A model generated the notes under the pieces. It saw only the letters and a list, made by a program, of their open reading frames with translations, was not told the origin of the DNA and ran no database searches. A stretch of 57,359 bases of DNA from Candidatus Eisenbacteria bacterium. Its GTDB lineage: Bacteria; Eisenbacteria; RBG-16-71-46; CAIMUX01; JAHJDP01. A program made the position numbers and the translations under genes. The stretch spans positions 1 through 57,359 of the forward strand of contig JAHJDP010000011.1 in NCBI GenBank assembly GCA_018831195.1. The letters run 5' to 3'. Below are positions 1 to 57,359 of the stretch, piece by piece. Every line of letters starts with the position of its first letter. The stretch's first letter is position 1.

Positions 1-471
1 GATGGTGAATTGCTGGAAGGTATGCTGCTCGACCAATCGCTGCGCGTCTCCAGGCGCCTGCGCCGGGACGATGTCACCGGCCGGATTGTGCAACTCAAAA
101 TCCGCTATCATGACTTCAGCACCTACACACGCAGGGTGACGCTGGCCGGACCGACCGCCGATGCGGATGAGATTTATCGTGTAGCGCGGCACCTCTTCCA
201 GCGCGTATGGTCCCATAAAGCGGTGCGGTTGATCGGCGTCGGCGTCAGCGGGATCCAGCAAGCGGCTTCTGAGATGCTGGATCTTTTCTCATCGCCGCAG
301 AAGAACGAGAAGCGGCGGAACCTGACGCGGACCATCGACCAGATCGAAGAGCGATTCGGGCAGGGAAAGGTGATCCGGGCCAAGATGCTGGGCCGGGAGA
401 AGGCGGGCGGCACAGGGACGCCATCAAAGAAGGATACGGAGCGGCCGCGGCCCGGGCGGGAAAAGGAGTGA
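1..471 (+). CDS. dinB: DNA polymerase IV (DinB), C-terminal part
   Basis: The reading frame is open from base 1, so this is the 3' end of a gene that starts outside the window; 156 residues are visible. They match the little-finger domain of Y-family polymerases, which grips template DNA during translesion synthesis. The family-typical stretch VRLIGVGVSG is followed by MLDLF, close to the sliding-clamp-binding consensus QL(S/D)LF but with Met for Gln. A basic helix (RTIDQIEERFG) and a charged tail follow. The palm and finger catalytic residues lie upstream and cannot be judged. The stop is 11 bases before the likely start of the next gene. Confidence 0.88.
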   Translation, partial: DGELLEGMLLDQSLRVSRRLRRDDVTGRIVQLKIRYHDFSTYTRRVTLAGPTADADEIYRVARHLFQRVWSHKAVRLIGVGVSGIQQAASEMLDLFSSPQKNEKRRNLTRTIDQIEERFGQGKVIRAKMLGREKAGGTGTPSKKDTERPRPGREKE

Positions 472-482
472 GGGAGATAACC

Positions 483-1049
483 ATGGCCGAAGTTTTTGTA
501 CACGCAAAAGGGATCAACGAGTCGGATGATGTCGGTTCCGGTACGCGGATCTGGGCGCATGCCCATGTCATGAAGGGCGCGAAGGTCGGGCGGGATTGTA
601 ATATCGGCGATGGCGCCTTTATTGAAACCGGAGCGGTTCTCGGCAACTGCGTGACCGTAAAGAACGGCGTTTCCGTTTGGGATCGGGTCACCTGTGAGGA
701 TTACGTCTTCCTGGGGCCGAATGCCGTGCTGACGAACGACCCGGTTCCCCGCAGCCATCCCGACTACAAAGGACATCAGGAGAAATGGCTCCCGACACTC
801 CTGTGCGAAGGAACCACGATCGGCGCCAACGCGACCATCATCTGCGGCACAACGCTGGGACGGTGGTGTTTTGTCGGCGCCGGGGCCGTGGTGGTTCGAA
901 ATGTCCCCTCGCACGGCCTGGTTGTCGGCAATCCGGCCCATCAAATCGGCTGGGTCTGCCGCTGCGGCCAAAGACTCCCCGAAAATCTCACCTGTTCTTG
1001 CGGCAAGCGCTACCGTAAGAGTGATGGAGGCCTCAGGCCGGCGGAGTAA
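483..1049 (+). CDS. Hexapeptide-repeat N-acetyltransferase, WbpD/WlbB-like
   Basis: This 188-residue protein is a left-handed beta-helix acyltransferase. Hexapeptide turns such as GSGTRI, GAKVGR and GTTIGA run through residues 15-140. It resembles the WbpD/WlbB enzymes that acetylate the 3-amino group of UDP-2-acetamido-3-amino sugars for surface polysaccharide. The C-terminus carries two CxC pairs (VCRCG and CSCGKRY), a likely zinc ribbon seen in that subfamily. ATG 483 is preferred over the in-frame GTG at 468 because GGAG lies 6-7 bases upstream of it. No other sugar-pathway gene is adjacent, so the exact substrate is inference. Confidence 0.85.
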   Translation: MAEVFVHAKGINESDDVGSGTRIWAHAHVMKGAKVGRDCNIGDGAFIETGAVLGNCVTVKNGVSVWDRVTCEDYVFLGPNAVLTNDPVPRSHPDYKGHQEKWLPTLLCEGTTIGANATIICGTTLGRWCFVGAGAVVVRNVPSHGLVVGNPAHQIGWVCRCGQRLPENLTCSCGKRYRKSDGGLRPAE

Positions 1050-1112
1050 AAACGGTTTGGGAGCAAAAGACGGCATCACCGCCATCAAGGGCCGGAAATA
1101 AGGGAGATTTCT

Positions 1113-3197
1113 TTGGACGCAGCCGCTCTTTCCATTCTCGCCGAAGCGTTGAACCGCAGGCTGGCGGGAGACACGGCCGTTTCTGCGCTCCTCCTGCCCG
1201 TGCCGCGCCGGGCCTTGCTCCGTCTCCAAAGCGCCTCAGACACCTCTGAAGAGAAGGACGACATCGACTTTATCATTGATCTCCACCCTTCCCATCCGGC
1301 CGTTTGGATCGAACCGTTCCGCCATCATCCAAACCCCGATCCCCTGGCGGAAACTCTCACCGACTGGCTGATCGGACGGACCCTTCTGTCGATCGCGGCC
1401 GTGCCCTGGGACCGCACCTTGACCCTCCGGCTGAGTCCCCAGCCATCCGATGATGGCGGGCCGGGGCTGCTCCGATGTGACCTATTCGGTTCAACTCCGC
1501 GTCTTGTTCTGCTGGATGAAAACGGAAATGTTCAATATCGCTGCCCCGGCGGATCGGATACCGGATCGCCGGATCACGACCCCGGCCCGGCGGAATCCGG
1601 CGTCGACGCCGATCGGATTCGTTTTCTTGATCCTCTAGCGCTTGAAAGCGCGCCCGATGCGGTGAAGGCGGAACTTGAAACAGGACCTCCGTTTCAGAGT
1701 TCCGACATAAAATTTCTCACCGAGTATCTGACATATACATTAAAAGGTTGCACCGATCCCATGGCGCGGGAGATCCTCCATCGCGCGGAGGAAAGCGGGA
1801 TCCTTATAAAGGAGGTTTTGCAGGGGCTCATCAAAGATTTCGAGCAGGCGCAAAAGGCCGGCCCGCCGAACCTCCATCTCTATCTCCCGGATGAGTCGCG
1901 CAGAGGGGAATCGCCGCCGGAGAGCCCGCTGGGTTTTCTCAGCCCCTTCGAGCTGCGGCATCTTTCCGCGCCGCATCTTTCGGATCGGCATGCAACCGGC
2001 CAAGCGGCGCTGGGACATCGCGAGGACGAGGCGATCCTCCAGGCCGGGCGCTGGGGCCGGCATCTCGAAAAGCGGACCGTGGACCAGCTCCTGCAGCAGC
2101 GGCGGATCCAGATCATGCGCTCCCTCCAGCAATCGCTGACCCGCCTGGCGAAAAAACTGCTGGAGGAGAACAAACGCGGAGAGGCCACGGGTTCTTGGCG
2201 TCAATGGGCGCAGGCCCTCCTTATCCACAAACAAATGATAAAGCGGGGGAGCCGGATGGCGCTTCTCCCCGATCCCATGAATCCCGCCGAGGAGCTCATG
2301 ATTCCTCTCGATCCGACGCGGAATGTTCCGGAGAATGCGGATGATTATTTTCGCAAGGCCGGCCGGGAGGATCGAGCCAGGCCATTGCGGGAGAAGCGCT
2401 TAGCCTGTGTTGAAGCCGTTGTGACGCACCTGGCGATGGGCGAGGCGGTTCAGGGGTCTCGCTCCTGGAAGCGATGGCTGGAGCAGGGGGACAAGCTCTT
2501 CCCAGAGGCGGAATCCAAGCCGCCGGTGACACAGGACCTCCGGGTGAAGTGGCAGAGGCTTCGCTCGCAACTCCTTCCCCTGCTTGAGGCGCCGGGGTCG
2601 CAGGGACCCCTGGAGGAGCTTACCTACCGGCTGTTGCCCGCCTCCGCGGAAGGCCGAAGTCCCGGTGGGCGGGAAGGGGGCCGGCCGGCCTCACGCCGAG
2701 CCGGGCCCAAAAAGACCGGGGCGCAGCGGCCGGAGTCATCCGGCTTCCATCCGCGCCGCTTTATCCTGGCCGAGGGATGGATCGTCCTGGTCGGCCGCAG
2801 CAATCAGGAGAATGACTTCTTGACACACCATCTGGCCCGGTCGGATGATCTCTGGTTCCACGCCGATCATGCGGCGGGGAGCCATGTTGTCCTCCAACGC
2901 GCCGGCCGGAAGGACAATCCCAGCATCCGGGCGATGGAGGAAGCGGCATCGATCGCCGCCCGCTATAGCAAGGCCCACCATTCCGGCAAGGTCCCGGTGA
3001 CCTATACGCTGAAAAAGTTCGTCCGTAAACCGCGCAAGGCCCCGGCCGGCCTTGCCCTTTGCACGCAGACCAAGACGATCTTGGTCTCACCGGCTACCGA
3101 GGATTGGCTGAAGGAACACCAGGCCGCGGACAGCGCGTCGAAGCCCGGCTCCAGCGATCCAAGCTCTACAACTCGATTTCCCGGCCGACAACTATAG
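1113..3197 (+). CDS. rqcH: RqcH/NFACT family ribosome-quality-control protein
   Basis: This 694-residue protein belongs to the RqcH/Rqc2/FbpA (NFACT) family, which binds obstructed 50S subunits and adds C-terminal alanine tails to stalled nascent chains. The NFACT-N domain covers about residues 1-220 and includes the diagnostic Asp-Arg pair (D100-R101). A long Arg/Lys-rich helical middle (about 270-480) fits the coiled-coil arm. The NFACT-R/DUF814 region is near 545-670, with LWFHADHAAGSHVVL and a basic stretch around KKFVRKPRK. The start is TTG at 1113 with AGGGAG six bases upstream; an ATG start is not available nearby. It precedes glgP by 87 bases and may be cotranscribed. Confidence 0.9.
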   Translation: MDAAALSILAEALNRRLAGDTAVSALLLPVPRRALLRLQSASDTSEEKDDIDFIIDLHPSHPAVWIEPFRHHPNPDPLAETLTDWLIGRTLLSIAAVPWDRTLTLRLSPQPSDDGGPGLLRCDLFGSTPRLVLLDENGNVQYRCPGGSDTGSPDHDPGPAESGVDADRIRFLDPLALESAPDAVKAELETGPPFQSSDIKFLTEYLTYTLKGCTDPMAREILHRAEESGILIKEVLQGLIKDFEQAQKAGPPNLHLYLPDESRRGESPPESPLGFLSPFELRHLSAPHLSDRHATGQAALGHREDEAILQAGRWGRHLEKRTVDQLLQQRRIQIMRSLQQSLTRLAKKLLEENKRGEATGSWRQWAQALLIHKQMIKRGSRMALLPDPMNPAEELMIPLDPTRNVPENADDYFRKAGREDRARPLREKRLACVEAVVTHLAMGEAVQGSRSWKRWLEQGDKLFPEAESKPPVTQDLRVKWQRLRSQLLPLLEAPGSQGPLEELTYRLLPASAEGRSPGGREGGRPASRRAGPKKTGAQRPESSGFHPRRFILAEGWIVLVGRSNQENDFLTHHLARSDDLWFHADHAAGSHVVLQRAGRKDNPSIRAMEEAASIAARYSKAHHSGKVPVTYTLKKFVRKPRKAPAGLALCTQTKTILVSPATEDWLKEHQAADSASKPGSSDPSSTTRFPGRQL

Positions 3198-3284
3198 TAC
3201 CCGGTTCCAGGCGGGTTCCCTGGAAGAACCCTGCAGGTTGTGCATTTTGTATAACCCGTTTTTTGTACGATCAAGGAGGAGTCC

Positions 3285-5447
3285 GTGGACATCGATGTAA
3301 AAATGAGAGAACTGGCCAGAAATCTCCAGTGGACCTGGCAGCCTGAAGTCATCCGTTTGTTTCGCGCCATTGATCCGGCTCTCTTTCGCTCGGTTAAACA
3401 TAATCCGGTTGAGCTTCTCGCCCGCTTTTCAAAAGAGGATTTGGAAAAACGGGCGACGGATCTCGCACTGGAGCCTCGGATCAATTTCGCCTTTCACAGG
3501 CTGCGGGAATATCTCGACAACGAACATACATGGGGAGCCTTTCACGGCGGCCCTCTTCATTCCAGACCCGTCGCCTATTTCTCCGCCGAATTCGGCCTGC
3601 ATGAGTCGCTGCCGATCTTTTCCGGCGGCCTGGGTGTGCTGGCCGGCGATCATCTGAAGGCTGCTTCCGATCTCGGCGTGCCGCTGGTCGGCGTCGGTCT
3701 CTTTTATGCTCAAGGTTACTTCAACCAGGAGATCAATCCGGAGGGGTGGCAATCCGAACATTATTTTGAGTCGGATGTTGAACTGCTGCCGATGGATCAC
3801 GCCTTGGGGCCCGATGGTGAACCGATCTTCGTTAAAGTAAAAACCCGTGAATCGGAAATAAAGCTCGGTATCTGGTCCGCCCAGGTCGGACGGAACCGCC
3901 TGATCCTTCTCGATTCCGATGTGGAAGGAAACAGCGACGCCGACCGCGCCCTGACCACGACACTCTACGGAGGCGATCAGCGAGTCCGGATCCGCCAGGA
4001 ACATATTCTCGGTGTCGGCGGCCTGCGCGCCCTCTGCGCTCTGGAGATATGCCCCGGAGTCATTCATATGAACGAGGGGCACAGCGCCTTCGCCGTCTTG
4101 GAACTCGCCCGGAAGTTGATGGAACGCGACGCTAAAACTTTTTCAGAAGTGGAAGAAACCGCCGCCTCAATGACAGTTTTTACAACCCACACACCGGTGG
4201 AAGCCGGTCACGACCGCTTTTCCGCAGAATTGGTTGAATCGACCATCGGCCCGCTGCGCGAGCAGATCGGTCTCTCTGAGAAGGAACTCCTCGGTCTGGG
4301 ACGCGTCAATCCTGACAACAACAACGAACTCTTCTGCATGACGGTTCTGGGGATGAAGATGGCCCGCTCGATCAACGGTGTCTCCGCCATCCATGGACGA
4401 GTGAGCCGCGCCATGTGGCAATCACTTTGGCCCGAGACCGAAGTCCATCAAATCCCGATCGGCCACATTACCAACGGCGTGCATGTTCACTCATGGCTCG
4501 CCGTGCCGATGGCGCAACTCTACGATCGTTACCTTCGGGAGAAATGGAAAACACGGGTCTGTTATCCCGAAACTTGGGAGCGGATCTTTGACATTGAGGA
4601 TACCGAATTCTGGGAAGTCCACCAGATCCTTAAGGTCCGTCTCGTTGACTTCGTAGAGCGGGCCATAAAGGTCCAACATGAGCGCTGGGCAAAAAGCGGC
4701 GCCAAGATCAACAATATCACCCGCCTCGATCCAGCAGCGTTGACCGTCGGTTTTGCACGGCGCGCGGCAACGTATAAGCGCTTGGGACTCCTTTTGGATG
4801 ATATCGAGCGGTTCGATCGCCTGGTGAATCATCCCGAGCACCCGGTGCAGTTTGTCTTCTCCGGGAAGGCGCACCCCGCCGACGAGCCTGGGAAGAAGTT
4901 GATCCAGCGTGTTTGCAGGGTGACACAGGACCCCCGTTTCCAGGGAAAAATCTTCTTCGTTGAAGATTACGGTTACAATGTCTCCCGGCACCTTGTTCAA
5001 GGTGTCGATGTCTGGCTGAATACGCCGCGGCGTCCTCTGGAAGCATGCGGAACCAGCGGAGAAAAAGTCCTGCTGAATGGCGGATTGAATCTTTCGATCC
5101 TGGACGGCTGGTGGGCCGAGGCTTTCGACGGCACCAACGGTTTCGCCATCGGCGAGGGGGGAGAACACGCCAATCTGGACAAACAAGACGCCTATGACCG
5201 GGAGGCCACCTATAACGCCTTTGAAAACGAGGTCATCCCCCTCTTCTACGACCGCGACGAGCAGGGTCTCCCCCGGGGCTGGATCCATCGTGTAAAGCGG
5301 GCGATCAGCAGTCTCGGCTGGAAGTTTAATGCCGACCGGATGGTGCAGGACTATACCCGGAACTGCTATCTACCGGCTTGTGGAGGATTTATCTGCAGCT
5401 TCCCGCGTGGGGCGCTGGAGCGGAGGCTCTCCAAATCAGGGCACTAG
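3285..5447 (+). CDS. glgP: Alpha-glucan phosphorylase (GT35)
   Basis: This 720-residue enzyme releases glucose 1-phosphate from glycogen or maltodextrin. It matches the short, prokaryote-specific alpha-glucan phosphorylase group (TIGR02094 type). Visible landmarks are the N-terminal YFSAEFGLHESLPIFSGGLG segment, the central AARRAATYKR-like stretch and the PLP segment EACGTSGEK, in which K594 is the expected PLP lysine; most relatives have GTSGMK or GTSNMK. The protein ends soon after the family motif FNADRMVQDY. GTG 3285 is preceded by AAGGAGGA at 3273-3280, one of the best ribosome-binding sites in the window. A strong terminator follows 60 bases after the stop. Confidence 0.93.
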   Translation: MDIDVKMRELARNLQWTWQPEVIRLFRAIDPALFRSVKHNPVELLARFSKEDLEKRATDLALEPRINFAFHRLREYLDNEHTWGAFHGGPLHSRPVAYFSAEFGLHESLPIFSGGLGVLAGDHLKAASDLGVPLVGVGLFYAQGYFNQEINPEGWQSEHYFESDVELLPMDHALGPDGEPIFVKVKTRESEIKLGIWSAQVGRNRLILLDSDVEGNSDADRALTTTLYGGDQRVRIRQEHILGVGGLRALCALEICPGVIHMNEGHSAFAVLELARKLMERDAKTFSEVEETAASMTVFTTHTPVEAGHDRFSAELVESTIGPLREQIGLSEKELLGLGRVNPDNNNELFCMTVLGMKMARSINGVSAIHGRVSRAMWQSLWPETEVHQIPIGHITNGVHVHSWLAVPMAQLYDRYLREKWKTRVCYPETWERIFDIEDTEFWEVHQILKVRLVDFVERAIKVQHERWAKSGAKINNITRLDPAALTVGFARRAATYKRLGLLLDDIERFDRLVNHPEHPVQFVFSGKAHPADEPGKKLIQRVCRVTQDPRFQGKIFFVEDYGYNVSRHLVQGVDVWLNTPRRPLEACGTSGEKVLLNGGLNLSILDGWWAEAFDGTNGFAIGEGGEHANLDKQDAYDREATYNAFENEVIPLFYDRDEQGLPRGWIHRVKRAISSLGWKFNADRMVQDYTRNCYLPACGGFICSFPRGALERRLSKSGH

Positions 5448-5507
5448 GGTCAACGGAGTGATGAGGATCTGAATCCGGGCGTTGAGCGCGACGCCGTAAT
5501 GATCACC

Positions 5508-5546
5508 ACCCGGCGCCGGTAACACACCGGCGCCGGGTCATTTTTT
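5508..5546 (+). terminator. Intrinsic terminator after glgP
   Basis: There is a perfect 13-bp inverted repeat, ACCCGGCGCCGGT at 5508-5520 and its complement at 5526-5538, with a 5-base loop. Two bases later comes a run of six T (5541-5546). It closes the dinB-glgP stretch. Confidence 0.93.
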
Positions 5547-5628
5547 GCCTCGGGTCAAAGCCCGGCCCCAAACAGACCACCCCTCAAAATCAACTATTTT
5601 CAAAAACTTAATTTATTCAATATTCATA

Positions 5629-5657
5629 TTGACATAATCAATATTATTGACGATAAT
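5629..5657 (+). promoter_or_regulatory. Sigma70-type promoter of the DUF2089 operon
   Basis: TTGACA (5629-5634), a 17-base spacer and GATAAT (5652-5657) predict transcription from about 5664, only about 16 bases before the start codon. The region is AT-rich, unlike its surroundings. ATTGAC recurs at 5628 and 5646, and an inverted form (GTCAT/ATGAC-like) lies downstream, so an operator may overlap the promoter. Confidence 0.82.
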
Positions 5658-5679
5658 ATGACAATAACTGGAGGAGATC

Positions 5680-6030
5680 ATGGATATTTCTCAATGCACT
5701 TGCCCCGATTGTGGAAACCCGATGAAGATCACCACGACAAGATGCGAGACGTGTAACATCAAGCTAAATGGTGAGTTCGAGGTTTCCGCCCTTGCTCGTC
5801 TGCCCCTTGAGGATCAGCTCTTTGTGATGGCCTTCCTGCGGCACCACGGTTCCATTAAAAAAATGGAGGATCTCTTCGGGATCAGCTATCCGACAGTGAA
5901 GAACAAGCTCAATCTCATCGTTTCCCGCCTCGACAAGAGCTTCGACGTCCCTTCCACCAACTCCTTCATTCTTGATCAACTCGCAGCCGGCGAGATCACG
6001 GTCGACGAGGCCTTGAGGAGGATGAGCTGA
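5680..6030 (+). CDS. DUF2089 family zinc-ribbon regulator
   Basis: This 116-residue protein has an N-terminal zinc ribbon (C6, C8, C11 and C22, C25). A helix-turn-helix-like segment covers about residues 35-85 (HHGSIKKMEDLFGISYPTVK), with the typical DUF2089 sequence. The final helix, ILDQLAAGEITVDEALRRM, resembles the N-terminus of the SHOCT-like protein two genes downstream. The family is thought to be regulatory and is usually encoded beside a small membrane protein and a SHOCT-like protein, as here. ATG 5680 follows GGAGGAG at 5670-5676. The stop overlaps the next start by one base (TGATG). Confidence 0.85.
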   Translation: MDISQCTCPDCGNPMKITTTRCETCNIKLNGEFEVSALARLPLEDQLFVMAFLRHHGSIKKMEDLFGISYPTVKNKLNLIVSRLDKSFDVPSTNSFILDQLAAGEITVDEALRRMS

Positions 6031-6434
6031 TGTGGCCGGTCTTGCTTATCGTCGGAATCGGGCGACGGAAGCCGATCCCCCTGCCTTTTCCTCTCTTTCT
6101 ATTCTGGCCGTTTATCCTGATCGGCTGGATGGTCGCCGGTTTGATAACCCTCATAAGGCGGATCCATGGAACCCATCATCCTTCGAGCACACGGCAGAGC
6201 CGAGATTCACGCCCCGGAAGACCATCCGACAGACAACCAGAGATCATTCAAGGCGGCGACGAGTACAAATTTCACGCAGAACCCAAATGGCGACGGGCCG
6301 ACGAGGCCTATTCCATAAAAACCCGCCCGGAGATTCCCCTGGGATTGGCTCTGACCGCTTTTACAAAGCTGCACGGTCTACGGATCGATGTCAGATCAAA
6401 AGACAACCATAAGGTCTATTTTCTGATTATATAA
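6030..6434 (+). CDS. Small membrane protein of the DUF2089 operon
   Basis: I do not recognise a family for this 134-residue protein. A hydrophobic N-terminus (residues 2-10), a basic patch (RRK) and a Pro/Phe-rich membrane segment at about 20-43 are followed by an Arg/Ser-rich linker. A predicted soluble C-terminal part ends in strands (GLRIDVRSKDNHKVYFLII). Its start overlaps the DUF2089 stop by one base, which indicates translational coupling. The position between the DUF2089 regulator and the SHOCT-like protein suggests a membrane partner of those two proteins; that is inference. Confidence 0.65.
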   Translation: MWPVLLIVGIGRRKPIPLPFPLFLFWPFILIGWMVAGLITLIRRIHGTHHPSSTRQSRDSRPGRPSDRQPEIIQGGDEYKFHAEPKWRRADEAYSIKTRPEIPLGLALTAFTKLHGLRIDVRSKDNHKVYFLII

Positions 6435-6461
6435 GGTGAAGCATGCATAGGAGGAAAACCA

Positions 6462-6890
6462 ATGTCTGAACGCAAGCAGATTCTGGATATGCTGGCCGCC
6501 GGAACGATTACACCGGAAGAGGCGGAGCGCCTGCTGGATAAATTGAAATCCAGTGAGAGCGGATCTTTTGAAACAAAATCTTACGCGGAAGGTTTTCAAT
6601 CAAAGACAAACGAGCGCAGAACGACGGGGACTCCCAAATTCCTGCGGGTTCTCGTGAACAGCAAGAACGGCGAGACGGTCAACATCCGGGTCCCGCTTGC
6701 CTTAATCCGCACAGGGATAAAGCTTGGCGCCATGCTTCCAGATGAAGCGAAGATCAAGCTGAACGAGAAGGGCATCGATCTGTCGCAATTCCAGGGCCTC
6801 GAGCAGGATGAATTATTGGAGGCGCTGAAGACCCTGTCGATCGATATCGATTCATCCAACGGCGATGTGGTGAAGGTATTCTGTGAATAG
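6462..6890 (+). CDS. SHOCT-like domain protein
   Basis: This 142-residue protein begins with a SHOCT-like helical hairpin at residues 5-28 (QILDMLAAGTITPEEAERLL), as seen at the N-terminus of YvlB/LiaX-type envelope-stress proteins. A linker leads to a compact domain (about 60-142) with FLRVLVNSKNGETVNIRVP, a sequence type found in adhesin-like relatives. ATG 6462 has AGGAGG nine bases upstream. It is probably cotranscribed with the two upstream genes. A role in envelope-stress sensing is inferred from the family and operon only. Confidence 0.75.
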   Translation: MSERKQILDMLAAGTITPEEAERLLDKLKSSESGSFETKSYAEGFQSKTNERRTTGTPKFLRVLVNSKNGETVNIRVPLALIRTGIKLGAMLPDEAKIKLNEKGIDLSQFQGLEQDELLEALKTLSIDIDSSNGDVVKVFCE

Positions 6891-6928
6891 ATCTTTTGCG
6901 CGCCGCCCATCACGCATCCCCGGGATCA

Positions 6929-6961
6929 ATAAAAAATAGGGGCGGACATAAAGCCCGCCCC
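6929..6961 (-). terminator. Terminator for the ABC exporter operon (minus strand)
   Basis: GGGGCGG (6939-6945) pairs with CCGCCCC (6955-6961). On the minus strand the hairpin is followed by TATTTTTTATT, so it can stop transcription arriving from 7116. On the plus strand it has no T run but may still slow read-through from the SHOCT operon. Confidence 0.7.
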
Positions 6962-7115
6962 ATGTCCGATCGACACCCGTGGATTAGGCCGTCGACGGAC
7001 TTACTCATAAAAGCACATCTGCGATTCTTTGGCGACCCTGTTTTAACATATCACCAAAAATTTTTTAACAAGAGAACTCGGCGCAGGTTCCGACGGCAAA
7101 CACAAGTTCAGCGGA

Positions 7116-9101
7116 TTAGACCTGTGCCTTGGCGGATGTTACTCCCCCCGCTGACGCCTTTAGGTGCGCTTTACGATGTTCGGTGATCAGGAACTTCCTG
7201 TAAGTGTCGCAGCGTACAGCCAACTCGTCGTGTGTTCCCTGGTCAACCAAACGGCCGCCGTTCAGAACCAGAATTCTATCCGCCCGCCGGATCGTCGCCA
7301 GCCGATGCGACACGATAAAGCAGGTGCAGTTTCCGAATTCATTATCCAGCCGTTCCCAGAATCGATCCTCATTATGTGCATCCAGCGCCGCGGTGCAATC
7401 ATCTAATAGCAGAACCCGCGGACGTCCCGCGAGGGCCCGCGCAATGGCGATCCGCTGCTTCTGCCCGCCCGATACCAGCGATCCCTTCTGTCCCACCATG
7501 GTCTGCATTCCTTCCGGCAAGACCTTCAAGTCCTGGTTCATCTGGGCAATCGATAGGCATCGGCGGGTCCATTCTTCGTCCTGGGCCGTCTCTGCGATCG
7601 TGTCCACAGCCATATCTTCTGCTGTGTCTCCGGCCGCGCCCTCGTTTGTTAAAGCCATATTCTCCGCATCCGGTACGGAACGCCCGAAGAGGACATTTTC
7701 GGCGACCGACTTCGAGAAGAGAACGCCTTCTTGGGGCACATAGCCGAGATGCCGCCTATATGAGTCCCAATCCCATTCGCTGAACAGCCGCCCGTTGACG
7801 CGCACCTCCCCCTTCTGCGGAATGAGGATGCCGGCCAGCAGCTTCAACAGGGTCGATTTGCCGCTCGCGACAGGGCCCACGATGGCAACCCGCGACCCGG
7901 CGGAGATTTGGAATGTCGCCTCCGAAACAGTCATCCTGCCGTCATCGTAGGCAAATGAGACATTGTCGAAGGCGATCTTCTGGATCTCATCCAGTTCATC
8001 ACCCTTCTCGCGTGTGATCTTCACCGGGTATTGCTTGATCTCTTCGACACGGTCGATCGAAACAAAAGCCTGCTGCCCCGTCATGAAGAGATGGGGAAGG
8101 TCCATCATCGGATGAGCCAGCATATCCAGAAAGACATAAAAGGCAAAGAGCGTGCCGATTGTCATCTCGCCGCGTATAACCATGTATCCGCCGACAGCAA
8201 TGACGATCATTTGACCGACCCGGCTGGCCAGCGTATCCAGCGACCAGAGCACGGTCTGAATCTTCATCAATCCCAAGAAGATCCCGCGGCGCTCCTTCAT
8301 CAGCTCCGACAGCCGGTTACTTTGCCCCTCTTCCGCGCGAAAGGCTTTGACAATGCGGATCCCGGAAAAGGCCGCTTCGAGAAGATCGCTCGTCTTTGAG
8401 ATAGACTCCTGCGACGCCTGCACATAAAGACGGATCTTGTGCCGCAGGTTGTAGAAGAGCCACATCATGATCGGCAGCGGGATAACCGAGACAAGGGTCA
8501 GCTTCCAGTTCAGCGTCATCATGACACCGAGACAGAAGAGCATCTTTGACGCCGACTCGATCGCCCTGAAGATCCCCGAGCAGCCGAACCAGGAGATCTT
8601 GGGAAACTCATAGATATCATCGGTCAGACGCGTGACGACATCCCCGGTCCGGAAGGCATTGTTGAAGCAATAATCCTTTTGCATGAGGTGGCCGAAGACA
8701 TCCTCACGAATATCCTTGTCAAGACGCAGATTCATGAGAGCCCGGGTGGCCGGATACAAACCAGCCACGATCCGCCCCAGGGCGATAAATCCCAACGCCG
8801 TCATAACGCTGACGATCTTTGCGCCTTCGCTGCTTTGCCCGACAATTTCTGTGAGGCGGTCGATCACCCAGCGAAAGACAAGGGGATAGGCGACCGCGAC
8901 CGCTGTTGAGACGAGGGTAAAGAGGGTCAGAGAGATGAGGATGGGAGTATGCGGCCGCCAGTAGCCCCACAGCCAGCGCAGATGGGCTTTCACACCCTTG
9001 AGTGTGCCCGAACCCATGACATTCCGCGACGTCATGCCGTCTTCCCTCGTATTGGAATCGGTTGGCGTCTCGGCCTGTTTGTCACTCTGTTCGGTACTCA
9101 T
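7116..9101 (-). CDS. Heterodimeric ABC exporter, subunit with degenerate Walker B
   Basis: This 661-residue half-transporter has six predicted membrane helices (about 40-330) and a C-terminal ATPase. Walker A is GPVASGKST near residue 410, the signature is VSGGQ near 544 and the H-loop is SHRLATI. Walker B reads LLLDD, so the catalytic Glu is replaced by Asp. That is the hallmark of the non-hydrolysing site in heterodimeric exporters such as TM287/288 and YheHI. An acidic Asp/Glu/Ala-rich insertion (about 474-507) precedes the signature. ATG 9101 overlaps the upstream stop by four bases (ATGA). The substrate (drug or lipid) cannot be told from sequence. Confidence 0.92.
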   Translation of the reverse strand: MSTEQSDKQAETPTDSNTREDGMTSRNVMGSGTLKGVKAHLRWLWGYWRPHTPILISLTLFTLVSTAVAVAYPLVFRWVIDRLTEIVGQSSEGAKIVSVMTALGFIALGRIVAGLYPATRALMNLRLDKDIREDVFGHLMQKDYCFNNAFRTGDVVTRLTDDIYEFPKISWFGCSGIFRAIESASKMLFCLGVMMTLNWKLTLVSVIPLPIMMWLFYNLRHKIRLYVQASQESISKTSDLLEAAFSGIRIVKAFRAEEGQSNRLSELMKERRGIFLGLMKIQTVLWSLDTLASRVGQMIVIAVGGYMVIRGEMTIGTLFAFYVFLDMLAHPMMDLPHLFMTGQQAFVSIDRVEEIKQYPVKITREKGDELDEIQKIAFDNVSFAYDDGRMTVSEATFQISAGSRVAIVGPVASGKSTLLKLLAGILIPQKGEVRVNGRLFSEWDWDSYRRHLGYVPQEGVLFSKSVAENVLFGRSVPDAENMALTNEGAAGDTAEDMAVDTIAETAQDEEWTRRCLSIAQMNQDLKVLPEGMQTMVGQKGSLVSGGQKQRIAIARALAGRPRVLLLDDCTAALDAHNEDRFWERLDNEFGNCTCFIVSHRLATIRRADRILVLNGGRLVDQGTHDELAVRCDTYRKFLITEHRKAHLKASAGGVTSAKAQV

Positions 9102-10936
9102 CGTTTCCGCCCATTCTTCCCGTTGCCGCCTTCGGCTCCGCTCTGCGCCGCGAATTGCAAATCAAAGAGATCCCGGTAAATTCCTCCCTTTTGATAAAGC
9201 TCGTCGTGAGTTCCCTCTTCGGCCAACGCCCCTTCGTGAAGAACGAGAATCCGGTCGGCCTTTGTTATCGTTGCCAAACGGTGCGCGACGATCAAGGATG
9301 TCCGCCCCTCCATAAGATGATCCAACGATGCCTGGATTTTCTGTTCTGTCATCGGATCGACCGACGAGGTCGCTTCATCTAAAATCAGGATGTCCGGATC
9401 CTCGACGACGGCGCGGGCAAAACAGAGAAGTTGTCGCTCACCCATCGAAAGATTCGTTCCGCCTTCCGACAACTCAGTGTCATATCCCTTCGGCAGGCGC
9501 TGAATCATCTCCTCGGCGTGGACGACGCGGATCGCCCGGTCCAAGGCCTCTTTCGGAATCTCATCCCGCAAGACACGCAGGTTGTCGCCCAATGATCCGG
9601 GGAAGAGATGAATGTCCTGTAGAACGAGTCCGATTTTTTTCCGCCAGGCGCCCTGCTTGTATTCCCTGATATCAACCCGGTCAAGAGTGATGAACCCGGC
9701 CTGAGGTTCGTAATAACGGAGGATCATGTTGGTGACGGTTGTCTTGCCGCCGCCGGACAACCCGACCAGAGCGATCTTTTCCCCCCGCCGGACTCGAAAG
9801 CTTACATTATCGAGCGCCTTCGCGCCGCCGTCATAGGAAAAGCTTACATTTTCGAACGCCATCTCTTCCCATACCGCCGGCACATGGGAACTCGCACCGG
9901 GCCGGTCGGGAGTCCTGGATGGCGTATCGAGCAGCTCAAAAACACGGTCCGCCGACGCGAAAGCGCGCTGGATGAAGTTGAGTTGCTCGGAAAACATGAG
10001 CAGCGGCCAGAACAGGCGCCGCGTATATTCGATAAAGAGAATCAGGGTTCCGATTGTCATCGTCGCGCCCAAGACCTGCGGCGCGCTGACATAGATGATC
10101 ATCATAACTGCGACAATCTCCATCGCGGAGAAGATCCCCCAGAACCCATACTCGACATAGGCCAGTTTGACCTCTTTGACGTACTTGTCCTGATTGAACT
10201 TCATAAGATCCATACGGGCCTTCTCGGTATACCCGTAGATCTGCAGTATCGGAATCCCTTGAACATACTCGGTCAGAAATCCCGAGATCTTCGCATAGAG
10301 CCGGCGCACCGTGCGAAATCCTTTGCGAATATACCGAAGAAAGAAATAGGTCGAGAAAATGATCGGCGTCATAATGGCGAGGATTGTGAGCGTCACCTTG
10401 ACACTTGCGAAAAGCATCACCAGAAATGTTCCGATCAGCAGGACGCCGTTGCGGAAAATGGCGATCGAGACCTCCGAGAAAAGTATCAGCAGCCTTTCCA
10501 CATCACTTTCCACCCGCGCCATCAACCAACCCGGAGGGTTTTTGTCAAAGTAGGCCAGTGATAATGTCATCAGATGGGAAAAGACCTTCTGCCGGAGACC
10601 GGTGACGATCTTCAGACCGACCTTCACCATCACAATGACCTGAAGATAGGCCATACCCATCCCTACACCGAAGAGCAGCGCGTAGGCAACCGCCCGGATG
10701 ACAATACCGGCTCCGTTGTTCCCCGGGATGTCTTTATCGAGGACATGCCTTACCAGGAGAGGTCCGCCCAATTCCGCCGCGACGACGACAAACATCATGA
10801 GCGTCGAGAGGAGGAGCTTCCCGCGGTAGGGTCTGAAAAGAGGCAAAATCCGGCCCATCAGCATTTGCCGCGCGGACAGGTGCCGGGCGCGCTGCTCACC
10901 TTCCAGATTCGGATCGTCCTCGTCGTCCCAAAACAT
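9098..10936 (-). CDS. Heterodimeric ABC exporter, catalytically intact subunit
   Basis: This 612-residue half-transporter (from ATG 10936) starts with an acidic segment (FWDDEDDPNLEGE), followed by six helices and an ATPase. Walker A is GLSGGGKTT near residue 389. Walker B is ILILDEATSSVD with the catalytic Glu, and the H-loop is AHRLATI. Its signature is LSMGE rather than LSGGQ. In the dimer it would face the Asp-type Walker B of the partner, so both weak elements fall in one site. ATG 10936 with AGGAA nearby is preferred; the frame extends upstream to a GTG at 11065, but that stretch is poor in family-like sequence. Confidence 0.9.
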   Translation of the reverse strand: MFWDDEDDPNLEGEQRARHLSARQMLMGRILPLFRPYRGKLLLSTLMMFVVVAAELGGPLLVRHVLDKDIPGNNGAGIVIRAVAYALLFGVGMGMAYLQVIVMVKVGLKIVTGLRQKVFSHLMTLSLAYFDKNPPGWLMARVESDVERLLILFSEVSIAIFRNGVLLIGTFLVMLFASVKVTLTILAIMTPIIFSTYFFLRYIRKGFRTVRRLYAKISGFLTEYVQGIPILQIYGYTEKARMDLMKFNQDKYVKEVKLAYVEYGFWGIFSAMEIVAVMMIIYVSAPQVLGATMTIGTLILFIEYTRRLFWPLLMFSEQLNFIQRAFASADRVFELLDTPSRTPDRPGASSHVPAVWEEMAFENVSFSYDGGAKALDNVSFRVRRGEKIALVGLSGGGKTTVTNMILRYYEPQAGFITLDRVDIREYKQGAWRKKIGLVLQDIHLFPGSLGDNLRVLRDEIPKEALDRAIRVVHAEEMIQRLPKGYDTELSEGGTNLSMGERQLLCFARAVVEDPDILILDEATSSVDPMTEQKIQASLDHLMEGRTSLIVAHRLATITKADRILVLHEGALAEEGTHDELYQKGGIYRDLFDLQFAAQSGAEGGNGKNGRKR

Positions 10937-11184
10937 TGTCTCGATTCCTATTCCATCAGCGGGCTGGGATTCATTATGGCAAGCCGCGGCCACATTCGTA
11001 GATTGAGTGCTGGGGCAGGTCCTTTTCACTCTTTCTCGAGCCGGCCGGCAAGACGACTCTCCCACGCGTCAGCAGGCAAACCTACATGGTAGCAGAGTAC
11101 GAAAAATCTCCCTTTGAGTTCGCCTTCATATCCTACATGTTTACAACTAAACACACAATCCCGCGGAGCTCTTCATCATTCTTT

Positions 11185-12483
11185 TCATGGCGCGACGGCG
11201 CGCAGCAATACGACTTCCAGCGGTTCGCTCTCGGAAAGATCTTCCTCTTTATCATCACCATCATCATTGCCGTAGCCCGCCCACATCGCGCGCTGCGCAT
11301 CGAGAATGTTGCGCAGCAGAACGAACCGGCCATCGACCAGCGGAATGAGCCGATCCTGATCCTTATTCATCTCCCCGGCGAGCTGCAGCACATATTGGAA
11401 GCGGCCCTCACGGTCGAAGACATCCCATGTTTCGATAATGCCGTCCGGCAGGTCCAACCGGCTGCGGCTGTGACTGACCAGCAGCCGGCCCTGCTCGTCG
11501 ATCCGGATCCAATTGATAACCGGGTCGAAATCAAGGAAGTGGGTCGTCAATTGGACAGCCTCGCCATTGATACTCATCGAATACCCTTTCGCCAGTTCTT
11601 CTTTTCTCTCGGAAGTCCGGCGGTTTCGTTCGTAATCGCGTTCAATCGTCCGCACGGGATTCCCGACGGCATCGAGAACATCGATTTCATAGCGATCGCG
11701 CTCCGGTGCGTAATAGACAAAACCTTCTTGATCCACGGCCCAACATGATGTGCCGAGGGTGTTGTCATTCGTCTCGTCATAACTGCGATCGGTAAAATTG
11801 AAACCACTGGTCTCCGTCATCAGCCTCCGGCGGGGAACGCCATTCTCGTCGAAGATGCCGAGGAAACCGTACTCCTGGCGAGCGTCATCCTCATTCTTCC
11901 ATTCGCTGCCATTGATGACGACAAAACCGTCTCCCGCATAAGCCCGATTCAGTTGCATCATGCCGGGAACACCGCCGTCTTCGGTCTTAAGTTCAAAGGA
12001 CGGCAATGGTGTTCCTTCCATATCGATTCTCGTCACCCGCCCGGGTGCGCGATGCACGAATCCCAGCGCCTCGTCGCCGGTCCACAGGATTTGCCGGGGA
12101 AGGCGGACCTCGCCCGGTCCGTCCCCCTCGCGGCCCAGCGTCCGCAGATAGGCGCCCTCAGCCGAGTAAACCAAAACCTGGCAGAGTTGCTGATCGAGCA
12201 GCAGGATCTCTCCATTGGGACGGGCGAGGGCGTCAGCGATGACGCCCATAAGAATCTCGCTATCTTCGCCCCCGACACGCCACACTTCCTCCAGACGCAC
12301 CGTGCGAATGCCGTTGGCGGGGTCGGAACCGTTATGAATCGATTCGACATCGCAGCGCGCCGGGGCCGGAGCAAGGCTCAGCAGCAGGGCGCTGACAATG
12401 ATCCCAAAGAGACCGCGCCGCCGTGTCCCAAACTCCCCCTGCATTGAAGAGATCGATGTGCCCCGCGTGATAGGATTCAGCAT
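11185..12483 (-). CDS. Secreted 6-bladed beta-propeller protein
   Basis: The 432-residue product has a basic N-terminus and a hydrophobic stretch (LFGIIVSALLLSLAPAPA, about residues 25-42) that looks like a Sec signal. The rest reads as NHL/6-bladed propeller blades, for example LRTLGREGDGPGEVRLP, a phrase typical of these proteins, and later blades with ILWTGDEALGFVHR. These proteins usually bind ligands or partners and have no recognisable catalytic motif. ATG 12483 is supported by AGGTGG six bases upstream. It lies 248 bases upstream of the ABC exporter on the same strand. Function is unknown. Confidence 0.75.
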   Translation of the reverse strand: MLNPITRGTSISSMQGEFGTRRRGLFGIIVSALLLSLAPAPARCDVESIHNGSDPANGIRTVRLEEVWRVGGEDSEILMGVIADALARPNGEILLLDQQLCQVLVYSAEGAYLRTLGREGDGPGEVRLPRQILWTGDEALGFVHRAPGRVTRIDMEGTPLPSFELKTEDGGVPGMMQLNRAYAGDGFVVINGSEWKNEDDARQEYGFLGIFDENGVPRRRLMTETSGFNFTDRSYDETNDNTLGTSCWAVDQEGFVYYAPERDRYEIDVLDAVGNPVRTIERDYERNRRTSERKEELAKGYSMSINGEAVQLTTHFLDFDPVINWIRIDEQGRLLVSHSRSRLDLPDGIIETWDVFDREGRFQYVLQLAGEMNKDQDRLIPLVDGRFVLLRNILDAQRAMWAGYGNDDGDDKEEDLSESEPLEVVLLRAVAP

Positions 12484-12852
12484 TATATTCCACCTGTATG
12501 TGTTTTACAGACTGGCCTCTTAGCCGGATGACTCCCACCGTTCAGCCGCTTCTGAAGATAAGGTAATGATAAGACATAGACCGCCTCAGATAAATGAGCA
12601 ATGCAAGAATCAGGAATTGAAAGAAGGGGGCTTTCTTCACCTTTGACCCTCTTCTGGATGTCCCGTCGCATCCGGTTCAAGCCCTCCCTCCTTTTGGATC
12701 TCTGGCTTATCTTCCAAGTCATCGCTGTCTCGGGGAGGCAAGGCGGACCTTTAAATCTTATCCTTGATGTCGAGATCCCGAGGGTCATAATGTTTATGGT
12801 GGTTGTGAAAATGACCAGGCCGCACCAGCCCCTACTGATGAAGGAGACGAAC
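12484..12852. other. Intergenic region, no convincing gene
   Basis: This 369-base gap separates divergent genes. The plus-strand frame is open from 12601, but the only good ribosome-binding site (AAGGAG 12841-12846) serves ATG 12853. On the minus strand one frame reads a His-rich stretch and then a charged stretch, interrupted by a stop; this may be chance. I see no terminator and no clear promoter. Confidence 0.5.
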
Positions 12853-13305
12853 ATGAATCTCATAGAAGCACTCAGCATACACACCGAGGACATTATCGCC
12901 GAAGCGATGAAGGGCGTGCGGCGGGCTCATCTCGAACATTACAATGTCGACGACCCCGAAACCCTCGCGAAATTGCACAAGCTTCTCGCCCTTTGTTCTG
13001 AATGCACAGAGAAACGCAACGTCATCCCGATGGTTCGCTATGCCCAAGGAATCGCCAAAGAGCGATTCGCCAGCGGATTCGGATTTGCGGAAGTACAGAC
13101 CACATATAACACTTTAGAAGAAGCCATTTGGTCCGTGCTCTCCAAAAAGCTACCGGCGGAAGAGTTTGTTAACTCCATCTGGTTGGTTAGCTCGATCCTG
13201 GGGATGGGTAAGGATGCGATGGCAAGAAGCTATGTGGAGCTTACGTCAAAAAAGAGCGTTCCCTCTCTAAACTACGACGCTCTTTTCCGGAACGCGCTCG
13301 GATAG
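12853..13305 (+). CDS. Stand-alone RsbRD-type N-terminal domain protein
   Basis: This 150-residue protein is all-helical and resembles the RsbRD_N sensor domain (PF14361), a globin-like module usually attached to STAS domains or histidine kinases in stress signalling. Recognisable features are the helix starting NLIEALSIHTEDIIAEAM, the central ERFASGFGFAEVQTTYNTLEEAIW segment that is strongest in the family, and a late helix with MGKDAMARSYVEL. No STAS or kinase domain follows, so it would act in trans. AAGGAG six bases before ATG 12853 fixes the start. It converges on the heme-barrel gene 51 bases downstream. Confidence 0.65.
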   Translation: MNLIEALSIHTEDIIAEAMKGVRRAHLEHYNVDDPETLAKLHKLLALCSECTEKRNVIPMVRYAQGIAKERFASGFGFAEVQTTYNTLEEAIWSVLSKKLPAEEFVNSIWLVSSILGMGKDAMARSYVELTSKKSVPSLNYDALFRNALG

Positions 13306-13356
13306 TATCGTTGCTTACGGGTTTGATTGAGCACTAACCCTCTGCTACACCCATTT

Positions 13357-14583
13357 CTACAACCAAATGTGCACCAGCAGCAGGATCAGGTTATTGCGGA
13401 TATTGGGATGGGCGAAGGTGTTCGGCTCCTGAACCATCCGCATCTGCGGCTGCAGTTCCAGGTAGGGCATGGGGAAGTAATCGAAACCAAAGATAATCTT
13501 CTTATAACCCTCGCCGGGGACGAGCGTATCGGAATCCCAAAGGTCGTACCGGCCGACAAAATCAAGCCCGCGCTTGATCTTGAAAGAGGCCTCGAACATC
13601 CAGGCGGCTGTCTGGATGCCGGTATGCGCCGCCGCCAATCCGGTCTGCGGCCCCAGCGCGAGTCTGTCAGCCTTGTCAATCTCGCCAAGAATGTTCAACC
13701 TTCCTAATCCGATCCCACCGAAATAGCCGGATCGCTTGGCGCCGGCCCGGGCGTAATTGGAGAGGCCGAAGATCCATTCCAGGCCGAGCAGCCGCGGCCG
13801 CAATTCGAAGCGATACAGCTGGGCCTTGCTGCTTCCCACGGGGGCCGTGGCCCCGTTCCCATTCTGATAGGCGAACGAAAAACGCCAGCGGCTCCGCTCG
13901 TATCCCAGCTCAAATCCGGCATCCCGGTCATTGCCGCCGAAACCTAATCCGCCGCCCGGCATATTCGGGATATCATCGCCATCCCCCGCTCTTGTATAAG
14001 CCGTCGGGTCATCCAGCCGAATGCCGAAATCGGGAGAGAAGGCGCCCAGTTTCAAATAAGTGGGGCCCTTGATATTTTTTAGAAGGGCATAAGCCTCGAT
14101 CTCATCATTCTCAGGATCGTGGCGCAGATAAAAGATAAGATCGCGGGCCGGCTCAAAGACACCGTAGAGATCGGCGTCGGTCACCTGGTAACCAACGTGA
14201 TTGGCGGGCAGCCCGTTCTCCGTGCCTTGTTCATAGATAATGCGGAAGCGGAAATCGGCTCCGATCCGAATACCCGACGCCATCAAACCGTCATGCCGGA
14301 TGACTTCCGTCCGGTCGGTCTCCCGGGCCAAGGTATGCCGTGAATAAGCACCGGCGCCGTATTCATTGCGCGCGCCGCCGCCGGTGGGGTTCACATGGCA
14401 TGCGGAGCAGGAAACCTTCTCCCGCATCGCAAAACGAGGAACCGCCTTCGCCGGGCCGGCCGTCAATCCAAGCAGGATTGCACAATTCAGAATGGTACAA
14501 CAGAGAAGAAAGAAAAGAAGACCGATTCCCGACGGGAGCATCCCGCCCCGATGCGGCCTCTTTCCAGACATCCTCTGGACCAT
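13357..14583 (-). CDS. Outer-membrane barrel with N-terminal c-type heme motif
   Basis: This 408-residue protein has a hydrophobic signal (about residues 17-42). Next comes a single heme-c site, C59-S-A-C62-H63, followed by VNPTGGGARNEYG. The remaining 330 residues alternate in the amphipathic pattern of a porin-like barrel, with many aromatic girdle residues (SRWRFSFAYQNGNG, YLKLGAFSPDFGIR). The pattern suggests an exported redox porin for which heme would be attached in the periplasm. No cytochrome maturation or electron-transfer gene is adjacent. ATG 14583 has AGGGGG about seven bases upstream. The C-terminus is WL rather than the common terminal Phe. Confidence 0.75.
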   Translation of the reverse strand: MVQRMSGKRPHRGGMLPSGIGLLFFLLCCTILNCAILLGLTAGPAKAVPRFAMREKVSCSACHVNPTGGGARNEYGAGAYSRHTLARETDRTEVIRHDGLMASGIRIGADFRFRIIYEQGTENGLPANHVGYQVTDADLYGVFEPARDLIFYLRHDPENDEIEAYALLKNIKGPTYLKLGAFSPDFGIRLDDPTAYTRAGDGDDIPNMPGGGLGFGGNDRDAGFELGYERSRWRFSFAYQNGNGATAPVGSSKAQLYRFELRPRLLGLEWIFGLSNYARAGAKRSGYFGGIGLGRLNILGEIDKADRLALGPQTGLAAAHTGIQTAAWMFEASFKIKRGLDFVGRYDLWDSDTLVPGEGYKKIIFGFDYFPMPYLELQPQMRMVQEPNTFAHPNIRNNLILLLVHIWL

Positions 14584-14633
14584 CTTGAATCCCCCTCATC
14601 GGCCTTTCCCGGCCGGTCTCCCAGGATACCGGC

Positions 14634-16622
14634 TCAGTCTTCCCCGCGGCTCAATCGGGTGCCGGGCGTCCGCACATCCCCTTGACGCATTGTATAGCGT
14701 TCCTTATCCAGATACTCCAATAACGGCACCGCCTGTTTCCGGCTCACCCCGAGAATATCTTTAAACTGGGCGATCGACATCTCCGTCTTGCCGCTTGCGA
14801 AATATTTCTCCACCGCCTCAGGAACCTTCTTCACAACATCGCAATGAAAGAGAATGTCGGGCGGAACCCGGACAATCGCCCCCTCTTCCATCAACAACGC
14901 CACCAGCTCGGGGGCGATCTTGGCGGTCTTGGCGCCGACATTCGACGTCACCGCTTCCAACAACTCCTTTTGATGCGGCCCGACAAAACCCCGCTTCAGC
15001 AGATCGTCGAGAACCTTCTCTCTCAATTCCTGCAACTCCGGCGTCAACTTGATATCATCGGCGTCCCAGCGCAGCCGGTCTTTCCGCGCAAACAGCCGGC
15101 CGCCATCGAGCATTCGCTGAACCCAGAGCTCCACAACATGCGGATGGATCCGATCCGACAGACGGCTCTTTAGCTCGCTCTTCGTCATCCCCCACCGCAA
15201 CGGATTTTCCTTCTGGAAACAACTTAATGTCTCCTTCAACAGGTCACCGGCTGAATCAACCGCTTCGGGAAGGACGAGATGATCCTTCCCCACGATCAGC
15301 ACCTGCTCAGACTTGACAAGGCCTTCAACAATCTCCACAACCTCTTCCCGCGATTGCCCGACAGCCCGGCAGAGTTCCTCCATCGAGTGCCCCTTCGCTT
15401 GCTGCTTGCGGAGCGAGTCGGTGACCCTCTCTTCCGGCGTCCCCTTTTCGGCAACCTTGAGGGTATCAAGATCCTCGGCCCGGTGCCGCCGCCGGCGTTT
15501 GTTCTCGGCCAGCACCACCGTTCCGCCGGCAATCGTGTGCGCCGGGGAATAGGACCGGATAACAAAGCGATCCCCTCTCTCTGCTAAGATCGGCGTTTCC
15601 AGACGGATCTGTGCCCATCCCTCCTGCCCAGGCGCCAGACTCTCCCGGTCGATCAGGATCAACCGGCCCAACACCTCCGCCGCGCCGAGGTGGAAACGGA
15701 TCCGGCTGCCGTTTTTTAGCTCTCGCGGCGCCGAGCTGAGGCAGCGGACCTTTGCATCGACCATCTGGTGGGGCTCGGCGTCCTCCCTGGAAGTGACCCA
15801 ATCACCGCGACTTAGGGCTTCTTTCTCCACGGCATGGAGCGATACCGCCGTTCGCTGTCCCGCCACCGCCTCAGGCACCCGCTCACCGTGAACCTGCAGC
15901 GCCTTGATCCGGGTTTCGATCCCCTGAGGGAAGATCCAAACCGGGTCTCCCTCCCGAAGCCGGCCCGCCCAGAGGGTCCCGGTCACCACCGTCCCGAAAC
16001 CCTCCATGATGAAGATCCGATCGACGGGCAGGCGCGGGAAGCGGCCGCGCTCCTCCAGCTCAACCTGGGGGATCAACTCATCGATGGCGGCGAGAAGCTC
16101 ATCCTTGCCGGCGCCGGTCACCGAGGAGATAGGAACGATCGGGGCGCCGGCCAGGGGGGTCTTCTGCAAATACTCCCGCACCTCCTCGGTCACCAGCTCA
16201 AGCCATTCATCGTCGACAAGATCGATTTTTGTTAAAGCAATCACGCCGCGATTGATCCCGAGCAGTTCGATGATGTCCATATGCTCGCGTGTCTGCGGCA
16301 TCACTCCTTCGTCGGCGGCAATGATAAAGAGGATCACATCGATCCCCGCCGCGCCGGCAAGCATCGCGCGGATAAAACGCTCATGCCCGGGCACGTCGAC
16401 AATACCCAGTTTATGTCCACCGGGCGTTGTCAGTGAGGCGAATCCCAGCTCGATCGAGATGCCCCGCTTCTTCTCCTCAACGAGGCGGTCGGTATCGGTG
16501 CCGGATAGCAGCTTGATCAATAGGGTTTTCCCGTGATCGATATGTCCCGCCGTACCGAGAATCAAAGGACGGATGGGTCCGCGGGGATCCGATGCCTGGG
16601 GAGGCTTCACCGGTTTCGCCAT
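14634..16622 (-). CDS. selB: Selenocysteine-specific elongation factor SelB
   Basis: This 662-residue translational GTPase delivers Sec-tRNA to UGA codons. The G1 motif is GHIDHGKT (near residue 26), the switch region contains KRGISIELGFA, G3 is DVPGHE and G4 is TKID. EF-Tu-like domains 2 and 3 follow to about 340. The C-terminal 300 residues form the winged-helix repeats that bind the SECIS RNA and end in MRQGDVRTP. It starts six bases after the murA stop, so murA-selB is probably one transcript. No selA, selD, selC or SECIS-bearing gene is visible in the window. Confidence 0.95.
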   Translation of the reverse strand: MAKPVKPPQASDPRGPIRPLILGTAGHIDHGKTLLIKLLSGTDTDRLVEEKKRGISIELGFASLTTPGGHKLGIVDVPGHERFIRAMLAGAAGIDVILFIIAADEGVMPQTREHMDIIELLGINRGVIALTKIDLVDDEWLELVTEEVREYLQKTPLAGAPIVPISSVTGAGKDELLAAIDELIPQVELEERGRFPRLPVDRIFIMEGFGTVVTGTLWAGRLREGDPVWIFPQGIETRIKALQVHGERVPEAVAGQRTAVSLHAVEKEALSRGDWVTSREDAEPHQMVDAKVRCLSSAPRELKNGSRIRFHLGAAEVLGRLILIDRESLAPGQEGWAQIRLETPILAERGDRFVIRSYSPAHTIAGGTVVLAENKRRRRHRAEDLDTLKVAEKGTPEERVTDSLRKQQAKGHSMEELCRAVGQSREEVVEIVEGLVKSEQVLIVGKDHLVLPEAVDSAGDLLKETLSCFQKENPLRWGMTKSELKSRLSDRIHPHVVELWVQRMLDGGRLFARKDRLRWDADDIKLTPELQELREKVLDDLLKRGFVGPHQKELLEAVTSNVGAKTAKIAPELVALLMEEGAIVRVPPDILFHCDVVKKVPEAVEKYFASGKTEMSIAQFKDILGVSRKQAVPLLEYLDKERYTMRQGDVRTPGTRLSRGED

Positions 16623-16628
16623 GGGTCG

Positions 16629-17894
16629 TCAGCTCATGCTTTCTTTTATCCGCCGGATACGGGCGCCAAGGCCGGCGAGTTTCTTCTCAATCGCCTCATA
16701 CCCACGATCGATATGATAAACACGCGAAACATGGGTTTGTCCCTTGGCGACCAGCCCGGCCAGTATCAGTGCGGAAGAAGCGCGGATATCGGTCGACATC
16801 ACCTGCGCTCCCTGCAGCTCAGGCACACCCCGCACGGTGGCCACATTTCCGGCGAGGTTAATGTTCGCCCCAAGACGCACCAGTTCCTGCACATGCGTGA
16901 AACGATCGGGATAGATCGTCTCTTGTATAACTCCGGTCCCGTGGGAGATGGCCAGCAGCGCCATGATCTGCGCCTGCAGATCGGTCGGGAAGCCGGGATA
17001 AACCTCCGTCTTCACATCAGCGGCGTTGAGCCGGCCTTCGGTCCTGATCCGAAGCCCCGTCTCCTCCTCCGTGATATGGCACCCCATCTCCTGCATCACC
17101 GAAATGACGGTGGAGAGATGATCAGGCCGGCAGTGGGTCAGGTGAATATCCCCCCCGGTGATCGCGCCGGCGGCGAGGAAGGTCCCCGCTTCAATCCGGT
17201 CGGGAAGATTGGTGAAAGCGAGCGACTTGGCCAGCGATGTCACACCTTTAATGCGGATGGTCTTTGTCCCCTCACCTTCGATCTCGGCGCCGAGGGCGCG
17301 GAGAAACTCCGCCAGGATCACCATTTCTGGTTCACAGGCGGCGTTTTGGATCATTGTCTCTCCCTCGGCGTGAACGGCGGCCATCATGATATTCCCCGTC
17401 GCGCCGACACTCGAGACAGCCAGGTTGATTTTGGCGCCCCGCAGTTTTTTCGCCTTGGCGACAATATAACCGTGATCGAGTTCGATCTCCGCGCCGAGCG
17501 CCTCCATCCCCTTGATATGGAGATCGACCGGGCGCGGTCCCCAGGCGCAGCCGCCCGGCAGCGATACGCGGGCCTCGCCGAACCGGGCCAGCAGGGGTCC
17601 GAGGACATAGATCGAAGCCCGCATCTTCTTGACCAGCTCATACGGAGCCTCGGTTGATGTGATCTTCGAGGCATCCAGCTGGAGGGAGTGATCGGTATAC
17701 GCCCCGGTGCAGCCGAGCTGCGCCAGCAGCTTTAAGAAGGTGGTGACATCGGTCAAATGCGGGACATTGGAGATTTGGACCGTCCCCTCGACAAGCAGCG
17801 AAGCGGCGATCATCGGCAACGCGGCGTTCTTGGCGCCGCTGATCCGGACGTCTCCCCGAAGCGGGATCCCTCCCTCAACTAAAATGGCATCCAT
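16629..17894 (-). CDS. murA: UDP-N-acetylglucosamine 1-carboxyvinyltransferase
   Basis: This 421-residue enzyme transfers enolpyruvate from PEP to UDP-GlcNAc, the first committed step of peptidoglycan synthesis in the cytoplasm. The protein starts with the family pattern GGIPLRGDVRISGAKNAALP, including the catalytic Lys and Asn of SGAKNA. The active-site Cys is C116 in PGGCAWGPRPVDLH, so fosfomycin sensitivity would be expected from the family. The C-terminus has RASSALILAGLVA. AGGAGGTCACC precedes ATG 17894. selB follows after six bases. Confidence 0.97.
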   Translation of the reverse strand: MDAILVEGGIPLRGDVRISGAKNAALPMIAASLLVEGTVQISNVPHLTDVTTFLKLLAQLGCTGAYTDHSLQLDASKITSTEAPYELVKKMRASIYVLGPLLARFGEARVSLPGGCAWGPRPVDLHIKGMEALGAEIELDHGYIVAKAKKLRGAKINLAVSSVGATGNIMMAAVHAEGETMIQNAACEPEMVILAEFLRALGAEIEGEGTKTIRIKGVTSLAKSLAFTNLPDRIEAGTFLAAGAITGGDIHLTHCRPDHLSTVISVMQEMGCHITEEETGLRIRTEGRLNAADVKTEVYPGFPTDLQAQIMALLAISHGTGVIQETIYPDRFTHVQELVRLGANINLAGNVATVRGVPELQGAQVMSTDIRASSALILAGLVAKGQTHVSRVYHIDRGYEAIEKKLAGLGARIRRIKESMS

Positions 17895-18105
17895 GGTGAC
17901 CTCCTGACGGGATGTCGGGTCTGGGTGAAAAGGAGCTCAGGACCGAACCTCCGATCTTCGATGCGTTTGGATGAATCGGGGCGTTCAAATGAAAGGTAAG
18001 CTCCCGCGGCGGCGGGGGCAAGGATGGCGGCGCTGCCATCACGGGATAAGAATGTCGGCGGCGACCCTCGAAGACTTGGGCTTCATCCGTATCCAATCCA
18101 GAAAT

Positions 18106-19275
18106 TTATAACCCGGAGTTGATGATCCGGCCGGACCACAGTTCCTGTAGGAACTTTGCTACCGGCATGATCCGAAAGCCCTCATGCAGACGTTCCCGCT
18201 TCTCATTGCAGACAACGATGGCCGATTTGGGTTTGTAACTGTCCTTGAAAGACCGCAAGGCATGCAAATCTCGACGGTCAACACGGGAAGTCCCCTTGAC
18301 CTCGATGGCGACTTCACCGTTACCCAGCACAAAATCCACCTCGAGTCCGCTTTTGGTCCGCCAAAAATGAATGGGGTAATCCAATTCCCGATACGAGGCG
18401 TGCGCCCGCAATTCCATGAGGATGAAATGTTCCAGCGCCTTCCCAAAAGCCTCCCCCCGCTCCACGCTAATGTCTCTATTTAATAGGGTCCCTGCAACGC
18501 CCACATCAAAAAGATAGAACTTGGCTGCCTTTTGTATCACATGGCGGTCTTGTCTCCTTTTGAACGGCGCCACCCAAACGCCAAGCAATGTATCGACAAG
18601 GATCTGATAGTATTCCTTGACGGTTTTGGCGTCCACACCGCTATCCCGCGCAATATTGGCGAAATTTGTAAGTTCGCCGTGGGAATAGGCCATAGCCTCA
18701 AAGAATCGGGAGAAGGCGGGTATATTGCGGGTCAACCCTTCCTCAAAAACCTCCTCCTTCAGGTAATCGTGGACATAAGCCTTTTGGGATTTGCGATATC
18801 CGTTTTGAAAATAGTGATTTGGAATGAGCCCTCGGTTGAGAATGCGAAGAATATCAAGAGATTCGAGTTCCTGAGAAACAAGGGGAAAGAGGTGATATCG
18901 CCAGGCCCGGCCCCCCAGAAGGTTTGCATTTCCGCGAATTAATTTTCGCGCGCTGGAACCGGATAGGATAAAGCGAATCCTTCTATTCTCGATTAACCAG
19001 TGAATCTCATCGAGGAGTTGGGGGGTTTTCTGAACTTCGTCAATGATAACCGGCTGGCGGAGGGCTTTATCGTCAACGGCCAATAATTGTTCCCGCAGAA
19101 GAGAAGGATTTCTCGATAGCTCCAAGAAGAGGTCTGTTTGCAGCAAGTCATAGTATAGGCTCTTGGGAAACTGCTGCCTCAGGAGCGTCGTCTTGCCCGT
19201 CATCCTGGGTCCCCACAGAAAGACGGATTGACGCTCCGGCAGATCGATGTTCAGTATCCTGCGAACCGTGTCCAT
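18106..19275 (-). CDS. AAA_14 / DUF4143 ATP-binding protein
   Basis: This 389-residue protein has an N-terminal AAA_14 ATPase domain: Walker A GPRMTGKTTLL (about residues 22-32), Walker B VIIDEVQ (about 96-102) and sensor FILSGSSARKL. The C-terminal DUF4143 region contains FWRTKSGLEVDFVLGNGEVAIEVK, which carries the D/ExK nuclease-like arrangement (EVDF and EVK) noted in this family. Members are common, patchily distributed and often move between genomes; their function is not established. It stands alone upstream of murA on the same strand, 211 bases away. A large inverted repeat lies just before its start. Confidence 0.85.
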   Translation of the reverse strand: MDTVRRILNIDLPERQSVFLWGPRMTGKTTLLRQQFPKSLYYDLLQTDLFLELSRNPSLLREQLLAVDDKALRQPVIIDEVQKTPQLLDEIHWLIENRRIRFILSGSSARKLIRGNANLLGGRAWRYHLFPLVSQELESLDILRILNRGLIPNHYFQNGYRKSQKAYVHDYLKEEVFEEGLTRNIPAFSRFFEAMAYSHGELTNFANIARDSGVDAKTVKEYYQILVDTLLGVWVAPFKRRQDRHVIQKAAKFYLFDVGVAGTLLNRDISVERGEAFGKALEHFILMELRAHASYRELDYPIHFWRTKSGLEVDFVLGNGEVAIEVKGTSRVDRRDLHALRSFKDSYKPKSAIVVCNEKRERLHEGFRIMPVAKFLQELWSGRIINSGL

Positions 19276-19284
19276 GGTTGCTCC

Positions 19285-19337
19285 ATTCTGGAGTCCACTC
19301 CTGTATAGTCGGACTCAACAGGAGCTTACTCCAGAAT
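19285..19337. repeat. Nested inverted repeat upstream of the ATPase gene
   Basis: ATTCTGGAGT (19285-19294) is matched by its exact complement ACTCCAGAAT (19328-19337). Inside it CTCCTG and CAGGAG form a second pair. The structure begins ten bases upstream of ATG 19275 and could be an operator or an RNA hairpin in the leader of that gene. Confidence 0.7.
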
Positions 19338-19428
19338 AGAATCTTTGCGCCAGCCGATCAAGGGACGATCCCGCTACGCCACTAGATTCCGTAATACATT
19401 TTATTACAACAAATTAGAAGCGCATTTC

Positions 19429-21273
19429 CTACTCCGCCATCACTAACTTGCGGGTGAAGCGACGATCCCCCGCGACAACACGCAGGAAATAGGTTCCCGG
19501 CGCCAATGCGAGATCATCTATGACCAGCGGATTGATTCCTGTCGGATTGGAGACCTCGCGAAGCTTCCGGCCGGAAATGTCATGGATCGACACCCGCCCG
19601 GCGCAAGAGATCTCTTCCGGATAGGCCAGGTGCAGGATCGACCGTACTGGATGAGGTTGAATCGAAATGCCGGTGGGCACGGCGCGCAGAGGATCGCTCG
19701 TCACAACGTCGCTCGACTCCCGGTGAAGGACAAGATGGTGGGCCGACAAGGGCGGCAAGCTGAAATCGAAGGTGCGGCCGTCGGCGATCTCAACCGCCGC
19801 TCCGGAATGAATCAGCGTATCTGATCGTGTGATCGCCCAAGATTCACCGTGGGAGTACGCGGCCGCGCCGTCGAGAGTGAAATGTCCGGCCATCACCTCG
19901 TCATAGTTCCTGTTGATAAGAATCAGGTGCAATGAATCGGTGCCTGCATGAGCGGCATAGATCGCGCTGTTTTCAATATCCGATGTGGCGGCCGGCAGGC
20001 ATTGATCACCGAAGCACATGCCGGCGCCGTCGCCGTCGCGATACAATTTATAAGCCGCTTCAATATATTCGGATACCGCACCCCATTTCGACGCGAAATA
20101 GAGCCGGTAACGGCCGAAAATTCCCAGGGCGTCGACCTGCGCCAGGCCCCCGGAGATATGATCGGGCGCGCCGTAATCATATTCGGTGACGGCGAGTTTG
20201 GTGTCCGGGTAATAGTTATCAATGGCGCCCTGCAGGTAAGGGATGATCCTTACCGGACTGAACCACTGGCCGATCCAACTCGGCTCGACATAGGTTGAGT
20301 CCCAGAGCGAGCGGGTGACCTGCATTCGCACTTCAGCGACGGCGCGCGTCGTATCTCCGCTGTAGACGCCGGATGGCTCCGGATACCAGTGCACATCGAG
20401 AACATCGAGCAGGCGCATGCCGGCGGTATCCGAGGCGGCCCTCATGTAATCGAGGTAAGTCTCAATAAACCGGTTATAATTTCCGCTGTATTCATTCCAA
20501 TCAGGCGCGTTTTGGAGATTGTAAAAGGCATTGAAGCCATAAAGGCAGGGGCCGAAGGTTTCGGCCGTCGGATCCATCGACTTGATCGTGTGGGATAAAC
20601 CGATCGATCTTTCAAGCAGCTCCGCCACCGTCAGCGCCTCGGGAAAAATCCGCGGATGGGTATAGGGCCATAGCGCCGGCTCATTATCGAGCGCATACGC
20701 TTTTATCCCCGTCGGACCGGCGCCGGAGCCATAGGTCTCCAGCAAATAGTTTAACATTTCGTCGATGTACAATCCGCCGTCGGCCGTATCCGGCGGATGA
20801 GCAAAGGCCCCCGGCTTGCGGTTGATAACTTCGGTCCAGCGCGGCGAGGGAGCCGTTTCCGATTCATCGACAACGCCGTCTTTGTCGCGCGCGGCATATC
20901 CGGCCATTTGGAGGGTGATCAGCGAATAGGCGTTATGCGCCAGCGATATGTCATGAAAGGTCGTTAAAACAATGCCGGGTTCCTCATATTGCGACGGATC
21001 GATCCCCATGATCCACGGCATATAATTATCGTTCTGGTGATACCAATCCGCTCCGGCATGCGAGGCGTTGTTCTCCCAGTTGTAGCCGGTAAGACGGTTG
21101 CCTCCAATTCTGCGGGCTGTCGCGGTTTCAAGAGCTTGGCCGTTGGCGCCGTAGATCAGCGGGCTGATTTGATGAAGCGTTGTTTCGGTATCGACGGTGA
21201 AATCGACATCGATCTCCGCCCAAGCCGTCTGAACGGCAAGGGCCAGGCATCCCAGCAGTATGAATCCTCGCAT
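19429..21273 (-). CDS. Secreted glycoside hydrolase family 44 protein
   Basis: This 614-residue protein (from ATG 21273) has a signal peptide (FILLGCLALAVQTAWA). A GH44 catalytic region follows, with the family signature RIGGNRLTGYNWENN and then HAGADW, the acid/base Glu in LDNEPALW and the nucleophile Glu in VTEYDYG. GH44 enzymes cleave beta-1,4-glucans and xyloglucan, so an extracellular cellulase/xyloglucanase role is likely. The last 90 residues (ISIQPHPVRSILHLAYP to RRFTRKLVMAE) form a Por/FlgD-type domain used for surface sorting or anchoring. The upstream GGGGAGGAG is an excellent ribosome-binding site and overrides the longer frame to 21384. Confidence 0.88.
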   Translation of the reverse strand: MRGFILLGCLALAVQTAWAEIDVDFTVDTETTLHQISPLIYGANGQALETATARRIGGNRLTGYNWENNASHAGADWYHQNDNYMPWIMGIDPSQYEEPGIVLTTFHDISLAHNAYSLITLQMAGYAARDKDGVVDESETAPSPRWTEVINRKPGAFAHPPDTADGGLYIDEMLNYLLETYGSGAGPTGIKAYALDNEPALWPYTHPRIFPEALTVAELLERSIGLSHTIKSMDPTAETFGPCLYGFNAFYNLQNAPDWNEYSGNYNRFIETYLDYMRAASDTAGMRLLDVLDVHWYPEPSGVYSGDTTRAVAEVRMQVTRSLWDSTYVEPSWIGQWFSPVRIIPYLQGAIDNYYPDTKLAVTEYDYGAPDHISGGLAQVDALGIFGRYRLYFASKWGAVSEYIEAAYKLYRDGDGAGMCFGDQCLPAATSDIENSAIYAAHAGTDSLHLILINRNYDEVMAGHFTLDGAAAYSHGESWAITRSDTLIHSGAAVEIADGRTFDFSLPPLSAHHLVLHRESSDVVTSDPLRAVPTGISIQPHPVRSILHLAYPEEISCAGRVSIHDISGRKLREVSNPTGINPLVIDDLALAPGTYFLRVVAGDRRFTRKLVMAE

Positions 21274-21680
21274 GCGGCTCCTCCCCTGTCTGTGGCGGAT
21301 GTTCGTTGCAGCCGTTAGTGACAGCCGTCTGTTGCAGATCGCAAGAGATGTGGATATCGACACTCCGCCGGCGGGCTCCATCACTGCGGGATTCCCAGAC
21401 CTTTCCTTGAATCACCATTGCATCTTCATCCATCGCGCAACAATGACCCACCTGATCGCATCATGCTTCGTGTCATCGCTATCTGGTTACGCAAGATCAA
21501 TACCAGCAGAGCTCCCGATCGTCCTTCCAGTGCCCCCATGACCCGGCTTGCCAGCGGCCGTCAGATCGTTTCTAATGAGGCCGGTGCGCCGGTTCCGGAA
21601 CGCGGAACAGATGTGGGACGGGATGGCCTTGCCGATCCGGCGTTATTCATTCACATCCAATCACTTACAGAGGTAATACC
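21274..21680. other. Divergent intergenic region, no gene seen
   Basis: This 407-base gap lies between the GH44 gene (minus) and the lyase fusion (plus). Both neighbours have their ribosome-binding sites at its ends. Open frames inside it are low-complexity shadows without start signals. I could not find a convincing promoter, riboswitch or terminator. Confidence 0.5.
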
Positions 21681-24338
21681 ATGGTCGTTCATGAACCCCA
21701 TAAGATAAAAACCGTCCGGTTGCTTTCCTTCCCCACCCTGGCGGATCGGAAGAAATTCCTATCCGACGCCCTCTTCAATGTCTGGCACCTGACCCCAACG
21801 CAGGTGACTTTTGACATGTGCTCCCTGGGGATGAGCGCAGTGAGCCAGGAACAGCTCTCCGGCCAACTCATCGGTGATGAAGCCTATGCCGGATCGCGCA
21901 ATTTCGAGGCGCTTCAGAAGGCGGTGCGGGACGTGCTCGGCCATGAGTATGTCTGCCCGACCCATAATGTTTTGGGCTGTGTGAAGCTGATCGTAGCGAC
22001 CATGATCCCCAAGGGATCGGGTGTTCCAAGCAACTCCCGCTCCCGCCTCGATGTTTTCTCCCCGCTCGGCGTCGATTATCCCGACGTGCGCGATCACGAG
22101 GAGAAGGTTTTTACCGGGAACATCGATCTGGAGACACTCGAGGAGATTCTCAACACCCATCCTGTCGCCTTCGTCGGTATTCAAGCCTTCGCCGATGGAC
22201 AGCATCCCTTCAGCCTCGAGAATCTGCGGGCGGTCGCCGCCCTCGCCGAGAAGCACGGCAAGAAACTCATTTGCGACGGGTCCCGCGTCATCGAGAACGC
22301 CTGGTATATCCAGCGCCATGAATCGGGCCAGGCCGACCGGCCGATCGCCGAGATTGTGAAACAGATTGTTAAAACGACGGATGTCTTTCAGATGGACGGC
22401 GCTCAGGATCCAAAATGTAATACCGGTGGGCTCCTCACCACCGACCATCCCGACACACATGAAAAATTTATGAATGAGGTTGTGGTCTATGAGGGACTGC
22501 ACACCTACGGCGGGATGGCCGGGCGCACGATGGAGGTTCTGACGCGCGGTATTCAGGAGATGTGTTCCGAAGACGAAGTGCACTGGGTCATGCAGCAGAC
22601 TGAGCGCTTCACGCAGCGGCTCCGCGACGGCGGCATCCCCTTGGAAAGGGGCTGTGACGGCGCCTATATCGAAGCCGAATCGTTCCTGCCCCATATCGAC
22701 CGGCACCAGCAGGACACCCTCGCCGCGGCCATCTATCTCATCGCCGGCGTCCGCGCCACATCATCGGGATTAACGGCTAAAACTCATCTGCTGCCGGTTC
22801 AAATCCCGCGGCTGGCGATGACCAATGAGCAGCTGGATCAGGTCGCCGATGCGATTATCAGTTTGTACAAACAGCGCAACAAAATCACCGGCCTCCAATC
22901 CGCCGCGCAGGGGAAGTGGCGCGACCAGATGTCGTATCACTGGGTTTTCCCCGACCTTGAAACATATACGTTTGACACCTTTCCCTATGAAATCCACACG
23001 ATTGAGAAGGTCGGCGTCTTAACGCAGGGCCAGCGGGAGAAGGCGATCCGCGAAGCGGGGTATAATACTTTTCTGCTGCGCTCCGCCGATGTGGCGATCG
23101 ACCTGCTCACCGACTCGGGCACGACGGCCATGAGCACCGACCAGTGGGCCGCTTATGACAGCGTTCGCCCCAGCGCCGCGGCAAGCGACGAATCAGATGA
23201 GTTAGTTGATATCCTTCAGGAGACGATGGGCTACGAGTATATCATTCCCACTCATCAGGGTCGCGCCGCCGAGCACATCCTCAGCCAGATCATGATTAAA
23301 AAGGGCCAGTATGTGCCGGGCAATATGTACTTCACCACGACAAAGCTGCACCAGGAATTCGCCGGCGGCATCTTTGTCGATGTCATCGTCGATGAAGCGC
23401 ACAACACCGAGAGCACCTTTCCGTGGAAGGGGAATATCGATTTAGACAAACTCAAGAGTTTAGTGAATGAGCATGGGGCCGACAAGGTCGCCTATATCTC
23501 CTTCGAACATTCGGTGAATATGGCCGGCGGCCAGCCGGTCGGGATGGACAATATGAAGGAGGTCTACGAGTATTGCAGCGTCATCGGCATTCCGGTTTTC
23601 TTTGACGCGACCCGTTTCGTGGAGAACGCCTACATGATCCAGAAAAAGGATCCGCGCTACGCTGATGTGAAGATCAAGGATATCCTGCGCGAGATGATGC
23701 TCTACGGCGATGGCGCAACGATAAGCGGGAAGAAAGATTTTCTCATCAATATCGGCGGCTGCCTCGCTTTCCGGAACAACGAGGAGTGGACCGAGAAAGC
23801 GCTCGAGATGCTGCGAATCTATGAGGGCAATATCACCGACGGCGGGCTCGCCACCGCCGATCTGGCGGCTATCGCCTGCGGCGTGGAAGAGATGGTCGAC
23901 GACCGTTACATCCGCTCCCGTGTCGAGCAGACGCAATATCTCGGTTCTCAGTTGCTCGAATTGGGGATCCCGATCGTGACGCCCCCCGGATCACATGCGA
24001 TCTTCCTCGATGCCAAGCGTTTCCTGCCGCACCTCGATCAGGACGAATACCCCGCGCAGCGTCTCGCCGCCGAGATCTATGTCGAGACCGGCGTCCGGGC
24101 GATGGAGCGTGGGAATGTCTCGAAAGGCCGCAACCCCGAGACCGGTGAAAATTACCGCCCGGCCCTCGAGCTGGTGCGGCTCACGATCCCACGCCGTGTC
24201 TATACCAATGACCACATGCGCGAGGTGGCGCGAGGAGTTAAGCGCGTTTGGGACCGCCGGGAATCGATCAAAGGCCTCAAGTTCGTTTATGAACCGGCTA
24301 AGCTGCGTTTCTTCCAGGGGCGGTTTGAATCGAAATAG
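21681..24338 (+). CDS. Tandem tyrosine-phenol-lyase-like fusion (beta-eliminating lyase)
   Basis: The 885 residues hold two full-length copies of the tryptophanase/tyrosine phenol-lyase fold (about 1-425 and 430-885); normal family members have about 460. The C-terminal copy keeps the PLP lysine (SGKK, K685), phosphate loop HQGR (525-528), DATR (642-645), R810 in AMERG (TPL Arg381) and R833 (TPL Arg404). It has lost the DEAYAGS motif: TPL Tyr71 corresponds to A499. The N-terminal copy keeps DEAYAGS (Y69) and EGLHTYGG (Y276) but has Q242 in place of the PLP lysine and NVL (96-98) for QGR. AMERG favours TPL-like over tryptophanase chemistry. ATG 21681 has GAGGT seven bases upstream. The complementary losses suggest one composite active site. 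Confidence 0.93.
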   Translation: MVVHEPHKIKTVRLLSFPTLADRKKFLSDALFNVWHLTPTQVTFDMCSLGMSAVSQEQLSGQLIGDEAYAGSRNFEALQKAVRDVLGHEYVCPTHNVLGCVKLIVATMIPKGSGVPSNSRSRLDVFSPLGVDYPDVRDHEEKVFTGNIDLETLEEILNTHPVAFVGIQAFADGQHPFSLENLRAVAALAEKHGKKLICDGSRVIENAWYIQRHESGQADRPIAEIVKQIVKTTDVFQMDGAQDPKCNTGGLLTTDHPDTHEKFMNEVVVYEGLHTYGGMAGRTMEVLTRGIQEMCSEDEVHWVMQQTERFTQRLRDGGIPLERGCDGAYIEAESFLPHIDRHQQDTLAAAIYLIAGVRATSSGLTAKTHLLPVQIPRLAMTNEQLDQVADAIISLYKQRNKITGLQSAAQGKWRDQMSYHWVFPDLETYTFDTFPYEIHTIEKVGVLTQGQREKAIREAGYNTFLLRSADVAIDLLTDSGTTAMSTDQWAAYDSVRPSAAASDESDELVDILQETMGYEYIIPTHQGRAAEHILSQIMIKKGQYVPGNMYFTTTKLHQEFAGGIFVDVIVDEAHNTESTFPWKGNIDLDKLKSLVNEHGADKVAYISFEHSVNMAGGQPVGMDNMKEVYEYCSVIGIPVFFDATRFVENAYMIQKKDPRYADVKIKDILREMMLYGDGATISGKKDFLINIGGCLAFRNNEEWTEKALEMLRIYEGNITDGGLATADLAAIACGVEEMVDDRYIRSRVEQTQYLGSQLLELGIPIVTPPGSHAIFLDAKRFLPHLDQDEYPAQRLAAEIYVETGVRAMERGNVSKGRNPETGENYRPALELVRLTIPRRVYTNDHMREVARGVKRVWDRRESIKGLKFVYEPAKLRFFQGRFESK

Positions 24339-24366
24339 ATCACGAACAAAAGCTATTCTCAGCGAA

Positions 24367-24395
24367 GACCCCGGGCCGCAACCCGGGGTCTTTTT
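24367..24395 (+). terminator. Intrinsic terminator after the lyase fusion
   Basis: GACCCCGGG (24367-24375) pairs perfectly with CCCGGGGTC (24382-24390) across a 6-base loop, followed directly by five T. It lies about 30 bases after the stop of the fusion gene, which appears to be monocistronic. Confidence 0.93.
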
Positions 24396-24396
24396 A

Positions 24397-25202
24397 TCAC
24401 TTAAACAAATGCTCCCGCATCCAGGCGATTTTATCCGGAGGACCCTGAAGCTGGTTCTCCCAATCGGGATCCGGATCTCTAAAATATGACTCGTGACGGA
24501 AGGTGATCACATCATTTATATTGTTGAATTTCTTCTTTGCGCCAAACATCTGCTCGAAAAAGATCGGATAGTTTATTCGGTCAGAAAATTCCATGATCTC
24601 ACCCCGTTCAAGATGATTCAGGATGGCGCCCGTCAATGCCGTCTGATGCAAAAAGATCCTCTTCTTAACATCCTGCGCGCACATCTCTCTCAGGATCGAA
24701 TCCTGATAAAGAAGCGTGAACTCATCCCGCCAGCGCTGTAAAAGACCCCTCTCCGGGCGGACAACGAGACAACCCGCGTTGAAATAGGGTCTGATCGTAT
24801 CCCCGTCGGCGGGTGTGACCATGGGAAAAAGAGACGCTTCAGCGACGGCGTTTCTTTCATAGATCCGGTGCCAGAAGGGATCGACCGGCTCCGAGGTCAG
24901 CAATCCGACATTCTTATGCATCACGGGCCGGTAGCCGAGCGCCTTTCCCTCTGGAAGGATGAACTCGTCAGGTTCCCCCAGAAAAATCGTGTCATAGTTG
25001 AGCCAGGCGAGACGTTCCGTTTCTTCAGCCGCCTCAGATTCCGCCCGGGCCGCCGCGAAGGCCTTCTGGGCAAAGTAATACCACGCCGCATTTGGGGGAT
25101 ATCGATAGGCTTGATGACAACATCGAGAGCCGACAGCGTGTCAATGGCGCCGGTTTCCGGATTCCGGATCCGGCCGGTCTTGGGACGCATCGTCAGAAAC
25201 AT
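24397..25202 (-). pseudogene. Frameshifted glycosyltransferase-like gene
   Basis: Two minus-strand frames join into one sensible protein of about 268 residues if one base is added to the run of five G at 25094-25098 (five C on the coding strand). The N-terminal frame ends sensibly as VVIKPIDIP and the other continues as PNAAWYYFAQKAFAAAR. Downstream, LAWLNYDTIFLGEP and YFNAGCLVVRPERGLLQRW resemble GT8/nucleotide-sugar transferase folds (an acidic site, then the FNAG loop). The protein ends KIAWMREHLFK. It may also be shortened at the 5' end, because the frame closes 40 bases above ATG 25202 at the divergent promoter. A homopolymer sequencing error is as likely as a real mutation. Confidence 0.6.
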
Positions 25203-25219
25203 CCCCGATTTCCCATTCC

Positions 25220-25248
25220 TTGAACTCCCCTTCCGGGAGGACTATAAT
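25220..25248 (+). promoter_or_regulatory. Sigma70-type promoter of the radical SAM gene
   Basis: TTGAAC (25220-25225), a 17-base spacer and a perfect TATAAT (25243-25248) predict a start near 25255, about 33 bases before ATG 25288. Confidence 0.8.
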
Positions 25249-25287
25249 ACTTGTCATCGAGTGCGGCGATTGAAATGCGAGGATGAG

Positions 25288-26289
25288 ATGCCCCCAATCC
25301 GCAGCGAAAAGGATCCGGCACAAATCCGAAACCAGGCTAAAACGGCATGGAAGAGGATGAAATCCTGCGATCTCTGCCCACGGAACTGCGGTATCAATCG
25401 CCTCCAGAATGAAATCGGCGAGTGCGGTATCGGCGCCAAGGCCGTGATCATCAGCGCTCTCCCGCACTATGGCGAAGAAGCGCCCCTGGTCGGTGAAAAT
25501 GGATCCGGGACAATTTTCTTCACCGGATGCAATCTGCACTGCGTCTTTTGCCAGAACTATGAGATAAGCCATTCTCCGGTCGGTCGTGAGATGAGCGGGG
25601 ATCAGCTTGCGGGGGTTATGTTAAACCTTCAGAAAGCCGGATGCCACAATATCAATCTTGTTTCACCGAGCCATGTCGTCGCCCAGATTCTCTCGGCCCT
25701 CGCAATTGCCATAGAACACGGACTGCATATACCCATTGTTTATAATAGCGGCGGATACGACACCCTATCGACGCTCCGATTGTTCGAAGGCATCGTTGAT
25801 ATTTACATGCCCGACTTTAAATTCTGGAATCCTGAATCGGCCAGGACTTATATGAATGCGGAGGATTATCCCAGCGTGGCCCGCGAGGCGATCCTCGAGA
25901 TGTACCGGCAAGTCGGGGATCTTGTTGTCGATGACAACGGCATTGCAAAGAGAGGAATTCTTCTGCGGCACCTCGTCATGCATGGGTGCATCGAGGACAC
26001 CCGTGAGATTTTCCATTTCCTTGCCACACAGATCAGCCCGGAAATTTATGTCAATATCATGGATCAGTATCACCCTGCCGGCAAAGCTTCACAATACAAA
26101 GAGATCAACCGGGGATTGACCGAAGCGGAATTCCAGGAGGCCGTATGGGCCGCGCAAGAAGAGGGCCTTGTCCGCTTTGACCCCGGGGCAAAAATTTCCC
26201 AGGAGATCGGCCCGTCGGGGAAGAAGTCTCCCAAAGATGAGCGTTGGAAAACCACCGATTTAGACGCTACCGATTGTAAATCCTCTTAA
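25288..26289 (+). CDS. PflX-type radical SAM protein (COG1313-like)
   Basis: This 333-residue protein carries the radical SAM motif C81-x3-C85-x2-C88 (in FFTGCNLHCVFC) and an extra N-terminal cysteine cluster (C27, C30, C34, C44), as in PflX, a homologue of pyruvate formate-lyase activases whose target is unknown. Later motifs include NLVSPSHV and YMPDFKFW, and the end of the barrel carries IMDQYHPAGKA. ATG 25288 is chosen because it has GAGG five bases upstream and lies just after a strong promoter; the frame is open further upstream, but that part overlaps the opposite-strand gene and has no family match. Its 3' end overlaps the convergent secreted-protein gene by 23 bases. Confidence 0.85.
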   Translation: MPPIRSEKDPAQIRNQAKTAWKRMKSCDLCPRNCGINRLQNEIGECGIGAKAVIISALPHYGEEAPLVGENGSGTIFFTGCNLHCVFCQNYEISHSPVGREMSGDQLAGVMLNLQKAGCHNINLVSPSHVVAQILSALAIAIEHGLHIPIVYNSGGYDTLSTLRLFEGIVDIYMPDFKFWNPESARTYMNAEDYPSVAREAILEMYRQVGDLVVDDNGIAKRGILLRHLVMHGCIEDTREIFHFLATQISPEIYVNIMDQYHPAGKASQYKEINRGLTEAEFQEAVWAAQEEGLVRFDPGAKISQEIGPSGKKSPKDERWKTTDLDATDCKSS

Positions 26290-26950
26290 TGAGTCCCCAG
26301 GTCGATTGCTTCGTGGGTGTGGGCTGCTGTTCCAGATAGACCTCGCCGTCAATCTGGTTTGTATACCCCTCAGGCGTATAGGGAGGATGGCCGAGCCCCA
26401 GCGCCGAGATTGTCCAACCTTCGCGCATGTTGGGGGGGATATTTCCAATATAATCGCCATCATTCAAATTAAGGGTGCCCGTCAGGTTTCCGTCCCCACT
26501 CACCGTCTCGATAATGATGGTCAGGCTCTCAAAACTCCCACCCAGCATGAAGGTGCCATCGATAAATGTCGAAGGCGATGTGGGGTTCGGCGGATAGGTT
26601 CCGTAATCAGCCGGCGTGCCGCCGACAAACGGATCCTCATAAAAGTTCAATGTGCCGTCGCCGTTCATATATTCATAGAAAGCATAGGTACCCACCATGT
26701 ATGTCGAGGTTAGGACACCGCTGTGAATATGCATGGTATATTCATTATTGTCTTCATCAAGAACAAAGAAATCCTCATTCATCGACACCAGCGGTCCAAC
26801 CGCCGCATAGAACTGGCCGTCTTCGGTGTAGTTATTCGGCAGCGGCCATGTGAAATCGTAACCGTGGTAATCGGCCAGCCAAACAGATCCCATAACAGGC
26901 GCGCTCAGTGTTGCAACCAGGATGAGGATAGTGATGGAGCTAACTCGCAT
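26267..26950 (-). CDS. Secreted protein of unknown function
   Basis: I do not recognise a family. The 227-residue product from ATG 26950 has a clean signal peptide (VSSITILILVATLSAPVMG). The mature domain is acidic, aromatic and glycine-rich, probably all-beta (HSGVLTSTYMVGTYAFYEYM, LTGTLNLNDGDY). It ends in STWGLIKRIYNR after a Pro/Thr-rich linker. That Trp-Gly-x-Ile-Lys tail is reminiscent of C-termini seen on secreted proteins of some FCB lineages and could be a sorting or anchoring tail; this is from memory and unproven. GGAGG six bases before ATG 26950 supports the start. Confidence 0.65.
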   Translation of the reverse strand: MRVSSITILILVATLSAPVMGSVWLADYHGYDFTWPLPNNYTEDGQFYAAVGPLVSMNEDFFVLDEDNNEYTMHIHSGVLTSTYMVGTYAFYEYMNGDGTLNFYEDPFVGGTPADYGTYPPNPTSPSTFIDGTFMLGGSFESLTIIIETVSGDGNLTGTLNLNDGDYIGNIPPNMREGWTISALGLGHPPYTPEGYTNQIDGEVYLEQQPTPTKQSTWGLIKRIYNR

Positions 26951-27233
26951 GATGTGCCTCCGTTTTCCGACGACTGTGATAAATCTGAACCATCTCAATA
27001 CGGATACCGACAAGGCCAAGGACTCTTTCAAATGGGTCCCATGAGACTCATTAGTTAGATAATGTTACAGCAAATTTCAGGCGCGGGCAACAAAAATCGC
27101 GATGGAATGGGGCCATTGGAATCTATCGTGTTGTGTTTTTTAAAGTTAGATCTAATGACTCATTTCACCCATATGAGGGGAATCGCGGTCCGTGGCCGGC
27201 TGGAAAATAGAAAATGCGAAAACCCGGCTTTGT

Positions 27234-28166
27234 CTATCCCTTCTGCGCCAAAAAGAACCGGTCACGCCCGGCAAGATCTTTAACAATACGGATATGGTGA
27301 TAAATCTCTTGCGCCTTGGCAGCCGTCTGAATCGCCGGCGCCTGCTCCGAAGAGAATTCCAGCGCCAGTAATCCGCCGGGTCTTAAGCAGCGGTGAGCTT
27401 CTGCGATCAATCGCATGAGATAATCTGTGCCCTGCTCCCCGCCGTCAAGGGCGAGAGTGGGTTCGTGCTCGCGGATCTCCCGGGGCAATTGCCCCATGTC
27501 CGGCGCCGGGATATAAGGCGGATTGGATATGACGGCATCGAATCCCTCTCCGGGAATCGATTCATCGATCGCACGGAATAGATCCGATTTTAAAAGGCGG
27601 ATTCGGCAGCACAAATCATGTGTTTTCACATTTTCCCGCGCATAGGCCAGGGCCTCGGTGGAGATATCGATCGCCATGGCCTGAACATTCCTGTTGCGCA
27701 TCGCCAGAGCGATTGGAATCGCCCCGGATCCGGTGCCCACATCCAACACCCGTACCGGCGGGGAAGATAATCTTCCCGACGCATCGTTCAGCGGCGGCGC
27801 GGGCGCCCCTCCCGGTTCAGCGCCTGCCAACCCAAGCTCTTCTTCCACCACCTCCACCAGCCGCTCCGTCTCGCTCCGGGGAATCAGGACGCCCGGACCG
27901 ACGCGGAGGATATATCCCATGAAGTCGGCGGTGCCGAGCACATAGGCCAGCGGCTCACCGAACAGCCGCCGGTCCAGCAACGTTTCCAATTGACGTTCTT
28001 CATCAGAAGTGATGTCGCGCTCGGAGCCTGTCAGAAGGGAGATCCGTGTGCATCGCAGGGCATGGGCGAAAAGTAGCTCGGCCTCCAAGCGGGGATTCCC
28101 GGCGCCGATCCGCCGGAGGGAAACCTCCATCATATGAAGCCGTTCCTGGAAAGTGGAGCCGCTCAC
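27234..28166 (-). CDS. prmC: Release-factor glutamine methyltransferase PrmC
   Basis: This 310-residue SAM-dependent enzyme methylates the Gln of the GGQ motif in release factors. An N-terminal helical domain (NPRLEAELLFAHAL) precedes the Rossmann fold with motif I VLDVGTGSGAIPIALA and the catalytic ISNPPYIP. A Pro/Ala/Gly-rich insertion of about 25 residues precedes motif I. I chose GTG 28166, thirteen bases after the prfA stop, because the longer frame overlaps prfA without family similarity. It sits directly behind its substrate gene prfA. Confidence 0.92.
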   Translation of the reverse strand: MSGSTFQERLHMMEVSLRRIGAGNPRLEAELLFAHALRCTRISLLTGSERDITSDEERQLETLLDRRLFGEPLAYVLGTADFMGYILRVGPGVLIPRSETERLVEVVEEELGLAGAEPGGAPAPPLNDASGRLSSPPVRVLDVGTGSGAIPIALAMRNRNVQAMAIDISTEALAYARENVKTHDLCCRIRLLKSDLFRAIDESIPGEGFDAVISNPPYIPAPDMGQLPREIREHEPTLALDGGEQGTDYLMRLIAEAHRCLRPGGLLALEFSSEQAPAIQTAAKAQEIYHHIRIVKDLAGRDRFFLAQKG

Positions 28167-28179
28167 GACGAATCCCAGC

Positions 28180-29262
28180 CTATTCCTCGATCCCCGCCGC
28201 CAGAGCCCGCTCGGCCTCGGCCACCTGAAGTTTCTCAATTAAGGTATCAAGATCACCTTCAAGCACGGCTTCGAGGTTGTACAATGTAAAACCGATGCGG
28301 TGATCGGTCACTCGGCCCTGCGGAAAATTATACGTGCGGATTTTCGCTGAACGATCACCGGTGGAAACCATGCTGCGCCGCGCATCGGCGACCTTCGCCA
28401 CCCGATCGGTCCTGGCCTTATCGAGAATCTTTGAGCGCAACACCTTCAGCGCTTTCGCCTTATTCTTGATTTGGCTTCTCTCGTCCTGGCATTGTACAAC
28501 AATACCCGTCGGGATATGCCGGATACGGACGGCCGAATCGGTCGTGTTGACACTCTGGCCGCCGGGTCCCGAAGAGCGGTAGACATCCACCTTCAGATCC
28601 TCGGGGGCGAACTTCACATCAACCTCTTCCGCCTCGGGAAAAACGGCGACAGTAATCGCCGATGTATGAATCCGGCCGCTCGACTCGGTCGTCGGCACTC
28701 TCTGAACGCGGTGAACGCCGCTCTCGAATTTAAACAGACCGTAAGCCCCCTCCCCCTGTATCGTGAGGACAATCTCTTTATAACCGCCGATCTCGGTGGG
28801 GTGGCTCGTCATGATTTCAATCTTGTAATGGTGCCGCTCCGCGAACCGGGTCATGAGCCGGAAGATATCGGCCGCAAAAAGCGCCGCTTCATCGCCGCCG
28901 GTACCCGCCCGAATCTCCATCATAGCGTTGCGGTCATCAGCGGGATCCTTGGGTATCAGCTTTCGTTTCAGCGCAATTTCGGCCTTCTCCGCCTGGGCCT
29001 CGAGTTCCAGGATCTCCTCTTCCGCCAGGGTGACGAGATCGGCGTCTTCTCCCAGGAAAATAATCTGCTGGGCTTCGGCCAGCGCCTCCGTCGCCTTTTG
29101 ATAGACACGCATGGCTTCCAGGAGGTTCTGCACACGCACCCGATCACGCCCGACCGTCTTCAGCCTATCCTGATCCTTCAGGATCTTCGGATCGCTCAAT
29201 TCCTGATTGATCTGCTCCATCTGCTCCAGCAGACGTTCCCGGCCTCTCAACAGATCATCCAT
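28180..29262 (-). CDS. prfA: Peptide chain release factor 1
   Basis: This 360-residue class I release factor has the peptidyl-hydrolysis motif GGQ in [16 protein letters not shown]. The codon-reading element is of PxT type (RVPTTES), which indicates RF1 (UAA/UAG) rather than RF2. The N-terminal domain and the family pattern [15 protein letters not shown] are complete. Its length is normal. It lies between rpmE and prmC in the conserved rho cluster, but a hairpin with a T run precedes it, so its level may be set apart from rpmE. Confidence 0.96.
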
Positions 29263-29282
29263 AGGACACCCTTCCGGATTTG

Positions 29283-29325
29283 AAAAAAAACGATGAGGTC
29301 CGTCGCCGCTATCAGCGGGCGGACC
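29283..29325 (-). terminator. Possible intrinsic terminator or attenuator between rpmE and prfA
   Basis: Read on the minus strand, GGTCCG and CGGACC (29320-29325 and 29297-29302) form a stem with an inner CGC/GCG pair. Six bases later comes a run of eight T (29290-29283). It sits in the 84-base gap before prfA. Confidence 0.65.
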
Positions 29326-29346
29326 CCATCCAACATGTGCTACGGC

Positions 29347-29604
29347 CTACTGACCGCCGGATGAGGGAGCTGACTTCTTCTTCGAGTCCTTTTGGGGCTC
29401 TTCATTTTTCTCATACTTCTTGCGGAATCGCTCCACCCGGCCGGCTGAATCAACAAGCTTCTGCTTTCCGGTGAAGAACGGATGGCAATTTGAGCAAATT
29501 TCGATCGTCGTATCTTTATCCATCGTGGAACGTGTCTCAATGACATTTCCACAAACACACTTAAAGGTACGATTCTCATACTTCGGATGTATGTTCTTCT
29601 TCAT
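29347..29604 (-). CDS. rpmE: 50S ribosomal protein L31
   Basis: This 85-residue protein is the zinc-binding (C+) form of L31, with CVCG (C17 and C19) and [14 protein letters not shown] Lys/Glu/Ser-rich tail (residues 66-85) is longer than in Escherichia coli. It starts 14 bases after the rho stop, a gene order conserved across many phyla. GAGGGAG lies just upstream of ATG 29604. Confidence 0.95.
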
Positions 29605-29618
29605 GACTCCCTCGTTTG

Positions 29619-30866
29619 TTACGAGTTCATAGACTCCAGGAACTTCTTGTTTGTCTTCGTTTGGCTCATCTTATCCACAAGGAACTCCATTGCTTCAACC
29701 GAATTCAGTTCACTGAGGAATTTGCGGAGAATCCAAACCTTGCGAAGATCGGCCTCGGCAATCAGAAGCTCTTCGTGGCGGGTTCCCGACCGATTCAGAT
29801 CAATCGCGGGGAAGATCCGCTTGTCGCTGAGCTTGCGATCCAGGACCAATTCCATATTACCGGTACCCTTGAACTCTTCAAAGATAACCTCATCCATACG
29901 GCTGCCCGTGTCGATGAGCGCCGTGGCGCAAATCGTGAGGCTGCCGCCCTCTTCTATATTGCGCGCCGCGCCGAAAAATCTCTTCGGGCGGTGCAACGCG
30001 TTGGCGTCGACACCACCGGAGAGGATCTTTCCGCTGTGCGGAACGATGGTATTGTAGGCGCGCGCCAAACGTGTAATCGAATCGAGCAGGATGACGACAT
30101 CGCGCTTATGTTCAACCAAACGCCGCGCCTTCTCGATTACCATTTCCGCAACCTGCACGTGCCGTTCCGCCGGCTCATCGAATGTGGAACTAACCACCTC
30201 GCCGTCAACCGAACGGGCCATATCGGTCACTTCTTCAGGGCGCTCATCGATGAGGAGGACGATCAGCATGACATCCGGGTGATTCTCTGTGATCGCCTGC
30301 GCGATTTTTTTGAGGATGACGGTTTTCCCCGCCTTGGGGGGTGAGACGATCAGCCCGCGCTGGCCTTTTCCGATCGGGGCGAGCAGGTCGATGATGCGGG
30401 TTGTGATATCGCGCTTGGCGACTTCCAAACGAAATCGCTCATTCGGATAAAGAGGCGTCAGGTTGTCAAAAAGTGTCTTTTCCTTCGTTGCTTCGGGACC
30501 CTCAAAATTGATCGCCTCCACCCTCAGCAGAGCGAAATACCGCTCGCCATCCTTGGGAGGGCGAACCTGCCCGGAAACAGTGTCGCCGGTCCGCAGATCG
30601 AATCGCTTGATCTGGCTCGGGGAGACATAGATGTCGTCGGGGCTTGGCAGATAGTTGTAATCAGGGGAGCGAAGAAAACCATATCCCTCGGGCAGGATTT
30701 CAAGGACACCTTCGGCGAAGATATTTCCATTCTTCTCAGTCTGCGCTTCAAGAATCTTAAACATAAGCTCTTGTTTTCGCAGACCGCTGGTGCCCTGAAT
30801 ACCCAACTCATTGGCGACTTTTACCAAATCCGAGATGGTCTTCCTTTTCATGTCGGCAATGTCCAT
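29619..30866 (-). CDS. rho: Transcription termination factor Rho
   Basis: This 415-residue hexameric RNA helicase starts with a Rho-N helical domain ([17 protein letters not shown]). The RNA-binding cold-shock-like domain contains [30 protein letters not shown]. The ATPase has Walker [13 protein letters not shown], Walker [17 protein letters not shown] and the Q/R-loop regions. There are no long insertions. ATG 30866 is taken because AGGAG lies eight bases upstream; the 19 earlier codons look untranslated. A promoter about 260 bases upstream implies a long leader. Confidence 0.96.
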
Positions 30867-31131
30867 CACTTGGCTCCTATTATTATGTATTGGACATGAC
30901 AGTATAGCCTGGCACAGTGACAACCGTACATTTCAGGTTGAGATTTTCCCCTTGAATTCCCCAACATAGCAGGCCGATGGCTACGAGGCTTTCGAGATTC
31001 CCTTCCTGGTCTTCAAAATGATTCCGGTCCATCGGTCGGACTCGTAGAACAGCTGGATCGGATATCTGAATCAGGGAAGCATTGGGAGATTTGGCAGCCT
31101 AGCGGCTGGCTCCATCCTCAGTACAGTACAG

Positions 31132-31160
31132 ATGCTAGGTCCCATTGCCGAAACTGTCAA
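31132..31160 (-). promoter_or_regulatory. Putative promoter of the rho operon
   Basis: On the minus strand TTGACA (31160-31155), a 17-base spacer and TAGCAT (31137-31132) predict a start near 31125. The leader to the rho start would be about 260 bases and has no open frame of note. The -35 box overlaps the stop codon of the KARI-like gene. Confidence 0.65.
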
Positions 31161-32299
31161 CACCTTTTCTCTGGGGCCTCTGGAGGGACATGCTGACCCT
31201 CCCCGGTCCTCAGATCATCCGACATGCACTCATTCTTAAAATCACCGCGCCATCGGGCGAGTTTTTGATACATTGCATTGCTAGGGTGATGTCGGGCTTG
31301 CTTCAACAGATCGTCGAGCCGGGGATTTCCGTGGGCCACATCTTCCATCCACTCTTTACCAAATCGGCCCGAGGCCGCCTCATTTAATATTTCGGCAAGT
31401 CTCTCCCTGACTTGATCATTGATGATCCTCGGCCCTCTTGTCAATTCCCCAAAAAGAGCCGTGGGGCTGATCTTTTCCCGCATCCCTTCGGGGCCGAAAC
31501 GGGTGAGGAGGTCGGCGGTCACACCCACCTGCTGCATACATTCAATATAGGCCAGCTCTCCGGGATATCCCGCCTTAACCAGGGTATCGTACGCGGCTTG
31601 CGCCAAGGCCATCATCCCCCCGCAGAGGACCGCTTGCTCGCCAAAGAGATCCACGACCGTCTCATTTTCCACTGTCGTGATATAGACCCCCTGGCGCAAT
31701 AACCCCAATCCCTGCGCCAGGGCCAAGGCCCTCTCCTCCGCCGATCCGCCGGCATCCTGATGCACCGCCACAATACCCGGCAGCCCCCGGCCTTCGATAA
31801 ACGCCTCACGAAGCCTCGATCCCGGTCCGGTCGGCGCCACAAGGACCACATCCCAATCGGGTGGCGGTTCCAAACCTCCGTATAGGAGCGAGAAACCATG
31901 CGCCAAGCAAAGCAGGGGCGGATTCAAAATTTGCGCGGTGCGATCTTGGCTGCCCGCATCGCCGGCCGCGGGAGCCTCACGGCGGTCAGGGGGGGCGAAA
32001 ACCTGTCGCGAGAGAATTTCCGCTTGATGCTCGTCGGGAAGCAGCGAAATGAGAATCCGGCACCGTTGAACGCACGCCTGCATTGATATGACTTCGAAGC
32101 CGTCGTCCCCAGCAACGCGGGCGCCCTCCCCACCGGGACGGGCGCCCACAAGGACCGTGAATTGATGGTCTCTTCCCGAATCTCTCAGGTTCAAGGCCTG
32201 CGCCCGGCCTTGATTTCCATAGCCGAGGACACCGATCCTCAGCCCCTTTAAATGATCCCAGGCCTGCGGCGTGTCACCGCGGACCCAATCGCCGATCAT
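31157..32299 (-). CDS. Ketol-acid reductoisomerase-like protein with altered active site
   Basis: This 380-residue protein aligns with KARI (IlvC), the NADPH-dependent second step of branched-chain amino acid synthesis. The Rossmann motif GVLGYGNQGRAQALNL (residues 23-38), HGF (H134), DLFGEQAVLCGG (metal ligands D217 and E221) and YIEC (E253) are kept. The catalytic Lys of the family motif APKGPG is Thr here (APTGPG, T157), and the second Glu of ECLHE is Gln (Q257). A Pro/Ala/Asp-rich insertion lies at about 104-126. ATG 32299 overlaps the TPR gene stop by one base (TGATG). It may have changed chemistry or be a non-catalytic paralogue. No other ilv or leu gene is nearby. Confidence 0.8.
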   Translation of the reverse strand: MIGDWVRGDTPQAWDHLKGLRIGVLGYGNQGRAQALNLRDSGRDHQFTVLVGARPGGEGARVAGDDGFEVISMQACVQRCRILISLLPDEHQAEILSRQVFAPPDRREAPAAGDAGSQDRTAQILNPPLLCLAHGFSLLYGGLEPPPDWDVVLVAPTGPGSRLREAFIEGRGLPGIVAVHQDAGGSAEERALALAQGLGLLRQGVYITTVENETVVDLFGEQAVLCGGMMALAQAAYDTLVKAGYPGELAYIECMQQVGVTADLLTRFGPEGMREKISPTALFGELTRGPRIINDQVRERLAEILNEAASGRFGKEWMEDVAHGNPRLDDLLKQARHHPSNAMYQKLARWRGDFKNECMSDDLRTGEGQHVPPEAPEKRC

Positions 32300-33579
32300 C
32301 AGTCGCCCGCGACGCTCGCTTTGAACTCGGATTGAAATTGCTGTTTGCAGTTCACAAAAGCATAGGCTTTCCCTTCGGTCCAATAGAACCAGCAAACATA
32401 TTCCTGACCGGAGCTGTCGGTGAAACGCCGCACCTCCTCCGGCTCGCCCCTGTTACGAAGGGCGTCCAGCATATCCGACTTCGGACCGCAATTCGTCGCT
32501 TCATCCCGCACGGTCGCGGCGGTTTCCGGCCGGCTGTCGGAAAGAGCCTTCCCCAGCACAAACTCGGCGACGAACTCTTCCTTCTTGTCCAACTTGCTTA
32601 AGATCCGGCCGAGCAGGATCCGGTACTCACCGTCCTTGGAGTTGATATCAACAAGTTTCCGAGCCTGTACTTCGGCGTCAACATACTCCCCCAAATCCCA
32701 CAGGGCCACGGTCATATTGTACAATGCATCCTCATCGGTGGCCACACGATCCACAACCTTTTGGTAGAAGTTGGCCGCTTCCCTGAGATACTCGGTCTTC
32801 TCCTCCTTGGGAACATTGAGGGCTTTCTGGAAATAACTGCCCGCCAATTGATAAAGCAAATCGGGTTCATCCGGCGTGATCTCCATCACATTGTGATAGA
32901 ATCGGATGGCGTCATCCCATCGCTCGGTCTGATAGGCTTTATTCGCCAGATCCCAATAAACGGCGACCAGCAGCCCATTCACGTCTTCCTGTTTCTTCTG
33001 AGCCTCGGCGGCGTTTTGCGCATTGGCCATCTGCTCTGCCGCCATCTTCTGAACATTGGTAAAGATGGCGATCGCCGCATCCGTCTCACCGAGCTGATAA
33101 CGCAATTTACCGATATAGATATGCGTATCTAATTGTTCAGGGGCGTAGATCGTGGCGATTTGAAACTGCTTTAGAGCTTCATTAAATTTCGCCTTGCTTC
33201 CCGCTTCATCGCCATCATCTCTCAGCACATTCCCTTCACCGGCCAGCCTCAGTGCGTCATTGTGCAGCTCCGTCCAGTAGTGCAGGCGATTGACCGTAAT
33301 CTGATCCCCCAACTCCGGCATCAGTTCGACGGCCTTCTTAAGAGCCGCATCCGCCTCTTCGGGATGCTTCAGCTCGGCTTCGGTCAAGCCCAAGTACATG
33401 TAAGCCTCGCCGTTGTCGGGCTGTTCAATAATCGCCAATTGGAACTGCTCCAAAGCCCTCTCGAACCGGCGCTGATCAAAGTGAAGCTTACCCCCCGAAA
33501 TATGAGCGCTTTTGCACGCCATGAGTCCCGACAGGCTGACGGCCACAATGAGGAGAAACAATATCTTCAGCAGTCGCAT
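32299..33579 (-). CDS. TPR-repeat lipoprotein
   Basis: This 426-residue protein has a lipoprotein signal peptide with lipobox LMAC (C22). At least five tetratricopeptide repeats follow (for example ALEQFQLAIIEQPDNGEAYMYLGL and AIRFYHNVMEITPDEPDLLYQLAG). The last 80 residues leave the repeat pattern and carry paired cysteines (TNCGP, VCWFYW, VNCKQQF). Such proteins are periplasmic or outer-membrane scaffolds for protein-protein contacts. It is translationally coupled to the KARI-like gene, an unexpected partner. AGGGGG lies about seven bases before ATG 33579, and a promoter lies at 33652-33680. Confidence 0.87.
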   Translation of the reverse strand: MRLLKILFLLIVAVSLSGLMACKSAHISGGKLHFDQRRFERALEQFQLAIIEQPDNGEAYMYLGLTEAELKHPEEADAALKKAVELMPELGDQITVNRLHYWTELHNDALRLAGEGNVLRDDGDEAGSKAKFNEALKQFQIATIYAPEQLDTHIYIGKLRYQLGETDAAIAIFTNVQKMAAEQMANAQNAAEAQKKQEDVNGLLVAVYWDLANKAYQTERWDDAIRFYHNVMEITPDEPDLLYQLAGSYFQKALNVPKEEKTEYLREAANFYQKVVDRVATDEDALYNMTVALWDLGEYVDAEVQARKLVDINSKDGEYRILLGRILSKLDKKEEFVAEFVLGKALSDSRPETAATVRDEATNCGPKSDMLDALRNRGEPEEVRRFTDSSGQEYVCWFYWTEGKAYAFVNCKQQFQSEFKASVAGD

Positions 33580-33605
33580 GTGCTACCCCCTATAAATCCC
33601 AACCC

Positions 33606-33640
33606 GCCGCTGTTGATGATCGTGGTTGGAAAACAGCGGC
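33606..33640. repeat. Inverted repeat in the TPR operon leader
   Basis: GCCGCTGTT (33606-33614) and its exact complement AACAGCGGC (33632-33640) are separated by 17 bases. They lie between the predicted transcription start (about 33645) and ATG 33579, so the transcript could fold near the ribosome-binding site. It may instead be a protein-binding palindrome. Confidence 0.6.
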
Positions 33641-33651
33641 CCTCGTTGGTG

Positions 33652-33680
33652 AGGGTAGGAACCGGGATGGAAGGTGTCAA
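33652..33680 (-). promoter_or_regulatory. Promoter of the TPR lipoprotein / KARI-like operon
   Basis: On the minus strand TTGACA (33680-33675), a 17-base spacer and TACCCT (33657-33652) fit a sigma70-type promoter. The predicted start is about 66 bases before the lipoprotein start codon. Confidence 0.65.
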
Positions 33681-33726
33681 GCCCACCCGGGGAACCCCAT
33701 CGCGGAAAACGCTTTAAGAGTGAGAA

Positions 33727-35874
33727 TTAGAGACTGTGGAGGGGGTCGACATCGACAATCAACCGGACCCCGCCCCGCTGAGCTTCATCCCACCGAATGG
33801 CCTCTTCCACCACCGGCTTGAGCTTGCGGGCCGAGAGGGTCCGCAGTGTCAGATGCCAGCGATAGCGGCCTTTCATGCGTTCCAACGGCATGGGAGCCGG
33901 CCCGAAAATCTGCACACCCTGAATCGCCTGCCGGGCGATCCAGGAGACGAGGTGTTGTTGAAGCCTCTCCGAATATTGAATGACCCGCTCTTCCTTCGGA
34001 TCGTCCAGCAGCAGATGCGCCTGGCGCGAGAAGGGGGGGAATCCAAGGGCGCGCCGCTCCTCGATTTCCACGGCGTAGAATTTCTCATAGTCCTGCGACG
34101 CGGCCGCCTGAATCACAAAATGATCGGGCATGAAGGTCTGGAGGATAACCTGACCCGGCCGATCCCCCCGGCCGGCCCGGCCCGCCACCTGGGTCAGGAT
34201 CTGGAAGGCCCGCTCCTGGCCCCGAAAATCAGGGATCGCCATTTCTCGATCCGCCAGTAAAACGCCGACGAGGGTGACACCGGGAAAATCGAGCCCCTTC
34301 CCCACCATCTGCGTTCCCACGAGGATATCGATCTCTCTATCCTCGAAGGCGCCGATCATCTCTCGGTGGGCGCCTCGCCGGCGGGTCGTATCCATATCCA
34401 TCCTCAAGATGCGGGCGCCGGGCATGTGGGTCCGGAGCTGGCTCTCCACCTTCTGGGTCCCAAAACCGCCGTACAGAAAGTCCCGCCCCCCGCAGGAGGG
34501 ACACGAGCGGATTTCCTCCTCGCGGTGGCCGCAGTAATGGCAACGGAGGTGCCCGCCTTGCCGGTGATAGGTCAGGATGACACTGCAGTTGGGACAGGGG
34601 GCGACAAGGCCGCACCCCACGCATTGAACCGATGTTGAGTGCCCGCGACGGTTTAGAAAGATGATCGCCTGCTCCTTGCGGTCCAGACAATTCCGCAGGC
34701 GCTCGAGCAGCAGCTCAGAGAAGGGCTCTCCGGCCAGCCGGGGCTGGGAAAGAACCTCTATGGCGCGCGCCCGGGCTTGCTCCCCATCCGGCGCCTTCGG
34801 CGACAATGTCCTATCGGACGGATGGGCTTCCTCCTCGCGCGGTCGGAGATCGGCCATGACGACACAGGCGGTCGGCCGCTGTTCGACACGTTCCGGCATG
34901 GAAAGGTATCGAAATTTCTCCAGATCGACGTTGTGCCGGCTCTCCAAGGATGGCGTTGCCGATCCGGCGATGGCGACCACTCCCTCGATCCGGGCCCGCA
35001 TCAGGGCGACATCGCGCCCATGATATCGAGGCGAATCCCCCTGTTTATAGGCGCCTTCATGCTCCTCATCGATGATGATGGCGCCCAGCCGCGGTATCGG
35101 GACAAAGGCGGCGGAGCGGGTCCCAACAATGACCGGCAGCTCACCCTCCCGAGCGCGCCACCAGTTTGTCCGGCGCTCGCCGGCCGCCATCCCGCTATGA
35201 AAGATCCCCACCGAGTTCCCCAATCGTCTCTGAAAACGCTGCACCAGCTGCGTCCCCATGGCGATTTCCGGAACAAGCATCAGGGTCCCGCGCCCCTGAT
35301 CCAGGAGATGCTGCGCAATATTAAGATAGACTTCGGTTTTTCCGCTCCCCGTAACGCCGTGCAGGAGAAAGACCGGGGGGGCGCCCCTTTTACCAGCCCC
35401 TTCTTCCGCCACCCGATGGGCCGGGAGGGCACCGAGGATCGTCGCCAGAACCTCCGATTGATGGGGTGTGAGATGGAGGGGTTGCTCGAGCGCCTCGGGG
35501 AGATCCTGCGCATCCGCTGTCTTCCGGGCCCGAGCGCGACCCTTCCAAACCTGTCCGGGTAGAGCCGCCTCAAAGACTTCACCGATCGGGCAGGCATAGT
35601 AGTCAGCGACCCAGCGAACCAGCTTGAAGAGCGCGCCTTCGAGAAGAGGCTCGTCCGGCTCCAGCGCCTCCACCGGCTTGATCCTCCCCGTCAGGACCGG
35701 CGCCTGGGCGGCCGGAAGGCAATCGACGACATAGCCGTGCGTCCGCCGTCCGCGAAGGGGCACAAGAACACGATGACCCGGTTTCAGGATTCCCTCCAGC
35801 TCATCGGGAATGCTGTAACTGAGGGGTTTTCGCAAACCGAGGGGTAAGGCGACAAGGGCGATGCGCTTCGACAC
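33727..35874 (-). CDS. priA: Primosomal helicase PriA (replication restart)
   Basis: This 715-residue 3'-5' helicase reloads the replisome at stalled forks. An N-terminal 3' DNA-binding domain (GHRVLVPLRGRRTHGYV) is followed by helicase motif I GVTGSGKTEVYL, the DEEH box IIDEEHEGAYK and motif III GSATPSLES. A zinc-binding insert has eight cysteines (CVGCG, CPNC, CHYC, CPSCGG). Motifs V and VI (GTQMVGKGLDFP, QVAGRAGRGDRPG) complete it. GTG 35874 is taken as the start because GGAGG lies about six bases upstream and family similarity begins there. Confidence 0.95.
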   Translation of the reverse strand: MSKRIALVALPLGLRKPLSYSIPDELEGILKPGHRVLVPLRGRRTHGYVVDCLPAAQAPVLTGRIKPVEALEPDEPLLEGALFKLVRWVADYYACPIGEVFEAALPGQVWKGRARARKTADAQDLPEALEQPLHLTPHQSEVLATILGALPAHRVAEEGAGKRGAPPVFLLHGVTGSGKTEVYLNIAQHLLDQGRGTLMLVPEIAMGTQLVQRFQRRLGNSVGIFHSGMAAGERRTNWWRAREGELPVIVGTRSAAFVPIPRLGAIIIDEEHEGAYKQGDSPRYHGRDVALMRARIEGVVAIAGSATPSLESRHNVDLEKFRYLSMPERVEQRPTACVVMADLRPREEEAHPSDRTLSPKAPDGEQARARAIEVLSQPRLAGEPFSELLLERLRNCLDRKEQAIIFLNRRGHSTSVQCVGCGLVAPCPNCSVILTYHRQGGHLRCHYCGHREEEIRSCPSCGGRDFLYGGFGTQKVESQLRTHMPGARILRMDMDTTRRRGAHREMIGAFEDREIDILVGTQMVGKGLDFPGVTLVGVLLADREMAIPDFRGQERAFQILTQVAGRAGRGDRPGQVILQTFMPDHFVIQAAASQDYEKFYAVEIEERRALGFPPFSRQAHLLLDDPKEERVIQYSERLQQHLVSWIARQAIQGVQIFGPAPMPLERMKGRYRWHLTLRTLSARKLKPVVEEAIRWDEAQRGGVRLIVDVDPLHSL

Positions 35875-35978
35875 AGCATCCTCCGGCGCGGGCAAGGAAC
35901 AGGTGCGGGACAAGGACGGATGTCATTATAATCACAAAGAGGGGCGTCTCAAAGATGGAAATATGGGGGATAAGAATT

Positions 35979-36004
35979 GGGGAAGGCTCCGAAGAGCCTT
36001 CCCC
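35979..36004 (-). terminator. UUCG-capped hairpin after the response regulator
   Basis: An 11-bp perfect stem, GGGGAAGGCTC (35979-35989) against its complement (35994-36004), has a loop that reads C(UUCG)G on the minus strand. The following AATTCTTATC is a weak U tract. It lies 30 bases beyond the stop at 36034. Confidence 0.72.
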
Positions 36005-36033
36005 GTGCTGTCAGGTGTCGCGCGTTACAAGAT

Positions 36034-36432
36034 CTATAAATTGGCTACTTGGCCCTGGTCGGCTTCACTGAGAAGCTCCTCGATCTTTTCCAAGAGCTTT
36101 CTCGGCCGGAAAGGTTTTGTAATGTAGTCATTCGCCCCGGCCTTCATTCCCTCTTCGCGATCAATCGGGCGCCCTTTGGCGGAGAGCAGAATGATGGGGA
36201 TGTCGGCGAATCGCTCTTCCGAACGCAGGTGGCGGCACACCTCATAACCGTCGATCTTGGGCATCATGATATCGAGAACAATGAGATCGGGTGAATTTTC
36301 CTCGACAACCTGAAGGGCTTCCTCGCCGTCGAACGCGGTGAGAACCTCATATCCCTCCATGCTGAGCGAAAACTCAAGGATGTGAACAATATATACCTCG
36401 TCATCCACAACAAGTATCCGCTTGCGTCGCAA
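36034..36432 (-). CDS. Single-domain response regulator
   Basis: This 132-residue CheY-like receiver has the acidic pair in VVDDE, the phosphoacceptor Asp in LIVLDIMMPKIDG, the conserved Thr/Ser position (LLSAKG) and the Lys in ITKPF. No output domain follows. TTG 36432 with GGGAGGGAG just upstream is preferred over the longer frame, which would overlap the GGDEF gene. It lies 28 bases after that gene, so the two receivers are probably cotranscribed and may share a kinase not seen here. Confidence 0.85.
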   Translation of the reverse strand: MRRKRILVVDDEVYIVHILEFSLSMEGYEVLTAFDGEEALQVVEENSPDLIVLDIMMPKIDGYEVCRHLRSEERFADIPIILLSAKGRPIDREEGMKAGANDYITKPFRPRKLLEKIEELLSEADQGQVANL

Positions 36433-36460
36433 TGGTCTCCCTCCCACCAATTCGGATGTC

Positions 36461-37426
36461 TTAAGCCGACGTACGCCGCTCCCAGACAACAATGCTCCCC
36501 GCATGTCCTTTCCCAACATGTTTGAGCTCGGCCGATGTGTCGGTTATCTCGCCGACATGCTTGAACTGACGCCCTTGGTTTGTCACCGCCGCTATTGTTA
36601 AAGTCATGATGGGAAATTGTTGATAGCTTCCCCGGCGGTCGACAACCTTGATAAATCCCCGCGTTCGATCCTCTTGGTCATATAATTGCTGAATCTCACG
36701 ATCAAAAGCTTCAATGAGCGCTTCGCCCACTATCTGAGCGGTATGGATACCCGCAATCACAATAAAATCATCACCGCCGACATGTCCGATAAAATCGCCG
36801 GGTTCGCCGTGTTGAGCCACCACTCTTACAACAATGTCGGCCAACAAGCGGATCGCCTGGTCGCCATGGCGATAGCCGTAGTAGTCGTTAAAGGCCTTGA
36901 AGTTGTCTATATCGAGATAAAGAAATGCGAAAACCTCGTTATTATCCAACCGATTCTGAAACTCGTCTTCAATCGCCGCATTTCCCGGCAGACCCGTCAG
37001 CGGACTCGCCTCTCTCTGCGACCGGCTCCATACCAATAAATTATGCACCCGCAGCAACAGCTCATCCGCCTCATACGGCTTGACGATGTAATCGTTCGCG
37101 CCGCCGGATAGTCCTTCCAGCCGGTCTTTCAACTCCGACTTCGCGGTCAGCATGATCACAGGAATGTGGCTTGTGGTGAAATTGTTCTTTAAAATTTGGC
37201 AGGCCTTGTTCCCGTCCATCTTCGGCATCATCCAATCCATGACGATAAGATCAGGAACCGCCTCGAGAGCCCGCTGGACACCTTCTTCCCCGTCACTGGC
37301 CGTGATGACTTCATATCCGGCTTTGTCAAGTTGAAGCCTGAGAATCGTCCGCAGACTCTTCTCATCTTCCACGACGAGGATCCGGGCCGAGGCCGTGGGA
37401 TTATTTTTATTCTGTTTCTTTTCCAT
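36461..37426 (-). CDS. Response regulator with GGDEF-type output domain
   Basis: The 321-residue protein from ATG 37426 joins a receiver (phosphoacceptor in LIVMDWMMPKMDG, Lys in IVKPYE) to a diguanylate-cyclase-type domain beginning with SPLTGLPGN. The domain has FLYLDIDNFKAFND and the active-site loop HVGGDDF instead of GGDEF/GGEEF. The usual Arg before GG is His, and no RxxD inhibitory site precedes it. It could make c-di-GMP weakly, bind it or be inactive. It heads a two-gene operon with the lone receiver. Confidence 0.88.
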   Translation of the reverse strand: MEKKQNKNNPTASARILVVEDEKSLRTILRLQLDKAGYEVITASDGEEGVQRALEAVPDLIVMDWMMPKMDGNKACQILKNNFTTSHIPVIMLTAKSELKDRLEGLSGGANDYIVKPYEADELLLRVHNLLVWSRSQREASPLTGLPGNAAIEDEFQNRLDNNEVFAFLYLDIDNFKAFNDYYGYRHGDQAIRLLADIVVRVVAQHGEPGDFIGHVGGDDFIVIAGIHTAQIVGEALIEAFDREIQQLYDQEDRTRGFIKVVDRRGSYQQFPIMTLTIAAVTNQGRQFKHVGEITDTSAELKHVGKGHAGSIVVWERRTSA

Positions 37427-37795
37427 AGCTCGTTCCCAGAATGAATCGGGAATCATCGCGTCATTGTTTAGATGCATTGTGATCTGTTTTTGCGAAAAGT
37501 GACCTTCATATCATCAAAATTGAAAGCTATTTATAGTTGACACCCGCCCTTAAACATAAACCGGAAATGGGCTATATAAGCCACTCTGAGAGGCTATCGG
37601 CATGGGGGAATTAACCCAGCGTTTGATCATTTGTTAATCATTGCTTGATCTTTGCATAATGCTTGATGACTCATCTTGAGCGCCGCGCGGATTAGAACGT
37701 TAACAAAGAATCATGCGCCAAAACACCCAACTGCGTTCGTGCATTCTGCAATTCCATCCTGCGAATTTATTGGATTTCGCAGTGTCCCGCCGCCG
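37427..37795. other. Intergenic region with AT-rich repeats
   Basis: No gene is seen in this 369-base gap between tsaD and the GGDEF gene. TGCTTGAT occurs at 37642-37649 and again at 37660-37667 (18 bases apart), with related TTGATCAT and TTAATCAT just before. TTGACA at 37537 has no matching -10 box on the plus strand. The cluster may be a regulator-binding site for the downstream minus-strand operon. Confidence 0.45.
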
Positions 37796-38890
37796 CTAGT
37801 ACTCGCCGGTCCAGTCATCGAGATTCGGCATGGCGGGAAGCGCATAGGTCGAGATTTCGCCGCGCTTGAAGTGGTGGATACCAGCCAACCCCACCATAAC
37901 GGCATTATCGGCGCAGTACTTGGGGCTTGGAATCCGGAGCGCCCACCCCTCGCTCCCGGCGTCGGCGGCCAGACGCGCCCGCAGGGCGCTATTGCAGGCC
38001 ACCCCCCCGCAGACGAAAACCCGATCATATCCGGTCCGGTGGAGCGCGGCCCGGATCTTGGCGGATAAGACATCGATGACGGCGGTCTGGAAGGAGGCGG
38101 CGACATCGGCGACGTAGGCCGCCCGCTCATCTGATCCCTCGGGCAACGCCGTCCGCTGATCCCCGTCGAGAAAGATCTTCACGGCCGTCTTTAATCCGCT
38201 GAAGCTGAACTCCAATCCGCCCTTGGCCACATCGAGCATCGCCCGGGGAAAGGGAATGGCATCGGGCGATCCGGCCTGGGCCACGCGATCAATGGCCGGT
38301 CCGCCGGGAAAGCCAAGTCCCAGCAGCTTGGCGACCTTGTCGAAGGCCTCCCCCGCCGCGTCATCCCGGGTGGCCCCCAAGATGCTCCACTCGCCCCACT
38401 CGGGTAGATCGATGAGCTCGGTATGGCCGCCCGAGACCACCAGCCCGACGGCCGGCGGTTCCGCCGGCCCTTCCGCCAGAACCGACATGAGATGCGCCTC
38501 GATATGATTGACCCCGATGATGGGGATCTTGCGGGCATAGGCCAATCCCTTGGCGGCGGAGAGACCCACCAGGAGAGATCCGATCAGACCGGGTCCGTTG
38601 GTGACGGCCACGGCGACAAGATCATCCGTCGTGACATGAGCCTGCTCCAGCGCCTCCGAAATCACCGGAAGGATGAGACGAAGATGCTCTCGCGAGGCCA
38701 GCTCGGGAACGATACCGAGAAATTCGGAATGAATCTGCTGGGAAGAAACAACGCTGGAGAGGATCGTCCCATCGAGTTTCAGGACGGCGGCGCAAGTGTC
38801 GTCACATGAGGATTCGATCGCCAGCAAGGGGGCCGATGGGTCGAAGGGTGGCGGATGGAACCGCGGCGGATTGGGGGCAGATGCCGGCAT
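37796..38890 (-). CDS. tsaD: tRNA threonylcarbamoyladenosine synthase TsaD
   Basis: This 364-residue ASKHA-fold protein transfers the threonylcarbamoyl group to A37 of ANN-reading tRNAs. The start LLAIESSCDDTCAAVL, the metal-binding NHIEAHL (His-x3-His), SGGHTEL and the late VFVCGGVACNSALR are all typical. An Ala/Pro-rich N-terminal extension of about 20 residues precedes the core. ATG 38890 follows AGAGG by seven bases; an alternative start is 38905. It is 30 bases behind the TonB-C-like gene. Confidence 0.95.
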   Translation of the reverse strand: MPASAPNPPRFHPPPFDPSAPLLAIESSCDDTCAAVLKLDGTILSSVVSSQQIHSEFLGIVPELASREHLRLILPVISEALEQAHVTTDDLVAVAVTNGPGLIGSLLVGLSAAKGLAYARKIPIIGVNHIEAHLMSVLAEGPAEPPAVGLVVSGGHTELIDLPEWGEWSILGATRDDAAGEAFDKVAKLLGLGFPGGPAIDRVAQAGSPDAIPFPRAMLDVAKGGLEFSFSGLKTAVKIFLDGDQRTALPEGSDERAAYVADVAASFQTAVIDVLSAKIRAALHRTGYDRVFVCGGVACNSALRARLAADAGSEGWALRIPSPKYCADNAVMVGLAGIHHFKRGEISTYALPAMPNLDDWTGEY

Positions 38891-38920
38891 TGACGATCCT
38901 CTCACCCTTGTGGCGGTTAC

Positions 38921-39850
38921 CTACTCGTTGAAATCAAAAGGAACCGGGATCCACGCATAAAGTCCGCGCCGGCCCGACCGCGCCGATTTGAAGCGCCAAG
39001 CATAGGCGGCCTCGATCGCCGCCATCTGCAGGGATTCGCTCTCCGCCGTGGGATAGATCGATACCGCCGTGAGAGGCGTCCCCTCGGGATCAATCAGAAT
39101 ATCGATCATGACACGCCCCTTGAGATGGCGATCCGGGATCTGCGGATAGACCGGATCCTCTCGCTTCACAACCTCGGGAATCCTTGATAGGGATTTGCGG
39201 TCCTCGTCGCTTTGGAAGGGCCGCAGGGGCCGGCTGCCGATCCGCCGCCGCGCCCATTCCCGCTTTCCTTCCTGAAGCGCCGGCCAGTTGGTTGAGAGCA
39301 CCTGGACATGGCTCAGCGGAATCGTCTCCCCCTTGGGAGTGAAGACCCATTCATCGGTCACCCATGGGCGGGTCAGCAACCGCGCCGGAAGACGGGGCGG
39401 CCGGGCGCACCAGGGATTGTTCTGCCCCACCTTGAGGTGTTCCTCATCATATAGAGTGCCGTCCCGCAATTTGAGGATCCCCATTTCAGGGAGGTAATAG
39501 TCGATCTCGGCCCAAGCGACACGCACCCCTTCATTTGGGTTCTCCGCCAGGATACCGGCCGGGCTCAAAATCGGGCACAAGGTATCGGGACCGGCCCAGA
39601 TGAGAGCCCGGTCCTTGTCCTTCATGGCCACATAGATGAGACCGACGCGCGGTCCGCCCGTCTCCCCATCCGCAAAAAAAGAGGAACCGCACTGCTCGCA
39701 GAATCTCGATGCCTCCTGCACCGGAGGATCGCACTCGGGACAGATAACCCACGCAAAGGAAGAACCAATTCCTGTGACTCCCATCAGGAGCGGGAGCCAT
39801 AATGTCATCATCCATTGACGATGGAATGATGTGATCTGAAGGAAACCCAT
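38921..39850 (-). CDS. TonB C-terminal-like protein with zinc-ribbon motif
   Basis: The 309-residue product has a hydrophobic N-terminal segment (MTLWLPLLMGVTGIGSSFA), then a short ribbon CPEC and CEQCG, a middle part without recognised domain, and a TonB-C-like end. The latter reads DPVYPQIPDRHLKGRVMIDI, with IDPEGTPLTAVSIYPTAES and the late helix IEAAYAWRFKSA. The TonB fold links inner-membrane energy to outer-membrane receptors, but no ExbB/ExbD or receptor gene is here, so an unrelated periplasmic function is possible. The cysteine ribbon right after a signal-like segment is unusual. ATG 39850 has GAGGAGGG about eight bases upstream; 39904 is the outer limit. Confidence 0.75.
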   Translation of the reverse strand: MGFLQITSFHRQWMMTLWLPLLMGVTGIGSSFAWVICPECDPPVQEASRFCEQCGSSFFADGETGGPRVGLIYVAMKDKDRALIWAGPDTLCPILSPAGILAENPNEGVRVAWAEIDYYLPEMGILKLRDGTLYDEEHLKVGQNNPWCARPPRLPARLLTRPWVTDEWVFTPKGETIPLSHVQVLSTNWPALQEGKREWARRRIGSRPLRPFQSDEDRKSLSRIPEVVKREDPVYPQIPDRHLKGRVMIDILIDPEGTPLTAVSIYPTAESESLQMAAIEAAYAWRFKSARSGRRGLYAWIPVPFDFNE

Positions 39851-40526
39851 CCTCGGGACCCTCCTCACACGGCCTCTTGCCGCAATAACCCGGCGTACCA
39901 TCAAGGTAACATCTGAAATCCAACCCCGCTACCGGCGGCGAAGAGAGAGGAACACCAGAGGATGAAAACTTGGAACGATAGACCAAATCCTTGGGGGCTC
40001 CCCGGCTCCCTCCGTGGATGACCGACTCGTTCGTGAAGACCCGATCCGACCCGACAGGAGCCCCCGAATCCAGCCAAAGCCTTTTGGCTTGCCCCCAACA
40101 ACCCCCGTCAAAACGGAAGTTGTTTGATCCGGTTGAAGAAGATGCACGGTTGTTAAAGAACGGTGCGCCGGGTGTTTTTCCCCAGCGATGAAAGGCAGCT
40201 TATCAGATCATCCAACCTCTTGCAAGATAAAAAGATAACCGATTACCACATTGACGATTGTCCCGCTTCTCTCAAGTTATTTACCAATGGAGCGGTCTAA
40301 CTTGTGAAGAGCCAATGGAACCGGAGAGGACTCCATTTGGGGTTGGGTCTCCGGTCGATCGGAGGTTTGGGCGCCTCCTTGCAGACGAGGATGAGGCGCC
40401 GGCCGGCGAAATAGCAGTTTCTTCTACGGGAAGCGGTGGTCTAAAGTCCCGTTGACGGATGTCGTTGAACCCGCCGCATCGCGTCGGTCCTGTTGCCTTA
40501 CTTTTGTACAACTTTGGAGATGCCGC
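39851..40526. other. Divergent intergenic region, no gene seen
   Basis: This 676-base gap is the longest in the window. Several frames of 60-90 codons are open on both strands but none has a ribosome-binding site, a family match or consistent codon use. A TTGACG at about 40250 lacks a matching -10. It could hide a small RNA. Confidence 0.45.
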
Positions 40527-41738
40527 ATGCCCGCCGAACAAACCTCTGAGCACCGTCATCACTGGCTTCTCAATCCCGACATCGCCTTTCTCAATCACGG
40601 CTCTTTCGGCGCTTGTCCTCGGCCGGTGTTGAAAGTACAAGAGGACTTCCGCCGGCGCTTGGAAAGGGATCCCGTGCGGTTCATGGTGAAGGAATCCTTC
40701 GACCTGATGAATGCGGCGCGAATCGAGCTGGCCGCATTTGTTAAAGCCGATCCCGAGGATCTCGCCTTTGTCCCCAACGCGACAACCGGCGTGAACGCGG
40801 TTCTGCGCTCGCTCACGTTCGGGCCCGGCGACGAACTTCTGACAACCGACCATGAATACAACGCCTGCAAGAACGCTCTCAATTTCGTCGCCGCGCGCAC
40901 CGGCGCCAAGGTGGTGGCCGCCCACATCCCCTTCCCGTTGATGTCGCCGAACCAGGTGGTGGAGGCCGTCCTAGAGAAGGCCACCCCAAGAACCCGCTTG
41001 GTTCTAATCGATCACATAACCAGCAGCACGGCCTTGATCCTGCCGGTCAAAGAGATCGTATCGGCGTTGCGAGAGCGCGGCATCGACACGCTCGTCGACG
41101 GGGCGCACGCCATCGGGATGCTCGACTTGAACATTCCGGAAATCGGCGCCGCCTACTACACAACCAATTGCCACAAATGGCTCTGCACACCCAAGGGCAC
41201 GGCCTTGCTGCATGTCCGCCACGATCTACGGGGGTCGATCCGTCCCCTGACAATCAGCCACGGCGCCAATATCCCGCCCGGCGAGCGCTCCCGCTACCAT
41301 TGGGAATTCGATTGGACGGGAACCAGCGATCCCACGGGATATTTGTCGATCCCCGCCGCCATACAATTTATGGGATCCCTCTATGCGGGGGGGTGGGCGG
41401 AGCTGCGGGAGAGAAACCACGCCCTGTGTCTGGCCGCGCGGGACCGGCTTTGCCAAGTGCTCGGCGCCGAGCCGCCGGCGCCCGATGAGATGCTAGGCTC
41501 GATGGCGACGATGCCCCTATCCGACGGATCGCTTGCGCCGCCCCTTTCCCCCATCAGCCCCGATCCACTGCAAAAGCGGCTTTGGGATGATTATGGCATC
41601 GAGGTGCCCGTGGTCTACTGGCCGGACGCCCCCAAGCGCTGGTTCCGTATCTCTGCGCAGGCCTACAACATGAAGGAGGATTTTGAGCGGCTGGCGACGG
41701 CGCTCGAAGACATTTTTAAATCCGGGGAGTCAATGTAA
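40527..41738 (+). CDS. Class V aminotransferase-fold PLP enzyme, isopenicillin-N-epimerase-like
   Basis: This 403-residue fold-type I PLP protein resembles CefD and related cysteine desulfurase/epimerase-like proteins. Landmarks are FLNHGSFGACPRPV near the start, NATTGVNAVLRSL, the PLP-binding Asp/His in LVDGAHAIG and the PLP lysine K217 in NCHKWLCTPKG. The C-terminus has PKRWFRISAQAYN. Most CefD-like proteins outside antibiotic clusters have unknown substrates, and no beta-lactam genes are present. ATG 40527 follows GGAG by seven bases and is preferred over the open frame from 40452. Confidence 0.88.
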   Translation: MPAEQTSEHRHHWLLNPDIAFLNHGSFGACPRPVLKVQEDFRRRLERDPVRFMVKESFDLMNAARIELAAFVKADPEDLAFVPNATTGVNAVLRSLTFGPGDELLTTDHEYNACKNALNFVAARTGAKVVAAHIPFPLMSPNQVVEAVLEKATPRTRLVLIDHITSSTALILPVKEIVSALRERGIDTLVDGAHAIGMLDLNIPEIGAAYYTTNCHKWLCTPKGTALLHVRHDLRGSIRPLTISHGANIPPGERSRYHWEFDWTGTSDPTGYLSIPAAIQFMGSLYAGGWAELRERNHALCLAARDRLCQVLGAEPPAPDEMLGSMATMPLSDGSLAPPLSPISPDPLQKRLWDDYGIEVPVVYWPDAPKRWFRISAQAYNMKEDFERLATALEDIFKSGESM

Positions 41739-41800
41739 ACGAAAGTCCCATCCGCCGCGACTTCACAGGTAAGAACGGAACTTACAGTCGGAGGTGCGGC

Positions 41801-42529
41801 ATGAATTCCGCCGGGGATCTTCCAATGAGGGTGATCACAGTGAGCGAAACGATTTCGAAATCGGTAGCGTTCCCCGAAGATCTATCCCTGGCCCGGCGCG
41901 CCGTCATGCGGGATGAAGCGGCATGGCGGGAAATCTACGACACGACGCGGGATCGCCTCTTCGCGCTCCTCTCCTATTACACCGGCCAGCGCGAAGACGC
42001 CTTGGAGCTCCTTCAAGAGACTTACCTCAGCGCTCTCAACTCGATCGATCGATACAGGGGCGACGGCTCCCTCGCCGGATGGTTCGCCATTATCGCCATC
42101 CGCCGGGCGAGGGATTGGCGGCGCAAGCTGGCGGTGTGGAAACGCCGCCGGCAGGAACTGGCGGATGAGCGAGCGCTCGATCCGCCGGCGATGCCGAACG
42201 ATCCCCTGCGTCTTCAATTGCAAGGAGCCATCGCAAAACTCGCCGGAAGGCAGCGGGCTTCATTTCTCATGCGGGAGATGGAGGGATTGTCCTTTCGAGA
42301 GATCGGGGAAGCGCTGGGTATCGGCGAACCGACCGCCCGAGTCCATTATCACCGCGCCAAAAAGATCATGCAGAACCTCCTTAACCCTGATGACGATGCG
42401 ACGGCCGATCCGGCGGACGGCTCGGCCGGCGGCATTGCGACGGAGTCCCGACGCGAGCCCTCGCTGAAGGGCGTGACGACGCGAGCGAACCCGACTTGCG
42501 ACACGGATAATGAGGAGGTGTCGACATGA
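41801..42529 (+). CDS. ECF-type RNA polymerase sigma factor
   Basis: This 242-residue protein has sigma region 2 (about 25-105, with DALELLQETYLSAL and GSLAGWFAIIAIRRARDW) and region 4 (about 140-195, with LSFREIGEALGIGEPTARVHYHRAKK). A 45-residue Asp/Ala/Ser-rich tail after region 4 is longer than usual. GGAGG lies six bases before ATG 41801. Its stop overlaps the start of the next gene by four bases (ATGA), which points to that gene as its anti-sigma or partner. Confidence 0.92.
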   Translation: MNSAGDLPMRVITVSETISKSVAFPEDLSLARRAVMRDEAAWREIYDTTRDRLFALLSYYTGQREDALELLQETYLSALNSIDRYRGDGSLAGWFAIIAIRRARDWRRKLAVWKRRRQELADERALDPPAMPNDPLRLQLQGAIAKLAGRQRASFLMREMEGLSFREIGEALGIGEPTARVHYHRAKKIMQNLLNPDDDATADPADGSAGGIATESRREPSLKGVTTRANPTCDTDNEEVST

Positions 42530-45129
42530 AACGCGACCTAGACCGCTACAAGGATAAGCTGACCCCTGAAGAGGAACGCCGCATTTGGGGCCGGATGCGA
42601 AGCGCCCTTCACGAGGACCGGGACGAAGATAAAAGTTGGAGACTCGGACTCTGGCTGAGCCGCGCCGCCATCGTGGCGGGAACGGCGATGTTGGCGGTTG
42701 CGATTTGGCGCGCCGGATCCCCCCCGCCCAACACAACGCTGCCAGAGGCGCCGCTCCAGCCGGATCGCTATCTCTCCAAGAAAATGGAGCCGAAGAGCGC
42801 GCCGGGAATCGATGCGCCGGCGCATGATGATGATAACTCTCTGAAGCCGGATGGGATTCTGCCGATCCCCGGGGCGAATCAGCTCAGTACGGATGCTCGG
42901 TCCGCGGCGCCGCCGATGGAGGCGCCGGAGATCTACTCTGAGATGAAAGCCACGCGCCCCTCCGATGACGAGATCATTGCGCATCGCGAACGGCAGCCCA
43001 TCATGCTCGCCGATGCGGGCGAGATCCGCGGCAGTGTCTTTAACGAATACGGCGAGCCGATGCCCTTCATTAAGGTGACCCTCAATGACACGCCCTGGGG
43101 CACGATTGTACAAGACGACGGCTCCTTCCGTATCCGCAATCTCCCCGCCGGGAATTACACGCTTAGTGTGATGGAAGCCGGATACCATGAAGTGAACCTC
43201 TCCAACCTGAACGTCAAAGAACGGGAGTTGCTGGAACTCAACGTGGCGCTGGAGACGGATTCGCCCTACGGCCGGATCTGTGGGCGGATTCTCAATTCGG
43301 CGGGTGAGCCGGTCGCCGGAGCGCGCGTGCAGGTGCTCGACGGCGGCGGGCGTGCCGTCACCGCCGATGATGGATCCTTCTGCATCACGGATGTCTCCGC
43401 TGGACGCCATCGGATCTATGTGAGTGCGCGAGACTACCAGGCGCTGACCCTGGAAGACATTGATGTAGAGCGCGGCCTTGAAAACGATCTGGTCGCGAAT
43501 CTCACGAATGCCGATGTACCGGACAAGAAATCAAAAGGGAAAAAGGAATCCACGCTCTCCGGGGGAAAACTTCACTATGAGAGTGCTCCATCAGAAGAAG
43601 CGATCACCTCGATGGAGATTGCCGAGAGCGAACAGGTTGCGTCCTCTGTCACCAGATCCGATCAGGTGCGCTTGATGGAGGCGGGAGGATCCACCGCCGG
43701 CGAATCCCGCTACGGCTCCGCCACCGGCGGCCTTCAGCCGGTCAATGACGAGCTGGCGGACGATATGTTCTTCAAGCACTACGGCGTGAATCCCTTTGTC
43801 GCCGCCGACGAAGACGCCCTCTCAACCTTCGGCCTCGACGTCGACACCGGCTCTTATACGATCGCCCGGAATTATATTCGCAAAGGGAAGCTCCCTCCCC
43901 AGGAAGCGATCCGCGTCGAGGAATTCGTCAACTTCGTCCGCAAGAACTACGATCCGCCGGAGCATGATGATTTCAGCATCCGGGTCGACGGAATGCCCTC
44001 CCCCTTCGCGCCGGTGCAGGACGGATCGTATCAGCTGGTGCGTGTCGGCATCCGCGGCCGGGTCGTTGATTCGGAGGATAGGGAGGCGGTGCAGGTCGTT
44101 CTCGTCATCGACACCTCGGGATCGATGCGGAGTGAGAACCGGATCGAGCTGTTAAAATCCTCCATGGATATCCTTCTCGATGAGCTGCGTCCCGATGATG
44201 AACTCGGCATCGTCGCCTTCAGCAACACCGCCCGCGTCGTATTGCCGATGACCTCTCTGAAGGATGAGGAGAAGATCCATCGGGCGATCCACTCGCTTCA
44301 GCCGAACGGCTCCACCAATGTTGAGCAGGGTTTGGAGTTCGGGTATGCGATGCTGCGCGAAGCGCCCCATCAGAGCCCAAACCAGCGGATCATCCTCTGT
44401 TCCGACGGCGTCGCCAATGAAGGCAACACGGGATGGGAAAAGATCCTGGAAAATGTAAAAGAATCTTCCGACCGGATCATGCTTTCTTCAATCGGCTTCG
44501 GCATGGGCAACTACAATGACGTTCTGATGGAGAAGTTGGCCGACGCCGGTGACGGGCAATATGCCTATGTCGACGAGATCGGTGAAGCGACGCGGGTTCT
44601 CCGCGAAAATATCACCGGCCTGCTGCAGGTGATCGCCCGCGACACCAAGGCGCAAATCGAATTCAATCCGGAGATCGTGGAGCGCTACCGCCTCATCGGT
44701 TACGAGAACCGCGATGTGCGCGATGCGGATTTCCGCAACAACGCCGTTGACGCCGGCGAAATCGGCGCCGGACATGAAGTCACGGTGCTTTACGAAGTGA
44801 AGCTGAAGGATCGCAACCGGCAGGGTGAACTGGCGACCGTTCGCCTGCGGTACGAAAAGCCGGAAGGAGGCCGCTTCGTTGAGTTGGAAGAGATTGCACA
44901 AGTGAACCGGCTCGAGGCGCGTATCGACGATGCGCCGGCTGATCTCATCTTCGACGCCTGCGTCGCCGAGTTTGCGGAGATTCTGCGGGGAAGCTACTGG
45001 GCCAAGGAAAGCACACTGCCCCCCGTCCTCGATCTGGCCCGCGGCGCGATTGAAAGAATGACGTCACGGCCGGATCTTGATGAAATTTACCTGGTCATGC
45101 AGAAGGCGGCCGCCATCAGCCGGCCGTGA
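42526..45129 (+). CDS. Membrane VWA-domain protein (YfbK-like), possible anti-sigma partner
   Basis: The 867 residues begin with a charged cytoplasmic helix (1-40) and one membrane span (about 43-61). A Pro-rich linker leads to two carboxypeptidase-regulatory-like beta domains (about 166-242 and 247-325). A low-complexity Ser/Glu/Lys segment precedes a YfbK-type region with YGVNPFVAADEDALSTFGLDVDTGS and a VWA domain with MIDAS motif DTSGS (near residue 528). DUF3520 forms the end. The topology (short inside, large outside) and the four-base overlap with the ECF gene fit a membrane anti-sigma or sensor. There is no zinc-type anti-sigma motif. Confidence 0.88.
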   Translation: MKRDLDRYKDKLTPEEERRIWGRMRSALHEDRDEDKSWRLGLWLSRAAIVAGTAMLAVAIWRAGSPPPNTTLPEAPLQPDRYLSKKMEPKSAPGIDAPAHDDDNSLKPDGILPIPGANQLSTDARSAAPPMEAPEIYSEMKATRPSDDEIIAHRERQPIMLADAGEIRGSVFNEYGEPMPFIKVTLNDTPWGTIVQDDGSFRIRNLPAGNYTLSVMEAGYHEVNLSNLNVKERELLELNVALETDSPYGRICGRILNSAGEPVAGARVQVLDGGGRAVTADDGSFCITDVSAGRHRIYVSARDYQALTLEDIDVERGLENDLVANLTNADVPDKKSKGKKESTLSGGKLHYESAPSEEAITSMEIAESEQVASSVTRSDQVRLMEAGGSTAGESRYGSATGGLQPVNDELADDMFFKHYGVNPFVAADEDALSTFGLDVDTGSYTIARNYIRKGKLPPQEAIRVEEFVNFVRKNYDPPEHDDFSIRVDGMPSPFAPVQDGSYQLVRVGIRGRVVDSEDREAVQVVLVIDTSGSMRSENRIELLKSSMDILLDELRPDDELGIVAFSNTARVVLPMTSLKDEEKIHRAIHSLQPNGSTNVEQGLEFGYAMLREAPHQSPNQRIILCSDGVANEGNTGWEKILENVKESSDRIMLSSIGFGMGNYNDVLMEKLADAGDGQYAYVDEIGEATRVLRENITGLLQVIARDTKAQIEFNPEIVERYRLIGYENRDVRDADFRNNAVDAGEIGAGHEVTVLYEVKLKDRNRQGELATVRLRYEKPEGGRFVELEEIAQVNRLEARIDDAPADLIFDACVAEFAEILRGSYWAKESTLPPVLDLARGAIERMTSRPDLDEIYLVMQKAAAISRP

Positions 45130-45131
45130 TC

Positions 45132-48100
45132 CTATGTCCCCAAGGCGATCGCCCAGCGCCACTTGATGCCGTCATCATTTGATGTCCATCCCGTGGGATC
45201 ATCGACCCAAAGCGGGGCATAGAATTGCACGTGTCCCCTTGAGAGCCCGGGCATCGGCACTCGCGGCTCCCATTGCAGAAAGAATCCGGCCGATTTCAGG
45301 AATCCCGATGGAAAGGAAAAGCGGTCATCCCAGCGCCAGGCGACTTTCCCTGCTTCGCCATAGGCGAAGACCGGCATGCGGAGCCAGCGCCGGACATCCG
45401 CCGATGGGATGAGATCAAAAAGAGTATCAAGCGGGCGCCCCAGAGCGACATCAAGAGCAGCGGTCCAAATGCGATTCGCCACCGGCCCGATATCACCAAA
45501 ACCGCGCATCGCCGGCCCGTCATTATAAACAATATTCCCGTGCCGCCACCAATCCCCCGGCAATCCACCGTCGGCCCGATAGAGGTATGTCTCATAGAGA
45601 TCCATCGTGGCGCCGCGCGCGGGGCTGTAGCGCCAGGGCGCCATTCGAGCGCGGGCGGCGGCCTGGTTCCCGGCGCGCAGATCAGGCGACGTTACATATC
45701 CGGCGAAGAATTTCAGGGAAAATGTTATACCTGCGATCGCGCCATCCCCATCCGCCTTCACTTCCCAGCGGGTCACCGGGGGCGTCGCGCCACCCAGCGT
45801 GGATTCCAAGAAGAAACCGCTCCTCGTCAGCAAGGAATGCGCCGGTTGATAGACAACAGAGGCGGTCAGTGAATTGTTGATCTCATCATTCCAGGCCAAA
45901 CCCGGCGCCAGGTCGTTCGACTCGAGCATCTGACGGCTGCGGAAAGCCAGCTCTATCTTTGTGGAAGACCCCTCCGTCAATAGCTTGCGGTAGGTCTTTT
46001 GAACGCCGATCTCCTGCCATGAGCGGCCATCAACAACAGCGCTCTTGAGATACCATCGCGAGAGGCGCCCGAGCCACTGAACCGGGGTATCATAAGTCAG
46101 CTCATATCCCGGACGGCCGGAATTCAAGCCGATCCGCGGATAGAGATGCAGTTGATCGAAACGAGTCCAGCTCTCATCGAGATACGATCCCCGCAGATGC
46201 ATCCCCAGCCATACGCCGTCCTGGTTTGTATAACCGGCGGACGGCCGCCAAAGAAGATCATAGGCGTCGAGGCTTTCATGATGAAGCCTCATATTGTCAA
46301 ACTTGAGTTGCGTGGGCCCGAAGGGCTGCAACCGGTAGAAGCGATCCGAACACCAGACATTATCCCGCCCGTCGATATCGGGAAGCCGGCCGCCGCCGTC
46401 GATGCTGACAAAGAGAGGCTCCGCGGGAAGGCTTAACTCCGCGATGTATGTCCGGCGTACGGCGCCGCATCCGGTCCAAGGGGGCAGCACCTTGCAGCCC
46501 GGCGCCCGCTTGGCATAGTCATCCACCGGGATATGGGCCGAATAGCGAGCGCCGTCCCGCAGGAAAAAATCGAGATCGAGCGGCATGAACATATCGCCCT
46601 TGCGCTCCAAATCGATCTTCACGTGATATTGTCGCGCTCCGGCGCCCGTCGTGATCCACTCCCCATCGACAGCAGTGATCGCATAATCCATGGTCATCGA
46701 GGTATAGAGCCATTGATCAAAGAACCAATCGAGCGGGCGACCGGAAGCATCCTCAAAAACGGCGATCATATCTTCCGGATAAGGATGGCGGAATTTCCAG
46801 CGTTCAAAATAGGCGCGGAGCGCTTTCTCAAAAACAGCATCACCGAGAACCAGCCGCAGCATCTCGAGCATCGTCGAGGATTTAAAATAGGTTTGGCGGT
46901 AGTTGCGGTACTCGGGATACCAGCTTGAATCCATCGCCAGATCATCCAGGTACCCTGAATGGGCGAAATTGATATATCGCCGCGCGTTGCGCAGATATCG
47001 CCGCGACGCCCGCGGATAAAACTTCTGCGCATACCATCCGTCTTTTTTGTAAAAGGTGCCGCTTGATTCGGGTCCGAAGATGATATCCATCGCCCAGGCG
47101 GTAATGAAGTTTGTAAATACTTCATCCATAAAGGCGCGGTGGGTTTCATTGCTGCCGACGGCTCCCATGAACCAATTGTGCGCCAGCTCATGTCCGATCA
47201 GACCGTAATATTCGGGAGAACTGTCGCCGTCGAGACTGAGCATGGGATATTCCATGCCCGACGAGGCATCAACCACGGTGTGTTGAGGCCAGACATAACG
47301 TCCGATCTTTTCGCTGAAAACGCGGAGAAACTCGGCGGTGATGGAGTCGGCATCCTGCCATCCGGCGGCATTTTCCTTGCGGACGTAGGCATAAACGGGG
47401 ATGCCGTCCCAGGCGGCCTCACCGATAAGAAAGGTCGGGTCGGCGACCCAGGCGAAATCATGAACGGAATCGGCATGATAACGCCATGTCAGGACCGAAT
47501 CGGGCGGATCGGGGATTTCAGGGCGCGATTCCGGATCGACCGTGGGCGCGTACCAGTCGAGATCCAGCGCCCGGCGCCGGCCGGCCGGCATGACCTCATC
47601 GGGGTTTTGTAGAAGGCCGGTCGCGGCGATAATGTAGTCGCCGGGCGCGGTGATGGCGACGTCGAAGGATCCCCACTCGCCATAGAATTCAAATCCGACA
47701 TGTTGATCAAAATTCCATCCCCGCTTGCGGTCGTAGACAGCAATGCGCGGGTACCATTGGGTCACTTGATATTGTTTACCCTGTTTCCCCATCCGGCCGG
47801 TCACCTTGCCGTAATGGGTTGTAAAATCCATCATGACATGCACGTTTTCGCCGGGGGTGAGGGGAGAAACAAGGGTCACTTTCATAATCGTATCATCGAC
47901 CTGTACCCCCAACGGGTACCCATCACCGTCGGTGACATGGTCGATGAGCGTCCCGCCCTCTTCTTCCGGAGGTATCTTTTGAAGCCGCTTGTCGCCATAG
48001 GCGGCATGCCTGTCGGACATATGCGATCCAGCCCGAAAAGCGTTTTGAAAGAGGTGGAAGTAGAGCGAGACAAGGGTGTCGGGAGAGTTATTTGTATAGT

Positions 48101-48311
48101 CGATTTCGAGATGGCCTATGAGATTGTCACCTGGCGGGTCCAACCGGACCTCGATCCTGGTATTGACCAACTGCTGCCAGTAGGCGGGGTCGGGTGGATT
48201 TCTATCATCCGCCGCCCCGGTGGTTCCAAGGGTAAAGATCAGAAGAATTGGAAGCAGAATTCCAAAGGCATTCTGTTTCAATTTCAGCGGAATTGTTGGA
48301 TTTAAGATCAT
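45132..48311 (-). CDS. M1-family metallopeptidase with C-terminal barrel-like domain
   Basis: From ATG 48311 the product has 1059 residues and a signal peptide (FGILLPILLIFTLGTTGA). The N-terminal 600 residues are an M1 peptidase: the substrate loop SSGMEYPM and the zinc site HELAH with the third ligand Glu 19 residues later (in FMDEVFTNF), near residue 375. The last 400 residues have alternating aromatic strands (AGFFLQWEPRVPMPG, GHVQFYAPLWV) and a final KWRWAIALGT, which looks like an outer-membrane beta-barrel. A surface-anchored aminopeptidase is inferred. AGGAGG lies seven bases before the start. It converges on the VWA gene with only two bases between stops. Confidence 0.87.
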   Translation of the reverse strand: MILNPTIPLKLKQNAFGILLPILLIFTLGTTGAADDRNPPDPAYWQQLVNTRIEVRLDPPGDNLIGHLEIDYTNNSPDTLVSLYFHLFQNAFRAGSHMSDRHAAYGDKRLQKIPPEEEGGTLIDHVTDGDGYPLGVQVDDTIMKVTLVSPLTPGENVHVMMDFTTHYGKVTGRMGKQGKQYQVTQWYPRIAVYDRKRGWNFDQHVGFEFYGEWGSFDVAITAPGDYIIAATGLLQNPDEVMPAGRRRALDLDWYAPTVDPESRPEIPDPPDSVLTWRYHADSVHDFAWVADPTFLIGEAAWDGIPVYAYVRKENAAGWQDADSITAEFLRVFSEKIGRYVWPQHTVVDASSGMEYPMLSLDGDSSPEYYGLIGHELAHNWFMGAVGSNETHRAFMDEVFTNFITAWAMDIIFGPESSGTFYKKDGWYAQKFYPRASRRYLRNARRYINFAHSGYLDDLAMDSSWYPEYRNYRQTYFKSSTMLEMLRLVLGDAVFEKALRAYFERWKFRHPYPEDMIAVFEDASGRPLDWFFDQWLYTSMTMDYAITAVDGEWITTGAGARQYHVKIDLERKGDMFMPLDLDFFLRDGARYSAHIPVDDYAKRAPGCKVLPPWTGCGAVRRTYIAELSLPAEPLFVSIDGGGRLPDIDGRDNVWCSDRFYRLQPFGPTQLKFDNMRLHHESLDAYDLLWRPSAGYTNQDGVWLGMHLRGSYLDESWTRFDQLHLYPRIGLNSGRPGYELTYDTPVQWLGRLSRWYLKSAVVDGRSWQEIGVQKTYRKLLTEGSSTKIELAFRSRQMLESNDLAPGLAWNDEINNSLTASVVYQPAHSLLTRSGFFLESTLGGATPPVTRWEVKADGDGAIAGITFSLKFFAGYVTSPDLRAGNQAAARARMAPWRYSPARGATMDLYETYLYRADGGLPGDWWRHGNIVYNDGPAMRGFGDIGPVANRIWTAALDVALGRPLDTLFDLIPSADVRRWLRMPVFAYGEAGKVAWRWDDRFSFPSGFLKSAGFFLQWEPRVPMPGLSRGHVQFYAPLWVDDPTGWTSNDDGIKWRWAIALGT

Positions 48312-48496
48312 GAACCGGCCTCCTGGTCGCGGCGATTTGATATGCCGGTTCGATTCTAAGGCTTTGGCTGGAGATTTGCAGCACTGATTCCATGGCGGCG
48401 GGGACATTACCAACAAACCCCCGCGAATCGCGCCTTGCAACACGATCCGCGGAGGTCGGGGGTGGGACTCGTTTGACGGACCTAATGGGCGCCGAT

Positions 48497-48802
48497 TCAG
48501 GCTGACTCACGTCCGCCGGTCGCGCAGCACACCGCCGGCGCATCACCTTCGAATTGTTCGCATGACGCATTCCAGAAAACCGTCGACTTTTTCTTGCGGC
48601 ACCAGACTTCCCGTGCATTTCCCGTCGATTCTCCGAAATGACACCGGCTGCACCGTTCGGATGACATCTCTTCAGGCGCGCCGAGGATGGAGCCCGAGAA
48701 CGAACGGGACTGCCTCTCGGAGGCGACCTGAGGTGTTCTCCGAATGGTGAAGTAAGCGACGAGCGCCAATCCGATCACGCCAATTGTGATCAACTCGAAC
48801 AT
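48497..48802 (-). CDS. Small membrane-anchored Cys-rich protein
   Basis: The 101-residue product has an N-terminal membrane span (FELITIGVIGLALVAYFTI) and a soluble part with six cysteines: CSRC, WCRKK, SCEQF and a final CC. The CxxC-x(n)-WCxxK-x(n)-CxxF pattern resembles small zinc- or iron-binding ribbons found in many anaerobes. ATG 48802 is preceded by GGGAGG eight bases upstream. No known family name comes to mind. It is 185 bases upstream of the M1 peptidase on the same strand and may be cotranscribed. Confidence 0.6.
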   Translation of the reverse strand: MFELITIGVIGLALVAYFTIRRTPQVASERQSRSFSGSILGAPEEMSSERCSRCHFGESTGNAREVWCRKKKSTVFWNASCEQFEGDAPAVCCATGGRESA

Positions 48803-49113
48803 CTGTGTCACCTCCCTTCAATAACACGCGGCCAATAATCTGATACGAAGGCGGCAACCGATCGCCCTCGCGCTTCGTGTTATCTATTGCAGGAGAGGTC
48901 TCTATTTTTTTCGTAATTTTTGTAAAAGGGAGAGAATTTTCGCACCTGTTACAGCGCAAACAAAAAGAAAGGAGCCTCAATCACCCTGGCCATTCGAGAG
49001 GAAACGCGTTAAAATGATTGCGGGTTGGCTGGACCGTTCAGATCGGCCCCCAGTTCAATGCGGTGATTTGCCCAGCACCCTGATCGTGGAGTTTCTGTGA
49101 CTGGAGGTTGAAA
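48803..49113. other. Divergent intergenic region, no gene seen
   Basis: This 311-base gap lies between the small Cys-rich gene and the first LVIVD gene. An AT-rich tract (48900-48930) may hold a minus-strand promoter, but no box pair is convincing. A 28-codon frame at 49014 has only a poorly spaced GAGG. Confidence 0.45.
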
Positions 49114-51381
49114 ATGCAAGTATCTCAACATGCCAGGGTCTTAAGCATTCTGCTTCCGGCGCTTTCCGGAGACGCCCTCTCGCGGCGGCGAGTTCCTTTC
49201 CGCCCTCTCTTTCATGTCTCCATCCTGGCCGCTGCCCTGTCGTGTATCTGCTCATCCGGTTTGGCCGGGGCTGAATGCATCGATTACAGAGACTACATCC
49301 ATTGGGTCGGTTGTGTGGACACGCCGGGGGATGCCTGGGGCGTGGCCGTCTCGGGATTCTACGCCTATGTCGCGGACGATTATTCCGGGCTCCAGGTCAT
49401 CGACATCACAAATCCCCAAAGCCCCGAGATCGTGGGCAGTGCGGATACGCCGGGATCCGCCAAGGACGTGACCGTCTCGGGCTTCTACGCCTATGTCGCG
49501 GACTATTATTCCGGGCTCCAGGTTATCGACATCAGCGATCCCCAGAGCCCCGAGATCGTGGGCAGCGCTAACACGACGGGATCCGCCAGGGGCGTGGCCG
49601 TCTCGGGTGCCCGCGCCTACCTCGCAGGGGGGTCATCCGGACTCCAGGTCATCGACATCAGCGATCCTCAGAGCCCCGAGATCGTGGGCAGTGCGGATAC
49701 GCCGGGCCGGGCTCAAGATGTCGCCGTTTCAGGCAACTACGCCTACGTCGCGGACGAATGGTTCGGGCTCCAGGTCATCAACATCAGCGATCCCCGGAGC
49801 CCCGAGATCGTGGGCAGTCTGGACACGCCGGGGCTTGCTTATGATGTCGCCGTCTCGGGTACCCACGCTTACGTCGCGGACGACATGTCCGGCCTCCAAG
49901 TGATTGACATTTCAAATCCCCAAAACCCGCAAATCGTGGGACAGACGAATACACCGGGCGGGGCTTTTGGTGTGGCCGTCTCGGGCACGCAGGCCTACAT
50001 CGCGGATTTTACCTCCGGTCTCCAGGTGATAGACATCAGCGATCCTCAGAGCCCCAAGATTGTGAGCAGCATCGGCACGGCGGACATGGCCTTTGGCGTT
50101 GCTGTCTCGAGTACCTACGCTTTCATTGCGGACTATGATGGGGGGTTCCATGTGATCGACATCTCGAATCCTCAAGTGCCCGAGTTAGTGGGCGGCGCGG
50201 ATACGCCGGGAGATGCTCAGGGTGTCGTCATCTCGGGAACCCACGCCTACGTCGCGGGCGGTTACTCCGGTTTTCAAGTGATCGATATTACGAATCCCCA
50301 GAACCCACAGACCTTGGGCAGCGTGGATACGCCGGATCATGCCCGGAGCGTTGCCATCATGGGCACATGCGCCTATTTAGCGGATGCTTCTTCCGGTCTT
50401 CAAGTGATCGACATTACAAATCCCCTGAATCCCCTGATCGTGGGAAGCGCGGATACGCCTGGCTCGGCACTTGACGTCGCTGTTTCGGATACGCACGCCT
50501 ACATCGCCGATGGGTCCTTCGGTCTGCAGGTGGTTAACATTACAAATCCCCTGAATCCCCTGATCGTGGGCGGCGTGGAAACTCCAGCGATTGCCTATGG
50601 CATTGTCATCTCGGGCAATTATGCCTACGTCGCGGCTTACACTTCAGGTCTCCAGGTGATCGATATCACGGACCCAGAAAACCCTCAGATAGTGGGCAGT
50701 GTCAACACACCGGGAGTAGCCAGGAGGCTGGCCGTCTCAGGCACTCAAGCCTATGTCGCAGACGATGACTCCGGTCTCTATGTCATCGACATCACGAATC
50801 CCTTGAGTCCCGAGATTATGGGCAGCGTGGCCACGCCGGGGGATCCCTACGCCGTGGCCGTTTCGGGCCGTCACGCCTACGTTACGAATGAGTATTCCAC
50901 TCTTCTGGTGATCGACATCGCAAATCCCCAGAGTCCAGAGATCGTGGGTGGCGCGGCTACACCGGGGGTGGCCTTTGGTGTGGCCGCCTCGGGCGCCTAC
51001 GTCTTCATTGCGAGCGGTCATTCCGGTCTGCAGATCTTCCCGATTCAGTGCGATCCGGCATCGAATGTTGAAGCAAACCATCAGACTGCATCCAAGATGC
51101 ACCTGAGGGTTTTTCCCACACCGAGCTCGGGCCAGACGTTTATACATTTTGAAACCTGTAGCAGCGGTCGGATTCAGGCGGATATTTACAGCGTTGCCGG
51201 CCGCCGGGTTCGAGAGCTGTCCAACCGGATCTTCAACGCCGGCGATAACAATGGTACCAACCACAACATCTTATGGGATGGCCTTTACGCCGACGGTCGC
51301 CCCGTCCCAGCAGGGATTTATCTTGTTCGGGTTGCAACGGCCCAGGAAATCACAACGACGCGGTTTGTGATGATTCGATGA
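49114..51381 (+). CDS. LVIVD-repeat beta-propeller surface protein
   Basis: This 755-residue protein has a long, basic leader with a hydrophobic core (FHVSILAAALSCICSSGLAGA). Fourteen repeats of exactly 42 residues follow, each of the form VGSADTPGSAxxVxVSG then YVADxxSGLQVIDIxxPxxP. The LVIVD family folds into beta-propellers, probably one or two seven-bladed rings. The last 85 residues are a FlgD/Por-type domain (LRVFPTPSSGQTFIHFE to RFVMIR) typical of exported surface proteins. GGAGGT five bases before ATG 49114 sets the start; a TTG at 49108 lies within that site. Ligand unknown. Confidence 0.9.
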   Translation: MQVSQHARVLSILLPALSGDALSRRRVPFRPLFHVSILAAALSCICSSGLAGAECIDYRDYIHWVGCVDTPGDAWGVAVSGFYAYVADDYSGLQVIDITNPQSPEIVGSADTPGSAKDVTVSGFYAYVADYYSGLQVIDISDPQSPEIVGSANTTGSARGVAVSGARAYLAGGSSGLQVIDISDPQSPEIVGSADTPGRAQDVAVSGNYAYVADEWFGLQVINISDPRSPEIVGSLDTPGLAYDVAVSGTHAYVADDMSGLQVIDISNPQNPQIVGQTNTPGGAFGVAVSGTQAYIADFTSGLQVIDISDPQSPKIVSSIGTADMAFGVAVSSTYAFIADYDGGFHVIDISNPQVPELVGGADTPGDAQGVVISGTHAYVAGGYSGFQVIDITNPQNPQTLGSVDTPDHARSVAIMGTCAYLADASSGLQVIDITNPLNPLIVGSADTPGSALDVAVSDTHAYIADGSFGLQVVNITNPLNPLIVGGVETPAIAYGIVISGNYAYVAAYTSGLQVIDITDPENPQIVGSVNTPGVARRLAVSGTQAYVADDDSGLYVIDITNPLSPEIMGSVATPGDPYAVAVSGRHAYVTNEYSTLLVIDIANPQSPEIVGGAATPGVAFGVAASGAYVFIASGHSGLQIFPIQCDPASNVEANHQTASKMHLRVFPTPSSGQTFIHFETCSSGRIQADIYSVAGRRVRELSNRIFNAGDNNGTNHNILWDGLYADGRPVPAGIYLVRVATAQEITTTRFVMIR
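49306..51042 (+). repeat. 126-bp direct tandem repeats inside the LVIVD gene
   Basis: Fourteen in-register copies start at 49306, 49432 and so on to 50944, with no length change. They encode the 42-residue propeller blades. Copies 1-6 are most alike (for example GAGATCGTGGGCAG recurs), which points to recent duplication or gene conversion. Confidence 0.9.
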
Positions 51382-51576
51382 ATGGGCAATGCTACCGCTG
51401 TGGTGGTGATGACTCCCCTTGGAGGGAATGGTCCGAGTTACGCTTGCGGGTTCCGACGGGCAACCGCCCCCCATGATGAGAGCCGAGTTCCACGTAGGTC
51501 ATTTTGCCCCTCCTTTCAGTAGGACAATAATGCAAGCCCCGGCCCAGAGAGGATCATGAAGTCTATCATCCTCTGC

Positions 51577-52695
51577 TCATTTCGATTTCGCTATCCTAAA
51601 TCCGGCGTTGTTGCACCGGTTGATCATTTCGTAGGGACTTCGCGTGAAAACACGGGCCTCCAACGCATCCCCTCCCCAACGGCCGCCGCGTATGACCTTG
51701 GCGGCTCCTGTTGTGGCGATAGGATTCACCTGATCCGCTGCCGTATAGGAGGCATAGGAATCACTGGTCCATTCCCAGGCATTCCCGCTCATGTCGAACA
51801 ATCCCAGGGCATTGGCCGCGTAACTTCCCACGGGCGTGGTTCCGCCGCGATATCCGCCCTTGGAGCAGAAAGAATAGTCATCCCGCGCGGCATCAAAGTT
51901 TATCTCTTCCCCTTTGGCCAAATCGGCGCCATTGCCGAAGCGGACCTCCTTGCCTGATTCCCTGGCGGCGAATTCCCATTCGGCCTCCGTCGGCATACGA
52001 TATCCCCTGACCGCCGTCATATCGCCTGTCGATGTACCCGCCGCATCCAGCAGCTCACCCGTATCCACATTGTAAGCGGGTGGCAAACCTTCTTTGGCGC
52101 TCAACCAGTTGCAATAGCTGGCCGCATCAACCCAGGCCAAGCACACCACCGGGTCATTATCCGTCTGTTCAATCAACGGAGTGCGCCAGTTGCAATCCAA
52201 GCTGAAATCGAAGTTGCCGGGATTCGACTTCCAAAAGTAACAGCCACCGGATTCCAAAAGTTCGGCGGCAATGGTTTGAAATTCCTGGTCAAACTCACCA
52301 GCTTGAGCCTTGGCCATTAACCGATGGTACCGAGCCTGCTGTTTCTCGCGGGAATCAAATCGCTCGGAACGGGTCGCATAACCTGTCTCATTTACAAAAG
52401 CCCTATACTCGGCGACGATGACCTCGAACTTACTGATGTAGTAATCCGACAATATAACGTTATGCACAGGTAATTCGTTGTCTTTCCCCTCCGCGAATAG
52501 GTCGCCCATGCGAAAGGCGCCGCCGGGAACGAGAACCATGTGCGCCATGACGGCCCTGACCGCCTCCTGGCCCCCCGCTTGTTCGCCAGGCTCAGCGGCC
52601 AGTTTAGCGGGCAGAGCAAGGCTGGCGATCAGAAGAAACACCAGGATCGTAAGAACAAGAGAAGATGAAATGGAGCGTATGTTTTGTGAAAGCAT
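51577..52695 (-). CDS. Exported FGE/SUMF1-domain protein
   Basis: The 372-residue product from ATG 52695 has a signal peptide (SLVLTILVFLLIASLALPAK) and a formylglycine-generating-enzyme-type domain: MVLVPGGAFRMGD, then NWRTPLIEQTDNDPVVCLAW, GYRMPTEAEWEFAAR, MSGNAWEWTSD and the final VIRGGRWGGD and GFRIAKSK. Many such proteins are not sulfatase activators; the family also includes sulfoxide synthases and structural proteins. No sulfatase gene is adjacent. It follows the GbsR-like regulator by 52 bases on the same strand and may be in its operon. GAGGAGG lies seven bases before the start. Confidence 0.87.
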   Translation of the reverse strand: MLSQNIRSISSSLVLTILVFLLIASLALPAKLAAEPGEQAGGQEAVRAVMAHMVLVPGGAFRMGDLFAEGKDNELPVHNVILSDYYISKFEVIVAEYRAFVNETGYATRSERFDSREKQQARYHRLMAKAQAGEFDQEFQTIAAELLESGGCYFWKSNPGNFDFSLDCNWRTPLIEQTDNDPVVCLAWVDAASYCNWLSAKEGLPPAYNVDTGELLDAAGTSTGDMTAVRGYRMPTEAEWEFAARESGKEVRFGNGADLAKGEEINFDAARDDYSFCSKGGYRGGTTPVGSYAANALGLFDMSGNAWEWTSDSYASYTAADQVNPIATTGAAKVIRGGRWGGDALEARVFTRSPYEMINRCNNAGFRIAKSK

Positions 52696-52747
52696 GTCAT
52701 GCCTCCTCGACAATGGCGACAACCCCGATAACAGTAACAATAAGCCG

Positions 52748-53260
52748 CTAGGCTAGCTTCTGACCCAGACGGAGAATCTTGCGCTGCATCGACGGCGACA
52801 GCCGGCTCATCTGCTCGTACCAAGAGACGAGCGTCTCGAGTAGTTCGAGCAGCTCCCGCATGCGTTGGATGGACGTGACATCGCCGCCCCGTTCCTTCTC
52901 ATGCTCTTTTATACAGCCCCGCAGCATCTCGCGTGTAGGGTCAATCTCGCGCTGCTTGCGCTGTCGGAGGATCGCCTGCAGCAGCGACCAGGCATCGGCC
53001 TCAGCCTCGAAGAAATCCCGGCGATCGCCGAGCCGGTGGACGACGCGGATCACTCCCCAGGCCATCAACTCACGCAGGCTGCTCGAGACATTTGAGCGGG
53101 CGAGGACCAGCCGCTCGGCGATCTGCTCCGCGTTGAGGGGCTCCTCGGCCAGGTAGAGCAAAGCGTGGATCTGCGCCATGCTCCGGTTGATTCCCCAACG
53201 TGAACTCATTTCACCCCAGTGCAGGATGAACTGCTCCGCCGGAATGGACAGCTCGCTCAT
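52748..53260 (-). CDS. GbsR/MarR-type winged-helix regulator
   Basis: This 170-residue protein resembles the GbsR group: a start FILHWGEMSSRWGINRSMAQIHALLYL, the recognition segment AEQIAERLVLARSNVSSSLRELMAWGVI and the wing VVHRLGDRRDFFEAEAD. A long C-terminal helical region follows. GbsR proteins repress genes for osmoprotectant or membrane functions. A perfect palindrome overlaps its own promoter, so it is probably autoregulated. The FGE-like gene downstream is the likeliest co-regulated target. Confidence 0.88.
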   Translation of the reverse strand: MSELSIPAEQFILHWGEMSSRWGINRSMAQIHALLYLAEEPLNAEQIAERLVLARSNVSSSLRELMAWGVIRVVHRLGDRRDFFEAEADAWSLLQAILRQRKQREIDPTREMLRGCIKEHEKERGGDVTSIQRMRELLELLETLVSWYEQMSRLSPSMQRKILRLGQKLA

Positions 53261-53285
53261 GGTTTGGACCCCCTCTCCACAACTC

Positions 53286-53309
53286 TAATTTCTGTCATTT
53301 CAGAAATTA
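53286..53309. promoter_or_regulatory. Palindromic operator of the GbsR-like regulator
   Basis: TAATTTCTG and its exact complement CAGAAATTA flank six bases (TCATTT). The outer arm is the -10 box of the regulator promoter, and the site starts 26 bases upstream of its start codon, so bound protein would block transcription. Confidence 0.8.
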
Positions 53310-53332
53310 CTGCAATTAAAGGATCCTGTCAA
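53304..53332 (-). promoter_or_regulatory. Promoter of the GbsR-like gene
   Basis: On the minus strand TTGACA (53332-53327), a 17-base spacer and TAATTT (53309-53304) form a good sigma70-type promoter. The -10 hexamer is also the outer arm of the palindrome. Confidence 0.8.
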
Positions 53333-53365
53333 CTAAACTATGCGCCGATGGGAGGAGGTGAGATT

Positions 53366-53419
53366 ATGGCGGCAGCAAGCAAAGTGCTGGTCCGGGGCAC
53401 TCTTGAGGAGAAGGAGTAG
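53366..53419 (+). CDS. Possible 17-codon small ORF
   Basis: ATG 53366 has an unusually strong ribosome-binding site (GGAGGAGGTGA at 53351-53361) but encodes only MAAASKVLVRGTLEEKE before a TAG. It might be a leader peptide for the LOG-family gene 78 bases downstream, a gene remnant, or chance. The amino acid sequence gives no hint of function. Confidence 0.3.
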   Translation: MAAASKVLVRGTLEEKE

Positions 53420-53497
53420 GCGCACCGGGCGCATGTCATCCGGTCAGCCAGGGGTGAAAAAGAATTCAACGGATAACAAATCCAAAGAGAGACAATA

Positions 53498-54088
53498 ATG
53501 AGCGAATCGGCAAATAAAATTTGTATCTTCTGTGCCTCAAGCCAGGCATGCCATGAGGATTATCACTCCGCGGCGTACCGGCTCGGACAAATATTGGCCG
53601 AGCATGGCTCAACAATTGTATATGGCGGTGGCGGGGCGGGTTCGATGGGCGCTTTGGCAGACGGAGCCATCTCGAAGGAAGGCCGGATCATAGGTATCAT
53701 ACCAAAGTTCATGCAGGATTTGGAGTGGGGTCACAGCGGTTTGACAGAACTCAAAATTGTCGAAGACATGAGACTCCGCAAACACCTCATGATGTCTGAC
53801 AGCAACGCCATCGTCGCCTTGCCTGGCGGCACTGGTACACTCGAAGAACTCCTGGAGGCCGTTACGTTGAAGCGATTGGGGCTATACCTCAACCCAATCG
53901 TCTTAGTAAATACACGCGGCTTTTTTGATCCCCTCATCCAGCTCTTGAGCGATGCTGTCGGCGAAGGCTTTATGGACGAGCGACATCATTCCATGTGGCA
54001 GGTCGTTTCCACTCCCGAAAATGTACTGACCGCGATTTCGACGGCGCCAAGTTGGTCAATCGAGGCGCGGAAGTTCGCAACGCTATGA
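53498..54088 (+). CDS. LOG-family protein (TIGR00730 type)
   Basis: This 196-residue Rossmann-like protein has the start KICIFCASSQACHEDY, the loop VYGGGGAGSMGALADGA and the catalytic PGGTGTLEELLEAVT. Family members hydrolyse nucleoside 5'-monophosphates to free the base (cytokinin-activating in plants, also general nucleotide 5'-monophosphate nucleosidases in bacteria). Length and motifs are normal. The likely ribosome-binding site is AGAGAG nine bases before ATG 53498. Confidence 0.92.
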   Translation: MSESANKICIFCASSQACHEDYHSAAYRLGQILAEHGSTIVYGGGGAGSMGALADGAISKEGRIIGIIPKFMQDLEWGHSGLTELKIVEDMRLRKHLMMSDSNAIVALPGGTGTLEELLEAVTLKRLGLYLNPIVLVNTRGFFDPLIQLLSDAVGEGFMDERHHSMWQVVSTPENVLTAISTAPSWSIEARKFATL

Positions 54089-54210
54089 TAGGCGAGGACG
54101 GCAGAAGGCGGATGGCAAACATTGCCAAAACCCGGCGATGGGTGTAGGATTGTTGCGTAATCAAGACCCATCCACCAGCGGCGGCGAAGGGCAAAATCAG
54201 GAGGTGATCC

Positions 54211-56454
54211 ATGCGACGGTATGCGCTCGTGATTGTGGCTCTCTCAGTGTTGATCCTGCTTCCCCCATGGCCGAGTCCATCCCAGGCGGACTGCATCGCC
54301 TATAACAACTACGTTCATGCTCTTGATGTCATTTATCCTGCCGGCTACTTACGATCCATGGTCTATCAGGCCCCTTATCTCTATGTCGTCAGTGATGATA
54401 GCCTTTTAACAATCTTGGATGCCGCGGACCCCGGGGCGCTTCAGGTGATCGGCTCACTTGAACTCCCCGCCCAACCGCGCAAAATCGACATACGGGGATC
54501 GGTAGCTTACCTCGTCTATGCTTTCTCGAATCAGCTCCAGCTGGTTGACATCTCTGATCCGTATACGCCACAAACATTGGGATCCCTTCTTATCCCTGCC
54601 GGGCCGCAGAGCGTTGCCGCCACAGAATCCTATGTTTATGTTCCGGCTTGGGATTATGGCGAGGACAATCACGGCCTCTACGTGGTGGACGTCACCAAGC
54701 CCCTGACCCCTTTCGTTGTCGGCCGAGTGGAGCTGAACCACTATCCACGCCATGTGATCCTTTCGGAACCTCTCGCTTTTGCCATCGATTCCGGCGATCT
54801 GTGGGTGCTCGATATTTCTACGCCGCAACAACCGAAGCCGCTTGGCTCCATCGGGATCCCAGGTGAATCAGCCTACTTGGCGGCCCGGGACGAATATGTT
54901 TTTGTGGTCTGTGACGCCGGAGAATACCCCGCCACGGGAAACGGTCTCTACATGATCAATATCAGCGATCCCGCCGATCCCTGGATCGAGGGAGTTTATG
55001 ACGCCGAAGGAGCGCCTTCCTATCACGTGGGACTGTGGGAACAGTATGCGATCGTCGGTACGCATGGCGGAGGATTCGCCTTCATCGACATTTCAGATCC
55101 CTCCAACATGCACATCGTTGACACCATCGGCATGCAACCAAACCCGGGGGATTTTGCCGTCGACGGTTCGATCCTCTTCGCCCGCTCCTACTCGATCGCA
55201 TCCTATAAACTCATCAATCCGATGACACCCGCCCCCGTCGCCAGCGTGCTCGAAACGGAACAATCAAGAGCCATCACATCCCAGGGTGATTATGCCTACA
55301 CCCTTCGCGATCGGGGCCTGGAGTTCTGTGTCGTCGATCTCTCTGACTCGGATCATCCGTTCAAGATAGGCAGCAAGATCCTTGACCTGGATTCCGGCGG
55401 TGATGTAGCCCTCACCGAACAAAATCGCAATGGATTGTTCGCCTATGTCGCCGAGGGTGGCGATAATGATGGCTTTCACGTAATCGACATCAACGATCCG
55501 GCTGATCCCGAGCCCGTTAATTTCATTCCGCTCGACCATTATCCGAGTGATTTCGAGGTGGAAGGGAACTACCTCTATGTGATGGCCGGCTACCTCGGCC
55601 TCCTGACTTATGATATTAGCGACCCGGTAGAGCCGGAATACATCAGCAGCATCGGATTCGGATATAGCGCGTCAATGACCAAGGCGGTGGGATCCATGCT
55701 CTATGTCGGCCGGAGAGTTAGCAACCATTCAGATCTGATCATCATCGACGCCGCCGATCCCTATGATCCACAGATCGTGGGGACGAGTTCCGAACCGGAA
55801 ACGCCTTGTGAATATTGGATCGAAGAGACCATTCTTTATATCGCGGATGGCTGGGGGGGATTGCTCATTATGGACATCAGTGATCCAGAGAATCCCACGC
55901 CGATCAGCCGCTTGCGAACCGGGAGCAACGTTCAAGCCCTTGTCATCGAGAATGATGTCGCCTACCTCGCCGACACGGCAGAGCGCTCGGGGCTCCATTT
56001 GGTGGATGTTTCCAACCCGGCTATTCCCTCCCTGGTCGGCTACTATCCCTGTTCCTTCCCTTGTGATCTCGAGCTGATCCATGGGCATGTCCTCATCGCA
56101 ACCTACAATGAGAATTTGGAAGTGGCGCCCCTCGAATGCGGCGGCATCATCGATGTTGATGATTCGCAACCGGCATGGGCCGGTTTCGGCATGTCCATCC
56201 ACCCCAATCCCAGCTTCGACCGCGTCTCGGTGCGCTTGGTGACGCCCGCAAAGGAGATGACTCGTTTGACGGTGCACGATGTTCAGGGCCGGCTCATCGA
56301 CCAACTTCACTGGGGTCCGCTTGCCGCTGGAACGCACCACTTTCAATGGGATGGCCGGCGCCGTGATGGGAGGGCCATGCCGGTGGGTGTCTATTATCTG
56401 CGTTACCTATCCGGCAGGCTGTTGAAGAGTCAGTCTATTGTCTTGGTTCGGTGA
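54211..56454 (+). CDS. Second LVIVD-repeat surface protein
   Basis: The 747 residues start with a signal peptide (ALVIVALSVLILLPPWPSPSQA). More than ten LVIVD-type blades follow (for example LYVVSDDSLLTILDAADPGA and GGLLIMDISDPENPTPISRL), of uneven length and well diverged, unlike the uniform repeats of the protein at 49114. A FlgD/Por-type end follows (MSIHPNPSFDRVSVRLV to KSQSIVLVR). AGGAGGTGATCC lies directly before ATG 54211. The two proteins share the opening pattern CIxYxxYxH and are paralogues by architecture. Confidence 0.88.
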   Translation: MRRYALVIVALSVLILLPPWPSPSQADCIAYNNYVHALDVIYPAGYLRSMVYQAPYLYVVSDDSLLTILDAADPGALQVIGSLELPAQPRKIDIRGSVAYLVYAFSNQLQLVDISDPYTPQTLGSLLIPAGPQSVAATESYVYVPAWDYGEDNHGLYVVDVTKPLTPFVVGRVELNHYPRHVILSEPLAFAIDSGDLWVLDISTPQQPKPLGSIGIPGESAYLAARDEYVFVVCDAGEYPATGNGLYMINISDPADPWIEGVYDAEGAPSYHVGLWEQYAIVGTHGGGFAFIDISDPSNMHIVDTIGMQPNPGDFAVDGSILFARSYSIASYKLINPMTPAPVASVLETEQSRAITSQGDYAYTLRDRGLEFCVVDLSDSDHPFKIGSKILDLDSGGDVALTEQNRNGLFAYVAEGGDNDGFHVIDINDPADPEPVNFIPLDHYPSDFEVEGNYLYVMAGYLGLLTYDISDPVEPEYISSIGFGYSASMTKAVGSMLYVGRRVSNHSDLIIIDAADPYDPQIVGTSSEPETPCEYWIEETILYIADGWGGLLIMDISDPENPTPISRLRTGSNVQALVIENDVAYLADTAERSGLHLVDVSNPAIPSLVGYYPCSFPCDLELIHGHVLIATYNENLEVAPLECGGIIDVDDSQPAWAGFGMSIHPNPSFDRVSVRLVTPAKEMTRLTVHDVQGRLIDQLHWGPLAAGTHHFQWDGRRRDGRAMPVGVYYLRYLSGRLLKSQSIVLVR

Positions 56455-56527
56455 TTGTCCGTCAGACACTCACCTTAACGCGCCATGTCGGCCGAACCCG
56501 CATCAGGCAGAAAGAGAAGCAGGCCGT

Positions 56528-57328
56528 ATGCAACCCCCAGCAGGCCCCAAACGATCCTTGTCTTTTGTCTGCTTTCTGATCATCTGGGTCTGCTCCTCAC
56601 ACTCCGGATCATGTCAAACCTATCACAATATGCCCACCAGGCTGCCGGCCGACTGGCCGGCCCGCTCCACAATGACCCCCGAGCGGGCCTTCAACCCGGC
56701 CCACCCACAGACTTATACTATTCACCACCCAGGCCTCTTCGATAAAACCAACGCCTGGGTGGTGCTGAGCCTGGGAACCGCCGCCTCTATCAGCCGGCGT
56801 TTCGAACGGGATAAAAGCATTCCACAAAGGATCGACCGTTCCGGTCTGGATTTCGTGATGGATTTCGCCGACCAGTACGGCGGCGGCGTGACGCTTGGCC
56901 TCACCGCGCTCGGATTCATGGCGCTGGGCGGGACGACAAGCAACCCACAGTTGACGCAAGCCGGCACGGAACTCACATCATCCCTTATGGCCGCCGCCGG
57001 AATAACCTGGGCCCTGAAAATCAGCTTCGATAGGCGACGGCCCAATGGCGGATCGTATTCCTTTCCCTCGGGCCATACTTCAACCGCTTTTGCCGCGGCG
57101 CCGGTTCTTTATAGAAATTTCGGCCCCCTTATCGGTTCGGCGGCCTATACAATGGCGGTAATGACCGGAATCTCCCGGATGGAAGACAACAAACATTACA
57201 TGACGGATGTTTTTGCGGGGGCGATTATCGGCATTGTCGCCGGGCGTACACTCTCGTATCAGAGTCCGATCCGCCTCACGGCGCCAAAGGACGGCTTCGG
57301 GCTTGGGATAACGTATAAGTTTAACTAG
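56528..57328 (+). CDS. PAP2-family phosphatase
   Basis: From ATG 56528 the product has 266 residues, with a signal-like segment (LSFVCFLIIWVCSSHSGS). The phosphatase motifs are KISFDRRRP (KX6RP), PSGH in YSFPSGHTSTAFAA and SRMEDNKHYMTD (SRX5HX3D), all complete. The end, GFGLGITYKFN, looks like a single barrel strand. Such enzymes dephosphorylate undecaprenyl pyrophosphate or phospholipids in the envelope. The ribosome-binding site before 56528 is weak; the frame is open from 56438, where it would overlap the LVIVD stop. Confidence 0.85.
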   Translation: MQPPAGPKRSLSFVCFLIIWVCSSHSGSCQTYHNMPTRLPADWPARSTMTPERAFNPAHPQTYTIHHPGLFDKTNAWVVLSLGTAASISRRFERDKSIPQRIDRSGLDFVMDFADQYGGGVTLGLTALGFMALGGTTSNPQLTQAGTELTSSLMAAAGITWALKISFDRRRPNGGSYSFPSGHTSTAFAAAPVLYRNFGPLIGSAAYTMAVMTGISRMEDNKHYMTDVFAGAIIGIVAGRTLSYQSPIRLTAPKDGFGLGITYKFN

Positions 57329-57359
57329 ACAATATAGGCCGACTGTTGCGCGCTGTGAA

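Follow-up and report, generated by a model that had tools for sequence, protein, structure and literature searches.

Does this locus of a Candidatus Eisenbacteria genome encode a zinc peptidase that carries its own outer-membrane barrel, and if so, on which side of the membrane would the enzyme lie? The window (the whole stretch of DNA analysed, 57,359 nucleotides of contig JAHJDP010000011.1) holds a minus strand open reading frame at 45132..48311, which starts with the ATG at 48311 and has exactly 1059 codons and a stop codon that ends at 45132. All features of the protein given below lie on that strand. A Shine-Dalgarno-like AGGAGG, read by eye 7 nt before the ATG (48319..48324), and the hydrophobic N-terminus of the product indicate that the start is well placed. 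Residues 1-33 (48213..48311) are a putative Sec signal peptide, with a hydrophobic stretch and a modelled helix at residues 15-27. The convergent neighbour (42526-45129) encodes a YfbK-like von Willebrand A protein and only 2 bases lie between both stop codons.

By prediction and comparison the protein consists of two modules. The first (residues 45-654; 46350..48179) has the N-terminal saddle, catalytic domain and C-terminal beta-sandwich of an M1 peptidase, as assigned by Pfam PF01433 and VIA-align. The Pfam Peptidase_M1 (PF01433) match covers residues 370-534 (46710..47204) with an E value of 4.1e-16 and 59.7 bits versus a curated cut-off of 27.7. The model of the whole protein (mean pLDDT 84.5, pTM 0.83) gave as its best M1 fold match 1z1w, the tricorn-interacting factor F3 (VIA-align Z 31.7, rmsd 3.0, 457 residues aligned), and many aminopeptidases were also among its VIA-align fold matches. 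The sequence-only reading had the zinc peptidase complete within the first 600 residues; it is indeed intact, but the M1 part reaches to about residue 654 with its C-terminal beta-sandwich.

Conservation of residues was scored in an alignment of 35 rows that comprised the window protein and its relatives, the rows being picked from homologue search matches with truncated or repeated ones left out. The HEXXH-18-E zinc site (H374, E375, H378 and E397) is intact in the window protein. H374, E375 and H378 of the HELAH zinc-binding/catalytic motif (residues 374-378; 47178..47192) are found in 34 of the 35 rows, and the third zinc ligand E397 (47121..47123) is found in all 35. The sequence GMEYP (residues 352-356; 47244..47258) presumably corresponds to the GxMEN exopeptidase motif of M1 enzymes, with the glutamate kept (E354, 32/35 rows) and the asparagine replaced by tyrosine. 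A putative catalytic tyrosine, Y475 (46887..46889), so assigned on the presumption that it plays its usual role in M1 enzymes, is present in 34 of 35 rows. One relative (L152) has R, L and Q in place of H374, E375 and H378 yet retains the barrel and is perhaps a non-enzymatic member. Given this one row of 35 without the first three zinc-site residues, peptidase activity would not be universal in the family.

The second module is modelled as an Omp85-type barrel of 16 strands (residues 684-1058; 45138..46262). In the model strands 1-8 are residues 684-695, 699-713, 716-728 (broken), 734-743, 751-760, 763-775, 783-795 and 811-822, and strands 9-16 are residues 830-838, 847-859, 862-874, 947-956, 981-991, 1005-1014, 1027-1036 and 1054-1058; a short additional strand ahead of the barrel (667-671) is outside the count of 16. 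Modelled loop L6 (residues 875-946; 45474..45689) spans 72 residues and separates strand 11 from strand 12, so that 11 barrel strands lie ahead of it and 5 after. It holds R936-G937-F938 (45498..45506; R936 in 32 and G937 in 34 of the 35 rows), the RG[F/Y] loop-6 signature motif of Omp85 proteins. When the whole model was submitted to Foldseek, M1 enzymes occupied all 50 of the matches listed and masked the barrel; hence residues 655-1059 were folded by themselves (27-row alignment A2; mean pLDDT 82.9, pTM 0.80). The 50 matches then listed by Foldseek were all of the Omp85 superfamily, the best being TamA 8us1 (E 7.4e-10), and the same was true of the 50 listed by VIA-align, headed by Sam50 7vku (Z 20.5, rmsd 4.8, 307 residues aligned). 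The listed VIA-align matches had Z scores of 20.5-17.3 with 270-315 residues aligned, rmsd 4.2-6.2 and identity of 10-14%. Residues 31..405 of the barrel model superpose on BamA 423..808, and such end-to-end matches to closed barrels argue that this barrel is also closed.

An outer-membrane barrel of at least 10 strands had been proposed from the letters of the sequence, with a beta-sandwich only or ARM repeats named as the contrary outcomes. Sixteen consecutive predicted strands and fold matches that, among those listed, were exclusively Omp85 proteins bear out the barrel, and neither contrary fold is seen in the predicted structure of the C-terminal part. Together with the Pfam M1 match these results uphold the proposed architecture, a peptidase anchored by its own barrel. 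One further line of argument was discarded. Hydropathy alternation in the strands exceeded that of 5000/5000 shuffles, but strands of the soluble M1 control did likewise, and we do not count it as evidence for a membrane barrel. Classical type Va autotransporters consist of a passenger plus a C-terminal 12-strand barrel, and the 16 predicted strands found here set the window protein apart from them.

Sequence profiles gave the same family assignment as the fold. Pfam recognized no family in the C-terminal part of the window protein alone, and for Omp85 (PF01103) the protein falls under the Pfam cut-off, whereas its relatives L151, L006 and L008 are over it (33, 70.9 and 64.9 bits, respectively). 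Among ten relatives scanned, three were over the cut-off and L089 matched below it, and 3 of the 27 family barrels (the A2 rows) matched Pfam Omp85 at E 0.1 or better. An hhalign comparison of the A2 family profile with A3, a set of eight Omp85 barrels encoded by the same genome, gave a probability of 98.7% (E 2.3e-16). Nine TonB-receptor barrels, also from that genome (A5), served as the control and gave a probability of 0.7%, which rejects a generic outer-membrane barrel. Searched against PDB sequences, the family profile returned 19 rows, of which the top 15 were BamA (E 0.0045 to 0.031); the others were CD33 (E 0.15 and worse) and look like chance. Hence, by the model and by sequence comparison the C-terminal half is a barrel of the Omp85 (BamA/TamA) kind.

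Might two neighbouring genes, or an annotation or assembly artefact, have been read as a fusion? A few relatives (L150, L090) are indeed split into two frames, but the window frame is uninterrupted, and the barrel-only query, a linkage test whose starting point excludes M1, found the same order elsewhere. This query matched 55 of 385 genomes at 1e-5, many of the weak matches covering the L6 region only and probably being other Omp85 proteins. At 28 of the 30 best loci an M1 peptidase was encoded in the same open reading frame, and these 28 loci came from 28 genomes and 17 coded families (hand count). Of the two remaining loci, L200 begins at the edge of its contig, and at L204 a piece of M1 lies just upstream in a different frame. 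The single window frame and the 28 loci rule out an artefact, to which we give practically no weight, and the same-frame M1 at those loci makes the fusion a conserved architecture. The sequence-only reading had called the enzyme unusual, but it is no isolated case, as many genomes encode a protein built in this way. A search with the whole protein gave matches at E 1e-25 or better in 44 of 132 genomes from a single other phylum, mostly with frames of ~1000-1100 residues, the others (~620-650 residues) being too short for a barrel. Within the class to which the window belongs, 12 of 47 genomes matched at 1e-20, its own included, and at that threshold none of the ten other genomes of its order did. 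M1-Omp85 pairing is recurrent in poorly studied bacteria.

A quick tree was built from 96 M1 rows, 62 with a barrel and 34 of those available without, leaving out rows with <300 M1 residues and 29 loci that repeated or truncated others. The barrel label changed 6 times on this tree versus a shuffled mean of 28.1, and 59 of the 62 barrel rows fell within one group of 64 (SH-aLRT 91). This group has five barrel-less rows: L150 has its barrel in the next frame, the frames of L099 and L173 extend as far as the fetched DNA does, and those of L070 and L172 are complete but have no barrel. The barrel rows outside the group are an Omnitrophota pair (L006 and L008) and L202, which has a very long branch. 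This distribution makes one main origin of the fusion likely and a second fusion possible, for a tree made by a quick method and with long branches. The barrels of the Omnitrophota pair resemble standard Omp85 much more closely (Pfam E 1.8e-19 and 1.2e-17), and the two proteins are possibly a second, independent M1-Omp85 fusion. The tree rows nearest to the window protein (L186, L087 and L088) are outside its class and apart from its class-mates, a placement that suggests transfer or repeated loss in its history.

Given an M1 enzyme joined to an Omp85 barrel, the side of the membrane on which the enzyme resides becomes the central issue. The segment at the place of a POTRA domain (residues 543-654; 46350..46685) is all-beta with no helix in the model, and no POTRA domain was found by Pfam in the window protein; as modelled, the M1 beta-sandwich stands in for that domain. 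In Omp85 barrels the two termini are periplasmic, and the RG[F/Y]-bearing loop starts from the outside. The even number of predicted strands (16) and the position of L6 after strand 11 would therefore have the M1 half enter from the periplasmic side, as do the BamA POTRA domains. The gaps between strands average 16.7 residues on the predicted outer side versus 7.2 on the inner (10.5 versus 7.2 without L6), although loops L1-L3 are no longer than turns, and loop lengths support this topology weakly. POTRA domains are periplasmic and so is the enzyme domain of PlpD, according to passages of PMC11116518. This precedent and the Omp85 topology favour an aminopeptidase tethered to the inner face, and speak against the surface enzyme of the sequence-only reading.

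We thus favour, with a probability of about 0.6, a periplasmic M1 aminopeptidase that trims peptides and has its own Omp85 barrel as a tether to the outer membrane. To judge from its N-terminus, the protein would be exported by Sec, after which the 16-strand C-terminal barrel would insert into the outer membrane. The aminopeptidase would fold in the periplasm and be held at the periplasmic mouth of the barrel, against the membrane's inner face, with the M1 beta-sandwich as the connector that replaces a POTRA domain. There it would trim free N-termini, either those of incoming external peptides or those of outer-membrane protein fragments, and the barrel may be only an anchor. The neighbourhood provides no functional or substrate clue: gene clustering over the window and 16 regions that surround relatives found no neighbour common to the whole set and none shared with the window, and only close relatives had most of their neighbours in common.

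A barrel that instead translocated its M1 domain in the manner of a type Vd autotransporter, for digestion of extracellular peptides, seems unlikely to us. The first description of PlpD had it secreting its enzyme (as told in PMC4104836 and PMC11116518), and the FlgD_ig tails of two other M1 enzymes of the same genome (L002 and L003) make extracellular peptidases plausible. However, the 16 strands and the L6 position place the N-terminus in the periplasm in the model, a 600-residue globular enzyme would presumably be a poor passenger, and later work showed that the PlpD enzyme stays in the periplasm, passage of a folded domain through the barrel being judged highly unfavourable (PMC11116518).

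Slightly better placed than surface display, yet still doubtful, is a quality-control or assembly factor in which the barrel still works much as BamA or TamA does and the peptidase removes outer-membrane proteins that have stalled or been mis-inserted, in the manner of the zinc proteases BepA, YcaL and LoiP near BAM. Assembly is the usual role of Omp85 barrels (as stated in part of PMC4104836), and zinc proteases of family M48 act on stalled outer-membrane proteins at BAM (as stated in part of PMC13067283). Diversified Omp85 roles are also hinted at by the two propeller-Omp85 proteins and one patatin-POTRA-Omp85 protein of the same genome. However, M1 enzymes cleave single N-terminal residues and are poor on long unfolded chains, there is no POTRA domain for receiving substrates and no neighbour gene was found common to distant relatives. 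An extended form, to which we assign a low probability, would have an insertase barrel and a zinc aminopeptidase as a self-contained proofreading unit that destroys or trims whatever the seam fails to insert, the unit being ancient, spread between phyla and one of several independent enzyme-Omp85 pairings.

The periplasmic tethered aminopeptidase resembles PlpD and the other patatin-Omp85 (type Vd) proteins in having an Omp85 barrel preceded, on a single polypeptide, by a soluble hydrolase, and may work like PlpD. Those proteins are lipases with POTRA between enzyme and barrel, whereas here the enzyme is a peptidase and POTRA is lacking. As Pfam found no patatin domain in the window protein (M1 only), we do not file it under type Vd/patatin-Omp85. 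BamA, TamA and Sam50 share the barrel fold, the 16 strands and the L6 RG[F/Y] motif, but bear POTRA domains rather than an enzyme, and identity in the structural matches listed was only the 10-14% given above. The fold, zinc site and exopeptidase glutamate are those of M1 aminopeptidases (tricorn factor F3, APN, ERAP and the Deinococcus two-domain M1), although GxMEN reads GMEY in the window protein. So far as is known, those enzymes are soluble or held by a single helix. The E. coli proteases BepA, YcaL and LoiP are of a different peptidase family and are not known to be fused to a barrel. They are nevertheless alike in being zinc proteases (M48) at the outer membrane (part of PMC13067283).

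PF00149, which we take to be the calcineurin-like phosphoesterase family, bears on novelty. Heinz and Lithgow (2014) distinguished ten Omp85 subfamilies, some of which have no POTRA but a propeller or 'metalloprotease' (PF00149) domain, and passages of that paper (PMC4104836) make the barrel the defining feature, POTRA being usual but missing from several subfamilies. Their 'Metallo' subfamily is likewise a non-POTRA N-terminal metal hydrolase plus an Omp85 barrel, but its N-terminal domain, termed a metalloprotease there, is PF00149, whereas PF01433 is a true zinc peptidase family. The word 'peptidase' is absent from the main text of PMC4104836, and no M1 type is among the subfamilies described in the passages of it used here. 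A 2026 review puts the Omp85 family at at least 12 members (part of PMC13067283), and no M1-Omp85 protein appeared by title or abstract start among the open-licence PMC papers that our searches listed. M1-Omp85 is a new enzyme-Omp85 subfamily, outside those ten, and, PF00149 being a phosphoesterase family, it may be the earliest fusion of a true peptidase to Omp85 to be noted in the texts searched. Enzyme-Omp85 fusions have been little studied, PlpD being the sole one that we found with close study (open-licence PMC). With a conserved M1-Omp85 subfamily this scaffold carries a second class of enzyme, in this case with no POTRA, and one can ask whether the Omp85 barrel acts generally as an anchor in the periplasm. 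Proteins in which Pfam and NCBIfam mostly recognize just an M1 or aminopeptidase N fragment also receive a testable name.

The same genome encodes two TolB-like propeller (PD40)-Omp85 fusions of the WD40-Omp85 kind (L163, contig C28, ~115145-115957; L166, contig C119, ~93363). It also has a PlpD-like patatin-POTRA-Omp85 protein (L165, contig C23, ~34639-35331), which, with the propeller and M1 types, brings the kinds of enzyme- or propeller-Omp85 fusion in this genome to three. The C-terminal FlgD_ig domains of its M1 peptidases L002 and L003 resemble secretion-sorting tails, and L002 also has a weak Por_Secre_tail match. On the plus strand of the window, 49108-51381 and 54211-56454 encode LVIVD-repeat propeller proteins with FlgD_ig-like tails, one of the two with a weak Por_Secre_tail match.
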